In this document: positions 1 through 64,000 of the stretch, piece after piece
Layout of the letters: each line of letters starts with the position of its first letter
Position numbering within the stretch: position 1 is the stretch's first letter
Assembly (NCBI RefSeq): GCF_006874625.1
Contig: NZ_CP030034.1
Coordinates: 2,356,001-2,420,000, forward strand
Direction: 5' to 3'
From: Bdellovibrio sp. NC01
GTDB taxonomy: Bacteria; Bdellovibrionota; Bdellovibrionia; Bdellovibrionales; Bdellovibrionaceae
DNA length: 64,000 nt
Made by a program: the position numbers and the translations under genes
Notes under the pieces: generated by a model
What the model saw: only the letters and a program-made list of their open reading frames with translations
Told to the model about the DNA's origin: nothing
Database searches by the model: none

Positions 1-2572
1 ATTGTTCTACGAAGTACGTCGGCGGAAGTTCTTTCGCTTTATGTGCAATAAAATCTAAGGCCGCTTGCTGTGAAGCCCCCGGTGCTAAGTTTGCAAACAA
101 GGTCACAGCACGCTGCCGATTCACACGGGAAATTTGTTGCAGCGAAGGTTTGGTATTTAACTCTGCCACTTTTGATAGCGGAATCAGATTGTTTTTATCG
201 TTAGAAATTAACAACTCACTGAACTCTTCCCTCGGATCGGCTTTTTTCTCGAGCTGCACATAGATGTCGTAGCGATGCCCATTCTTCGTGTACTGACCGT
301 TCTTCACGCCACCGATCAGCGCTTGAACGGTGTTACCGATGGCATCAACACTGACACCACGTAAGGCCGCCTGATCACGTCTGGGCACGACCTGAACCTC
401 TGGCATGCCTTCTAAATAATCTGAATCGACGTCGGCCATCAGGCCAGATGCCTTCATGTCATTGATCATTTTTGTATTCAGCTCTGATAACTTGGCCCAA
501 TCAGGACCTTGCAACGAAAATTCAATCGGATAACCACGACCAGTTGAAAAACCTCGTGACGACAGATCCATCATAAAAATCAATGTATCAGATACTTGTT
601 TCGACAACTCACTGCGCGCCAGTCCCATGAATTGTTGTTGTGTCAGTTCCTTCCCGGTTTTTGGATCTTTACCGCGTTGACCTTTATCCTTCATGGTTAC
701 GAACATCATCCCCGTATTTGAGTCACTGCCCCCACCCGAACCAGTACCACCGACAGCGGTATACATGTGCGCCACTTCACTGCGACCTTTCAACCACTTT
801 TCAATTTGCTTTGATTTTGCATCAGTAAAATCCAACGACGCCCCGACCGGAGTACGATAGCGCAAAATGAATAAGCTCTGGTCTTGAACCGGAGTCATTT
901 CTTTATTTAAAAAAGTAATTGCATAAAACGAAACTCCAACAAAGACGACGGATGCTAGCAACACCATCACCCGATGCCCCAAAGTCCACTCAAGAGTTTT
1001 AGAATAAAAATCGCGCCATTTATCCATGCCCGCATCGAAGGCTTTACCGATACGAGTAGTGCGATGTCCCGAATGCACGAAACTAGAACAACGCATAGGC
1101 GTAATCGTTAACGATTCAATCAACGACAACAACACCGCCAGCGAAATCGTAATCCCGTATTGCAAGAAAAACTTTCCGATCACCCCTTGCATGAAAGCGA
1201 CAGGCAAAAAGATCGCGATGATGGCGACGGATGCCGCTAACGCTGCAAATGTAATTTCGCGCGCACCAATGATCGCGGATTCGATGGGTCGTAGTCCCTT
1301 TTCGTTATATCTAAAGATGTTTTCCAGAACCATGATGGCATCGTCGACGACGATACCGATGGCCAGGGTGAGCCCCAATAACGTGAACGTATTCAACGTA
1401 AAACCCGCAAAGTACAACCCGATGAATGCACCCATGATTGAAGTCGGAATTGCCAGCAAGACGTTTAAGGTCGCAGTCCAACTGCCCAAGAAAACCCAGC
1501 ACACAATCGAAGTTAACAACACTGCTAAGATCAAGTGCTTGATCATCTCGTGCACAGATTGTTCGATAAATCGAGTCGAGTCAAAATTCACGCCGACTTT
1601 CATTCCTGGCGGCAGCGTTTTTTGCACCTCATCGATTTTTGCTTTCACTCCTTGCGCCACTGCGACAGCATTTGAGCCCAACTGCTTTTTAATCCCAAGA
1701 CCTAACGCTTGAATGCCATCAAAGCGCGAAATGCGATAAACTTCAGCAAGGCCTTCTTTCGAATAACCAAGATCTTTTACTTTGATAACGTTGAATGGAT
1801 CTTGAATGACCTGGCCCGCACGGCGATTGATGATCAGCTGATCGAAACCTTTACTGTCTGTGAACTCTCCCAAAGTGCGAACGTTAAATGCTTTTTCAGA
1901 ATTTTGAATGAAGCCGCCAGGAATCTCTGCATGTTGTGAGGTGATTGAACTCATCACATCGGTCACAGAAATATTATTTTTCAAAAGTTTATCGGACTTA
2001 AGCCACACGCGCATCGCGGGATCCGTGTAGCCACCTAAGATGATGTCACCGACCCCGGGAACCGTTGTGAAACGATCCTTCAGATAATCTTTTGCATACG
2101 ACATTAAAAAAAACGGATCATTTTTGTCGTAGGTCAAAGCAAGCCAGATAATCGGCTGATCATCAGGATTGGTTTTGGTGATAACGGGCGGATCAACATT
2201 GGTTGGCAACAAACGCTGCGCTTGCGCGACTTTGGTTTGCACCTCTTGCAAAGCAACGTCGATATTACGATCCAAAGTAAATTCGATGGTGATGTTCGCA
2301 ATGCCGGTTTTACTGACAGAAGTGATACGCTCGACACCTTCGACGGAAGACACCGCATCTTCCACGGGATCGACAACAGATGTCTCCATAATTTCAGGCG
2401 CAGCACCTAATAAAGTGATACTGACATTTACTACCGGAAAATCGACGTCAGGAAGTTGGCTGACCCCTAAGCGCATAAACGAGATCGCGCCAAAGATGAT
2501 GAATGCCGCAAACAGCATCCACGCAAAAACTGAATTTTTGATCGAGACGTCTGAGATACGCATAAGGGCCAT
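1..2572 (-). CDS. RND-family (AcrB/MexB-like) efflux pump inner-membrane subunit, 3' end beyond the window
   Basis: This is the proton-driven inner-membrane component of a tripartite drug or envelope efflux pump. About 857 codons are visible, and the C-terminal part lies beyond position 1. The translation begins MALMRISDVSIKNSVF, has a first membrane helix, a periplasmic porter domain (LPDVDFPVV, DPVEDAVSSVEGV), then the TM2-6 block with GIVVDDAIMVLEN. The adjacent Asp pair near residue 410 matches the proton-relay aspartates of AcrB TM4. The second half repeats the fold (GHRVMVLLASVVFVG). Start 2572 is chosen as the first ATG; a second in-frame ATG at 2563 is equally possible and neither has a clear Shine-Dalgarno. 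The adaptor and outer-membrane genes are not in view. Confidence 0.93.
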   Translation of the reverse strand, partial: MALMRISDVSIKNSVFAWMLFAAFIIFGAISFMRLGVSQLPDVDFPVVNVSITLLGAAPEIMETSVVDPVEDAVSSVEGVERITSVSKTGIANITIEFTLDRNIDVALQEVQTKVAQAQRLLPTNVDPPVITKTNPDDQPIIWLALTYDKNDPFFLMSYAKDYLKDRFTTVPGVGDIILGGYTDPAMRVWLKSDKLLKNNISVTDVMSSITSQHAEIPGGFIQNSEKAFNVRTLGEFTDSKGFDQLIINRRAGQVIQDPFNVIKVKDLGYSKEGLAEVYRISRFDGIQALGLGIKKQLGSNAVAVAQGVKAKIDEVQKTLPPGMKVGVNFDSTRFIEQSVHEMIKHLILAVLLTSIVCWVFLGSWTATLNVLLAIPTSIMGAFIGLYFAGFTLNTFTLLGLTLAIGIVVDDAIMVLENIFRYNEKGLRPIESAIIGAREITFAALAASVAIIAIFLPVAFMQGVIGKFFLQYGITISLAVLLSLIESLTITPMRCSSFVHSGHRTTRIGKAFDAGMDKWRDFYSKTLEWTLGHRVMVLLASVVFVGVSFYAITFLNKEMTPVQDQSLFILRYRTPVGASLDFTDAKSKQIEKWLKGRSEVAHMYTAVGGTGSGGGSDSNTGMMFVTMKDKGQRGKDPKTGKELTQQQFMGLARSELSKQVSDTLIFMMDLSSRGFSTGRGYPIEFSLQGPDWAKLSELNTKMINDMKASGLMADVDSDYLEGMPEVQVVPRRDQAALRGVSVDAIGNTVQALIGGVKNGQYTKNGHRYDIYVQLEKKADPREEFSELLISNDKNNLIPLSKVAELNTKPSLQQISRVNRQRAVTLFANLAPGASQQAALDFIAHKAKELPPTYFVEQ

Positions 2573-2665
2573 TCTAATAGAAGAACGGCCCTCAAGGAAT
2601 GGACGCGATACAAGCTGCTAGAACACAGCAAATTGTTTGCGCCCTAGCAGGATTAGGAAAGCTAA

Positions 2666-3469
2666 TTATTTATTTAACTCTGCGGCTGCTTCAACGATAA
2701 ACGTCTTGTAAGCATCGATACGCGTGTACACAGAAAAGATAAAGCAATCAGGAGTCAACGGAATCGGCAAAGAGTCGCCACGGCTTACAACACCCCATAC
2801 GTACAACTGACCGTCGATATCCAAATAACCTGGACCACCAGAGTCGCCAGAGCAGATACCACGTTTTACTGATTGAGAAAGACTTAATTCAGTTTCAGAC
2901 CAGTTTGGATCTTTCACTTGAAGTTCTGTCGTTCTTAATACGCCAGAACCTTTTTTGATAACCCATGACCAGTTCAAACCGTAACCCGCAACAACAACGG
3001 AAGTGCCTTTTTGTAGCAAGTTGAAATCAGGAAGAAGCTTCGCCGTTTTGTAACCAGCAGGCACTGGAACTGTGTTGTCGAATCTGATCACTGCGATGTC
3101 AGCCGTGTTCGTGCCACGTTTTGGATCGTAATCTTTGTGACGAACAGCACCTACAACAGGGCGCGTGTTGTCTTTGTTAAGATCGTTGAAATTCTCTTTA
3201 AAGATCACGATCATTTTTTCTGGCTTTTCACCAATACAGTGACCGGCAGTTAAAACAAGATTGGCGCTGATCAATGTGCCTGTGCAAAGGAACTTACCTT
3301 CTGTATCGTACAAGCCTACAGTTGAAGTCATTTCTCTGTCGCCAGGTTGAACTTCTTTGCCACCAACTATAGAACCGTTAGCGCTGACTTCCGTAGAATT
3401 TTGTGCCGATTTATCCGAGCACGCAGCAACCAACAATGACGAAACCAAAAGATATTTAAGAGACTTCAA
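2666..3469 (-). CDS. Trypsin-fold (S1) serine protease, predicted lipoprotein
   Basis: This is a 267-residue exported chymotrypsin-family protease. The start is TTG, six bases after an AGGAG. The N-terminus has a lipobox (LLVAAC, Cys17), so the protein is probably membrane-anchored. The catalytic triad is clear: His77 in TAGHC, Asp124 in TADIAVI, Ser210 in GDSGGP. SIVGG at residues 33-37 resembles the trypsinogen activation junction, which suggests a zymogen with a short propeptide. Six residues before Ser210, where trypsin has Asp189, there is Gly204, so a preference for Lys/Arg is not expected (inference). It is divergent from an M4 metalloprotease across a palindrome-bearing intergenic region. 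Such exported proteases are abundant in Bdellovibrio and may digest prey protein. Confidence 0.93.
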   Translation of the reverse strand: MKSLKYLLVSSLLVAACSDKSAQNSTEVSANGSIVGGKEVQPGDREMTSTVGLYDTEGKFLCTGTLISANLVLTAGHCIGEKPEKMIVIFKENFNDLNKDNTRPVVGAVRHKDYDPKRGTNTADIAVIRFDNTVPVPAGYKTAKLLPDFNLLQKGTSVVVAGYGLNWSWVIKKGSGVLRTTELQVKDPNWSETELSLSQSVKRGICSGDSGGPGYLDIDGQLYVWGVVSRGDSLPIPLTPDCFIFSVYTRIDAYKTFIVEAAAELNK

Positions 3470-3570
3470 AAGATACTCCTTGCAATAAAATCATTAAATC
3501 AAGAAGCGCTAAAGTAAGCGTTCACAGGAAAATCCGAAATAGGAAAAACTCTGTCAGGAGATTCTTTCAT

Positions 3571-3598
3571 AGTGGTGCCACTAGAGTAACACTCTAGT
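3571..3598. promoter_or_regulatory. Two adjacent palindromes between divergent protease genes
   Basis: AGTGG-TG-CCACT at 3571-3582 is followed at once by ACTAGAGT-AAC-ACTCTAGT at 3580-3598, a perfect 8-base inverted repeat. They lie in the 240-base space between the serine protease (leftward) and the M4 protease (rightward), about where promoters for both would be. Operator function is inferred. A terminator is unlikely because neither side has a T tract or an ending gene. Confidence 0.4.
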
Positions 3599-3711
3599 TT
3601 GTGTACTTTTTAGACACCCTAGTAAATACACCAATAGATTAAAAACACCATAAGGCACTTCTTCACTTTCCGTGATAGACCCCTCACATATTTTAAACAT
3701 TGAGGTGTCGA

Positions 3712-4692
3712 ATGAAGTTTTCACACATTTTCGCTACAGGTCTTTTATTGTTCACGTTTAAAGCTAACGCCGGCGACGTGGTTGTTTATGATGCGGCTCT
3801 TTCCCCGATCGCGGGTATTGGCAATAACAAAGGCGTTAAAGTCCTTGTTAACGGCAACAAAGTGGGAGCGATTTGGAAACGCGTTTTCATTACTGATGAA
3901 GCACGCCGTGCCAGCGCGAACATCACTCTGGTTCGTGACTTCTATAAAAACAATTTCGGCAGAGACTCTTTCGACAATCGTGGTAGCGATATCGAAGCGA
4001 CAGTTCGTGTCGGTCGTGGCTTCATTGATCTTTTCGGTATGAGACAAAATGCGGCGTGGGACGGTAACAAGTTCCTATTCGGCGGTGGCGAAAGCAACGG
4101 TTTGAAATGGTTTACAGGTGCGGTTGATGTGATCGGTCATGAATACACTCACGCGGTTGTGCAATACACTTCTAAATTGAAATACCAAGGTCAAAGTGGT
4201 GCTTTGAATGAACACGTTGCAGACTTGTTCGGGCAAATGATCCAAGTTAAATCAGGCCAAGGTGCCAATGACTTCTTGATCGGCGAATCGGTTCTAGCTG
4301 ACGACTTGAAAGAATATGCGAGCAAAAAATACGGCTTCCAGGTTCAAGCTCTTCGCGACATGCTTCACCCTGAAAAAGGCTTGGACCCACAACCAGGTCA
4401 CATGTCACAAATTCCTGCAGAATTGGGCCAAGATTGCAAACCGACAGCGCAAAATGACAACTGCGGCGTGCATAAGCTTTCCGGCATTCCAAATCGCGCA
4501 ACAGCGTTGATGGTGCAAGCTTTGGGTTGGGATAAGTTAGCTCCGGTATTCTATGCCGTTATGACAGAGCGTTTGAGCGAAAACTCTCAATTCTCTGATT
4601 ATGCTCGTGAAACGATTGGCGAGTGCCAACGTCGTTTGACTTCGGATGAGTGTTTGACAGTAAGCAACGCATTCCGCGCTGTTGGTCTATAA
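3712..4692 (+). CDS. Thermolysin-like (M4) neutral metalloprotease, exported, no evident propeptide
   Basis: This is a 326-residue zinc endopeptidase. An ATG at 3712 follows GAGGTG at proper spacing; an upstream in-frame TTG at 3700 is less likely. A signal peptide ends near ANA-GD (residue 20). The zinc motif is HEYTH (His143, Glu144, His147), and the third ligand is Glu167 in GALNEHVAD. The active-site His region is CGVHKLSGIPNRA, matching GGVHxNSGIPN of the family. Most M4 enzymes carry a long FTP/PepSY propeptide. Here the catalytic domain appears to start right after the signal peptide, closest in size to the protealysin group but without its short propeptide. It probably acts outside the cytoplasm on prey or envelope proteins. 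Confidence 0.93.
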   Translation: MKFSHIFATGLLLFTFKANAGDVVVYDAALSPIAGIGNNKGVKVLVNGNKVGAIWKRVFITDEARRASANITLVRDFYKNNFGRDSFDNRGSDIEATVRVGRGFIDLFGMRQNAAWDGNKFLFGGGESNGLKWFTGAVDVIGHEYTHAVVQYTSKLKYQGQSGALNEHVADLFGQMIQVKSGQGANDFLIGESVLADDLKEYASKKYGFQVQALRDMLHPEKGLDPQPGHMSQIPAELGQDCKPTAQNDNCGVHKLSGIPNRATALMVQALGWDKLAPVFYAVMTERLSENSQFSDYARETIGECQRRLTSDECLTVSNAFRAVGL

Positions 4693-4733
4693 TTTGTTGA
4701 TACGGGCGCTGAGTCTTTGCTACCGTTTGGAGT

Positions 4734-6551
4734 ATGACTCACGCCCATCTGATCCCCGTCATTGTTTTTCTTAGCTCTTCCGTTCTTCTTGTTTCCCTAT
4801 TTCAAAAATTAGGACTGGGAAGTATTCTTGGTTACTTAGCCGCGGGATTGCTTGTTGGCCCACAAATGTTGGGCCTGATCACAGATCTTAACTACACCCA
4901 AAGCCTTTCTGAATTCGGTGTTGTCTTTCTTCTGTTTCTGATCGGTCTTGAGCTTCAGCCTAAAAAATTATGGTCGCTGCGCAAAACCTTGATCGGTTAT
5001 GGCGGCATTCAAATGGGGCTTACCACTTTGGTGTTCGGTGGCATTGCGCACGGCTTTGGTTTATCGTGGCCCGCAAGTTTTGTGGTTGGCTTTTCACTTT
5101 CTCTTTCTTCAACGGCCTTTGCTTTACAATCGCTACAAGAAAAGAAAGTTTTAAACACAGAATTCGGCAGAGCTTCTTTTGCGATCTTGTTGATGCAAGA
5201 CGTGTTTGCGATCCCTGCCCTTGCGATCATTCCAAGCTTGGGACTTGATACGGCAAATGTTGCTGAAGTGAACTGGGGGGCTTTCTTATTTACGATCCTG
5301 GGCATTTCGATCTTCAGCCGCACATTGATGGGTCCCTTCTTACGCCAAGTCGCAGCCTTGCGCAGCCGTGAGCTATTTACGGGCGTGACGTTACTGATCG
5401 TAATCGGTGTCGCCTTCCTGATGGAGCACGCAGGCCTGTCGATGGCCTTAGGCGCCTTCATTGCCGGTGTCTTTTTATCAGAATCTGAATATCGTCATGA
5501 ATTAGAAGCCGATCTAGAACCCTTCAAAGGGATCTTGATGGGTCTATTCTTCGTCTCTGTTGGGATGTCGGTGAATGCGGCTTTAATCATTCAAAAACCA
5601 TTTACGATCATTGGTCTGACGGTTTTGTACATGATTGTGAAAGGTGCGGCGACTTATCTTACGGGTCGTATCATGCACTTAAAACGTCTGCCTTCTAGCA
5701 ACCTTGCCGTCTACCTAGTGCAAGGTGGTGAGTTCGCCTTCGTAATCTTCGGCGTTGGTAAGAATGCTAATATTCTTTCTTTAGAGTGGACACAAACACT
5801 GACTTTGATTGTGACACTTTCGATGATCTTAAGTCCGTTTATTATTTTAGTGAACGATCGCATACAGGAAAGAGCCATCGATACGTTACCGAAAAAAGAC
5901 TACGACAAATTTGAAAATGTCGAAAACCCCGTGATCATTGCGGGCTTCGGTCGCTTTGGTCAGATCTTTGGCCGTATCTTAAGAACACAGGATATCGGTT
6001 TCACCGCTATTGATCACGACACAGAACAAATCGAACTGCTGCGCAGATTCAGCAATACGGTTTATTACGGAGACGCTTCCCGCAAAGACATTCTGATTGC
6101 GGCAGGTGCCGCGAAAGCACGATATTTTATTATTGCCGTAGATGACATGGCGGTCGCAACGCAAATCGCAGAACTCGTGCGCACGGAGTTCCCGCATTTA
6201 ATCGTCTACGCGCGAGCGCGCAATCGTCAGCACGTGTTTGACTTGATGGCCTTAAAAGTTCATCACATCAAACGTGAAACTTTGGATTCAAGCTTAAATC
6301 TGACACGCGAACTTTTAGAAGATCTTGGCATTCCGAAAGAGCGCACTTACCGCATGATCGAACGCTTCCGCTTGCATGACGAATTGATGGTCAAAGAACA
6401 ATTCAAAGTTCGTCACGATCAAAAAGTTTTCTTGGATCTTTCACGCCAGGGCATGGAACAATTGGCGCAAGTTCTTAAAGAGGACGCAGAAAAAACATAC
6501 ATCGAGCCTCGTCCAGAAACAGAAAAGACAATAACCCATGAGCGAATCTAA
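4734..6551 (+). CDS. CPA2 monovalent cation:proton antiporter with TrkA-N domain (KefB/KefC type)
   Basis: This 605-residue inner-membrane protein has about twelve helices in residues 1-385 (for example FLLFLIGLELQPKKLW and the SLSLSSTAFALQSL stretch). A cytosolic RCK/TrkA-N domain follows from about residue 395, with the nucleotide-binding glycine motif IIAGFGRFGQIFGR and later YYGDASRKDIL. This is the layout of glutathione-gated K+ efflux systems KefB/KefC. No KefF/KefG-type quinone oxidoreductase is adjacent, so ion and gating ligand are not fixed by context. The 3' end overlaps ybaK by 14 bases, implying a two-gene operon. Confidence 0.93.
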   Translation: MTHAHLIPVIVFLSSSVLLVSLFQKLGLGSILGYLAAGLLVGPQMLGLITDLNYTQSLSEFGVVFLLFLIGLELQPKKLWSLRKTLIGYGGIQMGLTTLVFGGIAHGFGLSWPASFVVGFSLSLSSTAFALQSLQEKKVLNTEFGRASFAILLMQDVFAIPALAIIPSLGLDTANVAEVNWGAFLFTILGISIFSRTLMGPFLRQVAALRSRELFTGVTLLIVIGVAFLMEHAGLSMALGAFIAGVFLSESEYRHELEADLEPFKGILMGLFFVSVGMSVNAALIIQKPFTIIGLTVLYMIVKGAATYLTGRIMHLKRLPSSNLAVYLVQGGEFAFVIFGVGKNANILSLEWTQTLTLIVTLSMILSPFIILVNDRIQERAIDTLPKKDYDKFENVENPVIIAGFGRFGQIFGRILRTQDIGFTAIDHDTEQIELLRRFSNTVYYGDASRKDILIAAGAAKARYFIIAVDDMAVATQIAELVRTEFPHLIVYARARNRQHVFDLMALKVHHIKRETLDSSLNLTRELLEDLGIPKERTYRMIERFRLHDELMVKEQFKVRHDQKVFLDLSRQGMEQLAQVLKEDAEKTYIEPRPETEKTITHERI

Positions 6552-7026
6552 AGTCCCCGTCACTCTTGCTATTCGCATGTTGAACGATAACGGCGTGCAA
6601 TTCGTGCCACATCTTTTTAAGTATGAAGAAAAAGGTGGCACATCGGTTTCATCCCGCGAACTGGGCGTCCCCGAACATGCGGTGATTAAAACCTTGATCA
6701 TGGAAAACGACAGCAAAGAGCCGCTTGTTATTCTTATGCACGGAGACATGCAAGTTTCAACCAAACAGCTGGCTCGTGATCTGGGTGTTAAATCCATCAA
6801 CCCCTGCAAACCGGAAGTGGCTGATCGCCACTCGGGTTATCAAGTGGGCGGCACCTCACCTTTTGGTACAAAACGCCAGATGCCGGTGTATATGGAAAAA
6901 ACGATTTTAGATTTGCCAAAGATTTATATCAACGGCGGCAAACGCGGTTTCTTGGTCGAGATTCTACCCCAAGAAGTGATGCGCTTGTTATCGCCCACTT
7001 TGGTGAATGTCGGAATTAAAGGCTAA
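6538..7026 (+). CDS. ybaK: YbaK/EbsC-family Cys-tRNA(Pro)/aminoacyl-tRNA deacylase
   Basis: This 162-residue cytosolic protein is of the YbaK family, which hydrolyses Cys mischarged onto tRNA-Pro. It matches the usual length and family features. AVIKTLIMEND and VSTKQLARDLG flank the substrate pocket. The conserved tail motif GGTSPFGTKRQMPVYMEK corresponds to GxxSPFGxKxxxPVxxD in the family, and ALR-like GGKRGFLVEI follows. The ATG lies inside the last codons of the antiporter gene, so translation is probably coupled. The deacylase assignment is firm; exact tRNA specificity is inferred. Confidence 0.92.
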   Translation: MSESKVPVTLAIRMLNDNGVQFVPHLFKYEEKGGTSVSSRELGVPEHAVIKTLIMENDSKEPLVILMHGDMQVSTKQLARDLGVKSINPCKPEVADRHSGYQVGGTSPFGTKRQMPVYMEKTILDLPKIYINGGKRGFLVEILPQEVMRLLSPTLVNVGIKG

Positions 7027-7029
7027 AAA

Positions 7030-7521
7030 TTATTTTTTATAAACTTCCAGGAACTTGAAGTACTGACCTTTGATGTCATCAAGTTCCATGGGGTTGCCGT
7101 AAGCATCTTTAGCCAAAGCACCTGGCTTAAGCACCATCTGCCCATGTTCGATATCGTAATCAATTCCACGCACGAAAAGTTTTTCCACTTCCGCACCCGT
7201 CGCTTCTGAATAAAACGTGACATAGAAGCTGCGAATTTCACTGCGTTCTGGAATGAAGCCATGAACCAAATTCAGTTGATGAACAAAGTTCCGAGGACAA
7301 CGCAAAAAGATAATACGTGGCGATTCAACTTTAGAAATCCAATTTTGAAAATTACGAATGCCGATGGAATTGATCGCTGTCAAATAACGAAGATCCAAGC
7401 TCAGATCATAAGAAGGATGGACTGCAACTTGATTCAGCTCTGACGAGTATTCGTTCAGACTGCCCTGCAAAGTCAGCACAAGGGTATTATCAATAAGATC
7501 TGTGGAAATTTTAAGAGACAT
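7030..7521 (-). CDS. STAS-like domain protein of unknown role
   Basis: This is a 163-residue cytosolic protein. Residues 1-100 have the pattern of a STAS/anti-sigma-antagonist fold: VLTLQGSLNEYSSEL, then a beta strand and LDLRYLTAINSIGIRNFQNWI. The last is where SpoIIAA-type proteins have the phosphorylatable DxSxxxSxG helix. Here the equivalent run is AINSIG, so Ser is present. The C-terminal 60 residues are family-specific and unrecognised. It lies 15 bases downstream of the YheU-like gene in the same direction. The fold assignment is moderate; partner and pathway are unknown. Confidence 0.6.
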   Translation of the reverse strand: MSLKISTDLIDNTLVLTLQGSLNEYSSELNQVAVHPSYDLSLDLRYLTAINSIGIRNFQNWISKVESPRIIFLRCPRNFVHQLNLVHGFIPERSEIRSFYVTFYSEATGAEVEKLFVRGIDYDIEHGQMVLKPGALAKDAYGNPMELDDIKGQYFKFLEVYKK

Positions 7522-7536
7522 GTAAGAAAAACTCTA

Positions 7537-7851
7537 TCACGTTTGCGATAATCTTTGCAACTTTTGCCACTCGGCTTTGGTCATCAAAGTGACTGATTCG
7601 GATGCAAAATCAAACACGATCTTGATGTCTTTGCGTGCAAGTTGTTTGCGAATTTGTTCTTTCTTCGCAGACAAACTGACCTCAACGCTCCCGTAATCTG
7701 TACCTTCGCGAAGAATGAACGCTTCAATAATGCCTTCGATCGCGTCAGCGCTCAGATCTTCTTGTGGAATTTCAACGGGTGGTTTTACTTCTTCATTCAT
7801 GGGCTCAGCATAGAAAGCCCGCGCGCGAGTCGCAAGACTTTTATCTGACAC
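7537..7851 (-). CDS. UPF0270 (YheU-like) family protein
   Basis: This 104-residue protein's second half is clearly YheU-like: IPQEDLSADAIEGIIEAF then ILREGTDYG, which mirrors the E. coli YheU pattern ending in ESFVLREGTDYG. The biochemical function of the family is unknown. The called start is GTG at 7851; an in-frame ATG at 7800 would remove the poorly conserved N-terminal 17 residues and neither has a strong Shine-Dalgarno. It is first gene of a two-gene leftward unit with the STAS-like protein. Confidence 0.8.
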   Translation of the reverse strand: MSDKSLATRARAFYAEPMNEEVKPPVEIPQEDLSADAIEGIIEAFILREGTDYGSVEVSLSAKKEQIRKQLARKDIKIVFDFASESVTLMTKAEWQKLQRLSQT

Positions 7852-7934
7852 ATCTTAAAAGAAACAGAAGGTCAAACCGGAAAGCCTTCGGTAAAGTTGG
7901 TTTGTCGTTAACTCTTCTCAATAAGGAGCTTTCT

Positions 7935-8288
7935 ATGATTTTAACTAGCGTGGGTTCTTCGGTTTTACTGAGCTTCGCCCTGACTGTTCCAGCACTGGCG
8001 GCAGAAAAGATCGCAACGACTGAATCAGCACCAACTTCCACGGAAGACGTGCATGAAACGGGAATGCAAGAAATGAAAAACGATCCGGGCCCAGCCCCTT
8101 CTTCGCGTGTAGATAAAGGTACGGCAGAACCAATGCGCCAAGCAGACTCGTCTGACAAAAAAGCTCCAGGCACTCGCACTTCAAAGTCGAACTTAAAACA
8201 AAAGAAGCAGCAAGGTGCTAAGACCGGCGTTGGCGGCGGAGCCAGTGAAAGCAACAGCAATGCTGAAAGCAATAAAAAGAGCGAATAA
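7935..8288 (+). CDS. Small exported Lys/Ser-rich disordered protein
   Basis: This 117-residue protein starts at ATG 7935 after ATAAGGAGC; a longer in-frame reading exists upstream but lacks a ribosome-binding site. A signal peptide ends near ALA-AEK (residue 23). The rest is low-complexity and hydrophilic, rich in Ser, Lys, Glu, Gly and Asn, with no hydrophobic core, so it is likely intrinsically disordered in the periplasm or outside. No family is recognised. It ends at a strong terminator and begins a neighbourhood of similar small proteins. Confidence 0.7.
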   Translation: MILTSVGSSVLLSFALTVPALAAEKIATTESAPTSTEDVHETGMQEMKNDPGPAPSSRVDKGTAEPMRQADSSDKKAPGTRTSKSNLKQKKQQGAKTGVGGGASESNSNAESNKKSE

Positions 8289-8325
8289 AAAAAGGACTGC
8301 GTTAAAAGCGCAGTCCCTTTTTTAA
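8287..8325. terminator. Bidirectional intrinsic terminator
   Basis: A-rich left flank, stem AAAGGACTGCG / CGCAGTCCCTTT with a short AAAAG loop region, and a T tract. It lies between converging small genes ending at 8288 and 8344. Confidence 0.85.
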
Positions 8326-8343
8326 AACTTTTGGTTGGGTCAA

Positions 8344-8535
8344 TTATTTTTGGCTTTGGCCTTTATCGAAGTTTTGAGAGCCAGTGTCTGATTGCCAGCT
8401 TTGCTGACCAGATTTTTGGCCTTGGTTTGAGTTTGGAGTTTGAGATTGTTGGTTACGACCCATATTGCCTTGTTGACCAGTCGATGATTGTTGTTGATTC
8501 ATGCCTGGTTTTTGAGCTTGGTTTTCTTGAGCCAT
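8344..8535 (-). CDS. Small Gln/Asn/Ser-rich low-complexity protein
   Basis: This 63-residue protein begins MAQENQAQKPG. The start at 8535 is set by an AAGGAGG eight bases upstream; 16 further codons are open but lack a ribosome site. The sequence is almost entirely Gln, Asn, Ser, Gly and Lys, without signal peptide or membrane segment, so it is predicted to be cytosolic and disordered, with prion-like composition. The function is unknown. It converges on the terminator shared with the neighbouring Lys/Ser-rich exported protein. Confidence 0.65.
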   Translation of the reverse strand: MAQENQAQKPGMNQQQSSTGQQGNMGRNQQSQTPNSNQGQKSGQQSWQSDTGSQNFDKGQSQK

Positions 8536-8805
8536 ATTAGCCTCCTTGTTAAACGACGTATGTCGCATAGATTTAAACTTCAAAAGACGTGCCTCTGACG
8601 AAATCTTTTATAAAAGAGATTATGCTTTCTTATGGGACGATCTTCCGCAAAACAGGGGCAATATTTCGCCCATAGCTCAGGCGCGACTCGACAGCAGTCG
8701 GTCTCTTGCGGTTTAGCAACTCTCACAAAATAAACTGGGAGTGCAAAAAATAATTTCGATAATAGAAGATACGCCCCACCCAACTCATCTGATCAGGAGG
8801 ATCTT

Positions 8806-9189
8806 ATGGCAGAGAACTATTCACAAAGCTCTTTAAATGGCCAACACGAGCATGAAACGTCAGCGATGCAACAATGTATCGACAACTGCACGGAGTGCTC
8901 GCACTTGTGTTTGCAGTTAGTGCCTCACTGTTTAGATATGGGTGGCGAGCACGCTAGCTCTGAACACATCAGTATTTTGCAAATCTGTTCATTGATATGT
9001 GAAACGAGCGCAAAATTGATGACACTAGATTCTGAATTCCACCATGACTTGTGCCGCTTGTGTGCAGAAGTCTGTAAAGCCTGTGCAACGGACTGCGAAC
9101 GCCTGGCTCAGGGCGACGAAATGATGATCGATTGCGTAGAGGTATGCCGTCGCTGCGCGGAAAGCTGCGAGCGCATGTCAGCCCACTAG
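8806..9189 (+). CDS. Four-helix-bundle Cys-rich copper-storage (Csp/DUF326-type) protein
   Basis: This 127-residue protein has 16 cysteines spaced as CxxxC along predicted helices (CIDNCTECSHLC, CRLCAEVCKACATDC, CVEVCRRCAESC). In Csp proteins such cysteines line the inside of a four-helix bundle and bind many Cu(I) ions. No signal peptide is visible, so it resembles the cytosolic Csp3 type. A strong Shine-Dalgarno (CAGGAGG) fixes the start. No copper ATPase or CueR-type regulator is adjacent. Copper storage is inferred from the family; relevance to copper exposure in prey or host phagosomes is speculation. Confidence 0.85.
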   Translation: MAENYSQSSLNGQHEHETSAMQQCIDNCTECSHLCLQLVPHCLDMGGEHASSEHISILQICSLICETSAKLMTLDSEFHHDLCRLCAEVCKACATDCERLAQGDEMMIDCVEVCRRCAESCERMSAH

Positions 9190-9314
9190 ATTCCCCTTCA
9201 AATCCAGTAATTTGGCCCCCTCACTCCTAGGAACGAGAGGTTTTTAGACACTCTGGAAGCTTTTTCAAAAAACTCATTCCTAACAAATGAAAAGGCCTTT
9301 TTTAGGTATAGTGC

Positions 9315-9337
9315 CTCCATTCAAAAAACGAATGGAG
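9315..9337 (+). promoter_or_regulatory. Hairpin enclosing the ribosome-binding site of the next gene
   Basis: Perfect 8-base inverted repeat CTCCATTC - AAAAAAC - GAATGGAG. The GGAG in the 3' arm is the only Shine-Dalgarno-like sequence before the ATG at 9348, so the hairpin could mask it. Function is inferred. Confidence 0.35.
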
Positions 9338-9347
9338 ATTCCCCCTC

Positions 9348-9767
9348 ATGAAAGCATTTGCTGCACTTAACGTATTGGCTCTTCTATTGGTATCTAGCTT
9401 GTCACACGCCCAGGCGATCCGCCCTTGCGCTGACGAAAAATTGGTTTGCAAACTTGAAGACGCTACGAACTTTTATCAACGTACAACTCTTGATACTTCT
9501 GTCACTGCATGGTCGGGCTTAAACGATGACGAACCATCAATTGAACCTAATGAATGCAAAATCTTGACAGCTCTTGCTAACAAAGAAGCTGCTGTTTATT
9601 ACACGATTATCTTGGGTGATTCTGACAATGTCGTTACGATCTTGCCTCGTACAATGTCAAACCCCGTTCAGTCTTTGAAAGGTGAAGCGACATTCCCAGT
9701 GGTTGCTAACAAATCTTTCTATTACCGTTACGGCAACGATCTTTTGACTTGCACATTGACGAAGTAG
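9348..9767 (+). CDS. Exported hypothetical protein, about 139 residues
   Basis: The signal peptide MKAFAALNVLALLLVSSLSHA is followed by a mature domain of about 118 residues containing four cysteines (CADEKLVC near the start, NECKI, LLTCTLTK at the end), compatible with two disulfides in the periplasm. No catalytic motif or known family is recognised. The gene stands alone, with its own upstream hairpin and a clean downstream terminator. I cannot assign a function. Confidence 0.75.
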   Translation: MKAFAALNVLALLLVSSLSHAQAIRPCADEKLVCKLEDATNFYQRTTLDTSVTAWSGLNDDEPSIEPNECKILTALANKEAAVYYTIILGDSDNVVTILPRTMSNPVQSLKGEATFPVVANKSFYYRYGNDLLTCTLTK

Positions 9768-9798
9768 TTTGATTTTTTAAAGTCGAAATAATTGAAAT

Positions 9799-9828
9799 AA
9801 AAAACGCAGTCCCAGGACTGCGTTTTTT
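9799..9828. terminator. Bidirectional intrinsic terminator
   Basis: AAAAAACGCAGTC - CCAG - GACTGCGTTTTTT, a long stem with A and T tracts on either side, between converging genes ending at 9767 and 9831. Its core CGCAGTCC also occurs in the terminator at 8287-8325. Confidence 0.9.
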
Positions 9829-9830
9829 AT

Positions 9831-10106
9831 TTAAGCCTTAGCTTGTTTGAATTTTCTTTGCAGATTAACAGTCGTCTGTCTGATCTCTTCTTCCAGAACC
9901 ACTTCAAAAAGTTTGTCTGGAGAAATTCCGTAAAAATCCGCTAGTTTTTTTAGAATCGTAATCGGTGGCGATGAAAGACCACGCTCCCAGTTTGAGATAA
10001 ACTGAGCGCTTTCGTATTTCAAAAAATCCGCCACGTCTTTTTGCGAAAGATTGGCTTCAATACGCTTGTCTTTTAAAAAACTAGCGAGTCCGCTTTTATT
10101 GCCCAT
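9831..10106 (-). CDS. Short Xre-family helix-turn-helix regulator
   Basis: This 91-residue protein has a complete Xre/Cro HTH in residues 7-60 (LASFLKDKRIEANLSQKDVADFL, QFISNWERG, SPPITILKKLADFY). There is no effector domain; the C-terminal tail EEEIRQTTVNLQRKFKQ is a short helix. It belongs to the same subtype as the gene at 20564-20848, sharing NWERG..S.PP and the EEEIR tail. It probably binds an operator as a dimer; the target is unknown. The start ATG follows an AGGAG (rightmost side) upstream. Confidence 0.9.
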   Translation of the reverse strand: MGNKSGLASFLKDKRIEANLSQKDVADFLKYESAQFISNWERGLSSPPITILKKLADFYGISPDKLFEVVLEEEIRQTTVNLQRKFKQAKA

Positions 10107-10169
10107 GACCTCTCCTTATCGCATCCTATAAACAATATGTTAGCGATAAGGACTGACAACAGTCAATGC

Positions 10170-10385
10170 TCAATAGTGATTCAGATGATCCGTGTGTCCT
10201 TCTGAATCTATAACTTCTGTGAGATCCTCGTGATCAGTCTCAGAGTCATAAACCGCTTCATCCTCTGCTGGCTGAGCCGTATAAGGATTTTCCTTACTCA
10301 CCACCCCCTGTTTTCTTGCGTTTTGAGGCAGACTTGCGGGATTCATCGTTGGACCTTTATTTGTGTCTAATGCTTCTTTAGGCAT
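10170..10385 (-). CDS. Small acidic hydrophilic protein
   Basis: This 71-residue protein begins MPKEALDTNKGP. GGAGGTTTTT before the ATG at 10385 decides the start over a longer reading to 10466. The C-terminal half is Asp/Glu/His-rich (EDEAVYDSETDHEDLTEV, ending HTDHLNHY). No signal peptide or family is recognised. Composition suggests a disordered cytosolic protein, perhaps metal-binding through its terminal His/Asp (speculation). Confidence 0.65.
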   Translation of the reverse strand: MPKEALDTNKGPTMNPASLPQNARKQGVVSKENPYTAQPAEDEAVYDSETDHEDLTEVIDSEGHTDHLNHY

Positions 10386-10583
10386 AAAAACCTCCATGTT
10401 GATGACTTCATTATAAGCGCCCCCACTGCTTTTGCCGACAGACCGAAGGCCCCACTTTGACTTCAAGTTCGCAATACTTAGCCACCTTGGTCTATGACAA
10501 GTGTTTGGATTTTAACAATGAGGACATCTTCATAATGCTCCCTGTGGAAAAGCTCTTCACACTGAAGTTCTCAAGGAGGGGTT

Positions 10584-10838
10584 ATGAAAAAATTAATATT
10601 TCTATTTGTTATTAGTTGGAGTTTGCTTAGCTTTGCAGCCGCGAATTCAGAATCACTCGATCATGATTCCCCTTCCTACAAAAGCAAGCCTGATCAATCA
10701 TCCTCTATGGACCGCCCTCAAAAAACCGAGACTCTTAATAAGCAACCTGCTGAGCGAAGAAGCCACAAATCAAAAGCAGGAGTCCAATTGGAAAAAGAGA
10801 AAAAAGACAAACAACCCAGCGAAAGCGAAATACGCTGA
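10584..10838 (+). CDS. Small exported Lys/Ser-rich hydrophilic protein
   Basis: This 84-residue product has a signal peptide (MKKLIFLFVISWSLLSFAAA) and a strongly charged remainder (SKPDQSS, EKEKKDKQPSESEIR). AAGGAGGGG lies just before the ATG. It resembles, in design but not clearly in sequence, the exported protein at 7935-8288. There is no recognised domain. Confidence 0.7.
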   Translation: MKKLIFLFVISWSLLSFAAANSESLDHDSPSYKSKPDQSSSMDRPQKTETLNKQPAERRSHKSKAGVQLEKEKKDKQPSESEIR

Positions 10839-10900
10839 AGAACTGTAAATTGGCAAAGTCATTTGAAAAGTGCGTTCGTAATTTGGAGTAAGAAGATCTG

Positions 10901-11590
10901 ATGCGGATACTTAAATCTTCTTGCTCGACACAACAAGAAATCAAGGGATGCAACACTATGAATACGGGCTCAGTCAGTTTAGATATGATCGTTTTTTCTC
11001 ATGTGCGCTGGAGTGACGTGTATCAACGTCTGCACCACTTAATGGTCCGCTATGCGCGCAACCGTCGTATTTTCTTTTTTGAAAAACCGCAGATCGGAGA
11101 TCAGAAAGAAAGTTCCTTTGAGCATCAATATCGCAGCGGAGTTCACGTCGTGACTCCCCATATTCCCTATAATTTTACCTCGACCGAACGTCACGACGAT
11201 TGCCGCAGTTACATCGATACCTTGATGGATGAAGAAGGTGTCGCAAAATTTCATCTATGGTATAGCGATGCTTCGGCTCTAAAATATTCAGAGCATTTAA
11301 TTCCCGTTCTGACGATCTATGACGGCTTCAGTAATTCGCTGGTGACGGATCACGAGTCCGAGCAAATCTTAATAAATAAAGCGGATTTGATTTTAAATCA
11401 GCATCCCCAACAAAAGCCGCAACTGGCAGTGGGATCCGATGTGACTTCCGATTATCTTCTAAAAACTTTTGATGAGCGCAATCAACATCTTGCGTGGGAC
11501 CAATCCTGGAGATGTGTCGCCGATTTAGAAGAAGAAGCGATGAGACGTAAAATTCGCAAAGCCACTGAACTTTTGACTCGCAGTCTTTAG
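10901..11590 (+). CDS. N-terminal half of a glycosyltransferase-like protein
   Basis: This 229-residue protein has DMIVFSHVRWSDVYQRLHHL near its start. That motif is typical of glycosyltransferase family proteins whose N-terminal Rossmann half carries FSHLRWDFVYQRPQHLM. Later segments, HLWYSDASALKYS and VLTIYDGFSNS, fit that half (families often read YDVMDELSAF). The C-terminal sugar-nucleotide domain is absent. It may be a standalone acceptor domain or a degraded remnant; no frameshifted continuation follows downstream. Starts at 10901 and 10958 are both possible. Confidence 0.6.
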   Translation: MRILKSSCSTQQEIKGCNTMNTGSVSLDMIVFSHVRWSDVYQRLHHLMVRYARNRRIFFFEKPQIGDQKESSFEHQYRSGVHVVTPHIPYNFTSTERHDDCRSYIDTLMDEEGVAKFHLWYSDASALKYSEHLIPVLTIYDGFSNSLVTDHESEQILINKADLILNQHPQQKPQLAVGSDVTSDYLLKTFDERNQHLAWDQSWRCVADLEEEAMRRKIRKATELLTRSL

Positions 11591-11679
11591 ACAATGCATT
11601 CACACATACACGAATTGGCCTTTGGATGGATGGGCCTCTTTCCTCGCTCGAGTAAAATGAAAGTGATGAAGGGGGTCTT

Positions 11680-11868
11680 ATGAAAAGTAAAACCAACCGT
11701 GGCCATATTAAAGATAACGACAATAAAAAAGTTCCAAGTTATCAGCAAAAACAGCAGGACATGCGACAAGGCCCTGATCGCGATAAAGCGACTCATTCTC
11801 GTTCAGAGCTGGGATTTGAAAATCGCGATACCACTGGTTATGACCGCGAACACAAAGGAAACTATTAA
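11680..11868 (+). CDS. Small Lys/Asp/Gln-rich hydrophilic protein
   Basis: This 62-residue protein begins MKSKTNRGHIKDND, with AAGGGGG just upstream. It is entirely charged or polar with no predicted core. It is followed by its own terminator and then by a second protein of the same kind. No family is recognised. Confidence 0.6.
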   Translation: MKSKTNRGHIKDNDNKKVPSYQQKQQDMRQGPDRDKATHSRSELGFENRDTTGYDREHKGNY

Positions 11869-11873
11869 TCACA

Positions 11874-11906
11874 AAGGGAAGTCACAACACTTCCCTTCTT
11901 TTCTTT
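11874..11906 (+). terminator. Intrinsic terminator
   Basis: AAGGGAAGT - CACAAC - ACTTCCCTT followed by CTTTTCTTT, immediately after the 62-residue protein gene. Confidence 0.85.
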
Positions 11907-11915
11907 GGAGGAAGT

Positions 11916-12095
11916 ATGAAATCTTCAATTCGTAAAGCCGAAGAAAACACACAGTCTTCGGATAAAAAGAATTCTTCGCCGCCTACTCATCGTAAACCGC
12001 CACAAGATCAAGAATTCGCTCGCGATGTGAAACACGAACAGAAGCTTCATCACAAAGATCGTTCGTGGGATAAGCCTGAAGAGGACATTCTTTAG
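11916..12095 (+). CDS. Small hydrophilic protein, 59 residues
   Basis: The ORF begins MKSSIRKAEENTQSS and ends WDKPEEDIL. GGAGGAAGT lies directly before the ATG, a strong ribosome site. The product is rich in Lys, Glu, Asp and His (HKDRSWDKPEED), with no signal peptide. It has the same design as the preceding 62-residue protein. The function is unknown. Confidence 0.6.
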   Translation: MKSSIRKAEENTQSSDKKNSSPPTHRKPPQDQEFARDVKHEQKLHHKDRSWDKPEEDIL

Positions 12096-12213
12096 TTTTG
12101 ACACGCCGTTTCGATGCAAGGCCACATGCATTGACGCATTTTCGTTTCAGTATCAGTTTCCTTGCGAGCCCAAACTTTTACTTCGCAAAGTCGAAGTAAG
12201 CAGAGGATGAAAA

Positions 12214-13584
12214 ATGTCTGAACTCGAGCTTTCCAAGAAACGTCGTCTTATTTTTATTTGCTTACTAAGCTGCCTTGTTGCGATTGCCAGTATGTTCGTC
12301 GCAAAACTTTTGTTGATGGGTATTGGTCTTTTCACAAACATCTTTTACTTCCAATCGTTTTCTCTGACCGAACGTGCCCCGAGTGAAAATACGATGGGTT
12401 GGTTTGCCGTTCTCGTGCCCGTGTTGGGTGGTGTGATTGTTGGTTTGATGGCGCGTTTTGGTTCCGCAAGTATTCGTGGCCACGGTATACCCGAAGCAAT
12501 GGAAAATATTTTGGAACGTGAAAGTCGCATTCCTCGTCGAATTACTTTCCTAAAACCACTCTCGTCTGCCATAGCGATTGGATCTGGCGGCCCGTTTGGA
12601 GCCGAAGGACCTATCATTGCCACAGGTGGTGCTTTAGGTTCATGGCTTGGGCAAATCATTCCCACGACTCCTTACGAGCGAAAGGTGATTTTGGCTTCTG
12701 GTGCTGCGGCGGGCATGACAGCCATCTTTGGAACGCCCCTGGCTGCGGTTCTGCTTGCGATTGAATTGTTGTTGTTTGAATTTCGTGCGAAATCTTTTAT
12801 TCCCGTAGCGCTTGCAACTGTTGTCGCTGCGACTTTGCGTACGGTGTTCTTTAGTTCCGGCGCCTTCTTTACGATGCCCGATCTTGCAATCACCACTATT
12901 CCGAATCTTGCGACCTATTTTGTTTTTGGCGCGATGATGGGTGTCCTGTGTGTGCTTGTAACAAAATCGATTTATTGGGTTGAAGATCAATTCGAAAAAT
13001 TGCCATTGCACTGGATGTGGTGGCCAGCTCTGGGTGGAATCGCTGTGGGAATTATTGGTTTGATCGAGCCGCGCAGTCTTGGTGTTGGGTATGATAACAT
13101 TACCTTCAGCCTCAGTGGTCAGTTAACGATTGGCGTGGCCTTAAGTATCTTTATTTGGAAGTTTCTATCTTGGGCGATTGCTTTAGGTAGTGGGACTTCG
13201 GGTGGGACACTGGCGCCATTGCTTACTTTGGGTGCAACCTTTGGCTTCGTTACTGGAACAGTTCTAAACACCGCGTTCCCCTCTTTGGGAGTTGATCCCC
13301 ATGCGATGGCTTTGGTTGGCATGGCAGCTTTATTTGCCGGTTCATCGCGTGCGCTTTTGACATCGGTGGTCTTTGCGCTTGAAGGCACAAAACAACCTCT
13401 GGGCCTTGTGCCGTTATTGGGTTGTTGCTCGATTGCATATTTGATTTCCACATTATTAATGAAAAACTCAATTATGACGGAAAAAATCGTTCGCCGTGGT
13501 TTGAAAGTCCCAAGCGATTACTATCCCGCGTTGTCGGATCTTGAAGAGGGTCCTGCTAAGGATCACTCAGCGAAAGCCCATTAA
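12214..13584 (+). CDS. ClC-family chloride channel/transporter
   Basis: This 456-residue inner-membrane protein carries the selectivity-filter motifs of ClC proteins: GHGIPE (residues 89-94, matching GSGIP), GAEGP (129-133, where Glu131 is the gating glutamate of GREGP), and GSGTSGGTLAPLL near the middle (matching GxFxP). No CBS domains follow, as in many bacterial ClC proteins. The family includes Cl-/H+ exchangers and channels; which applies cannot be told with certainty. It may serve acid or osmotic resistance. AGAGGATG precedes the ATG. Confidence 0.93.
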   Translation: MSELELSKKRRLIFICLLSCLVAIASMFVAKLLLMGIGLFTNIFYFQSFSLTERAPSENTMGWFAVLVPVLGGVIVGLMARFGSASIRGHGIPEAMENILERESRIPRRITFLKPLSSAIAIGSGGPFGAEGPIIATGGALGSWLGQIIPTTPYERKVILASGAAAGMTAIFGTPLAAVLLAIELLLFEFRAKSFIPVALATVVAATLRTVFFSSGAFFTMPDLAITTIPNLATYFVFGAMMGVLCVLVTKSIYWVEDQFEKLPLHWMWWPALGGIAVGIIGLIEPRSLGVGYDNITFSLSGQLTIGVALSIFIWKFLSWAIALGSGTSGGTLAPLLTLGATFGFVTGTVLNTAFPSLGVDPHAMALVGMAALFAGSSRALLTSVVFALEGTKQPLGLVPLLGCCSIAYLISTLLMKNSIMTEKIVRRGLKVPSDYYPALSDLEEGPAKDHSAKAH

Positions 13585-13598
13585 TCTGCGTTTTATAG

Positions 13599-14492
<894 letters not shown>

Positions 14493-14504
14493 TTCCAAAA
14501 GCGA

Positions 14505-14834
14505 ATGATTTACGTAAAACTAGCACTGGCTATTATTTTTGAAGTCATCGCCACTTCTTTGTTGAAGAAAACAGAGGGCTTCACGCACATCCCGTTTACT
14601 GTGACGATGCTTGCTGGGTATTTGTTGTCGTTTTATTTCTTAAGTCAGGTCGTTAAAGTTCTGCCTGTCGGTATTGTCTATGCGACATGGTCAGGACTCG
14701 GAATCGTTTTGATTTCCACGGCAGGTTACTTTCTATACAAGCAAGCTTTGGATTTACCTGCGGTGCTCGGCATGGGCTTCATTATTGTGGGTGTCGTGCT
14801 TATGAATGTGTTTTCGAAAATGTCAGTTCATTAA
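14505..14834 (+). CDS. Small multidrug resistance (SMR/EmrE-type) transporter
   Basis: This 109-residue protein has four membrane helices. It has the essential Glu in TM1 (Glu13 in AIIFEVIATSLLKKTEGF) and the family motif YATWSGLGIVLIS in TM3. It functions as a proton/quaternary-ammonium or polyamine antiporter in the family. A single gene is present, consistent with an EmrE-like homodimer rather than a paired heteromer. It is probably in one transcript with kdsA and ends at a strong terminator. Confidence 0.93.
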   Translation: MIYVKLALAIIFEVIATSLLKKTEGFTHIPFTVTMLAGYLLSFYFLSQVVKVLPVGIVYATWSGLGIVLISTAGYFLYKQALDLPAVLGMGFIIVGVVLMNVFSKMSVH

Positions 14835-14835
14835 G

Positions 14836-14868
14836 AAGGCTGCGCTATTACGCGCGGCCTTTTTTGTT
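14836..14868. terminator. Intrinsic terminator
   Basis: AAGGCTGCGC - TATTAC - GCGCGGCCTT then TTTTGTTTTT. The ten-base stem has one T-G pair. It ends the kdsA-SMR transcript and overlaps the stop codon of the converging 50-residue ORF. Confidence 0.9.
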
Positions 14869-15000
14869 TTTCAATGCTTCCGGACGCTCTTCATTTTTTC
14901 GAACAGACTCTTTTGGTTTTCTGCCACTGATCTTGCCTTCAAGTTGTGATGCTTTTTTCGTTTCTAAAGTTTTATAAATTCTTTCGTTCTTATGCTGCAT
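14848..15000 (-). CDS. Small basic protein, 50 residues
   Basis: It reads MQHKNERIYKTLETKK to LKNKKGRA, preceded by GGGAGGCTTCT before the ATG at 15000. It is highly Lys/Arg/Glu-rich, without signal peptide. The strong ribosome site and continuous reading suggest it is real, similar in design to the small proteins at 11680-12095. No family is recognised. Confidence 0.5.
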   Translation of the reverse strand: MQHKNERIYKTLETKKASQLEGKISGRKPKESVRKNEERPEALKNKKGRA

Positions 15001-15149
15001 AGAAGCCTCCCTTTGTTTCAGATTAGAAAGTTTTTCTGGCAGCGCAAAGGCTAGCTGACAACTTACACCGAGATCCGTCCATCACCTCATTTGGTTGATT
15101 GATGTTTTCAAATTTTATGTGCGACCACAGCTTGCACATAAAACTTCGC

Positions 15150-16601
15150 ATGAAAATTCAGTCTTTAATTCGTGAACACGATCGCTTAGTCCCTGTTGAA
15201 GTTGAAATCAACTTCATCGCAGGTCTTCCTCAAATTCAATTCTTGGGTCTTCCCGACCAAGGCATTAAAGAAAGTATTCACCGAATTAAAAGCGCCATTC
15301 GCGCGCAAGGTTTTGAATTTCCCAAAGCACAACAAGTGTTGGTGAATCTTCGTCCCAATCATCTTAAAAAATCCTCTCGCGGTCTTGAGCTCGCCGTGGC
15401 CTTAGGAATTCTGTGGGAATCGCAGCAAGCTGTTGTGCCTGAAGTTGAATCCGTCACCATTTATGGCGAACTCGGTTTGCTTGGTGAAGTGTTCGAGCCC
15501 GATGATCTGACAAAAGATTTCGAACCCAGCGAAGAAACACTCGTATGGACCGGGCAAAATAATGGCGGCACGGCAACTTTTGGTCGCGCGCTGCTTTCAT
15601 CTCTTCAAGATATTAATGAACCCACATTCGTTGAAGCTTTACCACGCAAGTACGAGATTGAAAGACCTCGCACTGGATTGGATTTAGAATTCCCCGAGCG
15701 GCAAGCGGAACTTCTAAGTCTTGTGGCTTTAGGAGAGCACTCAGTTTTGTTGGCAGGGCCTGCAGGTTCAGGCAAAAGCACTATTGCGAGAACACTGTCG
15801 TCACTCCTGCGTGCGCCTTCGCAAGATGAAATGCATGTGATTGTTCGAAACAACAGGGAGTCATCGGAAACCCCACTCAGATGGCGACCTGTGGTGCATC
15901 CCCATCATTCAACTTCACCTTTGGGTTTGATTGGTGGGGGTGTTCCCCCCTTTAAAGGCGAAATCACTCGCGCGCATAAAGGTGTGCTGGTGCTTGATGA
16001 ACTTTTAGAATTTCAAGCGCGCGCACAAGAATCCCTGCGTGAACCGATGGAAGAAAACTGCATTCGTATTCGTCGCGGCAGGTATTTTGAACAATACCCT
16101 GCTGAAACACTTGTGATCGCCACCACAAATCTGTGTCCGTGTGGAGATTGGGTTCCCGGTGCCAGAATCTTGTGTGGGCGTTCTTTGAAAAAATGTCAGT
16201 CTTATGGCGAGCGTTTATCGGGTCCGTTAGTAGATCGCTTTCAAACAACTTTCTTCACCAGCAAGAAAGAGGACGGCACAAAAATGAAAGGCCAATCTAT
16301 ATTAGAAAAGATTGAAGAAGCCCGAGCATTTCGTCAGCATTTAGCGGAAAAGGATCTGCGTTTCAAAAAGGTCGCAGGCTTTTGGCGTTTTGAAGAGCTG
16401 ATTGCTGATTTACCAAGCTTCTATATGCGAGAAATCTTTCCGCAGGAGCTTTCAAGTCGCCGCCGCGAGCTCGCGACGCTTCGAGTCGCAAGAACGTTTG
16501 CCGACCTTGATCACAAGGAAAAGCTACAGCCGGAACACATTGAACGAGCCTTGAAGCTTACTTATCACCCGTTTGAATCCCTAAAACGCCTCGGCTGTTA
16601 A
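15150..16601 (+). CDS. YifB/ComM-like magnesium-chelatase-related AAA+ ATPase
   Basis: This 483-residue protein has the ComM/YifB order: an N-terminal ribosomal-S5-like domain (VEINFIAGLPQIQFLGLPDQ then IKESIHRIKSAI), then an AAA+ core with Walker A GPAGSGKST, Walker B LVLDELLEF, and a zinc-like CPCG...C...CQSYGERLSGPLVDRF segment. ComM in naturally competent bacteria promotes branch migration during integration of transformed DNA. The N-terminal domain starts at ATG 15150; an ATG at 15099 adds 17 unconserved residues. No competence genes are nearby. Confidence 0.9.
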   Translation: MKIQSLIREHDRLVPVEVEINFIAGLPQIQFLGLPDQGIKESIHRIKSAIRAQGFEFPKAQQVLVNLRPNHLKKSSRGLELAVALGILWESQQAVVPEVESVTIYGELGLLGEVFEPDDLTKDFEPSEETLVWTGQNNGGTATFGRALLSSLQDINEPTFVEALPRKYEIERPRTGLDLEFPERQAELLSLVALGEHSVLLAGPAGSGKSTIARTLSSLLRAPSQDEMHVIVRNNRESSETPLRWRPVVHPHHSTSPLGLIGGGVPPFKGEITRAHKGVLVLDELLEFQARAQESLREPMEENCIRIRRGRYFEQYPAETLVIATTNLCPCGDWVPGARILCGRSLKKCQSYGERLSGPLVDRFQTTFFTSKKEDGTKMKGQSILEKIEEARAFRQHLAEKDLRFKKVAGFWRFEELIADLPSFYMREIFPQELSSRRRELATLRVARTFADLDHKEKLQPEHIERALKLTYHPFESLKRLGC

Positions 16602-16620
16602 TCAAAAAACTTGTTAAAAG

Positions 16621-16649
16621 TTGACTTCAGAACCCCTAAGCCTTAGTTT
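16621..16649 (+). promoter_or_regulatory. Likely sigma-70 promoter of tRNA-Cys
   Basis: TTGACT, a 17-base spacer, then TAGTTT, placing a start a few bases before the tRNA. The -10 match is only moderate. Confidence 0.4.
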
Positions 16650-16664
16650 GAACCTTCCTTTAGG

Positions 16665-16738
16665 GGTGATGTGGCCGAGGGGTTAGGCTCAGCTCTGCAA
16701 AAGCTGCTACAGCGGTTCAAATCCGCTCGTCACCTCCA
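16665..16738 (+). tRNA. tRNA-Cys (anticodon GCA)
   Basis: The cloverleaf can be drawn by eye. The acceptor GGTGATG pairs with CGTCACC. The D arm has GCC/GGC, the anticodon stem is CAGCT/AGCTG with loop CTGCAAA (anticodon GCA), and the T arm is AGCGG/CCGCT with TTCAAAT. Discriminator T73, a Cys identity base, is followed by an encoded CCA at 16736-16738. The gene stands alone between comM-like and hydrolase genes. Confidence 0.97.
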
Positions 16739-16787
16739 ATTTTTCTCTCTCTAGTACTAATCAAAATCTTATGTTTGAATATCGGGT

Positions 16788-17483
16788 ATGAACTCATCTC
16801 ATCCTATTGTTCTTATTCCGGGGCTTGCGTGTTCGGCGCGACTTTTTGAAGCGCAGATTCCTTCGCTTTGGCAATTTGGGTCAGTCCAAATCGCAGATCA
16901 TCGTCAACACGATACAATGTCTGAAATTGCAAAAGAGATTCTTGCGACAGCTCCGCCGAAATTTACGCTAATGGGGCTGTCGATGGGTGGCTACATTTCT
17001 TTTGAGATTCTTCGTCAAGCGCCCGAGCGTGTAATGAAACTCGCGCTTCTAGATACGTCAGCACGCCCCGATACAGCGGAACAAACGGCCGCCCGCAAAG
17101 TGGCGATGGACCAAGCCACTTCAGGAAAATATGAAGAAGCAATGAAAGCTTCTTTACCATTTGTATTTCATGATTTTGATAATCCGCGCTTGCAGAAAAT
17201 ATTTTTGCAGATGACAGAGGACACTGGCATTGATGCGTTTCTGCGCCAGCAAAATGCCATCATGTCACGACCTGATTCGCGACCTGATCTTAAAAACATT
17301 CTGTGTCCCACACTTGTTCTGGGTGGTCGCGAAGACAAGCTCACGCCACCGGAAGTGATGTCTGAAATTGCAAATGGCCTTCCCAGATCTGAATACGTGA
17401 CCATTCCCAACTGTGGACATGCTTCAACATTAGAACAACCTGAACTTGTAACGAACGCACTGGTGAAGTGGTTAAAGAAATAG
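16788..17483 (+). CDS. Alpha/beta hydrolase
   Basis: This 231-residue cytosolic hydrolase shows GLACSARLFEAQ (oxyanion loop), nucleophile elbow GLSMGG (Ser catalytic), acid region GGREDKLTPP, and catalytic His in NCGHASTLEQP. It is of the general carboxylesterase/MhpC-like class; substrate is not predictable. It lies nine bases ahead of a hotdog-fold protein gene, so a shared acyl-ester role is possible (inference). Confidence 0.9.
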   Translation: MNSSHPIVLIPGLACSARLFEAQIPSLWQFGSVQIADHRQHDTMSEIAKEILATAPPKFTLMGLSMGGYISFEILRQAPERVMKLALLDTSARPDTAEQTAARKVAMDQATSGKYEEAMKASLPFVFHDFDNPRLQKIFLQMTEDTGIDAFLRQQNAIMSRPDSRPDLKNILCPTLVLGGREDKLTPPEVMSEIANGLPRSEYVTIPNCGHASTLEQPELVTNALVKWLKK

Positions 17484-17492
17484 GAAATCCAA

Positions 17493-17978
17493 ATGATCGT
17501 AAGATGGCTCAGAGCAATTGCAGAACGAACTCCGACTTGGGTGATGCGGTTATTTTTTAACATCTATCCACCGTACTTCGGGGCCGGTGTCGAGGTTGAA
17601 GAGATTTCTAAAGATCGCAGATATCTGCGGGTGGCTTTAAAACTTCGTTTCTACAATCGCAATTACGTGGGCACGCAGTTTGGTGGATCGATCTATTCCA
17701 TGACTGATCCGCATTTCATGTATTTGCTTATCAATAATCTTGGTCCCGGTTATGTGGTTTGGGATAAGGCTGCGAAGATTGATTTTATAAAGCCTGGCAA
17801 AACCAAACTGCTCGCGGAATTTCGCATCGACGATGCTCTGTTAAACGAAGTGAAAGCGCGCACCGCGAATAACGAGAAATATATTTTTGATCTGTCCGTC
17901 ACAATCAAAGACATCCACGGCGAAACCATCGCCGAGGTGATTAAAACTCTTTATGTCAGAAAGAAAAAACCAGCTTAA
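17493..17978 (+). CDS. DUF4442 hotdog-fold (thioesterase-like) protein
   Basis: This 161-residue protein has the DUF4442 pattern RVALKLRFYNRNYVGTQFGGSIYSMTDPHFMYLL. In it the GTQFGGSIYSMTD helix corresponds to the hotdog central helix of YiiD/PaaI-like thioesterases. Activity has not been demonstrated for most members. Start ATG at 17493 is nine bases after the hydrolase stop, with AGGAAATCC before it. The 3' end overlaps the converging cyclic-nucleotide-binding gene by four bases. Confidence 0.82.
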   Translation: MIVRWLRAIAERTPTWVMRLFFNIYPPYFGAGVEVEEISKDRRYLRVALKLRFYNRNYVGTQFGGSIYSMTDPHFMYLLINNLGPGYVVWDKAAKIDFIKPGKTKLLAEFRIDDALLNEVKARTANNEKYIFDLSVTIKDIHGETIAEVIKTLYVRKKKPA

Positions 17979-18397
17979 CCCGCATCATTTAGCGGAGCCG
18001 GTTTTTTAGACGAAGACATTTGTTCCTGATGTACTTCTTGATCGATGCGCACACGCAAGTGATGTGCGACGATGCGGATGTGGCTGATCAGTGTCTTCAT
18101 CAAGGCTTCTGCCCAAGGCGGAAGCTGGGCCATACTATGCAAAAGAGTCGCATATTCGATCATGATGACTTCAGTGTCTTGCGTGGCCTTGACGTTGTGA
18201 TCGCGATGCTTGCCATCGAATAAAGACAACTCCCCGACGATATCATCAGCGAAGATATGATTCCGATGGGCAACCTCATGATGCAAAAAGAAGCGGGTTA
18301 TCACAAGCGATCCTGATTTTACCAAATACATGGCGGTCGCCGGATCACCTTGCCGATATAGATATTCACCTTTTGGAATTGTTATTAACTTCGCCAT
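17975..18397 (-). CDS. Cyclic-nucleotide-binding (CRP/FNR-type sensor) domain protein
   Basis: This 140-residue protein is a single cNMP-binding jelly roll: IPKGEYLYRQGDPATAMYLVKSGSLVITR, then DIVGELSLFDGKHRDHNVKA, which is the phosphate-binding cassette region (GELSL retained), and the hinge helix. There is no DNA-binding domain. Stand-alone sensors of this kind are common in Bdellovibrionota. The cassette Arg that contacts the phosphate in CRP (R of RSA) is replaced around HRDHN, so cAMP binding is uncertain. Confidence 0.85.
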   Translation of the reverse strand: MAKLITIPKGEYLYRQGDPATAMYLVKSGSLVITRFFLHHEVAHRNHIFADDIVGELSLFDGKHRDHNVKATQDTEVIMIEYATLLHSMAQLPPWAEALMKTLISHIRIVAHHLRVRIDQEVHQEQMSSSKKPAPLNDAG

Positions 18398-18601
18398 GTC
18401 CAGATAGTTATCAAATTTTCTTGATTAAAAAAGACCAGTCTTGCAAATGCGAACACGGGGCTAGTGAACACAAAGTGGTTGATTCACATTCGACGGACAC
18501 TGCTAGTGCGCACGAGTTTTCGCTTTTTAACGCCAGAAATTTTAGAAAGTTTAAACTAGAGATGAAGACATTCCATTCACATTAGAACAAGGTCTGGTCA
18601 C

Positions 18602-18626
18602 AGAAAAGGGCTCTCTGCCCTTTTCT
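18602..18626. terminator. Intrinsic terminator-like hairpin
   Basis: AGAAAAGGGC - TCTCT - GCCCTTTTCT, a perfect ten-base stem just past the stop of the leftward 18626-19000 gene. Confidence 0.7.
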
Positions 18627-19000
18627 TATTTCGCTCTAATGATAAATAAACCGTCTAAATCAAAACGTTCGGTTGATTTCAACAATGTCTCTTTAATTTC
18701 AGCGCTGATTTTATTGCGCTCTCCGGCCATTGGAATGAAAGAACCATCGGCATGAGTCAGACTGAATTCAATTTTATTGTGACTCACAAGATCGCTTAAT
18801 GCAGAGATAACGTAAGAACGGACTGCGTGAAAATCATTATGCTTCAGATATGTTTCAGCAAGAATGCTCACGTGATGAGCTTTCATCGGACCGTGTTCTA
18901 AACCAGATTCAAGTGCTTCGAGAAATTCTTCGTAAGATGCCAAGCCAATATCCTCAATAAAGTACCAATAAACATACCTAACTTTATAGGGGGTTAACAA
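18626..19000 (-). CDS. Hypothetical protein, about 124 residues
   Basis: I do not recognise this cytosolic protein. It shows two helix-rich segments (YEEFLEALESGLEHGPMKAHHV, LAETYLKHNDFHAVRSYVISALSDL) and a C-terminal strand region (FDLDGLFIIRAK). The called start is TTG at 19000, which lacks a good ribosome site; an internal TTG near 18940 preceded by GAGGATATT is an alternative. Reading frame and terminator support that it is real. Confidence 0.55.
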   Translation of the reverse strand: MLTPYKVRYVYWYFIEDIGLASYEEFLEALESGLEHGPMKAHHVSILAETYLKHNDFHAVRSYVISALSDLVSHNKIEFSLTHADGSFIPMAGERNKISAEIKETLLKSTERFDLDGLFIIRAK

Positions 19001-19268
19001 CCTTCAATTTACTCTCTAGACTCGCTGTTTAAATGGTTATGTTACCTAAAAACCAGGAATTGTCGCTCACGTAAGTGATTCCGCCACCACATGCGAGAGC
19101 ACTACCTGGATACAGGACGGCCTTTAGTAAAGAACACTCAAGCAGATTTGCACGAAGCGATTGTGTATATTGTATCGGCCTCTTGCGAGTTCACGAGTTT
19201 GCATCAATTCTCAAAGTGTTATTGTTGAAATAAGATATTCGTGGAAAACGCATAACAAGGAGGCCACT

Positions 19269-19541
19269 ATGAAAGCAAGTCTACTGCTAGTAAGTGCACT
19301 TCTGCTGGGGACTCTGGCAGAAGCTTACGATGATGACTATCATCGCAACACAATGAATCCGACAACAAGTGATCAATACCGTACACCAGAACAAAGAGAA
19401 TTCAGCTCTCGCGCGGCTGAAAACACATACGAGTCCACAGGCCGAAGCATGAGAGATAAATATATACGTGCTTCAAATACAAGCCACGATACTTATCAAG
19501 ATCAATACAAAGCCAACCAATACGATCGCACTCGTGAATAG
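19269..19541 (+). CDS. Small exported Tyr/Asp/Arg-rich protein
   Basis: This 90-residue protein starts at ATG 19269 behind AAGGAGG. A signal peptide ends at AEA-YDD (residue 19). The mature part is polar with many Tyr, Asp, Arg, Thr and Gln (DDDYHRN, TSHDTYQDQYKANQYDRTRE) and is likely disordered. No family is recognised. It shares the upstream TAACAAGGAG string with the KGG protein gene at 21514. Confidence 0.65.
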   Translation: MKASLLLVSALLLGTLAEAYDDDYHRNTMNPTTSDQYRTPEQREFSSRAAENTYESTGRSMRDKYIRASNTSHDTYQDQYKANQYDRTRE

Positions 19542-19676
19542 ATTGATCTCTCATAAAAAAAGCGGCAGAATATACAAAAACAATAAGAAAATAAAAAGCC
19601 AGGGCCGTACAACCCAATGCCAACCAATGTAGCGAGGATCAAAAAATCAGAATTTCAACGCTTAATTTGAGATTCA

Positions 19677-19997
19677 TCAAAAAGAGGTGACCCACGGATC
19701 TCTACCCGATTGTGTCTTGGCTTCATCGTCTTCGTCCTTTTGAAGAGCAGTCCACTTATATATAGCAATAAGCACAGCCTGTTCTTTTTCTCCGTCGATA
19801 TAGGCATTTAACATATCACTATATTCGACATCATAGATCTCACAAAGCTGCTTCAGTACAGCGATTGATGGTTTTGCGGAGCCTCGTTCGATGTTTGAAA
19901 TGAATTGGTGATTTGATTTGCCGATCAACTCGGCCGCTTCCCTCTGAGTCAGCGCTTTATTCATCCGCTTCTGTCTCAAAAATTCATACAAACTCAT
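19677..19997 (-). CDS. Short Xre-family regulator (cluster member 1)
   Basis: This 106-residue protein has an HTH of Xre type in residues 2-60 (LTQREAAELIGKSNHQFISNIERGSAKPSIAVLKQLCEIY). The C-terminal 45 residues are charged. ATG 19997 is chosen because GAGGG lies seven bases before it and abuts the alternative ATG at 20003. It is the leftmost of four HTH genes in the same direction, and of the NIERG subtype. Confidence 0.85.
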   Translation of the reverse strand: MSLYEFLRQKRMNKALTQREAAELIGKSNHQFISNIERGSAKPSIAVLKQLCEIYDVEYSDMLNAYIDGEKEQAVLIAIYKWTALQKDEDDEAKTQSGRDPWVTSF

Positions 19998-20178
19998 GTG
20001 CATCCCTCGTTGCTGTGTTGTGGAATAGTTATTCTCCGAATAAATCTTATCGAGTAGTTATAGACTATAAATATTTATAACCGGAAATAGCGGAGTCATG
20101 AAAAAAGGCGAACCGACTCACGTGAATCCGAAGGTTCAACGATGATATTTTTTAAATTAACATTGGGCCCGAAAACTT

Positions 20179-20463
20179 CTAATGCCCACTTGGAGATGAA
20201 GCGCAACGTTCCCATTCAGACTTAATTTTTTTGCTCACTTTGCGATGACAAAGATTCATATATTCTTGGGTCATTTCTGATTCTTGGACGCTGTAGATTT
20301 CGCAAAGTTTTTTTAGAACTTCAATCGATGGCACGGACTGGCCACGCTCGATGTTAGAAATGTATTGCCCTTGTTGATCCTTACCCAGCAATTGCGCTGC
20401 CTCCGACTGGGTAAGGCGTTTATTGATGCGCAACTGTTTGATGTAAAGACCAAAGGTGTTCAT
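20179..20463 (-). CDS. Short Xre-family regulator (cluster member 2)
   Basis: This 94-residue protein shows LTQSEAAQLLGKDQQGQYISNIERGQSVPSIEVLKKLCEIY, close to member 1 (same NIERG and LCEIY blocks), so the two look like paralogues from duplication. The tail (EYMNLCHRKVSKKIKSEWERCA) is basic and family-specific. The ribosome site is weak. About 175 bases separate it from member 1, enough for its own control region. Confidence 0.88.
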   Translation of the reverse strand: MNTFGLYIKQLRINKRLTQSEAAQLLGKDQQGQYISNIERGQSVPSIEVLKKLCEIYSVQESEMTQEYMNLCHRKVSKKIKSEWERCASSPSGH

Positions 20464-20563
20464 AAATAACTTTCAAGTTAGCAGAATCTTTGTCGCACCT
20501 TCGCACGGAAACTTCGCAATACAAAGTTACGTATTTGAAACCAAACTCAAGCAAACGCCTGCG

Positions 20564-20848
20564 TTAAGGATTCCACCGTCCCTTACGCGTAAACTGTTTT
20601 TTAAAATCTTCAGTAATAACCCTGATTTCTTCTTGTAAGAATTTTTCAAACAAAAGTTCGTCATCATATTTAAAGATCTTGGCCAATGTCTTCAAATGCG
20701 CCACGGGTGGCGTAGAAATACCACGCTCCCAGTTGGACACATACTGAGGAGTTGCATACTGCAACTTTTCTGCGACTTCAAATTGTGTCAGATGTGACTG
20801 AACACGGAGTTCGCGCAGAAGCTCAGCGAATTCATTTCTTCCCATCAT
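20564..20848 (-). CDS. Short Xre-family regulator (cluster member 3)
   Basis: This 94-residue protein has LTQFEVAEKLQYATPQYVSNWERGISTPPVAHLKTLAKIF and a tail QEEIRVITEDFKKQFTRK. The NWERG.S.PP signature and EEIR tail place it with the regulator at 9831-10106, not with its immediate neighbours. Its start lies three bases after the stop of member 4, so the pair is probably translated together. Confidence 0.88.
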   Translation of the reverse strand: MMGRNEFAELLRELRVQSHLTQFEVAEKLQYATPQYVSNWERGISTPPVAHLKTLAKIFKYDDELLFEKFLQEEIRVITEDFKKQFTRKGRWNP

Positions 20849-20851
20849 AAA

Positions 20852-21145
20852 CTAGTTCCCATTTGCGGCACGCACTAATCTATCGGTGTGGAGTTTCCAT
20901 TTTCGCAAAGCCTTTTCAGCCGCAATCGTTTGAACTTCAGTTAAGTATTTCGGCCACACCTCATCGGGATGAACTTTGTAGACTTCACACATTTTGCTCA
21001 ACAGACTCATAGGTGGAAGTCTTCGGCCCATTTCAATGTTTGATAAAAATTGACTGTGGCGTATTCCAAAAAGTTCAACCGCCTTTTTTTGTGAAAGACC
21101 GACACCTCTTCGTAACTCTTTAATATGTTTTCCTAGTTCCGACAT
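20852..21145 (-). CDS. Short Xre-family regulator (cluster member 4)
   Basis: This 97-residue protein has LSQKKAVELFGIRHSQFLSNIEMGRRLPPMSLLSKMCEVY. Start ATG 21145 is preceded by AAAGGATTG; an in-frame TTG further out is rejected. It is first in a two-gene unit with member 3. NIEMG and MCEVY make it an outlying member of the NIERG subtype. Confidence 0.87.
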   Translation of the reverse strand: MSELGKHIKELRRGVGLSQKKAVELFGIRHSQFLSNIEMGRRLPPMSLLSKMCEVYKVHPDEVWPKYLTEVQTIAAEKALRKWKLHTDRLVRAANGN

Positions 21146-21513
21146 AATTCTCAATCCTTTGATGACTCACGCGTGATATAAAAAACTAAATCCGTTCGTT
21201 ACCAATGAACAGTTATTAGTCTTTCAGATAACTCGCGTACTTTAAGCCGATTATTGTCGAAAATGCAGACACAAGATTCTCAATTTTTTGTTGATATTTG
21301 TTTTTAGAAATTTACCAAGTAAATTACAGAAAATTCTCATTCAGGCTGCGCGGAATTCACCGCAAAAACGTTCAGTTTAATTAACAAGATTCAACCTTCC
21401 TCGTGCAGCAGTAGATTCATCGCAAAGAACATAACGACACTCTTGGAAATAGAACCTAGTTTAACAATAGGAATTCAATTCAACCAACCCTCTATCTAAC
21501 AAGGAGAAAAGTA
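21146..21513. other. Gene-free A+T-rich stretch
   Basis: 368 bases between the divergent Xre and KGG genes. It should hold both promoters. A CACGCGTG palindrome lies near 21170, but I see no confident promoter, riboswitch or small ORF. Confidence 0.4.
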
Positions 21514-21735
21514 ATGGCAACACGTTCAAGTTCTTCCCGCCGTCATTCTTCGGGCTCTTCACGCAGAGGATTCGCTTCGATGGATCCAGAAGAACATCGT
21601 AGAATTTCAGCAATGGGTGGTCACGCAAGTCATGGTGGCAAAGATGGTCAGGTTCGTCGTTCTCGTGACGAAGACTATGACGAAGATAATTATAAAGATG
21701 ATGAAGATTATCGGGAGAATGAATCTAGGTATTAG
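21514..21735 (+). CDS. KGG-repeat stress-response protein (GsiB/ConJ-like)
   Basis: This 73-residue hydrophilic protein carries one KGG-type repeat: GFASMDPEEHRRISAMGGHASHGG, matching GFASMDPEKQREIASKGGxAxH of stress-induced KGG-domain proteins. The N-terminus is Ser/Arg-rich and the C-terminus Asp/Glu/Tyr-rich. The family is linked to general stress and desiccation tolerance. AACAAGGAG precedes the ATG. Confidence 0.85.
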   Translation: MATRSSSSRRHSSGSSRRGFASMDPEEHRRISAMGGHASHGGKDGQVRRSRDEDYDEDNYKDDEDYRENESRY

Positions 21736-21790
21736 ATCATAGCGGAAGCCTCACCCGGGTCGAATCTCCCTCGACCTGGGAATTACCCCA

Positions 21791-22606
21791 CTACCACTTC
21801 AAAAGTTTGACGTCAGCTAAAGAGCCCTTTGAACAGCCATGATGGCCCGTCTTATTCACTTCATACTTCCCCATGACAGTGACCTTGCTACGATTAATGG
21901 CGCCGTAACTATGCAAACCATCTTTGGGAATGTCGAGCCAAATATTTTCGTCACACTTCACTCGGCCACTATTATCAGAAAGAGTTGTATTATCGGGTTC
22001 AAAGCTTGCGTAGCCTTCAACTTTTAAGAACGTGCCGTTGAAATTGCGGGAGTTCTCCAAAACCGTGGCAACACTGACCGCCGGAAAAAGTTTCCCAAAA
22101 GTTTGGGCGTCGTCGCGAGTGATTCCATACCAATAATCTTTGCCGTTAGAAAAACCGCGCATCTGTAAACATTCATAACAAATCAAGAAGTCTGCTTTTT
22201 GCCCGGCTTTCTCAACATGAATGCGATGACGTGAATTAAAGCACGCCCTTGTGGGCGCTTTCGGATCAAATGATTTCGTCGCTCTTTCAATTTCGTTCTT
22301 AACGATTCCAATACCGTCGCGATCAAGCTCAGTTTGATTCAGAACTTTGTAATTTTCTGGTTTTAGTTCGCCCGCGGGTTCTGGATTCACAGAATACAAA
22401 GTCATCGAATCGGGATTATCGAAGATCTTCAGAAGTTCTTCGGACTCTTTTTCAATTTGCGCATTAACGAGTGCTTCGCGCGCAGCCCTTTCTTCGCCGG
22501 GCGTGCGAATGATCTTGGCTGCTACGGTCACAACCAGCGCACTCAAGAAGGCCACCATAATTCGAACCAACATCGACGATCTCATGGCCCCCATAAATAG
22601 GGCCAT
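21791..22606 (-). CDS. Membrane-anchored or exported hypothetical protein
   Basis: This product of about 271 residues has an N-terminal membrane segment (MLVRIMVAFLSALVVTVAAKII). A middle region contains CFNSRHRIHV ... FLICYECLQM, a Cys/His pattern seen in many uncharacterised periplasmic proteins. The C-terminal 85 residues read FNGTFLKVEGYASF ... KVTVMGKYE, which may form an OB-like barrel. The start is uncertain: ATGs at 22606, 22594 and 22585 all precede the membrane segment and none has a strong ribosome site. No known family is named. Confidence 0.65.
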   Translation of the reverse strand: MALFMGAMRSSMLVRIMVAFLSALVVTVAAKIIRTPGEERAAREALVNAQIEKESEELLKIFDNPDSMTLYSVNPEPAGELKPENYKVLNQTELDRDGIGIVKNEIERATKSFDPKAPTRACFNSRHRIHVEKAGQKADFLICYECLQMRGFSNGKDYWYGITRDDAQTFGKLFPAVSVATVLENSRNFNGTFLKVEGYASFEPDNTTLSDNSGRVKCDENIWLDIPKDGLHSYGAINRSKVTVMGKYEVNKTGHHGCSKGSLADVKLLKW

Positions 22607-23045
22607 CTTTTCATTCTGTCTAGAGGGAAACGACGGCGAACCCATAACGTAATGCAAGCCTATAAATATTCTTTGTTTAGTAAAGATAATTTGACTGGCT
22701 GATGCCCCCGTTTTGCCGAACGACGTCACCAAAAGCCAACCCAGAGCTTGATGAAAAAGCGAGTCTTTTGAAACCCATCCCTAGAGTTGCGCATCTTTAC
22801 ATTTACCGAAATGAGTCGATGGGGTTTGCCGTGAAGATGAGCGTAAAAAACTATTACGTTTGGCAGGAAGTTAAAATGGGTATCCTATGGGCCCGAACGA
22901 AGCTTCACAAAGTAGACGAAGCTGAAGGCCAAGCTGGCGTGCGCCAATGCTCACTGGTTGACCACGTGCCGCTTGCAACCGAAGCGAGCCGATAATATTG
23001 ACATCCCTTAAGAACGGAGCACAATCAAAGTTCTTGAGGACCGGT
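22607..23045. other. Stretch without a supported gene
   Basis: It lies between the divergent membrane-protein genes at 21791 and 23046. An open frame at 22702-22995 has no ribosome site or family and is not called. A hairpin at 23006-23039 sits at its right end. Confidence 0.4.
23006..23039 (+). promoter_or_regulatory. Hairpin masking a ribosome-binding site
   Basis: CCTTAAGAAC - 14-base loop - GTTCTTGAGG, ten pairs with one T-G wobble. The TTGAGG in the 3' arm is the Shine-Dalgarno of the ATG at 23046. Translational control is inferred. Confidence 0.4.
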
Positions 23046-23462
23046 ATGATTGAGATCGTCTTAGGTGTGTGGTTTGCGTGTTTAAGTTTATCGGCGATTG
23101 TCGTCAGCATTAATTTTTACCTGACACGCAAACAGCTGCAATCCCGCAGCCTTCAGATTTTAAATCAGAATCTTGTTAAGATCGACCTTTTCTGGTCAAA
23201 CTCAAACGCCGATTTTAATACGCTAACGGAAAATGCCATTCAACTTGATGCTAGAAAAACTCTGCGCAACACGTTGCTAGTGGGCTTTCTGGGAATTGCC
23301 AGTGTGCCTGGTTTTTTATTACTAACAGCAGTTGTATTGTCAGTCAGATTTTTAGCGCGTTCACGCAAAGAAGTCGCAACGTTTCGCAGTGAATTGGCTG
23401 AAAGAGATTTAAGTAAAGACGAAGTTGAAAGACTCGTTTCAGAACTTCGCCATATTCATTAG
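23046..23462 (+). CDS. Two-helix membrane protein with C-terminal coiled coil
   Basis: This 138-residue protein has membrane helices at residues 3-25 (IVLGVWFACLSLSAIVVS) and about 80-105 (LLVGFLGIASVPGFLLLT). A polar loop lies between them, and a charged helical tail follows (FRSELAERDLSKDEVERLVSEL). The start at 23046 follows TTGAGGACCGGT; a longer reading from 22998 is rejected. No family is recognised. Confidence 0.68.
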   Translation: MIEIVLGVWFACLSLSAIVVSINFYLTRKQLQSRSLQILNQNLVKIDLFWSNSNADFNTLTENAIQLDARKTLRNTLLVGFLGIASVPGFLLLTAVVLSVRFLARSRKEVATFRSELAERDLSKDEVERLVSELRHIH

Positions 23463-23468
23463 AAAAAA

Positions 23469-25325
23469 TTATTTAACACCTGGATTGGAAATTCCCATCA
23501 TACCACCACCCGGGAAGCCCATGTATCCACCCTGCCCCGGATTATAGGGATTGTAGCCATTATATCCAGCCGTGATTTCGCACGCCTTATCTGCAAATGG
23601 ATTCTTTTTATTTTTGGCGTTCGCACAGAGTTTTGCACCGAATGCACTGCCCGCTTCATGCTGAGCGACCGTCCATTCAAAGTCGACATCATAGGTCGCA
23701 ACTTTTTGTGAAGCTTTTTTGTAGCGTTCATCACTCCAGCCTGAAGGTTTGAACAACTTGCCTAAAATACCTTCATTAGGATTCATTAAATCCTTGGGGC
23801 CCTTATAGCGAACATCTGAACATGGCAAATTCTTGCCCGCGATACTGCCGCCGCCGAAATACCAATCAGAATACAATTGTGCCGCATCACCTTGACCGAC
23901 ATATCCTTCGATCTTTTGCAGAACGATCTCTTTTTCGTCTTTCTTCAGACCCTTGATATTGAACTGATATAGCAGGTTGCATTTCTGCATCGTTTCTTTA
24001 TCGAATTTCGAACAGTCAACTTTACCGTCTAACTCGTCAGTCCAAACTTTCAAAACCTTGTCTTGAATCGTTTTGGTATCGTTCAAATCCGACACGCCTA
24101 AGCTCTTCGCAATCTGTTCAGAGTCTTTGATCTTTCGGTTATTGGCTTCGCACATACGGATGCCACGATATAAACGAGCCGCTTGCTTTTGCACGGTAAC
24201 GGCCGTCTCTGGCGACATGCCTTTTTCAACCATTTTACAGCCCAGGAATGCGGAACCATAGACGTGATAGTACTTACCGGGAATATGTTTTTCTTTTTCT
24301 GGATCTTGAACAGACATGATTTTGTCTTTCAATGCTTTTGGAATATCCGCTGATGCTGACAACGAACCTGGCAAATAGAAATCAGAACTTTGCGCGGGAC
24401 ACTCCAGTACCGACACCATGCCTTTTTGACTCTGCAGGGCTTGTATTTGTGAATTCAGATACGACGCCTGTTGTCCTAAAATATATGTCTTCTGTTTTTC
24501 TTCATCAGAAGCGTCAAATTTTGCAAAGGATGCTTTAAGCTTCGCATCCATTTTCTTTTTCATTGCTTTGACTTGTTCAACTTGATTTTTGACTTTGTCT
24601 TTTGCGGCATCTGATGAGTCCCAATACGAATAAGCGCCTTGAGCGACATCATCATGACCGCACATTCCGATAAGCTGTAAAGCCGCTTCCGGATTGCCAT
24701 TGGCATGCTTCATCGCCAGATCCAAAACCCAGCCTTCTTTGTAGTCTTTTTTATCCCCAACGCCGGCTTGATCCGTCAATTTCGCGCGGTTGTCTTTGCA
24801 CGAATCCATCAAACCGTTTTTCATAAGCTCAAGCCAATTGACTGAAGCTTCTTTGGTTTTATCAAGTTCACGATCACATTGATTGTTCTTCTTAAGTGTG
24901 GCTCTGATGTCGTCGTAAAAACCTTTGGCCGCGTCTTGAAAGCATTTATTTTTTTGGTATTCCCGAGTGAAATAAGCAGAGATGCCGCGATTTGATCCGC
25001 CGACAGAAGAATCACCCTGATAAGCTTCAGGATTCACAATTTTCATGTACTCTTGCAAACCACTTTTTAAGTTTGAATCCGGAATATAATCAATCGCTTT
25101 ATTAACAAGACTGCCCGTTGAACTAACGGCCGACTTTTCTTGTGCATCTTTACCCAGTGTTGGATAAAAACCCTGCGGCATCGGTCCTACCATGCCACCT
25201 TGCCCCATCCCCATGCCCATACCCAAGGTACCAACGCCGTTAACCATTTCTTGGTCGCCGACAGTGATCTTTGCCGAGGCGGAATTCACGATAAGTGCAA
25301 TGATAAGAAAGGCATAAAGTTTCAT
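23469..25325 (-). CDS. Large exported hypothetical protein with Gly/Met-rich ends
   Basis: This 618-residue protein has a signal peptide (MKLYAFLIIALIVNSASA) and flexible ends: GMGMGMGQGG near residue 35 and GYNGYNPYNPGQGGYMG, PGGGMMGISNPG at the C-terminus. The core has many cysteines (NKCFQDA, NQCDREL, DSCKDN, IGMCGHDD, LGCKMVEKG) suggesting periplasmic disulfides, and helical repeats. HEAGSAF near residue 570 looks like HExxx but lacks the second His, so it is not a zinc protease motif. It resembles in layout the exported metallopeptidase at 40317-41879. No function can be assigned. Confidence 0.75.
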   Translation of the reverse strand: MKLYAFLIIALIVNSASAKITVGDQEMVNGVGTLGMGMGMGQGGMVGPMPQGFYPTLGKDAQEKSAVSSTGSLVNKAIDYIPDSNLKSGLQEYMKIVNPEAYQGDSSVGGSNRGISAYFTREYQKNKCFQDAAKGFYDDIRATLKKNNQCDRELDKTKEASVNWLELMKNGLMDSCKDNRAKLTDQAGVGDKKDYKEGWVLDLAMKHANGNPEAALQLIGMCGHDDVAQGAYSYWDSSDAAKDKVKNQVEQVKAMKKKMDAKLKASFAKFDASDEEKQKTYILGQQASYLNSQIQALQSQKGMVSVLECPAQSSDFYLPGSLSASADIPKALKDKIMSVQDPEKEKHIPGKYYHVYGSAFLGCKMVEKGMSPETAVTVQKQAARLYRGIRMCEANNRKIKDSEQIAKSLGVSDLNDTKTIQDKVLKVWTDELDGKVDCSKFDKETMQKCNLLYQFNIKGLKKDEKEIVLQKIEGYVGQGDAAQLYSDWYFGGGSIAGKNLPCSDVRYKGPKDLMNPNEGILGKLFKPSGWSDERYKKASQKVATYDVDFEWTVAQHEAGSAFGAKLCANAKNKKNPFADKACEITAGYNGYNPYNPGQGGYMGFPGGGMMGISNPGVK

Positions 25326-25411
25326 GCTTTCTACATCGGCACTTGGAATATCAAAATGAACTAGCCTTCGGTCTTAAATAGTTTCGCTGCTATAAAACCG
25401 ATAAAGTGCTT

Positions 25412-25792
25412 ATGAAAAAGAATTTACTGATTCTAACCCTTTCAATGATGGCATCCCTACAAGCGCAAGCTTTTGATCGTTTGTACTGCCAATCAAGCCT
25501 GAAAGGTTGGATCATCTCTTCTTCCAATCAAACTCGCGATGCCATTTTAACGCCACAGAAATCAAGTGGAACATTCACACAAAAACAGGCTTCTGAATTG
25601 GTGCTGATTGGCGACGAAGCAGAAACCTTGCTGACGGTTTTCCCGTGGAATTCGTTATACGTTCGCACTCATGCGACGACAAAAACGAAGTACAACGTGT
25701 TCACACAAGAATCGAAATCGGGCTTCGTCATCGAGCTGCAAAACAAGATTAATAAATCGACTCGCTCTTTCGCCTGCCGCTATACGTTCTAG
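25412..25792 (+). CDS. Exported hypothetical protein
   Basis: This 126-residue product has a signal peptide MKKNLLILTLSMMASLQAQA. The mature part of about 105 residues has two cysteines (YCQSSL, FACRYTF) positioned to form one disulfide joining the ends, and a beta-rich pattern (SGFVIELQNKINKSTRSFACRYTF). ATG 25412 is preferred over the upstream GTG. No family is recognised. Confidence 0.65.
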   Translation: MKKNLLILTLSMMASLQAQAFDRLYCQSSLKGWIISSSNQTRDAILTPQKSSGTFTQKQASELVLIGDEAETLLTVFPWNSLYVRTHATTKTKYNVFTQESKSGFVIELQNKINKSTRSFACRYTF

Positions 25793-25961
25793 CCCCTAAA
25801 GTGTGACTTTCTGGCCTCTGTCTGAGTGTGTTTTTGCGCACTCAACAAGATGCACCACGAACTAGAATACAACTCATAGAGAACTTCATTGCCAAAATGG
25901 CCGTAAAATCCTATTTTTTCCATAGAAGGGCCCCCTGAAAATTAGGGCTTTGGAGACTTCA

Positions 25962-27659
25962 ATGGAAAGCACATATAAAAGCAAACGTCCGGTGAAAATT
26001 CCTTACTCGGGAACAGTTTTGCTTGAGATGTCACTTCTTAATAAAGGCACGGCCTTTTCAGAATCAGAGCGCAGAGAATTAAAACTTCATGGACTTGTTC
26101 CACACACGATTGAAACAATCGAAGAACAAACGACTCGCGCCTACACTCAATTTCATCAATTCAAAGCGGATCTAGATAAACACGTTTACTTGCGCAACCT
26201 GCAAGACACGAACGAAACGCTTTACTACCACATGATCAATAAACATCTGACCGAGATGATGCCGATCATTTACACGCCGGTTGTGGGCGAAGCGTGCCAA
26301 CACTTCTCTGAAATCTACCGTGCGAACCGTGGTCTTTTTATTTCTTACCCAAATCGCGATCACATTGATGACATGCTTGCCAACGTCACAAAAAGAAATG
26401 TGAAAGTTATCGTCGTCACTGATGGCGAACGTATCTTGGGGCTTGGTGACCAAGGTATCGGCGGCATGGGCATTCCGATCGGTAAACTATCGCTATACAC
26501 AGCGTGCGGCGGCATCAGTCCCGCTTACACATTGCCGATTGTGTTGGATGTTGGAACGAACAACGAACAATTGATTAACGATCCACTGTACATGGGTTGG
26601 AAACATCCACGTATCACGGGCGAAGAGTATGAAAACTTCGTTGATGCTTTCGTCAAAGCCGTGAAACGCCGTTGGCACGATGTTCTTTTGCAATTCGAAG
26701 ACTTCGCGCAAAAGAACGCTTCCCCTATTTTAAAAAAATATCGTGAACAAATCTGCTGCTTCAATGACGACATTCAGGGAACTGCCGCAGTGGTACTTGG
26801 TTGCTTGATTGCAGCAAGTCGCGCTAACGGTGGAAAGCTTCGCGATCAACGTGTGGCTTTCTTGGGTGCGGGATCTGCTGGTTGCGGTATTGCAGAACAA
26901 ATCATTTTGCAGATGAAGCGCGAAGGTTTAAGCGACGCCGAAGCTCGCGCACGCATTTACATGGTCGATCGTTTTGGTCTATTGACTGATAAAATGCCAA
27001 ACCTTTTGGATTTCCAAAGCGCCTTGGTACAAAAAACCGATGCCCTGACTTCGTGGAATACGGAAGGTGAAGAAATCTCTTTGCTAGAAACTGTGCAAAA
27101 CGCGAAGCCAACAATTTTGATTGGTGTGTCTGCTCAACCGGGTCTTTTCACTGAAGAGATCATTCGTACTATGCACAAAAATTGTTCTCACCCGATTGTG
27201 ATGCCGCTATCGAATCCGACTTCGCGTGTGGAAGCTCTGCCAGAAAATATTATTCGTTGGACAGACGGTGCTGCACTTGTTGCGACAGGGAGTCCGTTTG
27301 CGCCAGTGACATATAACGACAAAGTTTATCCCATTGCCCAATGTAATAACTCGTACATCTTCCCTGGTATTGGCCTTGGTGTTTTGACTTCAAAAGCTCG
27401 TCAAGTCACAGACGGTATGATGATGGCAGCAAGCAATGCGCTGGCTGATTGCTCACCTATGGCGAAAGATCACAAAGGGGCATTGCTACCAAATCTTGCC
27501 GACATTCGTGAAGTGTCCCGTACAATCGCTTTACGAGTGGCAAAAGCGGCCATGGAAGATGGCGTTGCTAAGAAAGTATCTGACGAAGAATTACAAAAAT
27601 CTTTGGACGAGAATTTCTGGTATCCCGAATACCGCAGCTATACGAAGGCTGACTGGTAA
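25962..27659 (+). CDS. NAD-type malic enzyme (malate dehydrogenase, oxaloacetate-decarboxylating)
   Basis: This cytosolic enzyme converts malate to pyruvate plus CO2 with NAD(P)+. The 565 residues match the long E. coli MaeA/eukaryotic type: [53 protein letters not shown], metal site [12 protein letters not shown], nucleotide fold [13 protein letters not shown], and [19 protein letters not shown] lies six bases before ATG 25962; the upstream TTG at 25950 is less likely. It probably feeds pyruvate and reducing power from C4 acids derived from amino-acid catabolism. Confidence 0.94.
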
Positions 27660-27664
27660 ATATT

Positions 27665-28012
27665 TTAGGCGAGACGTTGTTGGCGCAACTTCTCGCCCAC
27701 TTTGATCACTGCCGCAATCACGGGCTTCAATTCCCGCCCCAACTCAGTCAGTGAATATTCCACAGATGGCGGCGATGTCTTCAGTTGAGTTCTATTTATC
27801 AATCCCGACTTTTCCATGCGCTTAAGTCTGGCACTTAAAACTTTCGCAGATACCTTTGGCATATCCGTGCGCAGTTCGCTAAAGCGACGAGGGTTGTGAT
27901 AAAGGACCCACAAGATATTCGCCGTCCACGTCCCCGAGATAAAACGCATGCACGTCTCTAAAGGACAATCCGATGCGGTTGGGTCTATTTTGGTTTTACG
28001 GCGTTTCAACAT
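27665..28012 (-). CDS. HxlR-family transcriptional regulator
   Basis: This 115-residue winged-helix protein has family markers CPLETCMRFISGTWTANILW, RRFSELRTDMPKVSAKVLSARLKRMEKSGLI and VEYSLTELGREL. HxlR regulators usually respond to reactive electrophiles or quinones through an N-terminal Cys (two here: Cys19 and Cys23). It is divergent from a glutathione S-transferase gene 123 bases away, a common pairing, so it probably controls that gene. Confidence 0.92.
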   Translation of the reverse strand: MLKRRKTKIDPTASDCPLETCMRFISGTWTANILWVLYHNPRRFSELRTDMPKVSAKVLSARLKRMEKSGLINRTQLKTSPPSVEYSLTELGRELKPVIAAVIKVGEKLRQQRLA

Positions 28013-28135
28013 GGCTCACCACTTTTCTAGTTTCCAAACGGTAACTGCTTTTACTCGTAAGGCAGTACAAATTTATTTACAGAACTAGCATGCAATCGTA
28101 TTTTTGAAAAGCAATCTGACAAAAAGGAGATTCCT

Positions 28136-28744
28136 ATGAAGTTATACTTTTCACCTGGCGCCTGCGCTTTGGGTCCACAAATCATTCTGCGCGAAGCGGG
28201 TCTTAACTTTGATCTAGTCAAAGTGGATTTAAAAACAAAACAATTCGAGGGTGGCAATTATTTCGAAGTAAATCCTAAAGGCTACGTTCCTGCTTTGAAG
28301 TTGCCGGATGAGTCTTTACTGACTGAAGGAAGCATTATTTTGCAATGGATCGCGGATCAAGTTCCGGAAAAAAATCTGATTCCTCGTTTGGGTACGCGCG
28401 AACGATATACAGCCATGGAATGGTTGAATTATATTTCTTCAGAGTTGCACAAAGGCTATTCGCCATTATTCTATGCTCATGTTCATAACGAAGAAGCTTT
28501 AAAGTGGAATCATGAAAAAGTCGCAAAACGCTTGAGCTTACTTGATAAACATCTTGCCGATAACGACTACATCTTAGGTTCTGAGTTTTCTGTTGTTGAT
28601 GCGTATGCATACAACATTCTTCGCTGGTCCAACATCACAAAAGTAGATTTGACACCATTCACGAATCTTCAGTCATTCATGGCCAGAATGAATGAAAGAC
28701 CGACAGTGAAAGCCGCTGTTGCTGCGGAAGGCATTCGTCTTTAA
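28136..28744 (+). CDS. Beta-class glutathione S-transferase
   Basis: This 202-residue cytosolic enzyme conjugates or reduces electrophiles with glutathione. The start MKLYFSPGACALG contains Cys10, the active-site Cys of bacterial beta-class GSTs. The thioredoxin-like half has VNPKGYVPALKL (cis-Pro) and LTEGSIILQWIADQ (glutathione-binding SE/EGS). The helical half ends FMARMNERPTVKAA. AAGGAG fixes the start. It is divergent from the HxlR gene, implying electrophile-induced expression. Confidence 0.93.
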   Translation: MKLYFSPGACALGPQIILREAGLNFDLVKVDLKTKQFEGGNYFEVNPKGYVPALKLPDESLLTEGSIILQWIADQVPEKNLIPRLGTRERYTAMEWLNYISSELHKGYSPLFYAHVHNEEALKWNHEKVAKRLSLLDKHLADNDYILGSEFSVVDAYAYNILRWSNITKVDLTPFTNLQSFMARMNERPTVKAAVAAEGIRL

Positions 28745-28758
28745 AAAAGTATGTTCAA

Positions 28759-28796
28759 GAATAAGCGCGTCGCCTGATCGGGCTTCGCGCTTATTC
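28759..28796. terminator. Hairpin between converging genes
   Basis: GAATAAGCGCG and CGCGCTTATTC form an 11-base stem around a 16-base loop that can pair further (GCC/GGC). It lies between the GST stop and the stop of the leftward exported protein. T tracts are weak, so it is only terminator-like. Confidence 0.6.
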
Positions 28797-28799
28797 GAA

Positions 28800-29327
28800 T
28801 TATTTCAATGTGCAAGTCACGTCTGTATAGATTGACTTCCAGATTTCAGAATAACTGCGACCTGACGATCTATCATCCAGAGCTTGAACGATTTGTTTTC
28901 CCGTCAATGTTTTGCCGTAAGCAGTTGGGAAATAGAAATAAACCGAACCGTTCGCATTAGCACTTTTCGTTAAATCAATAGAAACCGTGCCGCCGCCAGC
29001 AGGGTCTGCTGTCACTGAAGTGAGCTGACCTTGCTCATCCAGAAACGCGTATTCATCATCAATACTGAAATTCACGCGACCCGCTGTAGTGACGTACTCA
29101 CCACCGCCAGTAACATGAACCACGTTGATCGCGGGTTTACCCGTACACCAGGGACCTTCGCCATCGCTATCGAAATCACAAGGGTTATGTGCAACCGGTG
29201 CCGAGACTTGCACGTCATTTAATACCAACTGACAAGAGTTACCGTCTTGATCAACACCAGCCAAAACACGGGCTTGAGCTGTCATCGACATGGCCATCAT
29301 CGCGCCAGCAATAATCATATTTTTCAT
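28800..29327 (-). CDS. Exported hypothetical protein with Gly-rich beta domain
   Basis: This 175-residue product has a signal peptide ending TAQA-RV (residue 18). Cysteines in NSCQLV, HNPCDFDSDGEGPWCTG and VTCTLK suggest two disulfides. DFDSDGEG resembles a Ca2+-binding Asp loop (inference). AAAGGAG precedes the ATG. It is divergent from a LysR regulator 98 bases away, which may control it. No family is recognised. Confidence 0.7.
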   Translation of the reverse strand: MKNMIIAGAMMAMSMTAQARVLAGVDQDGNSCQLVLNDVQVSAPVAHNPCDFDSDGEGPWCTGKPAINVVHVTGGGEYVTTAGRVNFSIDDEYAFLDEQGQLTSVTADPAGGGTVSIDLTKSANANGSVYFYFPTAYGKTLTGKQIVQALDDRSSGRSYSEIWKSIYTDVTCTLK

Positions 29328-29425
29328 GGGGGACTCCTTTAATGGGAATGCCGTCCTTATACGAAATACAAATGGGAAAGAATATGCATGTTTTCACATA
29401 TATTATATGCAATAATGTATATATT

Positions 29426-30304
29426 ATGACGAAGTATCCACGCCACCTGATCGAATCGTTCATGACTTTCGCGACTGAAAGAAATGTCGTTAAAACCGCG
29501 AACACTCTGGGAATTTCTCAACCCGCACTCAGTCGTCACTTGCAACAACTTGAAGAACTTGTCGGCGAAAAGCTGTTCCAAAAACAAGGTAGACAAAAGA
29601 CTCTATCCCCTATTGGCCATGAACTATTTGCGCGCATTCAGCCCACTTGGCAAAATTACGATGCGATTGTCGATGGGGTCGTTTCAAAATTCTCTATCGA
29701 ACCACAACAGCCCGTAAAGATCTATGGCCCCGCAGAGCTTCTGTCACGCACGGCTGCTAACTTAACGTTCCCACATCCGTTGATCTTCACGCCAACTCGT
29801 AGCGGGACTGTTTCTGAGAACGTTGCTAAAGATGAAATTGCAATTGGTATCACACGCGTTGTCCCTGACAATCTTCAGGTCAGCGCCCGTGTTCTTTTCA
29901 AAGAAGGATTTCAGATCATCTATCCGGCAAAATGGAAGATCGCCACACCCGCAACAGAACGTCAGCTTATGCAAAAGCTTAACTCCTACCCAATCCTTGC
30001 TTATGGCGAAGATTTTTCTTTTCCCGAAGAGGCTTGGAGCAAATACAAACTCGAAGGCCAACCCCAGATTCTGCGCGTTTTACAAAATTGGGAGGTACTG
30101 CAGACCTGGGTCGAAAATGGATTGGGTTGGGCTGTTGCGCCAGCGAATTTACTGCGTAAGAGCTCAAAGATCATGGCAACGCCTGCATCCAATGATCTCG
30201 CACCGCACGTGAGTTATCACCTATTATACAAAAAAGATCTCATTCGCATTCCGTGGTTTAAGGTCTTAGTGAATGAGATCTTAGAAACTTACAAATCTAC
30301 CTGA
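29426..30304 (+). CDS. LysR-family transcriptional regulator
   Basis: This 292-residue protein has an N-terminal winged HTH (FMTFATERNVVKTANTLGISQPALSRHLQQLEELVGEKLFQ), then a periplasmic-binding-like effector domain to the end (VKIYGPAEL, LPYAxE-like QIIYPAKW, GLGWAVAPANLL). The start is placed at ATG 29426, giving the usual five residues before the HTH. ATGs at 29342 and 29384 would add an AT-rich leader. The start lies in a very A+T-rich stretch (29395-29428) that is probably its promoter and autoregulatory site. The effector is unknown. Confidence 0.92.
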   Translation: MTKYPRHLIESFMTFATERNVVKTANTLGISQPALSRHLQQLEELVGEKLFQKQGRQKTLSPIGHELFARIQPTWQNYDAIVDGVVSKFSIEPQQPVKIYGPAELLSRTAANLTFPHPLIFTPTRSGTVSENVAKDEIAIGITRVVPDNLQVSARVLFKEGFQIIYPAKWKIATPATERQLMQKLNSYPILAYGEDFSFPEEAWSKYKLEGQPQILRVLQNWEVLQTWVENGLGWAVAPANLLRKSSKIMATPASNDLAPHVSYHLLYKKDLIRIPWFKVLVNEILETYKST

Positions 30305-31519
30305 TCATATAGAGGCTGGCGTTCTTTTCGCTGGCTGCACTACTAAAAACTGAAATGCACACAGGGACAGCAATCCACAGAACAGAATGACTCCACTCAT
30401 CGGGAAGGCTGTACCGTTATGAAAATAACTTACGAAGTACGAAGACACTGAAGCCATACTCCACTGCAAACACCCATAAAGAGCTGATGCCGTTCCCGCC
30501 TGATGGCCTTGTGAAGACAGGGCTCCGGCTAAAGAGTTCGGACTGATAAAATTCAAACTCGCGAGGAAAATAAAAATAGAACCCAAGAAGACATACTTCG
30601 AAGGACCACTCCACGCGAAAAGTAAAACACACGCAGAGGCAATCGCGGCAATCCGCACACTCCAACGTAAAATCGTATCTGGAGCCCAACGTGATAACAA
30701 ACGACGATTCACTTGTGAAGCCAAGACTAAACCCAGCCCATTCAAACCAAAGATCAAGCCATATTTTTCTGAAGGTATTCCCAGAAGCTCAATAAATACG
30801 AACGGAGAACCCGCTATATACGCGAACATTCCCGCGCGCACGGCCGTGTCTGGAATCAGGTAACCAACGAAATTTCTATTGCCTAAGAGTTTGATATAGG
30901 AAGTAAAGACCGTACCGATTTTTAATTCAGTTTTTCGCACCTTGCTTGTTTCAGGCAAGAAAATAGCGATCGCAATCATGCACAGCAAATTGGCGCCTGC
31001 TAATACAAAGAAAATCGCTTTCCATCCGAAGTGTTCGTTAATCACCGCACCCACGGTTGGCGCGATAATGGGTGCAATCCCCATCACTAAAGCCATATTA
31101 GACAAAAAAGTCGCGACTTGTTTCGTATCAAACAGGTCACGAATTATCGCACGCGTAATCACCATACCTGCGCAACCACCCAGGGCTTGCAACAAGCGAA
31201 AACCGATGAAGGTTTCAATATTTGGGGCGAAAGCACAACCCAACGTCGCAAAGAAATAGACAAGCATTCCCAATTGCAACGGCAGCTTACGGCCAAAGCG
31301 ATCCGCTAGCGGTCCATAAAAAAGTTGGCCGAAGGCCATACCAACGAAAAACGTCGATACCGAAAGCTCCACGTTTGACATTGTCGTCATAAAATCCTTT
31401 TGAATACTGCCAAAGGCTGGCAAGTACATATCAATAGTCAAAGGATCAAGCGCCGTTAGAGTTCCTAATAATAAAACCAAACCAATGCCGTTTAAGAGTT
31501 TACTATTTTCTTTATCCAT
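30305..31519 (-). CDS. Bcr/CflA-type MFS multidrug efflux transporter
   Basis: This 404-residue, 12-helix transporter shows LDPLTIDMYLPAFGSIQKDF, GQLFYGPLADRFGRK (MFS motif A) and RLLQALGGCAGMVITRAIIRDLFD, all typical of Bcr/CflA drug-H+ antiporters. ATG 31519 follows AAGGATGATCACC. The reading from 31540 would overlap the siderophore-reductase gene further. It is the last gene of a PadR - SIP - MFS operon, so here it may export siderophore-related or metal-chelating compounds (inference). Confidence 0.93.
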   Translation of the reverse strand: MDKENSKLLNGIGLVLLLGTLTALDPLTIDMYLPAFGSIQKDFMTTMSNVELSVSTFFVGMAFGQLFYGPLADRFGRKLPLQLGMLVYFFATLGCAFAPNIETFIGFRLLQALGGCAGMVITRAIIRDLFDTKQVATFLSNMALVMGIAPIIAPTVGAVINEHFGWKAIFFVLAGANLLCMIAIAIFLPETSKVRKTELKIGTVFTSYIKLLGNRNFVGYLIPDTAVRAGMFAYIAGSPFVFIELLGIPSEKYGLIFGLNGLGLVLASQVNRRLLSRWAPDTILRWSVRIAAIASACVLLFAWSGPSKYVFLGSIFIFLASLNFISPNSLAGALSSQGHQAGTASALYGCLQWSMASVSSYFVSYFHNGTAFPMSGVILFCGLLSLCAFQFLVVQPAKRTPASI

Positions 31520-32258
31520 GGTGATCATCCTTACTGGCATTCCAATAACCAGTTGCTTTCACCCACTGTTCATTCGCGCCACGAACAGTGACCAGTAAAT
31601 CGCGCAACTGCATTGCTACGGATTTTTCTGTCGCAATCCACACGAAATAGTCGCCAACAGGAAAACCCGTTTTTAGAATTTCATTTTTAAACTGTTCTGC
31701 GGATCCAGGCTTACGCCCATGGCGATAAAGCCATTGCACTTGCACATTTTCAGACAGTGGCAATTGAACACGATGCGTTTCATCTTCAACTTCAACAATC
31801 ACAATGGCCTTAGAGTGTGCAGGCAATTCGAAAAGACGGCGTCCAATAGATGGCAACGCTGTTTCGTCACCAATCATCAAGTACCAATCGAAGCTATACG
31901 GAACAACCCTAGATCCGCGAGGTCCACCGATTGTTAATTCGGCACCTACTTGTGCCTGTGACGCCCATGATGAACCTGGCCCTTCACCGTGAAGCACGAA
32001 CTCAATATCCAACTCTAAAGCATTGTTGTCGTATCTGCGCGGTGTATAGTCACGCATGATAGGTTTATCTTCTCCAGAAGAAGGTAAAAAGACCTTGATA
32101 TGATCATCGGGCGATAACGATACAAAATCTTTAAGCTCGGAACCGGTAAAAGTAATCCGGCGCATACGGGAATTTAATTCTTCAATCTTCTTTACCGTTA
32201 ATGTGCGCTGTTTCAGTTGATGCATCACCGTTTTAATTTCACGATCTGGTGTTGACAT
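31512..32258 (-). CDS. Siderophore-interacting protein (ViuB/YqjH-type ferric-chelate reductase)
   Basis: This 248-residue cytosolic flavoprotein reduces ferric siderophores with NAD(P)H to release iron. The FAD domain carries RDYTPRRYD (RxYTxR) and HGEGPGSSWASQAQVG. The C-terminal SIP domain has YLMIGDETALPSIGRRLEL-like sequence and FVWIATEKSVAMQLRDLLV. ATG 32258 follows AAAGGG; extra upstream codons are rejected. It lies four bases after the PadR gene and overlaps the MFS gene by eight bases. The PadR-SIP pair matches E. coli yqjI-yqjH in kind. Confidence 0.93.
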   Translation of the reverse strand: MSTPDREIKTVMHQLKQRTLTVKKIEELNSRMRRITFTGSELKDFVSLSPDDHIKVFLPSSGEDKPIMRDYTPRRYDNNALELDIEFVLHGEGPGSSWASQAQVGAELTIGGPRGSRVVPYSFDWYLMIGDETALPSIGRRLFELPAHSKAIVIVEVEDETHRVQLPLSENVQVQWLYRHGRKPGSAEQFKNEILKTGFPVGDYFVWIATEKSVAMQLRDLLVTVRGANEQWVKATGYWNASKDDHHG

Positions 32259-32262
32259 AAAT

Positions 32263-32805
32263 TTACCCTTTGAGCTTTCGAATCTCTTCAGTGGCGCGGT
32301 CAATAACTTCTGCCACCTTCAGTTTGGTTTCTTTGTTTGCATCAATGAATAAAAAAAGTTCGGCTTTAAATGCATGCATTGCACGACGAATCGGCGAAGT
32401 TTCACGACTCGCAACGTCCATCATATCTTCTCGCCCCATCTCTTGACGCAGTCGAGAGACCCGCTGCCCCGCCATTGCAAAACGCGACAAAATCTCTTTC
32501 ACGAAGGCGATGTTTTCTTTTACTAAAGTTTTTCCCTCAGAAGTGATTTTATAAAGCTTTTTATTATCTTCTGTCGTTGCTGTGGCAAATCCACCCTCTT
32601 CCAAAAACGTCAGAGTGGGATAAATAACACCGGGGCTTGGCGTGTAAACTCCAGATGAAAGATCTTCCAATGCCTTGATAAGCTCATAACCATGACGAGG
32701 TTTTTCTTCTAGCAAAAATAGAATGACATAACGAAGATCGCCGTGACGTAAAAGACGTGACAGCTTTTCTTCAACACCGCGCCCACCTCTATGATGCCCA
32801 CGCAT
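32263..32805 (-). CDS. PadR-family (YqjI-like) metal-responsive regulator
   Basis: This 180-residue protein has an N-terminal His-containing tag (MRGHHRGGRG). A PadR winged helix follows (LRYVILFLLEEKPRHGYELIKALEDLSSGVYTPSPGVIYPTLTFLEEGGF), then a C-terminal dimerisation helix region. AAGGAGATATTT before ATG 32805 decides the start over a longer frame to 32892. E. coli YqjI, also with a His-rich N-terminus, represses a ferric reductase gene and responds to Ni or Fe; by analogy this protein probably represses its own operon through three palindromes upstream. Confidence 0.9.
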   Translation of the reverse strand: MRGHHRGGRGVEEKLSRLLRHGDLRYVILFLLEEKPRHGYELIKALEDLSSGVYTPSPGVIYPTLTFLEEGGFATATTEDNKKLYKITSEGKTLVKENIAFVKEILSRFAMAGQRVSRLRQEMGREDMMDVASRETSPIRRAMHAFKAELFLFIDANKETKLKVAEVIDRATEEIRKLKG

Positions 32806-32824
32806 AAATATCTCCTTTGCTTCA

Positions 32825-32882
32825 GATATATCTTTTTTAAATGTTTTCGATATATCTAAATAGACACTACTTCCGATATATC
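32825..32882. promoter_or_regulatory. Three GATATATC palindromes, likely PadR operator
   Basis: AGATATATCT (core 32825-32832), CGATATATCT (32849-32856) and CGATATATCG (32875-32882) lie 24 and 26 bases apart, on the same helix face or nearly so. They are upstream of the PadR gene, the first reaching close to its ribosome site. The outer two extend to TTTTCGATATATC and GATATATCGAAAA, mirror images. Confidence 0.7.
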
Positions 32883-32951
32883 GAAAACACAAGAGGCCGA
32901 GCTTAAATGCGAATTAGTTGAGAATTTGCAACTCAGATCGATTTAAATAAC

Positions 32952-32978
32952 AAAAGATCTCTTCCTCAGAGATCTTTT
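32952..32978 (-). terminator. Intrinsic terminator
   Basis: AAAAGATCTCT - TCCTC - AGAGATCTTTT, a perfect 11-base stem downstream of the leftward lipoprotein gene at 33013. Confidence 0.75.
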
Positions 32979-33012
32979 AGATCGTGAAGTAAAATAATTT
33001 GTATCGCGAAAT

Positions 33013-33522
33013 TTATTGAATATTAGAATCGGCAAAACTCACCGAAAGCGGAATAGTCTTTTGCCCTTTGGTGATGTGCCCTTTCAGATTGAATCCTTTT
33101 GTGACGTCGGCCTTTTCTTGCGGGACTTCAAATGTATAAACTAAGCGCGTGGTCTCCCCGGCTTTGACATTCACCTTTTCTTTGACTTGCATAAGGGCAG
33201 CATAGTCGCCGTTGTTCGAATAGTGCCCCGCCTTCGACAAAATCAGAAGTTTCTTATCATCATCGGTCAGCACGATATCCTGCATCGACATCGTCGCTGT
33301 TTCGTCGCCGAAGTTTTCCATTTTTAAATCCAACAAAAGTTTCGTATCCAATCTGCGCAAAGAAAATCTCATTGTGACATCATCAAAGATGACTTTGTGA
33401 TTATCTTGAACCTGCACGGAAGCAGGCGCTTTGACTTTTGCTGGTTGATAACGAGCCACCGACTCACACCCAGTGGATAAAAACAATAAAGCAAAACCGA
33501 TAGGAGTTTTAAAAGATTTCAT
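33013..33522 (-). CDS. Predicted lipoprotein, beta-sandwich type
   Basis: This 169-residue protein has a lipobox LSTGC (Cys19). The mature protein is beta-rich (VIFDDVTMRFSLRRLDTKLLLDLKME, TTRLVYTFEVPQ), with alternating hydrophobic strands like an Ig or DUF-type accessory domain. It has no catalytic motif. It is divergent from the methyltransferase gene at 33599. Confidence 0.75.
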   Translation of the reverse strand: MKSFKTPIGFALLFLSTGCESVARYQPAKVKAPASVQVQDNHKVIFDDVTMRFSLRRLDTKLLLDLKMENFGDETATMSMQDIVLTDDDKKLLILSKAGHYSNNGDYAALMQVKEKVNVKAGETTRLVYTFEVPQEKADVTKGFNLKGHITKGQKTIPLSVSFADSNIQ

Positions 33523-33598
33523 TTTGAAATTCTATGACTGCTATTGTCTTTGGGTAAAATTCATTTAAACTAGATGTTGGATCACATGGAGGAGCTGT

Positions 33599-34297
33599 AT
33601 GTCTGACAACAAACCTGCGCAAACAGATAATCAGTCCGGCTACGACACGTGGTCAGAGTTTTACGATCAATATCCAAACCCTACGGTTGCCGCCGATGAG
33701 TTGTCATTTTCAAGCTATTGGAATGATCTGCAAAATAAAACTGTTTTAGAGATTGGTCCCGGCACAGGTCGCAACACTATCAAACTGCTTCAACAACACA
33801 ATCATGTCGTGGGCATCGACGTATCTGAGGGTATGCTGCAAAAAGCGAAAGAAAAGCTCCCTGAAGAGAATCTGGAGCTGATTCACGCAGACATCATGAC
33901 TTATGATGGTTTCACTGCGGATCAGTTTGATGCTGTCGTTGCAAGCTTAGTCATCGAACACATCCATGACCTTACCATGTTCTTTAAAAAGCTTGCGGCT
34001 TGTTTAAAAATGGACGGCCCGGTTTATATCTCAGAAATTCATCCAGATCGCACGGTCGAAGGAATTCTTGCGCACTTCAAAGTGAACGAACAAGAAGAAG
34101 TGCATCTGACAAGTCATGCGCATACAGAAGAAGATTTCCAACAAGCTGCAAGTGCGGCTGGCTTTGAAGTGGTCCGCAAAGAAACCATCTATGGCACTGA
34201 AGAGCTTGCCCAGATTAATCCAAAATGGCGAAAGCATATTGCCAATCCACTTTTGCAAATCTGGGAATTCAAGAAATCGCGAGAACTGCAGACTTAA
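33599..34297 (+). CDS. SAM-dependent methyltransferase (class I)
   Basis: This 232-residue enzyme has motif I VLEIGPGTGRNTIKLL, post-I GIDVSEGML, motif II FDAVVASLVIEHI and motif III-like MDGPVYISEIHPD. The fold is of the Methyltransf_11/UbiE-like group; the substrate is unknown. The start follows GGAGGAGC. It stands alone, so no pathway can be inferred. Confidence 0.9.
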   Translation: MSDNKPAQTDNQSGYDTWSEFYDQYPNPTVAADELSFSSYWNDLQNKTVLEIGPGTGRNTIKLLQQHNHVVGIDVSEGMLQKAKEKLPEENLELIHADIMTYDGFTADQFDAVVASLVIEHIHDLTMFFKKLAACLKMDGPVYISEIHPDRTVEGILAHFKVNEQEEVHLTSHAHTEEDFQQAASAAGFEVVRKETIYGTEELAQINPKWRKHIANPLLQIWEFKKSRELQT

Positions 34298-34493
34298 AAC
34301 TTTTATCTAACAACGTTCCATCATTTTTCACTACAAAACTATCAACAAGAAAGTGATGTGGTCACTTTTTCATCTCATTTTTTATTCATGACTTTGTACA
34401 AGTTCAATGAATACAAGTTCGATTTTTTAAAAGCTCACGCAAGAATCTCGGCTACACGAAAGTCTAATGACCATCATCGCAGGAGAAATCATT

Positions 34494-36062
34494 ATGGGTC
34501 TCGTTCGAATAGCCGTCGTTCTCGTCGCCGCTCAGTTCATATTGAGCACGCCTCAAGCATTTGCACAGTATGAAATCAGCCAACCCAGCTTCGGCCGAGG
34601 TGACTATACAAATGCTTTGAATCAGTTGGACATTTCAGATGTTCGCCAAGCGACTTTAGCGATTTGGCATCACGGTTTGAACCCACAATATTATTGGAGT
34701 CAGCGACTTGAAGATCTTTATCGAGCAGGCGGTAACTTAGAAAAAACCATGCGCCCTCAGGTCAATAATATGCTTTATAATTTGTTGCGCGATTTGAACA
34801 TCGGCAATGTCGACCCGCAAAATGTAACAAGCGATGTTAAATTCATTCGTAAAGAATTTCTAACGCCCCAACAGGTTATGACTCTGGTTGTGACTTCGGG
34901 TCGCAATCCGGCAACGCTTTTTGATTTAGTAGCACCACAAAATCCTCCGTATTTCGCTGCAAAAGATGCTATGGAGAAAATTTATCCTAAATGCATGGAC
35001 GGTTCATGGCAGGACATCGTTCCAGTCAACACTCCCCTGCGCCTTTATTCACGCAATAAAGTTATCAGCGACATCAAGAAACGCTTCAGTCAATTGGGCT
35101 ACAACATCAATAACACCGATGAACTATTTGATGGTGAGCTTCTGGCGGCCCTTAGTGACGTGCAATGGAATTTGTGGATCAAACCTGACGGCATTATTTC
35201 TCCGAATGGGAAAGTTTGGAAGTTCTTGGGCGTGTCGTGCATGGATCGCGTACGTCAAATCCAAACCGACATGGAAAAGATGCGCTGGTTTCCGCAATAT
35301 TTTGAAAATCGCTACATCTTTGTGAATCTTGCGATGTCGTTCTTTGTTCTTTATGACGGTTCGACAGAATGGACACGCACAATGACCTTCAGAACAGTCA
35401 ACGGTCGCCCCGCTCGCAAGTCACCAACAATGAAAGATGAAGTTTTAAGAGTGATCATCAATCCATTCTGGGTTGTGCCACCAACCATTTTCAGTGAAGA
35501 CAAGGTGAATGATCTTAAAGCTCTTACAAAGCCAGAAATTGCAGAGTACTTCAAATCGCATAACTACGAAGTATGGACCGGAGATTTCACGCGTAAAATC
35601 GATCCCACTTCCGTCGACTGGTTGGGAATCGCAGAAGGCCGCGTCGCACCTGACGTGCAAATCAGACAGCTGCCTCACTTAGGAAATGCGTTAGGAGTTC
35701 TGAAGTTTGATCTGACAAATTCGTTTGCGATTTATCTGCACGATACGAATCAGCGTGAATTGTTTGATACGCCCATGCGCCAATTAAGTTCAGGGTGCAT
35801 TCGTTTACAACGTCCTTTGGATCTGGCCGAGTATCTTTTAGAGGACACTCCGTGGGATCGCAAAACCATCGAAGCGACAATGGCAAGACCTGGCGAAGTT
35901 CTGACGAAATCGACAGAGATACCAATTCCTAAATATAAGCATACGGCAGTCTATACCGCTTATCTGACTTCAATGGCGAGTGCAGACGGCGTTGTTAGAT
36001 TTGTTGACGACATTTACGGACAAAATACAGCAATTAGAAGAAATATGATGGCTGCGTTCTAG
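34494..36062 (+). CDS. L,D-transpeptidase (YcbB/LdtD-like), exported
   Basis: This 522-residue periplasmic enzyme makes or edits 3-3 peptidoglycan cross-links or attaches proteins to the wall. A signal peptide ends near AFA-QYE. The middle contains a peptidoglycan-binding-like stretch (ISDIKKRFSQLGY). The YkuD catalytic domain has the conserved HDTNQRELFDTPMRQLSSGCIRLQRP segment, with nucleophile Cys435 (SGCxR). AGGAG before ATG 34494 decides the start. The length and capping layout match YcbB-type enzymes. Bdellovibrio uses L,D-transpeptidases to strengthen the invaded prey cell wall. It is 38 bases from the next exported protein gene, probably one operon. Confidence 0.92.
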   Translation: MGLVRIAVVLVAAQFILSTPQAFAQYEISQPSFGRGDYTNALNQLDISDVRQATLAIWHHGLNPQYYWSQRLEDLYRAGGNLEKTMRPQVNNMLYNLLRDLNIGNVDPQNVTSDVKFIRKEFLTPQQVMTLVVTSGRNPATLFDLVAPQNPPYFAAKDAMEKIYPKCMDGSWQDIVPVNTPLRLYSRNKVISDIKKRFSQLGYNINNTDELFDGELLAALSDVQWNLWIKPDGIISPNGKVWKFLGVSCMDRVRQIQTDMEKMRWFPQYFENRYIFVNLAMSFFVLYDGSTEWTRTMTFRTVNGRPARKSPTMKDEVLRVIINPFWVVPPTIFSEDKVNDLKALTKPEIAEYFKSHNYEVWTGDFTRKIDPTSVDWLGIAEGRVAPDVQIRQLPHLGNALGVLKFDLTNSFAIYLHDTNQRELFDTPMRQLSSGCIRLQRPLDLAEYLLEDTPWDRKTIEATMARPGEVLTKSTEIPIPKYKHTAVYTAYLTSMASADGVVRFVDDIYGQNTAIRRNMMAAF

Positions 36063-36100
36063 CAGTCGCACAAAACAACCACAAGAAAGGGTTTATTCAC

Positions 36101-37447
36101 ATGTACGCGCAATCACTTCGCAGAATAGTATTCATGGCGACTTTAAGCGCCAGCATTGCAGCCTTTGCCGCACCGGCGGCACCACCAGCAGCAGCGCCTC
36201 CAAAACCTGCTCCTCCGGCAAAACCAGGAAATCCAAATCTTCCAAATCCACCCGCTCCACCGACTCAACCGGATCTTCCACCATCTCAAGGGCAATTTGA
36301 AGGCGTAGGCCGTATCGATCAAGTCACTCGCAATCAAGGTGGCGAGATTTATCGTCTTGATCTTTCTAAAGCACTACCTTTGGTACGTATCGAAGCGAAA
36401 TCGAAATTAGGTCGCTCGAAAGTTTATTCAACAAATCTTGTGACAGATAAAAACGAAAGAATCCCAGTACGCCAATTGGCTGGTATTTATGTTGATGAAG
36501 CATCACAGGCAATCAGTTCTGAACTTTTAAATACGGACGCAACAATCACTGCGATCGAAATTCTTGCGGAAGCAATGGGTGGCGAATCTGCATTGGAAAT
36601 CAAGGCGTTTTCGACAAAAGAAGCTCCGAAGTTAGCACTTGGATCTCGAGTTCCTGACTTCTCTTGCAAAAAGAGCATTGATTCATTGTTGAAAGATAAA
36701 CTTGATCCAATCCAATTGTGGGTGTCACGCGCTGAAGCGGCTGCCCCTGGTTCGGTCCAAGAAAAATTCGCTGGCAATCAGCTGAAAGATCAAGTAGCTG
36801 ACTTTATCGCAACAATGAAAACAGGTGGCTCTTACACAAGTTCAACTTACTTGCTAACGCTGCTTAATTTCTTTGCGGATCAATACAATGCGGTTCGTGC
36901 TGGCGGTGTTTCTGAACCGGCTTACAAAAACTTGCTGCAAGGAACTTTCGACGTCATTGTTCTTTCCGTGCAAACGGAACTTCCTTGCCGTAAATATCCA
37001 AGCGCTTCGCTAATTTCGATCGCATCAGACTTGAATAAAAAATATTCGGCAATGCCTGATTCAGCAAAAGCGAAACCGTTGTATGGAACGATCATGAATA
37101 AAATCCGTGATTTTGCACCAGCACAATATCGCAAAGAAATCGCTGCTGCGAATTATACGTTCCGCCAAGCTGATACAGAAGGAACGAATTACTATAAACT
37201 ATTCGTCTCTTCACAAGAGGGCAGCTTCTTAAAGAATACTCACCGCGACATGAGTGCCTATGCCTTCGTGGTTGCAGAGCAAGCTTTAACTAAAGAAGTA
37301 AAATTGATGGACATCGAACAGCGCTATCAATTGATCGTCGAGTATCAAGCGAAGTACAACTCAAACACAGATTTCCCACAAGCGGTGGCCGGCAGATACC
37401 TTGCTATCTTGGCGGACCAAAGCTACTGGGCAAGAATTCTTAAATAG
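36101..37447 (+). CDS. Exported protein with Pro/Ala-rich linker, partner of the L,D-transpeptidase gene
   Basis: This 448-residue protein has a signal peptide ending AFA-AP (about residue 24). A 40-residue Pro/Ala/Lys linker follows (APPAAAPPKPAPPAKPG), then a beta-rich domain (FEGVGRIDQVTRNQGGEIYRL ... LVRIEAKSKLGRSKVYS) and a long helical C-terminal region. The Pro-rich spacer is typical of wall-spanning periplasmic proteins. No known catalytic domain is seen. It follows the L,D-transpeptidase by 38 bases and is closed by a terminator, so they probably act together on the wall. Confidence 0.75.
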   Translation: MYAQSLRRIVFMATLSASIAAFAAPAAPPAAAPPKPAPPAKPGNPNLPNPPAPPTQPDLPPSQGQFEGVGRIDQVTRNQGGEIYRLDLSKALPLVRIEAKSKLGRSKVYSTNLVTDKNERIPVRQLAGIYVDEASQAISSELLNTDATITAIEILAEAMGGESALEIKAFSTKEAPKLALGSRVPDFSCKKSIDSLLKDKLDPIQLWVSRAEAAAPGSVQEKFAGNQLKDQVADFIATMKTGGSYTSSTYLLTLLNFFADQYNAVRAGGVSEPAYKNLLQGTFDVIVLSVQTELPCRKYPSASLISIASDLNKKYSAMPDSAKAKPLYGTIMNKIRDFAPAQYRKEIAAANYTFRQADTEGTNYYKLFVSSQEGSFLKNTHRDMSAYAFVVAEQALTKEVKLMDIEQRYQLIVEYQAKYNSNTDFPQAVAGRYLAILADQSYWARILK

Positions 37448-37455
37448 TTCGCCTT

Positions 37456-37485
37456 AAGGGCTCCTTCACGGGGCCCTTTCTTTTT
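37456..37485 (+). terminator. Intrinsic terminator
   Basis: AAGGGCTCC - TTCAC - GGGGCCCTT then TCTTTTT, nine pairs with one wobble, eight bases after the 36101-37447 gene. Confidence 0.88.
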
Positions 37486-37528
37486 GAAAATTGACAAACT
37501 TCCCTTCTCGCGTTCAACTTTTCCTAAG

Positions 37529-38347
37529 ATGAACAATCGCTTGCGAGCTCTGCCTGCTAAATTTCAAATTCTTATCTTTCTTCTTCTGACGTTTTTATTT
37601 TCGTGGAGCATCGAATACGTCATGATTCGGGGCGCAGGCGTCAACGATATGGGGCTGACATTCTTATTGATGTGGACGCCGGGCATCTGTGGAATTCTGT
37701 GTGCCGCTCTTTTTAAAGACATCGGCAGCCTGGGCTTCAAATGGGGAAACCTCAAGTCCTACGCACTTGCTTACGGGATTCCAGCAGCGACTGCGATGCT
37801 GATCTTGGGCCTCTTAATCGCAACCAAAGAAGGCTCCTTCAACGGTGAAGTGTCATCCACGAAAGTCACGCGTTGGTTTATTGCGATCACTGTAGGCGTT
37901 CTTATAGGCTCTGTCAGCGCTTTAGGAGAAGAGATTGGCTGGCGAGGGTTTCTACAAACAAAATTTCAGCAAGCCGGCATTCGTGGCCGTTATTTATGGT
38001 TGGGAATTATCTGGGCGATTTGGCATTGGCCATTAATTTTATTTTCTAATTATGCGACGTCGTCACTGCCCGCTTTAAGTCTTCTACTTTTTACGATTTG
38101 CATTGTTTCGTTTGCGGTGATTATTGGTTGGCTGAAAGATATCTCAGGTTCGGTGTTCGTTGCAGCCTTAGCACATGGAGCCCATAATTTATGGATTCAG
38201 TTCGCGTATCCGGTATTCTTAATTAAAGGCCCGCGCGATGAGTTTTTTGGTGGCGAGTCAGGACTTTTCAACGCCGCCATTTACCTACTTCTTGCGATTT
38301 ATATTTATCGCAAGAAGCTTCGTCAGTTGCCGACTAATCCTGTGTAA
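37529..38347 (+). CDS. CPBP-family intramembrane glutamic protease (Rce1/CAAX-like)
   Basis: This 272-residue multi-helix inner-membrane protein has the three ABI/CPBP motifs: EEIGWRGFLQ (EExxxR), IWAIWHWPLI (FxxxH-type), and ALAHGAHNLW (HxxxN/D). Bacterial members include bacteriocin self-immunity proteins and maturation proteases; no bacteriocin gene is nearby. ATG 37529 is chosen; a TTG reading from 37484 begins inside the preceding terminator T tract. Confidence 0.9.
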   Translation: MNNRLRALPAKFQILIFLLLTFLFSWSIEYVMIRGAGVNDMGLTFLLMWTPGICGILCAALFKDIGSLGFKWGNLKSYALAYGIPAATAMLILGLLIATKEGSFNGEVSSTKVTRWFIAITVGVLIGSVSALGEEIGWRGFLQTKFQQAGIRGRYLWLGIIWAIWHWPLILFSNYATSSLPALSLLLFTICIVSFAVIIGWLKDISGSVFVAALAHGAHNLWIQFAYPVFLIKGPRDEFFGGESGLFNAAIYLLLAIYIYRKKLRQLPTNPV

Positions 38348-38651
38348 GTAAAGTTGCGCTTGCGAAAACGCAGTCACCGGCTGAGTAGTAATTTGGTTTT
38401 AGAGTGACTTCCAAAATGGACTCGCCGATACCGAATGAATAGATCAAGTGAAGTTGTGTAGATACATCGGCTTCATTAAAGAAAGAAGCGCTTCGTGTTG
38501 CAACTGGAAGTTCGGCGTAATGACTGCCATTCACAGAATCCAAAGCCGATGCTATTGCTTGCGCTTTCGGCAAACATTGCGCAACGGAATCAACCGCAAA
38601 TGCTTGAGTCGAAGAAAACATAAATACTAGAATTGCAAAGTAAGATTTCAT
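38334..38651 (-). CDS. Small exported hypothetical protein
   Basis: This 105-residue product has a signal peptide MKSYFAILVFMFSSTQAFA. Mature cysteines in AQCLPKA and GDCVFA could form one disulfide. The C-terminal strand pattern is LEVTLKPNYYSAGDCVFASATLL. The start at 38651 follows GAGAGGAAAAG. Its 3' end overlaps the converging CPBP gene by 14 bases. No family is recognised. Confidence 0.68.
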   Translation of the reverse strand: MKSYFAILVFMFSSTQAFAVDSVAQCLPKAQAIASALDSVNGSHYAELPVATRSASFFNEADVSTQLHLIYSFGIGESILEVTLKPNYYSAGDCVFASATLLTQD

Positions 38652-38760
38652 AGCTTTTCCTCTCGAAAAAATAGCTCTTACCACACCCTTCCGAATCCTT
38701 GCGTGAAATTGAAGACATTACCAACATTTATTGGCGATTTTCCAGCAACTCCCCAGACGC

Positions 38761-39504
38761 TTAGAGCGAAAGAACCAAACGGAGCATCGAGGGATGCTTG
38801 TCGGACTGTTCTTCAAGAAACTCTGAGACGACTTTAAATCCTGCATCCGCAACTTCTTTTAATAAAATTTCTTTGGGATAAACGCGACGTTGCGCACACC
38901 AATGCTGGCCATCAATTTCAACCAACCCCCTACGATCTAACATCGAAGTCTTGTGCCATAAGATATAATTCTCATCAAAACGAAGAGTATCAAAAGTTCC
39001 AGTAATATTCATATCCGGCGAGTGCGCCATCGTATCAAGAATAAAGATTCCCCCGGGACGCAAAATATTTTGAATCCCGTTAAATACGGCTTTGCGATCT
39101 TCTTCAAAAACAATGCAGTGAAGGCAGTGACTATCGTAAATAAGATCAAACTTTTTTTGAAGCTTCGATAAATCCAGAATGTCGGTCACCGCATACGAAA
39201 TTTGCAAACCTTGTTGCGCAGTCAGCTCTTTCGCCATTTCAATGGCAGTCTCGGAAACATCGACACCTAAAACTTGAAAACCTAACTTCGCTAAAATGAA
39301 AGCTGTCGTGCCTGTTCCACAGCCAAGATCCAAGGCCGTATGTGCAGAAGGATTTGCGAAATGCTTCTGAACAGTTTCGGTCACATAGCGTTTAGTTAAG
39401 TCATCACCTAACTCATCCAAGGAACGCGCATTGCCCCAGCCGACAAGACCTTTTTGTTTGATTTGGCGATAGGCGTTTTCATGCTCGTGATAATAAGCTT
39501 TCAT
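38761..39504 (-). CDS. SAM-dependent methyltransferase
   Basis: This 247-residue enzyme has motif I ALDLGCGTGTTAFIL, GVDVSETAIEMA, motif II KFDLIYDSHCLHCIV and motif III LRPGGIFILDTMAH. AAGGATGG before ATG 39504 sets the start over a reading that would begin at 39699 and cover the FKBP gene. Substrate is unknown. It is divergent from FKBP. Confidence 0.9.
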   Translation of the reverse strand: MKAYYHEHENAYRQIKQKGLVGWGNARSLDELGDDLTKRYVTETVQKHFANPSAHTALDLGCGTGTTAFILAKLGFQVLGVDVSETAIEMAKELTAQQGLQISYAVTDILDLSKLQKKFDLIYDSHCLHCIVFEEDRKAVFNGIQNILRPGGIFILDTMAHSPDMNITGTFDTLRFDENYILWHKTSMLDRRGLVEIDGQHWCAQRRVYPKEILLKEVADAGFKVVSEFLEEQSDKHPSMLRLVLSL

Positions 39505-39549
39505 GGAACCATCCTTGATTTTAACTGCTGTTACTTTTATACCTGTTGC

Positions 39550-39888
39550 ATGGATAAAAATGAATTGCAAATTACGGATACGGTTGTTGGCGCTGGCGTT
39601 CAAATCGTCAAAGGCGCGTTGGTCATTTGTCATTATGAAGGCCGCCTGGAAGATGGAACGATTTTCGATTCTTCGTACAAACACGGTCGCCCATTTCAAT
39701 TTGTGATTGGTTCAGGCAAAGTGATCAAAGGCTGGGATCAAGGCCTTATGGGCGCACGAGAAGGCGGCAAAAGGCATCTGTTTGTGCCAGCGGCACTGGG
39801 TTACCAAGAAAGACAAAAGGGGCTTATTCCGCCCCATTCGAATTTGCTTTTTGATGTTGAGATTATTGAAGTTCGTCCGCGCGAATAA
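39550..39888 (+). CDS. FKBP-type peptidyl-prolyl cis-trans isomerase
   Basis: This 112-residue, single FKBP domain protein has VICHYEGRLEDGTIFDSSYKHGRPFQFVIGSGKVIKGWDQGLMGAREGGKRHLFVPAALGYQ. It has the conserved Tyr, Phe, Trp and GYG-like residues of the proline pocket (IPPHSNLLFDVEI at the end). No signal peptide or chaperone flap is seen, so it is cytosolic and of the small FKBP12 type. It catalyses proline isomerisation in folding. Confidence 0.95.
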   Translation: MDKNELQITDTVVGAGVQIVKGALVICHYEGRLEDGTIFDSSYKHGRPFQFVIGSGKVIKGWDQGLMGAREGGKRHLFVPAALGYQERQKGLIPPHSNLLFDVEIIEVRPRE

Positions 39889-40317
39889 TTATAGCAACAA
39901 CGACAAGACGTTCGCCATTTCTGCCATACGTTGAGTCGTTTTGTTCTTCGCTCCCAAACAAGAAGCTTGAACTTGCGAACCACCCTTGGCAGAAATTTTC
40001 ATGTGCGAAGTCGGACAAGATTTCGCACTCGTTTTAGGCAAGGCCACAATCTTCGCTGATTCCGCAGTCAAAAAGTTATAATTTTTCTCTGACAAATTGC
40101 CGGTATTAGATCTGCCATTCTGAGCGGCCGAAAAATACTTTCCTTGCTTATCTGACCACACATAAAACTCTGTCAGTTTATCCCCGTACTTTACTTCAAA
40201 CTTAAAGCCCCCCACTGCGGGCACGCTTGTCGGCGCACGTAATGGCTTTTTAATCGGCTTTGCAAACACACTAGATGCTAACAATGAAAAGATCGCGATA
40301 GAGATTAATTTTTTCAT
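39889..40317 (-). CDS. Exported hypothetical protein coupled to the M13-like protease
   Basis: This 142-residue product has a signal peptide MKKLISIAIFSLLASSVFA, then KPIKKPLRAP. Cysteines SCPTSHM and ASCLGAK may pair. The ATG overlaps the stop of the upstream metallopeptidase gene as TAATG, so translation is coupled and the product is probably its partner or inhibitor (inference). No family is recognised. Confidence 0.72.
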   Translation of the reverse strand: MKKLISIAIFSLLASSVFAKPIKKPLRAPTSVPAVGGFKFEVKYGDKLTEFYVWSDKQGKYFSAAQNGRSNTGNLSEKNYNFLTAESAKIVALPKTSAKSCPTSHMKISAKGGSQVQASCLGAKNKTTQRMAEMANVLSLLL

Positions 40318-41879
40318 TATTGAACTCCTCCGTTTGAAGTCGCAGGACTTGTTGTTGCCGGGTCACCGTGTGCTGGAAATGTCATTTGCACGCGACCTTT
40401 TGGAGCTGCCGTTTTCTGAGCCATCGCATCTGGATTAGTTGCATCACAGTAAACTCGAGTATTCGATGGTGAACAACCCATTTTCTGTCTGACAATTGGA
40501 TTTTGCAATACACCCGCATTCACACGTGTCGGAACGCTTGGATGCTCATCCCACAGTGCTGCTGGTTGATTCGGTGCTGAACACGCCGTTCTAAATACGT
40601 TTGTGACACCGTTTTGCCATTGTGTCTTCGTCAGGTTCGGATGGTTCTTTGTGATATACGCAGCCATCACCTCCGTACCAAACCAATCAGCAACCGCTTC
40701 ACCAATCTGATCGTTTTCACACATGCTTGCAGCCACGGATTCTTTCGAAGATTCCGCCGCTTTACTTGGCGGTAAATCTTTGTGAACCGCATTCATAGAT
40801 TTTTCTGAACGCAAACAAGAAATCAAACCTGTGATTGGATATTCTTTTTCTTTTTCAGCCAAAGGCTTAAATGACGAATAAGTGATACCAACACCTTCTG
40901 GCGCCGTCGAAAGCCCACAGGGATCAATACTATGAGCCAACTCATGCGCGATAAACATCGACATTCCAAATTCAGAAAGATTGTCGCCTAAAAAACCTTT
41001 GCATACAGTAAAGCTTTGTTCTGTCGGGCTATAGAAAGCATTGGGCATAAACGTTTCGCTGACACCAGCAACACCCATGATTGAACAGTCCGTACCGCCG
41101 AAGCGAATGCCTTTAACTTTATCCATCATCAACTGTTTTTTATCTTCAGCAATTGGCAGCTCAGAAATTTTCTTAACTAAAAGAGATTTAACGTCAGGGA
41201 AGATTTTATCTTGAATCAATTTTGTTGAACGCGTGCTCACACTGTTATCATTAACCGCTTTCATGCCGTCCCCGATGATATCGCGGAAGCCCTTATCGCT
41301 CATCACGTACATCATATTTTGCATATCAGCTGTCATACCGTAATTAGTGCCATAAGGACTGGTTTGTTGACCCGTTCCCGGTTGCCCAGTTTGCGCGCCA
41401 CCCGTCGTTGGTTGACCACCATCGCCCATCATGCCGCCATAACCACCGCCATATCCGCCACCTGCACCGTAAACACCGTAGATCATTTGCGGATTCATCG
41501 ATTTTTTCGCAAGCTCCACGAGCCCCGTGACGATATTGTCTTCACAAGCTTTCTGATTGGCGGCTTCTTTCGCCTGACAATCCGGAGAAATATCTAAGCC
41601 CAATCCCGCGGAAGCAACACGCTTGAAGTAAGTATTATTTTTTAAGTAAGCTTGAATTTCTGACTGAAGTTTTGGTTCAACTTTTTTCAAACTCTCTGCG
41701 GCTTTGTCGGCTGCTTCTGTAAATGCATCCGACTTCAACGTCACGGTACCTGTGCCGTCGTTGTAACTGCCAGGAGTACAAGTTAATTTCGCAGCATCCT
41801 CACAAAGAGGACTGTCTGCCGCCCCTGCTTGAAGTCCTAACCCCAAGCCCATCGCCAAAACCAGAGATATGTGTTTCAT
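40317..41879 (-). CDS. Exported M13/neprilysin-like zinc metallopeptidase
   Basis: This 520-residue product has a signal peptide ending AGA-AD. The zinc motif is HELAH (His312, Glu313, His316) and the third ligand is Glu394 in GEAVAD, where the spacing and ExxxD match M13 gluzincins. NAFYSPTEQSF before the zinc motif parallels NAYYxP of neprilysin, and HPSVPTRVNAGVLQN near the C-terminus parallels its P.RVNG.L.N closing motif. A Gly/Tyr/Met-rich linker (about residues 145-170) separates an N-terminal domain with a Cys pair. It is far shorter than neprilysin (about 700), so a remote member. It probably degrades peptides outside the cytoplasm. Confidence 0.75.
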   Translation of the reverse strand: MKHISLVLAMGLGLGLQAGAADSPLCEDAAKLTCTPGSYNDGTGTVTLKSDAFTEAADKAAESLKKVEPKLQSEIQAYLKNNTYFKRVASAGLGLDISPDCQAKEAANQKACEDNIVTGLVELAKKSMNPQMIYGVYGAGGGYGGGYGGMMGDGGQPTTGGAQTGQPGTGQQTSPYGTNYGMTADMQNMMYVMSDKGFRDIIGDGMKAVNDNSVSTRSTKLIQDKIFPDVKSLLVKKISELPIAEDKKQLMMDKVKGIRFGGTDCSIMGVAGVSETFMPNAFYSPTEQSFTVCKGFLGDNLSEFGMSMFIAHELAHSIDPCGLSTAPEGVGITYSSFKPLAEKEKEYPITGLISCLRSEKSMNAVHKDLPPSKAAESSKESVAASMCENDQIGEAVADWFGTEVMAAYITKNHPNLTKTQWQNGVTNVFRTACSAPNQPAALWDEHPSVPTRVNAGVLQNPIVRQKMGCSPSNTRVYCDATNPDAMAQKTAAPKGRVQMTFPAHGDPATTSPATSNGGVQ

Positions 41880-41956
41880 ATGATGAGGATATCGAGAAAG
41901 AATTGATCACTCACCAGATTTTCTGAAATCTGATGAAACAGGACCTAAGATAGATA

Positions 41957-41985
41957 TAAAAAAAGAGCCTTCCGAAGAAAGCTCT
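41957..41985 (-). terminator. Intrinsic terminator with UUCG loop
   Basis: On the minus strand AGAGCTTTC - TTCG - GAAGGCTCT then TTTTTTT. Nine pairs with one wobble and a stable UUCG tetraloop, ending the 42021-42461 transcript. Confidence 0.92.
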
Positions 41986-42020
41986 CGTTTTTGTTTCAGT
42001 TTGCTTGGCTAAGAAAATGT

Positions 42021-42461
42021 CTAGCGAGGCGTTGGAATATAACCGTCGACATAGACAGCGTACACTTGCGACTCTGTATCGCCGTGGAATTCTTTAAAGC
42101 TAACAGCAATATTCCACTTGCCCGGTTGGGCGAAATGCATTGTCCCGCACACACGACCGGGAACAGTTGCTTGGCAACGATCTAAATAACCGTTCATTGG
42201 ATTCATCGTCGTTTCGAATTTTGTTCCTGGCAGATAATAACTGACTTCAACCCACGTATTTTCACGTTCAACGAGTTCATGAGTTTGTGAGTCGCGAACT
42301 TCCACACGAATGGGCTGAGCAAAACGACTGCTTGTCGCAGGAATATCAATAGACAAAAGCAAAGCACCGTTACGAACGAAGAATTCATAGTGATCTGCAA
42401 AGGCGAGTTGTGCCGACATCAACGTAAGAAAAAAGACGATCATTTTCATGGCCCGAGTCAT
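42021..42461 (-). CDS. Exported beta-sandwich hypothetical protein
   Basis: This 146-residue product has a signal peptide ending AFA-DH. It has alternating strands (VRVEVRDSQTHEL, TWVEVSYYLPG, KWNIAVSFKEFHGD) and two Cys (DRCQ, RVCGTMHF), similar in pattern to YtkA/FixH-like or accessory beta domains. No catalytic residues are evident. GGGGAAG lies seven bases before the ATG. Confidence 0.7.
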   Translation of the reverse strand: MTRAMKMIVFFLTLMSAQLAFADHYEFFVRNGALLLSIDIPATSSRFAQPIRVEVRDSQTHELVERENTWVEVSYYLPGTKFETTMNPMNGYLDRCQATVPGRVCGTMHFAQPGKWNIAVSFKEFHGDTESQVYAVYVDGYIPTPR

Positions 42462-42598
42462 AGCCTACTTCCCCTATAGAAGAAAGTAATAAACTTCGGC
42501 ATCGAACATTAAATCTAAGCAGGATTATCAATAAACTTTGACTGTACAGGGACGTTCCATTGAATAAAAACTATACTCCACGAGGTCACCCGCACGTT

Positions 42599-43369
42599 AT
42601 GAAGACGATCTTATCTTATCTATTGCTTTTAAGCTTCACCGCGAGCCCGCCAGCCTTCGCAGAAACGCCGCCAAAGCCGACTAAAGAGCTGCATTTAATT
42701 ACCGGCGAAAGCCCTCCTTACATGTCAGAGTCTATGAAAGATCAAGGGGCTGCTGTTTGGGCTCTTCGTAAAATTTTCGCGAAAATGGGTTATACGCTGG
42801 TGATTGATTTTGCTCCGTGGACCCGCGCAAAAATCACGGCCGCCAAATCTGATACCATCGATGGTTTCTTCCCCTATTCCGATCAGGACGTTCCAAATTT
42901 TATTTACTCCGACATCGTTTCTGAAACCCCATGGGTCATCATACAACGTAAAGACAAACCCATTCACTGGAGCAAATTCAGTGACCTGTCACCTTATACG
43001 GCAGGCAATGTCGTTGGCATTGAACTCCGTCCCGGGATTAAAGAGTTGTACGAGGCAAAGAAACTAAACATTGAAACAACAACGAGCGATGTTTCCAACT
43101 TGTTGAAGCTTGCAAACAAACGCGTTGATATGATCTTTATGGATGCCACCGTTTTTCAATACTCCATGGCCAAAGAAAAAGAGCTGCAACCGTATCGCGG
43201 TAAATTGGAAATCAATGCCAAACCGATTCTGGTTAACAAGTACGGCATTGCTTTAAAGAACACGCCTCGCAACGCCGCCATCATGAAAGAATTCAATCGC
43301 CACGTAAATCCCCAGGAATTTGCGAAAGACGTCGAGTCCTATTTGACTCACGGAAATCAACACCCCTAA
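42599..43369 (+). CDS. Periplasmic solute-binding protein (PBP2/SBP_bac_3), orphan
   Basis: This 256-residue protein has a signal peptide ending AFA-ET. The two-lobed SBP_bac_3 fold shows LHLITGESPPYMSE, APWTRAKITAAKSDTIDGFFPYSDQ and VGIELRPGIKELYEAK. It binds amino acids or small organic ions in family members. No ABC permease or ATPase is adjacent, unlike transport operons; it may be a sensor or scavenger. ATG 42599 is preferred over the TTG at 42560. Confidence 0.85.
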   Translation: MKTILSYLLLLSFTASPPAFAETPPKPTKELHLITGESPPYMSESMKDQGAAVWALRKIFAKMGYTLVIDFAPWTRAKITAAKSDTIDGFFPYSDQDVPNFIYSDIVSETPWVIIQRKDKPIHWSKFSDLSPYTAGNVVGIELRPGIKELYEAKKLNIETTTSDVSNLLKLANKRVDMIFMDATVFQYSMAKEKELQPYRGKLEINAKPILVNKYGIALKNTPRNAAIMKEFNRHVNPQEFAKDVESYLTHGNQHP

Positions 43370-43379
43370 CATATGAAGG

Positions 43380-44138
43380 ATGCACTTCAATAAAGCCCTT
43401 TTTTATTTTACGTTGGAAGCCTTGATCTTATTGGCTTTTATTTCTGTTGGGCTTTTTGTTTTGGGGTTCATTCTGAATTGGACTTCCAGCAAATTTCGTT
43501 CGAACATCTCTGCCGTCATTGGCCCGAAAGCTTTTGTGATTCTGTTCGGCCCCGGCATTATGATTCACGAACTCAGCCACTTGTTAGCGGCGTGGTTGTT
43601 TTTTTATAAAATCGAAGATGTGCGTTTTCTTGATATCAGCGGTAAAAACGGCTCGCACGGACATGTGACAGCAAGCCCGCGTCCAGCGCCGAATTTTTGG
43701 TTGTTGTATATTCCAAAACTTTGGCAAGCGATGGGCAATCTGTTCATTGGTATCGCGCCGTTAGTTATTGGGCCGGCATTGCTTCTGACGTATTTTTATT
43801 TTGTGATTCCAGGTGGCCGCGCGTTTTTGCACGATCCTTCATTCCACGGACTTCCATCATGGGGCTGGCACTTTGGAATTTGGTTGTATTTGTTATTTGC
43901 GACGATCTTCAACGTTGAACTTAGTTCCGCAGATTTAAAAGGCACATGGCATGGCTTTGCCTTCGTCGTTTTAGCCGTTGCCCTTGTTGCATTGGTGTCA
44001 GCACAAGTGAAACCACAATTGCTTACAAACGGAGTTCCTCGTCGTTATTGGGCGAGCGTCGGTCTTGGCAAAGTCGCCGACTTTAACGCCAAACTTCGTA
44101 ATACGAAAAACTCAACAACACCATCACAACAACAATAA
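43380..44138 (+). CDS. Multi-helix membrane protein with intramembrane HELSH motif (M50-like)
   Basis: This 252-residue inner-membrane protein has about six helices. GIMIHELSHLLAAWLFF contains HExxH in a membrane segment, as in site-2 proteases, and NVELSSADLKG in a later region may supply the third ligand (S2P families use a D in NxxPxxxxDG). SHGHVT resembles a conserved loop. M50-like protease activity is inferred only. The ATG has just AAGG next to it, an unusually short spacing, and lies 10 bases after the solute-binding gene, so the two may be co-transcribed. Confidence 0.7.
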   Translation: MHFNKALFYFTLEALILLAFISVGLFVLGFILNWTSSKFRSNISAVIGPKAFVILFGPGIMIHELSHLLAAWLFFYKIEDVRFLDISGKNGSHGHVTASPRPAPNFWLLYIPKLWQAMGNLFIGIAPLVIGPALLLTYFYFVIPGGRAFLHDPSFHGLPSWGWHFGIWLYLLFATIFNVELSSADLKGTWHGFAFVVLAVALVALVSAQVKPQLLTNGVPRRYWASVGLGKVADFNAKLRNTKNSTTPSQQQ

Positions 44139-44220
44139 GCTTAATTTCCTCATTGTAACTGCTCGATCCAGAATCAAGATGCTAAAAACTTCTCTTCCCC
44201 ATTCAAAGCAGGAGAAACTC

Positions 44221-44670
44221 ATGAAGCATCTACTGGTGATTGCCTTGTTATCTTTTTCTAATTTCGCTTTCGCACTCCAAGAACAGGCGGATCGCAATTG
44301 TTTAATCGTATTGCGTGAGGCGGCCTTAAAAAACTGTGTGAATGGTCGTTGCACAATGCAGATCACGGTCGATGTGAAAGAAGACTGGGCTCGCTATACT
44401 CCTTACATGTTGTTTAAAACTCAAGGCGCGCCCGAAAATCATATTCTTTCTGATTTTGGCGCGGTGGGCGTTGTGAAGCCAGGCTATGTGCGCTTCGTAA
44501 GTCTGTCGCCAACTCGCTTTGTGACGGCTATGGCACCTACTGAAATCATTCCTTATCTGTATACGTCGTTCGGCAATTACTATGATCACAATGTGAATCA
44601 AGATTTATTTTCGAATTACGTGATCACACCAGATGTTCCATATCTGGCTTCACAAAGTGTTTGTAACTAG
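44221..44670 (+). CDS. Exported Cys-containing hypothetical protein
   Basis: This 149-residue product has a signal peptide MKHLLVIALLSFSNFAFA. Mature cysteines RNCLIV, KNCVNGRC and SVCN suggest two disulfides. Aromatic-rich C-terminus (SFGNYYDHNVNQDLFSNYV). GCAGGAG precedes the ATG at 44221. No family is recognised. It is tandem with the next exported gene. Confidence 0.72.
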   Translation: MKHLLVIALLSFSNFAFALQEQADRNCLIVLREAALKNCVNGRCTMQITVDVKEDWARYTPYMLFKTQGAPENHILSDFGAVGVVKPGYVRFVSLSPTRFVTAMAPTEIIPYLYTSFGNYYDHNVNQDLFSNYVITPDVPYLASQSVCN

Positions 44671-44702
44671 TCATTGACAGCACCAAGTGCGATTGAAACC
44701 AT

Positions 44703-44721
44703 AAAGGAGGAGGCTCCTTTG
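44703..44721 (+). promoter_or_regulatory. Hairpin containing both ribosome site and TTG start
   Basis: AAAGGAG - GAGG - CTCCTTT. The Shine-Dalgarno AGGAGG lies in the 5' arm and loop, and the TTG start (44719-44721) begins in the 3' arm, so folding would hide both. Confidence 0.4.
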
Positions 44722-45270
44722 AAAACATTCGCACTTGCAATTCTGGTTTCACTTCTAAATTCATCTGCCTTTGCGGCTCATACTTTTTCTCCAGACCCGA
44801 CGCAGTTCTGCAACGGCAATAGCTGTTCTGAACCGATGCTTGCGATTATTGAAGACTATAAACAAGGCACAGCCCAGTTTGCGCAAGCGGATCTTTCTGC
44901 CTACAGCGGCAAATGCTTTCATTTGAATTCAATGTACAATCCTGATTATGCCCACTTTGGCGCTTTTGTATTTCAAAAGTCAGCACCACTTTACATCATG
45001 GGCATTTTTGGTTTCTTTTATGAATCCGATCCTTATGCGGGCTTAACTCCCGAAGAAACGAAAAGTGAGTTGATCTTGCGCGGCTCTAAAGGTGCCGAAG
45101 GTATTTTAGAACCAGATCATGCAGAACTTGCTTATGTGGGCGAGAAATCGGAATTGCGTTATTGGTTTAGAAATTCGGCCGACCAAAATTCAATGCTCGT
45201 CATTGGTCGTCAAGCAGACGGCAACGCTGGCATGTCATCGTTGCTATTCTGCCGCATGCTAAAACACTAG
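44719..45270 (+). CDS. Exported hypothetical protein, TTG start
   Basis: This 183-residue protein starts at TTG 44719, which gives a signal peptide (MKTFALAILVSLLNSSAFA) and sits after AGGAGG; the longer frame from 44674 spoils the signal. Mature cysteines: FCNGNSCSE, KCFHLN, LFCRML. The middle has the aromatic segment FVFQKSAPLYIMGIFGFFYES. No family is recognised. The 3' end overlaps the converging solute-binding gene by four bases. Confidence 0.72.
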   Translation: MKTFALAILVSLLNSSAFAAHTFSPDPTQFCNGNSCSEPMLAIIEDYKQGTAQFAQADLSAYSGKCFHLNSMYNPDYAHFGAFVFQKSAPLYIMGIFGFFYESDPYAGLTPEETKSELILRGSKGAEGILEPDHAELAYVGEKSELRYWFRNSADQNSMLVIGRQADGNAGMSSLLFCRMLKH

Positions 45271-46073
45271 TAGCGAATATCGTAGCGCTTACAGATCTTT
45301 TTAATTGTGCCGCGCTTTTCGAGTCTTAGATAAGCGCTTTGCAATCGAGCGATCAAATCTTGGTCGCTTGTTTTCGAAAGACCAAACGTTCTTTCTCCCC
45401 CAGCGAACAATGGATATACCTTTTCTAGTTTCAAATCCCGAACAAATGGATCGGTGTCTTTCATCAACTGCAGTGTATATCTTAGAACTTCTTCATCCAT
45501 CGCAATGTAATCCATGCGGTGACCTGCAAGTTTTCGCACCAACATACGATCATCCACAGTTTCATCAGGAATCGCAGAAATATCGCGCAAGTCTTTATCC
45601 CAAGAATAGCCGCGCACAATACCAACAAGCTTGCCCTTAAAATCCTGCTTTTTTAGAGCGTGTGTCTTGTCAGTCTTTAAAGAATAAATCCAAATAGAAC
45701 GCGGAAAACGCGGTCCGACCCATGCAAACTGCTTGTTACGTTCCGGATTAATACCCATCGGGAAAAGCATAACATTCGTGCCTTCACTGGCCATGCGATA
45801 GGCACGCTTCCATGGCACAAAGTTAATTTGCACGTCACTTATCTTTGGCAACTTACCGTCGTTTTCAAGCTCTTTCAGAACTTCCTGAATGATGTCGACC
45901 ATGACCCCTGACGGCTGTCCGTTTTTTAGATAGCTAAATGGAGGAAAATCCGAAGTGACAACTGAAAATGGAGGATCATATTTAACGACGGCAAAAGCGA
46001 TTTCTTGTTTAGAAAAAACAGAAAACAAACCGAAAAATGCAGAAGTATACAGGATTTTTCTTAACAAGCTCAT
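45267..46073 (-). CDS. Periplasmic solute-binding protein (PBP2/SBP_bac_3), orphan
   Basis: This 268-residue product has a signal peptide (LYTSAFFGLFSVFSKQEIAFA). Its fold is PFSVVTSDFPPFSYLKNGQPSG, VPWKRAYRMASEGTNVMLFPMG, KLVGIVRGYSWDK and FGLSKTSDQDLIARLQSAY. It is a second family member in this region beside the one at 42599, again without permease genes; the two share the W.RA arrangement (PWTRAK/PWKRAY). ATG 46073 is chosen over 46160, which would overlap the divergent 43-residue ORF. Confidence 0.85.
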   Translation of the reverse strand: MSLLRKILYTSAFFGLFSVFSKQEIAFAVVKYDPPFSVVTSDFPPFSYLKNGQPSGVMVDIIQEVLKELENDGKLPKISDVQINFVPWKRAYRMASEGTNVMLFPMGINPERNKQFAWVGPRFPRSIWIYSLKTDKTHALKKQDFKGKLVGIVRGYSWDKDLRDISAIPDETVDDRMLVRKLAGHRMDYIAMDEEVLRYTLQLMKDTDPFVRDLKLEKVYPLFAGGERTFGLSKTSDQDLIARLQSAYLRLEKRGTIKKICKRYDIRY

Positions 46074-46158
46074 ACGGGGGAACCTAGCGGATGAGAATGG
46101 AACACGCAACTTACAAACAATTATTGTAAATACTGTAAATCTTAGATAGGTTCGCCCC

Positions 46159-46290
46159 ATGGAAGAAACATCAAGTTACCAGGAACGCAGAAAACAAGCC
46201 CTAGGACTTTTATTCATCCTAGGAGCCGTTCTTTTAGGAATCGTCGGAATCATCATCTGCACTTATTTATTTTTAGTGCGTGAAGTTTAG
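46159..46290 (+). CDS. Small single-helix membrane protein, 43 residues
   Basis: It reads MEETSSYQERRKQALG then one hydrophobic helix (LLFILGAVLLGIVGIIICTYLFL) and REV. The charge pattern predicts a cytosolic N-terminus. AGG lies near the ATG but the ribosome site is weak. It is divergent from the solute-binding gene and overlaps the carbonic anhydrase stop by four bases. Function is unknown. Confidence 0.5.
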   Translation: MEETSSYQERRKQALGLLFILGAVLLGIVGIIICTYLFLVREV

Positions 46291-46919
46291 ATTTCTACGA
46301 ACTTTCTTTGTTCGTAGTTAAACTCAAGCATACGACCCTGTTCTAATTCAAAGAACCAACCGTAGATTTTCAAGCCATGATTTTGCATACGCTCTTGAAT
46401 AAATGGGAAGCTCATCAAATTTTCCATTGAAATCAAGACTGCTTTTTTAGCGCAGGCATCCAACTGCACTTTCTCTGGCGCATTTGGCAGTTCACGCAAA
46501 ACTTCAATCTTTGCTTCTTTCGCGATATCAACCCACGATGAAATAAAGCTATCAGTACGGCTTGTATTGCCTTTTAAAAGAGCGTTAATACCGCCACACT
46601 GCTCGTGACCGATCACAATGATGTTTTCAACCTTCAAGCCATTCACCGCGAACTCAATCGCCGAACTGACCCCGTGGAATCCACCGCCAACTTCGTAAGG
46701 AGGAACCAAGTTCGCCACGTTACGAATCACGAAGATATCACCAGGATTTGCTTGTGTTAAAAGAGCTGGATCGACACGCGAGTCACTGCAACCAATAATC
46801 AAAGTTTTTGGAGACTGACCTTCTGTGCTGAGTTGATGATACAACTCTGTATCTTTAAGGAAGTACTTCGTACGAAATTTATGAAAGCCGCTTACGAGCT
46901 TATTGACTTCATCAGACAT
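46287..46919 (-). CDS. Beta-class carbonic anhydrase
   Basis: This 210-residue cytosolic zinc enzyme interconverts CO2 and bicarbonate. Zinc ligands: Cys44 (GCSDSRVDP), His105 and Cys108 (GHEQCGG), with Asp46-Arg48 dyad. Length and motifs match the Can/CynT type. No cyanase is nearby, so the role is probably bicarbonate supply or pH balance. It stands alone. Confidence 0.95.
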   Translation of the reverse strand: MSDEVNKLVSGFHKFRTKYFLKDTELYHQLSTEGQSPKTLIIGCSDSRVDPALLTQANPGDIFVIRNVANLVPPYEVGGGFHGVSSAIEFAVNGLKVENIIVIGHEQCGGINALLKGNTSRTDSFISSWVDIAKEAKIEVLRELPNAPEKVQLDACAKKAVLISMENLMSFPFIQERMQNHGLKIYGWFFELEQGRMLEFNYEQRKFVEI

Positions 46920-46985
46920 AATTTTCCCTCACTTCTGTTATAACTCATGAGGAATTCACTGTTGATAAAATAGTGCGATTTTTGC

Positions 46986-47005
46986 CGGGGCGTGTTGTCG
47001 CCCCG
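46986..47005. repeat. GC-rich inverted repeat
   Basis: CGGGGCG - TGTTGT - CGCCCCG, between the upstream end of the carbonic anhydrase gene and the recombinase stop. It may terminate the recombinase transcript, but no T tract follows on that strand. Confidence 0.45.
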
Positions 47006-47024
47006 ACATTGTTTACTTAAGAGT

Positions 47025-47903
47025 CTATTTCTCAACCGGTTGAAGCTGAGATAGCGGATGATGCTCTTCAATTGTGCGAGTCATCGTATTTGTCGTCACG
47101 TTCGTGTAAATCTGAGTCGTCTGGATACTTGCGTGCCCCAACAACATTTGAATCGAACGCAAGTCAGCACCGCCTTCAAGCAACGCTGTCGCGCAACCAT
47201 GACGGAATCTGTGCGGATTCACCGGCTCTGCGAAACCTGCGCGCAAAGACCACGCCGCCAACCATCTCCACACGTCAACACGTGATGGACGATGACCGCG
47301 ATCGTTAATCAAAATACTTGGTGAGTTTTCTTTAAGCAAAGTGCCACGTGAATCCTTCAAGTATTTCGTTAACTCTTCTGCTAACTTTTCAGTCAAAGGC
47401 ACCAAACGTTCTTTGCTGCCTTTACCTAATACTTTAATCCAACGGTCTGTCGCATTAAAATCAGTCACATTCAAAGCGATAAGCTCTGACACACGACAAC
47501 CCAATCCGTACAAGAACAACAACGTCAATTGATTACGTGCTGTCTTTACAGGGTCATTCACTTCAGCTGCATCAAAAAGTTGCTGGAACTCTTGCGGAGT
47601 CAAAACTTTCGGAAGACCTACTTTTACTTTAGGTGGTTTTAGTTCACGAAGCTCTGGGCATTTCTGACCACGCGATTCGCAGAACTTAAAGTACGTGCGT
47701 AAAGAAGAAATCACGCGCGCTTGTGAACGCGTTGAAAGTTTATGTTTTTTCATAAACTCATAAAAGCCGCTCACTGATTTATTTGTTTTTGAGTATTCGA
47801 TGTAAAGTTCCAAATCACGACGATAAGCCATCACCGTATTCTGGGAACGTCCTCGCACATTCTGAAGTTCATCAAAGAAGTCGATCCAAAGAGGTAATTC
47901 CAT
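47025..47903 (-). CDS. Tyrosine recombinase of XerC/XerD type
   Basis: This 292-residue protein has an N-terminal SAM-like domain (DELQNVRGRSQNTVMAYRRDLELYIEY) and a catalytic domain. The catalytic residues are Arg in GLGCRVSELIALN, His-x-x-Arg in NPHRFRHGCATALL, His in LLGHAS and Tyr in TQIYTNVT. The XerC/XerD pattern HxLRHxFATHLL reads HRFRHGCATALL here, a divergence. It probably resolves chromosome dimers at dif, but the partner and dif site are not in view. No integrated element is adjacent, so it does not look like a phage integrase. Confidence 0.88.
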   Translation of the reverse strand: MELPLWIDFFDELQNVRGRSQNTVMAYRRDLELYIEYSKTNKSVSGFYEFMKKHKLSTRSQARVISSLRTYFKFCESRGQKCPELRELKPPKVKVGLPKVLTPQEFQQLFDAAEVNDPVKTARNQLTLLFLYGLGCRVSELIALNVTDFNATDRWIKVLGKGSKERLVPLTEKLAEELTKYLKDSRGTLLKENSPSILINDRGHRPSRVDVWRWLAAWSLRAGFAEPVNPHRFRHGCATALLEGGADLRSIQMLLGHASIQTTQIYTNVTTNTMTRTIEEHHPLSQLQPVEK

Positions 47904-47962
47904 ATAACCATTAGACCCAGACTTTCCTCTAAGCGCAACAGATATTATGGACTATAAAAGAA

Positions 47963-47991
47963 GAAACCCCGAGTTATGAACTCAGGGTTTC
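47963..47991 (-). terminator. Intrinsic terminator
   Basis: Minus strand GAAACCCTGAGTT - CAT - AACTCGGGGTTTC then TTCTTTTAT, one mismatch. It ends the 48022-48630 lipoprotein transcript. Confidence 0.8.
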
Positions 47992-48021
47992 GGTGTTTTG
48001 TTTTTAGTTTTTCTTTAAGAA

Positions 48022-48630
48022 TTAGTTCAAAGTATCAGAGAAAGCATTCGAGCAAGGAATACCATTTACACTTGTGATGTAAAGTGAACCGAACAAACGA
48101 GTTCTTTGCGTCATCGCATCTTTATAAAGAACGCCACCACGAAGAGACATTCTGATTTGCACACCATTTGTCGTGATCAAATCAGGAAGCTCGATTGAAC
48201 CCAAAGACATTTGACCGATCGAAGCTGTTTGCACAGTGTAGCTGCCTGCTGGAATCGCACATTGACCTGTCGCTGGATCTGCTGCCATCTGAGACAATGT
48301 GAAAGTTCCTGATACTGCAACTGGGCCCGTATACAAATTGTAAGATGAACTTGCACCTGGAACGAACGTCGATCCATTTACAATAAGTTGCATATTAACA
48401 AGATTTGCGATGCGAGTTGCGTTGCTAGCGTTAAACACGTCAATCGCAGTGCCATTTCCTAAAGATGTTACGCAAGTTGCACAATTTGCACCCCAAAGGT
48501 AATTGCTATTGTTGCTATCGCCACCTTTATTTCCACAAGCAGCCATCGTGAAGATAAGTGCTAATGTTGCTACTGCTCTGCCGAAAAGTTTTGTAGAAAA
48601 ACTTAAAGTCTTTTTGTTAAGCGTTTCCAT
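48022..48630 (-). CDS. Predicted lipoprotein, Ser/Asn/Thr-rich
   Basis: This 202-residue product has a lipobox in TMAAC (Cys about residue 32). Cysteine pairs ANCATCV, GQCAIP and IPCSNA follow. The mature part is rich in Ala, Ser, Asn and Thr, with beta-type repeats. GGAGAG lies before the ATG at 48630. No family is recognised. It is separate from the next lipoprotein gene. Confidence 0.72.
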   Translation of the reverse strand: METLNKKTLSFSTKLFGRAVATLALIFTMAACGNKGGDSNNSNYLWGANCATCVTSLGNGTAIDVFNASNATRIANLVNMQLIVNGSTFVPGASSSYNLYTGPVAVSGTFTLSQMAADPATGQCAIPAGSYTVQTASIGQMSLGSIELPDLITTNGVQIRMSLRGGVLYKDAMTQRTRLFGSLYITSVNGIPCSNAFSDTLN

Positions 48631-48701
48631 AATTCTCTCCAAGTAACTCTTTTCTAGTGTTTTAGTTCGTTTTTAAAATTCTTTATCCGTTTATCTATCT
48701 A

Positions 48702-49469
48702 TTATTGGAACACTGCTGATTTGCTCATGTAAGAGAATGTTCCCAATTTTCTGTAACCATCTGGTACCAAAGAAGTCTTGTTGATGATCGCTGAAGAGCG
48801 GCAGTTGTATGGACCATCATAAATGAACCAGCATTTTCTGTATGGCGATTGAGTCGCATAAGATTGTGCAAAGTTCTTGTAGTAGATTGAACCAGAGATC
48901 ACATTAGCGCCACCTTGAGCGTCACCACCAGATACACTTACATATTTATCAACGATCACTACGATCGATCCGTAAGAATCTTGGAAGAAACCAGAGAACA
49001 CCGGACCAGAAGAAGACGAATACCAGTAGTTGAATTGCGCTTCTGGAGTGTCGTTATCTTTCAAAGTCTTGATCGATACGTTGTTACCTGTGCCTGCAGT
49101 GAAAGTACCGTTGTATGTGTAGCCAGTATCTGTATAAGAGATCTGAACTGTACCACCGTAACGATTGCTTCCGTTGTTTTGCAAGTTCATCGTCACTTTA
49201 AAGTTAGTCGGCGCATTCAATGGATGTGTTGCTACGTAAGAGTTGAACTCTTGCAAAGACACTGGAGTGAATGCTGCTGAGTTTGTGTAACCAGAAGCTG
49301 ATGAAGATGAATCAGTAGAGTCTGGTGCAAGTGGAGTTACGCCAGTTGCTGTATTCCCATCTACGACTGCCGTAGAGTCGCTAGCTTGCAATTGATTCTT
49401 GCTGCAACCAACTCCCATCAAGGAGATACCAGCTAGAAGGATCATAAGCTTAGTGTTGAGATTTTTCAT
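48702..49469 (-). CDS. Predicted lipoprotein, Tyr/Ser-rich
   Basis: This 255-residue product has a lipobox LMGVGC (Cys about residue 22). A Ser/Asp-rich stretch (STDSSSSASG) follows, then a beta-rich domain with many Tyr (GGTVQISYTDTGYTYNGTF, YNYW-like). ATG 49469 follows AGAGG. The upstream codons to 49499 are rejected. No family is recognised. It is probably outer-membrane-anchored, surface or periplasmic. Confidence 0.72.
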   Translation of the reverse strand: MKNLNTKLMILLAGISLMGVGCSKNQLQASDSTAVVDGNTATGVTPLAPDSTDSSSSASGYTNSAAFTPVSLQEFNSYVATHPLNAPTNFKVTMNLQNNGSNRYGGTVQISYTDTGYTYNGTFTAGTGNNVSIKTLKDNDTPEAQFNYWYSSSSGPVFSGFFQDSYGSIVVIVDKYVSVSGGDAQGGANVISGSIYYKNFAQSYATQSPYRKCWFIYDGPYNCRSSAIINKTSLVPDGYRKLGTFSYMSKSAVFQ

Positions 49470-49780
49470 AACAGCCTCTCTTCTTATTAAGTGGTGCACC
49501 GTTAGTGGTCACCTCTCGTATGGATACTATTGCTATGCGTATGCCAAGTCAGAAAAAACGGCGTAAGTTGTGGTTTTATATAGGAAATCCCAGGTATTCT
49601 CAGAGCGAAACAGAGGGGTGCTTATCGTCTAAACCTTGTGGAGGGTGCGCAAAAGGGGCACCACTGTCTCAAAAAGCTAGACCAAAACTTCGACAAAAAA
49701 AGAAATATTTAAGAATTTTCATCGTTTTACCGAAATGGGACTTGTATCAAAACTTTGACATTTTTTATAAGGATAAAGCC
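49470..49780. other. Stretch without a supported gene
   Basis: An open frame from 49505 continues into the 25-residue ORF, but its first 92 codons have no ribosome site or family. TTGTAT - TATAAG near 49742-49771 is a weak promoter candidate, too close to the ATG at 49781 unless the message is leaderless. Confidence 0.35.
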
Positions 49781-49858
49781 ATGACAGTAACAGCAACGAA
49801 CGTAATTATCTTGGGCGCAGTGTTCATGTTTGCAGCCCGAGTCTTTATGGGATTCTAA
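49781..49858 (+). CDS. Possible 25-residue hydrophobic peptide
   Basis: MTVTATNVIILGAVFMFAA then RVFMGF, preceded by AAGGATAAAGCC. The whole peptide is a single hydrophobic helix with one Arg, suggesting a membrane microprotein. It has its own downstream terminator. The reading is short and unproved. Confidence 0.45.
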   Translation: MTVTATNVIILGAVFMFAARVFMGF

Positions 49859-49882
49859 AAAAAGAATTTCAGACCTTGAATT

Positions 49883-49912
49883 AAAAAGGCGCTTGCACAG
49901 CGCCTTTTTTTA
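49883..49912. terminator. Bidirectional intrinsic terminator
   Basis: AAAAAGGCGCT - TGCAC - AGCGCCTTTTTTT, shared by the 25-residue ORF and the converging 49916-51751 gene. Confidence 0.9.
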
Positions 49913-49915
49913 TTT

Positions 49916-51751
49916 CTAGAATTTGCCGTGCAAGTAAACCATTCCTTGAACTTTCTTTTCGGGCCCGCCCATCACAGGTGTGACAGGACCGATAACTCCG
50001 AACGGCTGAATTTGCGTTCCTTTTGTGTAACTAACATTGAAGCCGACATCGAGCATCTTGTTTAATTGCTTATTCCAATCAATGCCCACTGAAGTTGTTG
50101 GAACCGTGTCATAGAACGGATCTTTGCTTTTATTTGAAACGATCTTGCCAAGGTCCGCAGCAATCGTAAACGTGCCTAACTTTTCTGTCGGCAAAACGGC
50201 TTTGATAGAATTCTTCACCGCCACTGCGGAATTAACGTTCACACCTTCTAAGAAATAAACGTCGGCGCCAACTACCAAGTAGGCTTCTTTTTTATCGGGC
50301 TTACTTGTATCGTAAACGATACCAACACGGTCATATGTCGTTTGCATTTTAGGACGGTGTTTTTGTTCGATTTCAACAGGGATGAAACCCCATGTACGAT
50401 CAGCCGAAGCTTTAAGATTTAAATCTTTCCACTCATGCTCCACACCAGCTTTTACTTCTGTACGAGTTCCCGCTGTTGTTGTTTTTGTTTGATCGCCACC
50501 TTTGGGTTTGAAATCCAAATTCACAGAATTGATTTCAATCTTCCCTGTCGTATCATTCACACGCGCTGTTCCTTTGATGTTACCACCAAAGAAGAACGTA
50601 TTGCGCTCGCCTTGTTTGTAAGTATCAGACCACGCATCAAAACCAGGAGCCGATAAGCGAAGTGCACCACCGTAAGCTTCCGAAGTCACTTTCACTTCAT
50701 CAATCATACGATCTTTAAATTCTTTTTTATATTCACCACGAGTTGCAAGACCGGCAGCATCCAGTTGGTATGTGCCTTCATCGGTGTTCACACGGCTGCT
50801 TAGCATGAAGCCTTTTATATTTTCAGTGCCCATTTGCAGCGCCAACGTCTTTTCATGTTCGCCGATTTTTACAGTTGCAACCGAAGCGTCCGGTTTAAAA
50901 CCAGCAACACCTTTGATTTGGTTTTCTACCCATTGCGCCGTTGCAGGTACGTATTCGTGCAACTTTCCAGGACGAGATTCAACATAAGTTTGACCGTGCA
51001 AGACACCTAAAACTTTTGTTGAAACATCGACTGCCGATTGCAAAGTTTTTTGGCGCGTGTTGTACACTTGCGAATAATTCTGCACATAGTATTCGCCCGT
51101 TTTGGGATCACGGAAATGCAAGATCGCATGACCGCCGGCATTGTCTTTATCTAAGTTCTGCTGCCATTGACCGGTATGGCGACCGACGGCCTCGAAGCCT
51201 AAGTTTTTTGCGACTTCACCAAGAAGTTTATGAATATCACCACACACGCCACCTTCACTGCCCGCTTTCACGGCGTTCATGTAAACCGAGTTGATGTCTT
51301 TATTTTCTTTTCCCGTAGAGCTATAGCCGCTGGATAAGCGACTGCCCACCATACTTAGAAGTAATAGCTTTTCTTCGTGCTGTAAGTTCTTGCCTTGACC
51401 ATTGACGACTTTCAACGCGTCCGTCAGATTTTTCTGATTCAGAAAATCAGAATAGACTCCCCACACTTTTGTCATTTGGCTTTGTGATAAATTTAAATCG
51501 CTGGGATTTTTGAAAACGACATCTAGCTCTTTACCCACAGGCTTTGTATCGACGAAAAAGTTCGCATCAATCCAATGAGCGTCCTGTGGTTTAATCGCTT
51601 TTGCAATGGCATCGACCGCAGTATTTAATTTGGCTGCTGTACCGCCCCCGGCTTCGGAACAATTCAGACAGGCGCCATCGGCTTCTGTCGCAAAAGAATG
51701 AGTTGAGCTTGCAAATAGTGATGTTAGGACGATGATGCTTAAGTATTTCAT
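49916..51751 (-). CDS. Exported transglutaminase-like Cys protease fused to beta-barrel-like domain
   Basis: This 611-residue product has a signal peptide MKYLSIIVLTSLFASSTHSFA. Residues 160-230 show a transglutaminase/Cys-peptidase pattern: GGVCGDIHKLLGEVAKNLGF (Cys170), GGHAILHF (His208) and DPKTGEYYVQN (Asp215 or Asn225). From about residue 330 the sequence becomes alternating strands (AYGGALRLSAPGFDAWS, TRTEVKAGVEHEWKDLNLKASAD, RVGIVYDT) ending in a terminal Phe (VYLHGKF), as in outer-membrane barrels. An N-terminal catalytic domain plus C-terminal barrel is unusual. Both assignments are inferred by pattern. Confidence 0.65.
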   Translation of the reverse strand: MKYLSIIVLTSLFASSTHSFATEADGACLNCSEAGGGTAAKLNTAVDAIAKAIKPQDAHWIDANFFVDTKPVGKELDVVFKNPSDLNLSQSQMTKVWGVYSDFLNQKNLTDALKVVNGQGKNLQHEEKLLLLSMVGSRLSSGYSSTGKENKDINSVYMNAVKAGSEGGVCGDIHKLLGEVAKNLGFEAVGRHTGQWQQNLDKDNAGGHAILHFRDPKTGEYYVQNYSQVYNTRQKTLQSAVDVSTKVLGVLHGQTYVESRPGKLHEYVPATAQWVENQIKGVAGFKPDASVATVKIGEHEKTLALQMGTENIKGFMLSSRVNTDEGTYQLDAAGLATRGEYKKEFKDRMIDEVKVTSEAYGGALRLSAPGFDAWSDTYKQGERNTFFFGGNIKGTARVNDTTGKIEINSVNLDFKPKGGDQTKTTTAGTRTEVKAGVEHEWKDLNLKASADRTWGFIPVEIEQKHRPKMQTTYDRVGIVYDTSKPDKKEAYLVVGADVYFLEGVNVNSAVAVKNSIKAVLPTEKLGTFTIAADLGKIVSNKSKDPFYDTVPTTSVGIDWNKQLNKMLDVGFNVSYTKGTQIQPFGVIGPVTPVMGGPEKKVQGMVYLHGKF

Positions 51752-51788
51752 TGGAATACTTATCGGGACACTTAGGGAAACGCACGAT

Positions 51789-52946
51789 CTACTTAAGTCG
51801 AGCTAATGGATAATAATGGGTCAGAATTTCCTTAAACGTTGCTCCACGAGTTCCCAGAACTCGACTTCCCCACTGGCAAAGCCCGACCCCATGACCGAAG
51901 CCTTTGCCATTGAATAACAATTGCCCCGCTTCGACTTTCAAATCAAAAGCCGTACTACGCAATTCCTGAAAGCCCAAGATCTGACGGAATTCATTCGCAG
52001 AGAAAGACTTGGAAGTTCCGTCATTCAACGCCACACGCACTTCCTGCACGCGATTGTCGGCCTTAGACTTCACCAATACCATGCTGGTGAAGCTTGCAAC
52101 ATTCAGACGTTTCGCCATGTTCTCTTTACTGATTTTGAAATTCCAAATCGAGTGCGGTCCCGTTGGGCAGGAGCTATCCACTGCAACCCCCGCATCAACG
52201 CCACCTTGCCATACATTTTTGGCAGTCGTCGTGCGACCACCACAATCGGAATGATAGAACGCTTTTAGCACATGACGATCAGGGCCGATCAACTTCATGC
52301 CTTCTGTTTCTTTAACGGCTTGAATTGCTTTCTTAAGTTTCAACTCTGCTTCTTCATCACCTAAAACATGACGGAAGACTTGATCCATCACGCTGCTTTC
52401 AACGTGATAAGCGCGATCTTTACGTTCACTCATCACCGCCAAAGTATAAGATCGAATCGCAACCGCTTGTGCTTTCAAAGTTTCAAGTGGCCATGACGAC
52501 GGCATTTCACTTGAAAGAACACCGATCACGTATTCATCCAAAGGCAAAACACCAACAACATCCACTTTTGATGAGCCGCTACTTGAAAGCAAAACTTTAT
52601 CTGGCAATGTTTGCGTACCGATACGCATTGATTCGCCTTGAATAACGAAATACTTTTCCGCAAAAAGATGTTCGTAATCTTGGCTGTTGATTTTTAAACC
52701 CCAAAAGTTCTTACCATCTTTTTGTAACAGACGGATTTCAGCTTGATTGTTCATGGGGATGGAAACTTGTTGAATGGCTTGTGACAGACTTTGGAATTTA
52801 AGACCGACACCAGAAACTTTTATTTTCTTTCCAGCGGTCATTAAGCGAACACGAACAAGATCAGGATGCAGTTGCGCGGATTGAGCGTCCGATAACGACA
52901 AAATAAAAACGCTCAAAAAACCAATAAACGCCCACAAAATTCGCAA
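51789..52946 (-). CDS. SpoIID/LytB-domain protein, exported
   Basis: This 385-residue product has a signal peptide (ILWAFIGFLSVFILSLSDAQSA). The SpoIID domain includes GVLPLDEYVIGVLSSEMPSSW then PLETLKAQAVAIRSYTL, and the closing motif GKGFGHGVGLCQWGSRVLGTRGATFKEILTHYY. In sporulating Firmicutes SpoIID is a lytic transglycosylase acting on denuded glycan strands. Its presence here in a non-sporulating predator points to wall remodelling in self or prey. The conserved Glu region (LSSEMP) is retained. The gene stands 37 bases downstream side of the barrel gene, in the same direction. Confidence 0.92.
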   Translation of the reverse strand: MRILWAFIGFLSVFILSLSDAQSAQLHPDLVRVRLMTAGKKIKVSGVGLKFQSLSQAIQQVSIPMNNQAEIRLLQKDGKNFWGLKINSQDYEHLFAEKYFVIQGESMRIGTQTLPDKVLLSSSGSSKVDVVGVLPLDEYVIGVLSSEMPSSWPLETLKAQAVAIRSYTLAVMSERKDRAYHVESSVMDQVFRHVLGDEEAELKLKKAIQAVKETEGMKLIGPDRHVLKAFYHSDCGGRTTTAKNVWQGGVDAGVAVDSSCPTGPHSIWNFKISKENMAKRLNVASFTSMVLVKSKADNRVQEVRVALNDGTSKSFSANEFRQILGFQELRSTAFDLKVEAGQLLFNGKGFGHGVGLCQWGSRVLGTRGATFKEILTHYYPLARLK

Positions 52947-52989
52947 AATCGCTTCCCCATCCCTAGAGTTTTACCTTAGCTTGCGCTAA

Positions 52990-53025
52990 CGAAAAAAAAG
53001 GCAGAGCGATCCGTGCTCTGCCTTT
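52990..53025 (-). terminator. Intrinsic terminator of the nfeD-slipin operon
   Basis: Minus strand AAAGGCAGAGC - ACGGATC - GCTCTGCCTTT, 11 pairs, then a run of T. It lies after the slipin gene. Confidence 0.92.
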
Positions 53026-53060
53026 AGATATTTAACTAAGATTTTAGAAAGGATGAAAGT

Positions 53061-53810
53061 CTAGTTTTTGTTTTCCAATTGCATGAACGGTTTAACCAAA
53101 TCCATTGGCAATGGGAACAAGATCGTATTCGACTTATCGCCTGCGATCTCTGTCAGAGTCTGCATGTAGGCCAATTGTAATGCAGATGGCGAGCTCGCCA
53201 AAGTTTGTGACGCTTCAGCCAATTTCTGCGCACGCTGCACTTCACCGTCGGCAGAGATCACTTTTGCACGACGCTCACGCTCTGCTTCCGCTTCACGAGC
53301 CATCGCTCTTTGCATTTCTTTTGGAAGATCGATTTGTTTAACTTCAACCATCGTGACCTTTACGCCCCACGCTTCCGTGTGCTTATCAAGAATCGCTTGC
53401 AAGGCTGTATTGATTTTATCACGGTGTTCAAGGACGTCATCCAAAGCATATTGCCCCATCACTGAACGCAATGTCGTTTGTGCCAACTGACTTGTCGCGA
53501 AGTAATAGTCTTCAATACGCGTGATCGCTTCAAGCGGTGACGTCACCTTGAAGTACACAACAGCATTCACTTGCATACTAACGTTATCACGAGTGATCAC
53601 GTCTTGCGGTGGAACATCCATCGCCACTGTACGAGTGTCGATTTTAATCATACGTTCAATGAACGGAATCAATAAAATCAGACCCGGTCCACGCACGCCC
53701 ACGGCACGGCCAAGGCGCAAAACCACGCCACGTTCCCAGTCGTTCAAGATTTTCACCATCGAACTAAATACAATTGCACCAATAATTACTATCGCTATTA
53801 GAAATTCCAT
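53061..53810 (-). CDS. Slipin (stomatin-like SPFH-domain protein)
   Basis: This 249-residue protein has an N-terminal membrane anchor (FLIAIVIIGAIVFSSMV). An SPFH domain follows (ERGVVLRLGRAVGVRGPGLILLIPFIE, DNVSMQVNAVVYFKV, AQTTLRSVMGQYALDDVLEHR), then an oligomerisation helix (REAEAERERRAKVISADGE). It forms ring assemblies in membrane microdomains. The start overlaps the nfeD stop as TAATG, so the pair is made together; NfeD proteases cleave their slipin partners. Confidence 0.95.
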   Translation of the reverse strand: MEFLIAIVIIGAIVFSSMVKILNDWERGVVLRLGRAVGVRGPGLILLIPFIERMIKIDTRTVAMDVPPQDVITRDNVSMQVNAVVYFKVTSPLEAITRIEDYYFATSQLAQTTLRSVMGQYALDDVLEHRDKINTALQAILDKHTEAWGVKVTMVEVKQIDLPKEMQRAMAREAEAERERRAKVISADGEVQRAQKLAEASQTLASSPSALQLAYMQTLTEIAGDKSNTILFPLPMDLVKPFMQLENKN

Positions 53811-55087
53811 TACGGACTCCTTTTATTTCTTTTCACATTTAAAGTTAGACCCTGACGAGCTGTGACCGACACATGATCACCCACTGTCAATGAATCTTCA
53901 GAGACATACTTCCAAGTCTCACCCATGATTTGAATCTGACCACGATGACCGTTGCTTTCGGTCGTCACTACGGTTCCTTCTGCACTTTGCAGATCAGTAT
54001 CCAAATCACGGCGCTTCAACTTAAAAGTGCCAAACGCCAAATAACCTAAACCTAAAACAAAAACTCCAAGGATCAACACGACCGGCGTGATGATCGAATA
54101 CGGCAAGTGATAACCCGTCGTCTGCGGATCATATAAAAACAAACTTCCCACAAACACCGCGATCAGACCACCGATACCCAAAGCGCCAAAACTTGGCAGG
54201 AACAATTCCGCAATCAGGAATGCGATTCCTAGAAGGATCAGCGCAAGTCCTCCCCACATCACATCAAGTTTGTGGAAAGCGACCATTGAAAGCACGATGC
54301 CCAAACCACCAATCACTCCCGGAGCAATCAACCCGGGATGAGTCAACTCGACATACAACAACGCCAAACTGCCCATAAAAAGAATGTAGGCAAATTCAGG
54401 ATCCGCAACGAAACTTAAAACTTTATAGCGCAGATCTGGCTCGAACTCTTGCAGATCGCCCACTTCAACGGTGCTTTCTTTTTTCTCGCCTAAAAGAGTT
54501 TTACGGCCCTGCGCTTGTTTTAAAAATTCCGTTTCATTATTCGCAACAATATCAAGGGCACCTTGTTTCAAGGCTTCTTCACTGCTTAAGGCCTTCGCTT
54601 CCGTCACGATTTCTTTTGAAAACTTCAGATTGCGTTTACGAAGCGTGGTGATGCCATCAAGCCAACTGACAGTGTCATTGATCATTTTATTTCTAAGATC
54701 GTCAGGAATTTTTTCACCACTGCCCAAGATCGGAGTCGCCGCACCGATATTCGTTGCGACCAATCCGCCATTCACGTGACAGGCTTGCAGAATAATGGCC
54801 CCCGCACTGCCCGCGTGACCGCCACTGGGTGTGATCAAACACAAATACGGAATGGGTGACGCTAAAATGCGCGACACGATTAAACGTGTACTTTGCAAAC
54901 TTCCACCCGGAGTATTCACACGCAACAAAATGGACTCGCACTTGTTTTCAAGTGCGCGCTTTTCTGCACGTTCTAAATAATCAGAGGTTGAAGCTGAAAT
55001 CGCTTCGTTAACTGTCAGTGCTAATGTGCAAGTAGCTTTGGCCGTTCCTGCTAGTAACATGATTACTAGTGGAAGAACGAACTTCAA
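53810..55087 (-). CDS. NfeD-family membrane serine protease (stomatin operon partner)
   Basis: This 425-residue protein has a signal peptide and an N-terminal ClpP-like protease domain: RVNTPGGSLQSTRLIVSRI, then GGHAGSAGAIILQACH containing the catalytic Ser, and a Lys further on. Several membrane helices follow and a C-terminal OB/NfeD domain (SAEGTVVTTESNGHRGQIQIMGETWKY). TTG 55087 is proposed as start because it overlaps the upstream TGA and gives a signal peptide (KFVLPLVIMLLAGTAKA); the ATG at 55126 overlaps the preceding gene by 43 bases. It acts on slipin in the membrane. Confidence 0.92.
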   Translation of the reverse strand: MKFVLPLVIMLLAGTAKATCTLALTVNEAISASTSDYLERAEKRALENKCESILLRVNTPGGSLQSTRLIVSRILASPIPYLCLITPSGGHAGSAGAIILQACHVNGGLVATNIGAATPILGSGEKIPDDLRNKMINDTVSWLDGITTLRKRNLKFSKEIVTEAKALSSEEALKQGALDIVANNETEFLKQAQGRKTLLGEKKESTVEVGDLQEFEPDLRYKVLSFVADPEFAYILFMGSLALLYVELTHPGLIAPGVIGGLGIVLSMVAFHKLDVMWGGLALILLGIAFLIAELFLPSFGALGIGGLIAVFVGSLFLYDPQTTGYHLPYSIITPVVLILGVFVLGLGYLAFGTFKLKRRDLDTDLQSAEGTVVTTESNGHRGQIQIMGETWKYVSEDSLTVGDHVSVTARQGLTLNVKRNKRSP

Positions 55088-55593
55088 ATACCCAGCTCGC
55101 GCATAACTTTTTGCAAATCGTTCCATACAACTTTTTTCGCTCCCGCATCCTCAAGCAAATACGCAGGACTGTAAGTTTCAATCCACTTACCAGGCCCTTT
55201 GAAAATCAACTCGCCGATATCTTTTGGGAAAGAACTAAACACAACAACAACTTTGCTTTCACAAATCTTTGCAAGCTCTGACGGCAATTGTGAACGATCA
55301 TCGACCGTGCAATCGAGTTCCAAAACTTGCAGGTTACGCAGCTTCATTGCAGCCTTCATCTTGCCAAAAAGATCTTTCGTTTCTGGCAGGAACAAACTTT
55401 CTTTAGCTTGCGTAAGGATATTTAAAAAGATCAATTCGAAGTGTTGGATGTTTGAAGGACTGAACGAACCTTGCTCAGTAAAGAACTGAGTTTTAGCGGC
55501 TTCGTTTGTAACAACCGGTGCTCCGGCTCCGTCAGAGATCATGACTTTTTGTAAGCCTAAAACCTCTTCAAGATATTGAATGTAATCCTTCAT
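55084..55593 (-). CDS. Degenerate family-4 uracil-DNA-glycosylase-like protein
   Basis: This 169-residue protein ends TYSPAYLLEDAGAKKVVWNDLQKVMRELG. That pattern matches the C-terminus of family-4 UDGs, TYHPAYLLRNPxxKxxxWEDLKKV, with catalytic His replaced by Ser. KVVVVFSSFPKDIGELIF fits the preceding helix. The family-4 [4Fe-4S] cysteines are absent (only two Cys) and the GEGPG active loop is not seen. It is therefore probably catalytically dead and perhaps a nucleic-acid or regulatory module. It is directly upstream of and translationally coupled to nfeD. Confidence 0.68.
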   Translation of the reverse strand: MKDYIQYLEEVLGLQKVMISDGAGAPVVTNEAAKTQFFTEQGSFSPSNIQHFELIFLNILTQAKESLFLPETKDLFGKMKAAMKLRNLQVLELDCTVDDRSQLPSELAKICESKVVVVFSSFPKDIGELIFKGPGKWIETYSPAYLLEDAGAKKVVWNDLQKVMRELGI

Positions 55594-55756
55594 GGGACGA
55601 AGAATACTCTCGTCCTAGACCATAGACTATTAAAACCGGTGTTTAGCGCCCTGCGCTGGAAGGTCTTACAAATGACTCTGTATATAAGGACGCAAAGAAA
55701 TGCCTCAAGTTGAGACAAAAACATCCGATAAGCAATTCAAGCTAGAGGAGGCCACC

Positions 55757-55963
55757 ATGGGAGTTTTCAAATTCAACATCATCCCGACTGAAGAATTTAT
55801 CAAAAGAGAAAGCTTCAAACAGGCTGTCAACAATTGTGAGCTATGTGGTGCCCCTGTTGAATTCAGCTATCGCCAAGATTCAGAAATCTGCGTGCTTGCT
55901 GAAGAAGCAAAATGTCCTGTGTGCGCAAAAGAACGCGAAACAAGTCATCACCGCGTTCACTAA
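55757..55963 (+). CDS. Small zinc-ribbon protein
   Basis: This 68-residue protein has CELC ... CPVC spaced about 31 residues apart (NNCELCGAPVEFSY, AEEAKCPVCAKE), a four-Cys zinc ribbon, and ends HHRVH. ATG 55757 follows AGAGGAGGC. A longer start at 55700, also with AAGGA, adds 19 polar residues and cannot be excluded. The family is not recognised; it may bind nucleic acid or protein. Confidence 0.72.
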   Translation: MGVFKFNIIPTEEFIKRESFKQAVNNCELCGAPVEFSYRQDSEICVLAEEAKCPVCAKERETSHHRVH

Positions 55964-57168
55964 TTTGTAGCTGTTATTTTATTCATGCGGGATTTTGCAA
56001 ATTTATAAAATCCCGTAATCGATAAGCCTACTGCCGCCACAACGAGCGCCTTTGATGTGGAACTAAAGCGCGCGAACGCTCCCCAACTGACGGCCCCTAA
56101 AGCCATCCCTGCATAAAAGACTGCTAAGAAAACTCCCAGCATCGTTGCTTTCAAATGTGATTTTCCCGTGAGCTGTCGGGAACTCATGTTCATCAAGGTC
56201 GCAAGAATCAACCAACCGATCCCAGCAAAAAACATCGCTTCACACATAAACACATAACTCGGTGCTAGGCCCATCAAAAGCAGGCCCACGGCATAAACGA
56301 TATAAGCACCCGATAATGATGAATCCGTTTTGTGTGGTTGCATGATTTTATCTGAATACACAGCGCTGAAACATGCGCCCAAACCTAAGAAGCCTAAAAG
56401 AGAACCATATTGCAAGCTGCTTAAACCCAACTCAACACGACCGCGTGTTGGATACAAAGCCCACAAGGCACTCGCAAAGAAAGTGACGATGAAAATCTCA
56501 ACCCACAACTTCATGTTGTGCAAAGAGAATAAAAATCTCCACTCTGATTGGGACCAATGAATTTCTTTTTTCTGTTCAACGGCTTCTTTAACGGGCCAAC
56601 GCACAAAAAATAAAATCAAACCTAAGAATGACAGAGCATTTAACAAGAACGCCCACTCAGGACCAAAACCGCTTAAGATACCGCCGCCCAAAGTAGGACC
56701 CAACACACGTGTGATGTTAATTCCCATATAATACACCAGCACCGCTTGGGCCTGCGATTCTGTCGGTACAAGATCCGTCAAAACAGATTGAAAGGCTGGA
56801 TTCGTCAAAGCAAAACCCACGCCCATCACCAAGGAAAGAATAAGCAAAGATCCTTCGGTGATCTTTTCTTGCCACACCAAAAACGCAAGAATTCCCGCGG
56901 AAAAAAACATCATTGTCTGAGCAATTAAAAGAATGCGACGACGATGCCCCTGATCTGCGACAAAGCCTGCAGGGATGCTTAAAAAAACGACCGGCAGATT
57001 TGCCGTGAAAGACAAAAGTGAAATCACCAAAGGCGATGTCGACAGATGTGTCATCACCCAACTTGCCGCCACGTCTTGAACCCATGTTCCAAGATTTGAC
57101 AAAAAAGCACAGATCCAAAACGAGCGATAGACTGAAATTTTAAGCGGAGACCAGACTGATTCTTTCAT
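55960..57168 (-). CDS. MFS transporter (MFS_3/EntS-type)
   Basis: This 402-residue protein, 12 helices, has YRSFWICAFLSNLGTWVQDVAASWVM then MTHLSTSPLV, and ADQGHRRRILL (motif A-like). These are typical of the MFS_3 group that includes the enterobactin exporter EntS. Substrate is unknown. ATG 57168 starts the conserved region; an upstream reading to 57243 adds 25 residues with no conserved features. It overlaps the zinc-ribbon gene by four bases in convergence. Confidence 0.88.
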   Translation of the reverse strand: MKESVWSPLKISVYRSFWICAFLSNLGTWVQDVAASWVMTHLSTSPLVISLLSFTANLPVVFLSIPAGFVADQGHRRRILLIAQTMMFFSAGILAFLVWQEKITEGSLLILSLVMGVGFALTNPAFQSVLTDLVPTESQAQAVLVYYMGINITRVLGPTLGGGILSGFGPEWAFLLNALSFLGLILFFVRWPVKEAVEQKKEIHWSQSEWRFLFSLHNMKLWVEIFIVTFFASALWALYPTRGRVELGLSSLQYGSLLGFLGLGACFSAVYSDKIMQPHKTDSSLSGAYIVYAVGLLLMGLAPSYVFMCEAMFFAGIGWLILATLMNMSSRQLTGKSHLKATMLGVFLAVFYAGMALGAVSWGAFARFSSTSKALVVAAVGLSITGFYKFAKSRMNKITATN

Positions 57169-57255
57169 GACAAGAAAAGCATACAGTGGATTTACTTTGC
57201 GACCAACTTGTTCTTCTAGAAAAATAAATTCATCAGCCCACACAAGGAGAGGTCT

Positions 57256-57777
57256 ATGAAAGCGTCTATAAAAGCTTGGATACTCACACTAGCCACTTTT
57301 TTGATTTCACTTTCAACATTTGCAAACGAAGCAAAGTTCGAACTCGTCTCCGCGGATGGAGTTTTAACTCCGCTGCAAATACAGGGTCTGCCGGAACCTC
57401 TTCCTGATGATGGCAACAGTCCTGAACCACAGAAACCTCATGACCCTCGACCACCACAATATCCAGGTAATCCAAATCCGGGGAATCAGTACTACAATTA
57501 TAACTTCGGCCAAGTGCCCGTGAACTCTGTGCGTTCGGCAAATTTCTATTTACGAAGCACGGGATCAGGAAATTTGTATCTGAATAGAATTGATTTATAC
57601 GGCCAAGGTTTTTACGGCAACGCCAACTGCCCACATGTTTTGCCTCCAGGCTATCAATGCAACGTTTGGGTGCAATTCCGCCCATGGTATCAAGGCAGCT
57701 ATAGTGGCCAATTGATTTTCAGAACAAGTGCCGGAAACTTTATCGTGAACCTTTATGGTTGGGGCACACGTTGGTAG
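57256..57777 (+). CDS. Exported ASH/Ig-like beta-domain protein
   Basis: This 173-residue product has a signal peptide ending TFA-NEA (residue 24). A Pro-rich linker (QKPHDPRPPQYPGNPNPGN) leads to a C-terminal beta domain: FGQVPVNSVRSANFYLRSTG, CPHVLPPGYQCNVWVQFRPWYQGSYSGQLIF. It matches the ASH (ASPM-SPD2-Hydin) pattern found in many exported bacterial proteins. One disulfide is likely. AAGGAGAGG precedes the ATG. It may be an adhesive or structural surface module. Confidence 0.78.
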   Translation: MKASIKAWILTLATFLISLSTFANEAKFELVSADGVLTPLQIQGLPEPLPDDGNSPEPQKPHDPRPPQYPGNPNPGNQYYNYNFGQVPVNSVRSANFYLRSTGSGNLYLNRIDLYGQGFYGNANCPHVLPPGYQCNVWVQFRPWYQGSYSGQLIFRTSAGNFIVNLYGWGTRW

Positions 57778-57791
57778 GTCGCTTTCGCGAC

Positions 57792-59354
57792 CTATTTCAA
57801 ACGACGTAGAATTTTTTGTAAGAAGCTATGAGCTTGCTCGACTTTCAAAGCATAACCCAAAGAGAAATAGAGCAAGCCATAGATCGCAACTGCAATCACC
57901 GCTTTGATAATCACATGCATATGCTCTGGCAAAATAAAATGCGCAATCGCCGCTGGAATTCCCGCACTAACTAAAGCAATCGCCCAAACTTTCAATTGGA
58001 AAGTAAATGGCAAGCCCGTCTGACCGATTTTCTTATTCAAAGCTTTTCTTAAGAAAAAGAACTCAATCCAACCAGCAAGACCTGCTGACGCCGTCAACCC
58101 CGGAGTCCCCCATGAAGCTTCAAGCCCCATGGCTTTCGGCAAATAAAAACCAAACAGAATTCCCAACGCAGTTGTTGCAACCACACGTACGATCGCAAAC
58201 TTTAACGGCGTTCGTGTATCTTTCAAAGAATAAAAAGTCGACGAATACAACCGACCTAGTGTCGACGCCAATAAGCCCACCGTCGAACCGATCAATACCA
58301 ACCACACAGTGCGCGTGCTATTTGCATCGAACTGGCCTGTTTGGAAAACAGCACCAACGATCAAATCACCCAACAATAAAAACGCAACTACCGAAGGAAT
58401 GATAAAAAACGCGATTTGCTGAAGACCACGATTTAAGCGTTCGTTCAAATAACCACGGATTTCCTCTTCACTGCCCGTCGCTTGCGACATCGTTGGCAAT
58501 TCTGCCGCGGACACACTCATCCCAAAAAGACTGACCGGTAAAAGATAAAGGGTCTGCGCATAGGCCAAAGACGAAACCGCACCCGTGGGTAATAGTGATG
58601 CCAACATATTATCGATGTAAGCACTGACTTGCACCACACCACGAGAAACCACCACCGGTACAAAGTTTCTGACAATCGTTCTAACGCTGGATAATTTCAC
58701 ATCCAGTGAAGGAATGATTTTTTTTCCTAAACGCAAAGCCGATGGCAATTGCACAAAGAATTGCAAGAAGCTTCCCGCAACCAAACCCCAAGAAACTGTT
58801 AACGCTAAATCAAATTGAACTTGTTTGCTTCCCCAAATCCATAACGTCACGATGATCGTCAAATTCCAGATTACCGGGGCCACGTAAGAAAGGAAAAACT
58901 TTTTATGAGAATTCAAAATCCCCAAACACCAAGCCGACATCACCAAGAAGCCCGTGCCTGGGAAAAGAATTTGTACGATCTTGATAGTTAGAAGACGTTT
59001 TTCACCAACGAAACCCGGTGCGATCAAATCAATCAATGCCGGCGTTGCGAAGACTCCGCCTAAAACCAAGAACGACGTCATCACGAATAACAAGCTACCA
59101 ATAACAGAGGCCACCTTTGCGGCTTCCTCTTCATGTTTTTTTGCTAGAAGCTGGGCATAAACTGGGATGAAGCTTGCAGAAAGAACGCCTTCACCGAAAA
59201 GATTCTGTAAGAAGTTGGGAATTTTAAGAGCCGCTTTGAAAGCGTCCCCGGCATCAGAGTTACCAAAGTAGTGAGCAAATACGCGCTCTCGGACAAGGCC
59301 TGCAATACGACTAAAAAATATTCCCAATCCAACTAACAGCGCGTGGTTTCTCAT
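57792..59354 (-). CDS. murJ: Lipid II flippase MurJ (MviN)
   Basis: This 520-residue, 14-helix inner-membrane protein flips lipid II for peptidoglycan synthesis. Family markers: GIFFSRIAGLVRERVFAHYFG, DAFKAALKIPNFLQNLFGEGVLSASFIPVYA, and LGRLYSSTFYSLKDTRTPLK. Length matches MurJ. Its start overlaps the uvrC stop by four bases, so it is translated from the same message as uvrBC, an unusual coupling of wall synthesis and DNA repair. Confidence 0.95.
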   Translation of the reverse strand: MRNHALLVGLGIFFSRIAGLVRERVFAHYFGNSDAGDAFKAALKIPNFLQNLFGEGVLSASFIPVYAQLLAKKHEEEAAKVASVIGSLLFVMTSFLVLGGVFATPALIDLIAPGFVGEKRLLTIKIVQILFPGTGFLVMSAWCLGILNSHKKFFLSYVAPVIWNLTIIVTLWIWGSKQVQFDLALTVSWGLVAGSFLQFFVQLPSALRLGKKIIPSLDVKLSSVRTIVRNFVPVVVSRGVVQVSAYIDNMLASLLPTGAVSSLAYAQTLYLLPVSLFGMSVSAAELPTMSQATGSEEEIRGYLNERLNRGLQQIAFFIIPSVVAFLLLGDLIVGAVFQTGQFDANSTRTVWLVLIGSTVGLLASTLGRLYSSTFYSLKDTRTPLKFAIVRVVATTALGILFGFYLPKAMGLEASWGTPGLTASAGLAGWIEFFFLRKALNKKIGQTGLPFTFQLKVWAIALVSAGIPAAIAHFILPEHMHVIIKAVIAVAIYGLLYFSLGYALKVEQAHSFLQKILRRLK

Positions 59355-61240
59355 TCTGCTTCTATCTCTTCTTCTTCAGAATCGTTCAATTGCAGGATGA
59401 TACGTTCTGCAAGAACTCGATTGAATCCTTTCAGCTTGGCGATATCTCCTGGCTCGGCCATTCTGATTTCATCAATAGAGTTGTACTGAGTCAAAAGAGT
59501 TTTCTTTCTTTTTTCACCCAGGCCGACAACGTAATCCAATTCACTTTCAATCGACGTGTTTTCACGCAGCTTACGATGATAAGTGATCGCGAAACGATGG
59601 GCTTCGTCACGAATACCCGTCAGGATATAGAACGCCTCGGAGTTATTTTTAAACACCACAGGGTTTTGACGCCCCGGAAGGAAGAAGCGCTCTTCTGTCG
59701 ACTCGACTTCCTGCTTTTGGAAATCGCTTTCAGTACGAGCTTTCGCTAAGCCGACAACTGGGATGTCTTTTCGCCCGATCTCTTCCAAAATTTTGATGGC
59801 TTGAGACAACTGCCCTTTACCACCGTCGATCACGATCAAATTTGGATCCTCGTATTCAGTATGTTTGAAGCGACGAGATAGAACTTCGTACATGGACGCG
59901 AAGTCATTGATACCTTCAACCGTTTTAATTTTATAACGGCGGTAGTGCTCCTTCGCAGGAACACCTTCTTCAAAGACAACTTGTGAAGCCACCGTTTCCG
60001 CACCTTGGAACGTCGAAATATCGTAACATTCGATACGGCGAGGCATATCTGGCAGACCTAATTTTTCTTTGATCTCTTCCAAACCACGAAGTTTTTCTTC
60101 CGATTTAGAAACATGTTTTAACAAATGAGCCTTGGCATTTTCGTTAGCCATATCAACTAAGTTACGACCACGCTCATCCGTTGCAAAGCGCACCGTTACT
60201 TTATGGTCAGAACGTTCTTTAAGAACTTCTTCCATCAACTTGCTTAAATCGGAACCAATATCCAAAGGCAAAAGCACTTCATCTGGAATGAAGTTATCGT
60301 CATAGTATTGATTCATGAAATCGACCAGCCACTCGCGGTGATCTTCAGCCGGGTCGTTGGGATCAAAGTGCGGTAAGAAATGCGGTCTTGTACCGATCAC
60401 TCTTCCCGCGCGAACGTGAACAGTTTCAATCAGACAACCACGTTCATCACCATAGAAGCCGACAGCATCTTGGTCTTTTTCAGTCGTATCGTTAATCACC
60501 GACTGCTTTTGTAAAATAGCTTTGATAGATTCAATCGAATCACGTAGACGGGCCGCCACTTCGAATTTTTCTTCGTCAGCCGCCGCCATCATCTTTTCTT
60601 TCATCGTTTTGATGACTTTTTTGTTCTGCCCTTTAAGGAAGAGCTTCGCGCCTTCAACTTCCTGTTTGTACTCTTCTTGCCCGACATACTTCACACACGG
60701 TGCCGTACAACGACCAATTTGATAAGTCATACAAGGACGAGTACGCGTCTTAAACATGACATCAGTACAATCACGAATCTTAAAGGTACGATTTAAAAAA
60801 CGAATCGTGCCTTGCACGGCAAAACCCGAAGTGTACGGACCGAAATACAACGAACCGTCTTTTTTCACCTTACGCGCCAAATACAAACGCGGAAATTCTT
60901 CCGACCAGCTAAAACGAATGTACGGATAAGCTTTATCATCACGCAGGCGAATGTTGTATTTGGGACGGTGTTTTTTAATCAACGAAGCTTCAAGCAGGAA
61001 CGCTTCGACTTCGGTTTTCGTAAGAATATATTCAACTTCAAGAATATTCTGAACAAGCAGACGAGTTTTTGGCGAATGGTCTTTACTGTCAATAAAATAA
61101 CTGCGCACGCGGTTACGAAGCGCTTTCGCTTTACCAACATAAATAATTTTATCGCCAGCGCCTTTCATCAAGTAGACGCCGGGTAAAAGAGGAAACTCTT
61201 TTACCTTATCGCGAATTTCCTCGAACCTACTTGAGGCCAT
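59351..61240 (-). CDS. uvrC: Excinuclease ABC subunit UvrC
   Basis: This 629-residue nuclease makes the dual incisions of nucleotide excision repair. Domains: N-terminal GIY-YIG ([31 protein letters not shown]), Cys-rich segment ([25 protein letters not shown]), UVR motif ([15 protein letters not shown]), RNase H-like domain ([21 protein letters not shown]), and C-terminal HhH ([15 protein letters not shown]). Its start overlaps the uvrB stop by 14 bases. Confidence 0.97.
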
Positions 61241-63305
61241 CCTTGTTTACCTCTGCACTATCGGCTTCTACTTCGCCGTTACGAATATTCAGCTCAACAA
61301 TTTGCAAACGTTTGATTTCGTCGCGCACTTTCGCCGCTTCTTCGAATTCAAGGTCTGCCGACAATTCTTTCATGCGTTTACGAAGTTTTGCAATTTCCTC
61401 TTGCAGCTTATCTGGAGCTTTCGAGAATTTATTAAAGACTGCGGTTTCTCTGTTTTCACCTTGCAATGGATTAGCCGCCAACGATCCGTCGAACGCCTCG
61501 CCCAAGCCATCTCTGATTTTTTTCTTAATAGATTGCGGAGTGATACCGTGGGCCTCATTGTATTCTTGCTGAATACGACGACGACGATCTGTTTCACCCA
61601 TGGCTTTCGCAATACTTTCTGTCACGACATCGGCATACAAAATCACACGACCATTCAAGTTACGAGCGGCACGCCCGATCGTTTGAATCAGTGATCTTTC
61701 CGAACGCAAGAAGCCTTCTTTATCGGCGTCGGTGATCCCCACAAGGCTGACCTCTGGAATATCCAAACCTTCACGCAGCAAGTTGATACCTACCAGAACA
61801 TCAAAAACACCAAGACGCAAATCACGCAGAATTTCTGTACGTTCCAATGTATCGATATCGCTATGCAGGTATTTGACTTTGATACCTAGATTTTCATAGT
61901 ACTCAGTCAAATCTTCCGCTGATCGTTTCGTCAAAGTCGTAATCAAGACACGCTCTTTCAATTTGATGCGTTCGCGGATCTCTTTTAACAAATCGTCGAC
62001 CTGATGTTTTACAGGACGAATTTCAACAATCGGATCAATCAAACCCGTTGGACGAATGATTTGTTCAACGATGATACCTTCTGATTTTTGCAATTCATAA
62101 TTTCCCGGAGTCGCCGACACATAGACCACTTTGTCCATCATCTTTTCGAACTCTTGGAAATTAAGTGGTCGATTGTCCAATGCGGAAGGCAAACGGAACC
62201 CATGAGTGACCAAGTTCATTTTGCGCGCACGGTCTCCACGATACATACCGCCGATTTGTGGCACGGTCACATGCGACTCATCAATAAACGTGATGAAATC
62301 TTTAGGGAAGTATTCAAGCAATGTCGGAGGTGGCTCTCCAGGTCCACGTCCCGTCAAATGACGAGAGTAATTTTCAATCCCCTGACAGAATCCCATTTGC
62401 TCCATCATCTCGATGTCATAATAAGTTCTTTGTTCAAGACGCTGAGCCTCGAGAAATTTTAAATTTGTATTCAAATCTTTCAGCGTCACTTGCAATTCAT
62501 CTTGAATTGATTTGATCGCACGCTTGATATTATCATCCCCGGTCGCATAGTGACTTCCAGGATAAATACCGACTTGATCAATCTCTTCCAAAACTTGTCC
62601 AGTTAATGGATCGATCCACGACAAGCGTTCGACGAAGTCCCCGAAGAATTCAACACGCACGGCGCGCTCTTCTTCATACGGTGGAAAAATTTCGACATTA
62701 TCACCACGCACGCGAACAGTACCGCGTGAAAAATCAACGTTATTACGTTGATATTGAACACGGATAAGCTCACGCAACAAATGATCGCGCTTCATTTCCG
62801 TATTCGACACGATCTGAATCATCATGCCTTCGTAGGCTTCTGGTGAACCCAAACCGTAAATGCACGATACGGAACTGACGATAATAACATCACGACGATC
62901 AAACAATGAACGCGTCGCCGAGTGGCGCATGCGATCAATCTGTTCGTTAATCGCAGAGTCTTTTTCAATATAAGTATCCGTCGAAGGAATATAAGCTTCC
63001 GGCTGATAATAGTCGTAATAACTGACGAAATACTCTACTGCATTTTTTGGAAACAACTCTTTGAACTCTGCATACAGCTGCGCCGCCAAAGTTTTATTCG
63101 GCGCCAGAATCAACGCGGGTTGATTCATTTGCGCAATTGTATGCGCCATTGAAAATGTTTTTCCTGAACCAGTCACACCAAGAAGTGTTTGATGTTTTAA
63201 TCCTGCTTCAAAGTTTTGCACCATCTGCTCGATCGCTTTTGGCTGATCGCCAGATGGTTTGAATTCAGACACCAGTTGGAAGTTCTTTTTGTAAGTATTG
63301 GCCAT
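61227..63305 (-). CDS. uvrB: Excinuclease ABC subunit UvrB
   Basis: This 692-residue helicase-like protein verifies damage and recruits UvrC. Motifs: [12 protein letters not shown] (Walker A), [15 protein letters not shown] (beta-hairpin), [42 protein letters not shown], and the C-terminal UVR domain ([15 protein letters not shown]). ATG 63305 begins [15 protein letters not shown], the usual N-terminus; the alternative ATG at 63332 adds nine residues. It is first in the uvrB-uvrC-murJ operon. Confidence 0.97.
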
Positions 63306-63438
63306 CCCTCCGATTGTAGCAAAAATGCGCATTTCTCTCTAGAAATTAAAGGTCTCGCTCTTCGTCATGATTATGCAGAGTGACATTCATATTACATCTT
63401 CATATTGCCACCTGGACCCCTGTTTGTGAGAGTAAAGT

Positions 63439-64000
63439 ATGTCTGCAAACTTTAGAAAAATACTTGTACGCTTCCTGGCTCTTTTCATTCTGATTTGTTT
63501 GGGATGTTTTTACTTTTTTAGACGAACGGTGGCTCCCTTAGAGGGCACCGCGAAGCTGACACAGCTATCCGCGCCCGTTCAGGTTCTTCGTGATCAATAT
63601 GGCGTTCCGCACATCTTCGCCCAGACGAAAAAGGATGCCATGCGTGCGCTGGGATACATTCAGGCCAGCGAACGACTTTTTCAAATGGAGATGTCGCGTC
63701 GCCTTGTCACAGGAACACTTTCCGAAGTTGTCGGCGAGGTTGCCCTTAAGAGCGATAAACTTTATCGCAGTCTTGCTTTACGTCATACGGTCGACAAACT
63801 TCTTACCGACAAAATGAAGGCCGGTGTTTCCAACGATAAAATGCAAGAAGAGATGGAAGCTTACTGCGATGGTATTAATCAATACATCGATACGCACCCA
63901 GCTCCGTATGGTTTTACATTTTTAAGAATGAAGCCTCGTCATTTTACGCCCCACGACGCTTATATGATGACAGGTCACATGGCCTATAGCTTTGGTGTGG
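63439..64000 (+). CDS. Penicillin acylase (S45 Ntn hydrolase), partial, 3' end beyond the window
   Basis: About 187 codons are visible. It begins MSANFRKILVRFLALFILI, an N-terminal signal or anchor, then VQVLRDQYGVPHIFAQTKKDAMRALGYIQASERLFQMEMSRRLVTG, typical of the alpha chain of penicillin/cephalosporin amidases. The autocatalytic Ser N-terminus and beta chain lie beyond position 64000. Such enzymes hydrolyse beta-lactams, acyl-homoserine lactones or other amides; the target here is unknown. Confidence 0.93.
   Translation, partial: MSANFRKILVRFLALFILICLGCFYFFRRTVAPLEGTAKLTQLSAPVQVLRDQYGVPHIFAQTKKDAMRALGYIQASERLFQMEMSRRLVTGTLSEVVGEVALKSDKLYRSLALRHTVDKLLTDKMKAGVSNDKMQEEMEAYCDGINQYIDTHPAPYGFTFLRMKPRHFTPHDAYMMTGHMAYSFGV

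Follow-up and report, generated by a model that had tools for sequence, protein, structure and literature searches.

What reads the three copies of the palindrome GATATATC that precede a PadR-family regulator gene in Bdellovibrio sp. NC01, and to which signal does the operon behind them answer? In the window, i.e. the whole 64-kb stretch of DNA analysed, an NfeR/YqjI-like padR gene (32263..32805, minus strand, ATG start, 180 aa; PF03551, 64 bits) is followed on the same strand by a gene for a siderophore-interacting, FAD-dependent ferric reductase (SIP) of the YqjH/NfeF family (31512..32258, minus strand, 248 aa) and by one for a Bcr/CflA-type MFS transporter (30305..31540, minus strand, 411 aa), with a 4-nt gap between the first two genes and an overlap of at most 29 nt between the second and third. 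Like the flavin ferric reductases that are its structural relatives in the PDB (Thermobifida FscN-like 4yhb, Shewanella SIP 2gpj, and ViuB 8c4l), the SIP has both Pfam domains (PF08021, 107.9 bits against a cut-off of 23, and PF04954, 107.3 bits against 26.3), and it shares with siderophore-interacting flavin ferric reductases the flavin-binding-type motif RDYTPR. Unlike for known SIP reductases, no siderophore synthesis or receptor gene is found in the operon. A look across the genome turned up only a single TonB-dependent receptor barrel (G000:C1:802851-803993) and a single IucA/IucC-like match, which is weak (28.8 bits; G000:C1:1928879-1929199). The transporter scores well over the cut-off of the Bcr/CflA family model TIGR00710 (323.9 vs 200.9 bits), just under that of the Bcr equivalog (293.7 vs 303), and far under that of the rhizoferrin importer FslD, whose profile it also matches (119 vs 500). 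The Pfam and NCBIfam assignments thus agree with a preliminary description of the locus, which had recognized a YqjI-like PadR, a ferric-chelate reductase, and a Bcr/CflA protein in this order behind three near-identical palindromes 24 and 26 bases apart.

These palindromes are exact copies of GATATATC at 32825..32832, 32849..32856, and 32875..32882, given here without strand, which together span 19 to 77 bp upstream of padR with the spacing just mentioned. We number them from the distal end: operator 1 (32875..32882) extends to TTTCGATATATCGGAA on the minus strand, operator 2 (32849..32856) to TTTAGATATATCGAAA, and the extra, proximal operator 3 (32825..32832), which lies 19 bp upstream of the start codon of padR and ahead of a ribosome-binding site read off the sequence (AAGGAG, 32812..32817, minus strand), to AAAAGATATATCTGAA. 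Against the extended palindrome TTTCGATATATCGAAA, the three sites score 15, 16, and 13 of 16. No other exact GATATATC occurs in the window, and the whole genome (3,975,853 bases) has 18 copies, the remaining 15 of which are isolated, all lie within ORFs (longest-ORF call), and have poorly symmetrical flanks, with 12 of 16 matches to TTTCGATATATCGAAA at best. The regulon therefore appears to consist of the padR-SIP-MFS operon alone, since the three operators are the only intergenic exact copies genome-wide. Further upstream, a terminator-like hairpin (32951..32979, minus strand; 12-bp stem followed by a T-rich tail) may end the neighboring lipoprotein-like gene (33013-33522) and isolate the operon, although it must be regarded as tentative because such matches are no commoner here than in shuffled sequence. 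A literature text search for the site sequence GATATATC gave no useful match.

Comparison with other genomes strongly supports reading these palindromes as operators. Among 369 genomes of Bdellovibrionota, five full-length PadR orthologues were identified, including the one in the window; SIP directly follows padR in all five operons, and each of the four others carries two GATATATC copies upstream, 25-27 bp apart, as counterparts of operators 1 and 2. The third gene is more variable: an MFS gene is present only in the window and in G103, a genome of the same order but a different family whose MFS protein is 75% identical to that of the window, while a quinone-oxidoreductase-like gene takes this place in L142 and no third gene is found in L140 or L141. 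We could demonstrate no empty site in relatives, as the genes flanking the operon in the window are non-syntenic in G020, G006, G014, and G022. Four of the five operons, among them two close sisters, share a layout in which operator 1 stands 10 bases past the first T of a TTG and takes up a 17-nt spacer, giving the promoter-like arrangements TTGCTA-17-TAATAT (L140), TTGCTA-17-TATATT (L141), and TTGAAA-17-TATTCT (L143). The arrangement in these orthologues points to a putative, weak promoter around operator 1 in the window (32864..32892, minus strand), where TTGTGT is followed after 17 nt by a poor TAGTGT. This shared layout of TTG, site, and hexamer suggests that a bound repressor would cover the promoter.

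Many genomes of the Bdellovibrio group encode the same SIP without this PadR and offer an internal control. In 12 such solitary-SIP loci of 10 kb, neither a match to this PadR nor any GATATATC was found, so that the sites track PadR: they are present in 5/5 PadR-linked SIP operons and in 0/12 loci with a solitary SIP. We also considered whether the PadR-linked SIPs form a separate, imported lineage, and found no support for this: linked and solitary SIPs are intermixed in the SIP tree, itself poorly resolved, and the GC content of the operon (0.449) matches that of the window (0.443). The genome of the window additionally contains a second, shortened SIP remnant (a frame of ~92-99 aa at L222:4904-5182, i.e. 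G000:C1:1707404-1707682), which matches only residues 123-236 of the operon SIP, with an internal gap, and is possibly a decaying solitary SIP of the kind found in related species.

The association between regulator and palindrome extends well beyond this phylum. We collected 80 further related PadR loci from a bacterial genome scan, a best-scoring and hence non-random sample, mostly from Proteobacteria with some from Gemmatimonadota and Acidobacteriota and one titled Mycobacterium. At 57 of these loci, the 350 nt that precede the conserved portion of padR contain an exact GATATATC, with more than one copy at 37, compared to a background of 1 in 1,529 windows of the same loci and 0.3% of shuffled upstream regions. 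At the other 23 loci there is no exact copy, and many of these display one-mismatch variants. In the PadR tree, SIP neighbors appear at three separate places (Bdellovibrionota, E. coli, and Burkholderiaceae), so the operator goes with this clade of regulators, and the reductase is a recurrent partner. Other members of the family show arrangements of their own. A Rhizobium clade (L054, L055, L058, L076, L077, L081, and L100) carries the variant operator pair GATATATG and GATACATC upstream of padR, 26 bp apart as in Bdellovibrionota. Three Yersinia relatives (L060, L079, and L086) have four exact GATATATC upstream at spacings of 19 and 35-36 bp, and in L060 the gene after padR encodes a small protein (103 aa) rather than a SIP.

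The nearest known counterpart of the operon is the nfeR (yqjI)-nfeF (yqjH) system of E. coli. NfeR represses nfeF (yqjH) in E. coli and Klebsiella, this repression being relieved by excess nickel, and nfeF is up 85-fold in a Klebsiella nfeR mutant (PMC7981267). The PadR of the window aligns with E. coli NfeR over its full length, including the C-terminal part, at 42% identity, both regulator genes adjoin a SIP-family ferric reductase gene, and in E. coli K-12 MG1655 an exact GATATATC sits at each end of the nfeF-nfeR intergenic region, i.e. at both promoters, just as exact copies lie upstream of padR in the window. The two loci differ in several respects, however: the genes are divergent in E. 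coli but form a same-strand operon in the window, which also includes the additional MFS gene, and the single E. coli sites are ~230 bp apart, whereas those of Bdellovibrionota are clustered in twos or threes, 24-27 bp apart. A Fur box was recovered in the E. coli region (14/19, a score reached by 2.7% of shuffles), yet the same test yielded none in the window, where the best match (11/19) was equalled by 92% of shuffles. Taken together, the padR-SIP-MFS operon can be classed as a variant NfeR-NfeF system, and the three palindromes are very probably the binding sites of its own PadR.

The regulators also differ ahead of their conserved core. E. coli NfeR has a Cys/His-rich N-terminal extension that the PadR of the window lacks: the 60 residues ahead of the core in E. 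coli include 13 His and 7 Cys, against 21 residues with 3 His in the window protein, which starts with MRGHHRGGRG and contains no Cys anywhere. Orthologues L002 and L003 have 39 residues with 12 His in this position, and the PadR of L004 has a Gly/Arg-rich extension. The cysteines of E. coli NfeR are required for its nickel response. Judging from the protein sequence, most of NfeR's metal-binding tail has been lost from the PadR of the window, and because this sensor extension is almost absent, the metal-responsive reading is weakened and a nickel response is unsupported. We thus predict that this protein, as NfeR does, binds its operators and represses a ferric reductase gene, and do not class it as a nickel-sensing NfeR. 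With regard to the preliminary description, the His tag it had noted does not hold up against these counts, while its proposals of an operator role and a self-contained operon are upheld by the distribution of the sites, including their conservation upstream of orthologous operons, the lack of which it had itself named as a ground for refutation. It had also left open whether the MFS gene replaces or joins yqjH; because the SIP is itself the yqjH counterpart, the MFS gene joins it, as an extra in two of the five operons, and the idea of a replacement falls away.

From the genes, the sites, their conservation, and their link to PadR, all of which are read from the genomes themselves, it is highly probable that this is an autorepressed operon of the NfeR type, and we propose a model that goes beyond these features in how PadR binds and represses, where the promoter lies, what induces the operon, and which way the transporter works. 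PadR dimers would bind the GATATATC palindromes and exclude RNA polymerase from the whole operon, since the predicted -35 and -10 boxes flank operator 1 and transcription would start close to operator 2. Operator 3, immediately ahead of the ribosome-binding site, would provide one more point of repression. An intracellular signal, be it a metal, a ferric chelate, or another small molecule, would release PadR and so induce the cytoplasmic ferric-siderophore reductase together with the MFS protein, a putative inner-membrane carrier of the chelator or of a toxic compound. Three observations count against this reading: the promoter hexamers of the window are poor and are missed by a consensus promoter scan, which found no match at the operators of either the window or L140; the exact site is missing from 23 of the 80 related loci; and operator 3 is not conserved, as none of the four Bdellovibrionota orthologues has a third exact GATATATC upstream of padR.

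Other explanations would change either the signal or the protein that reads the sites. The same repressor and sites could form a genuine nickel or iron sensor exactly like E. coli NfeR, acting through the few remaining histidines or through core residues. The full-length homology, the 12 His kept before the core in L002 and L003, and the relief of E. coli NfeR by nickel (cited in PMC7981267) all favor this possibility, but the depleted N-terminus and the missing Fur box, in a test that recovers the E. coli one, make it rather unlikely. An operon devoted mainly to drug or toxin efflux, with PadR responding to a small molecule that the Bcr/CflA protein exports and the reductase in a secondary role, seems more doubtful still. 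Some other PadR regulators do control efflux genes and the third gene is clearly Bcr/CflA-like; however, the constant partner of padR is the SIP, with the MFS gene in only two of five operons, and the E. coli and Burkholderiaceae relatives adjoin SIP genes rather than MFS genes.

Finally, GATATATC is short and palindromic, and its one-mismatch copies occur in the window at the frequency predicted by chance, so the sites might be bound by another protein or simply have arisen by chance in AT-rich intergenic DNA. At the genomic background density, however, such triples are expected only ~3e-7 times per genome, and the strong enrichment of GATATATC upstream of related padR genes, many of them in high-GC genomes, along with its absence where SIP occurs without PadR, makes this extremely improbable.

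Our preferred reading, an autorepressed operon of NfeR type, carries several implications. The ferric reductase of the Bdellovibrio group would be under PadR control in some species and outside this circuit in others. For the wider family, GATATATC, carried by 57 of 80 sampled loci, gives a large PadR clade an operator that can be tested directly. It is conceivable, if somewhat short of probable, that the metal-sensing tail of this repressor family turns over whereas its reading head and its one operator word, GATATATC, stay the same from phylum to phylum, the sensor having been lost or replaced in this Bdellovibrio lineage so that the circuit would answer a different signal and an exporter was recruited. 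The natural series of regulators with a Cys/His-rich extension, a His-rich one only, or neither, all reading one DNA site, could help locate the metal-sensing part of NfeR.
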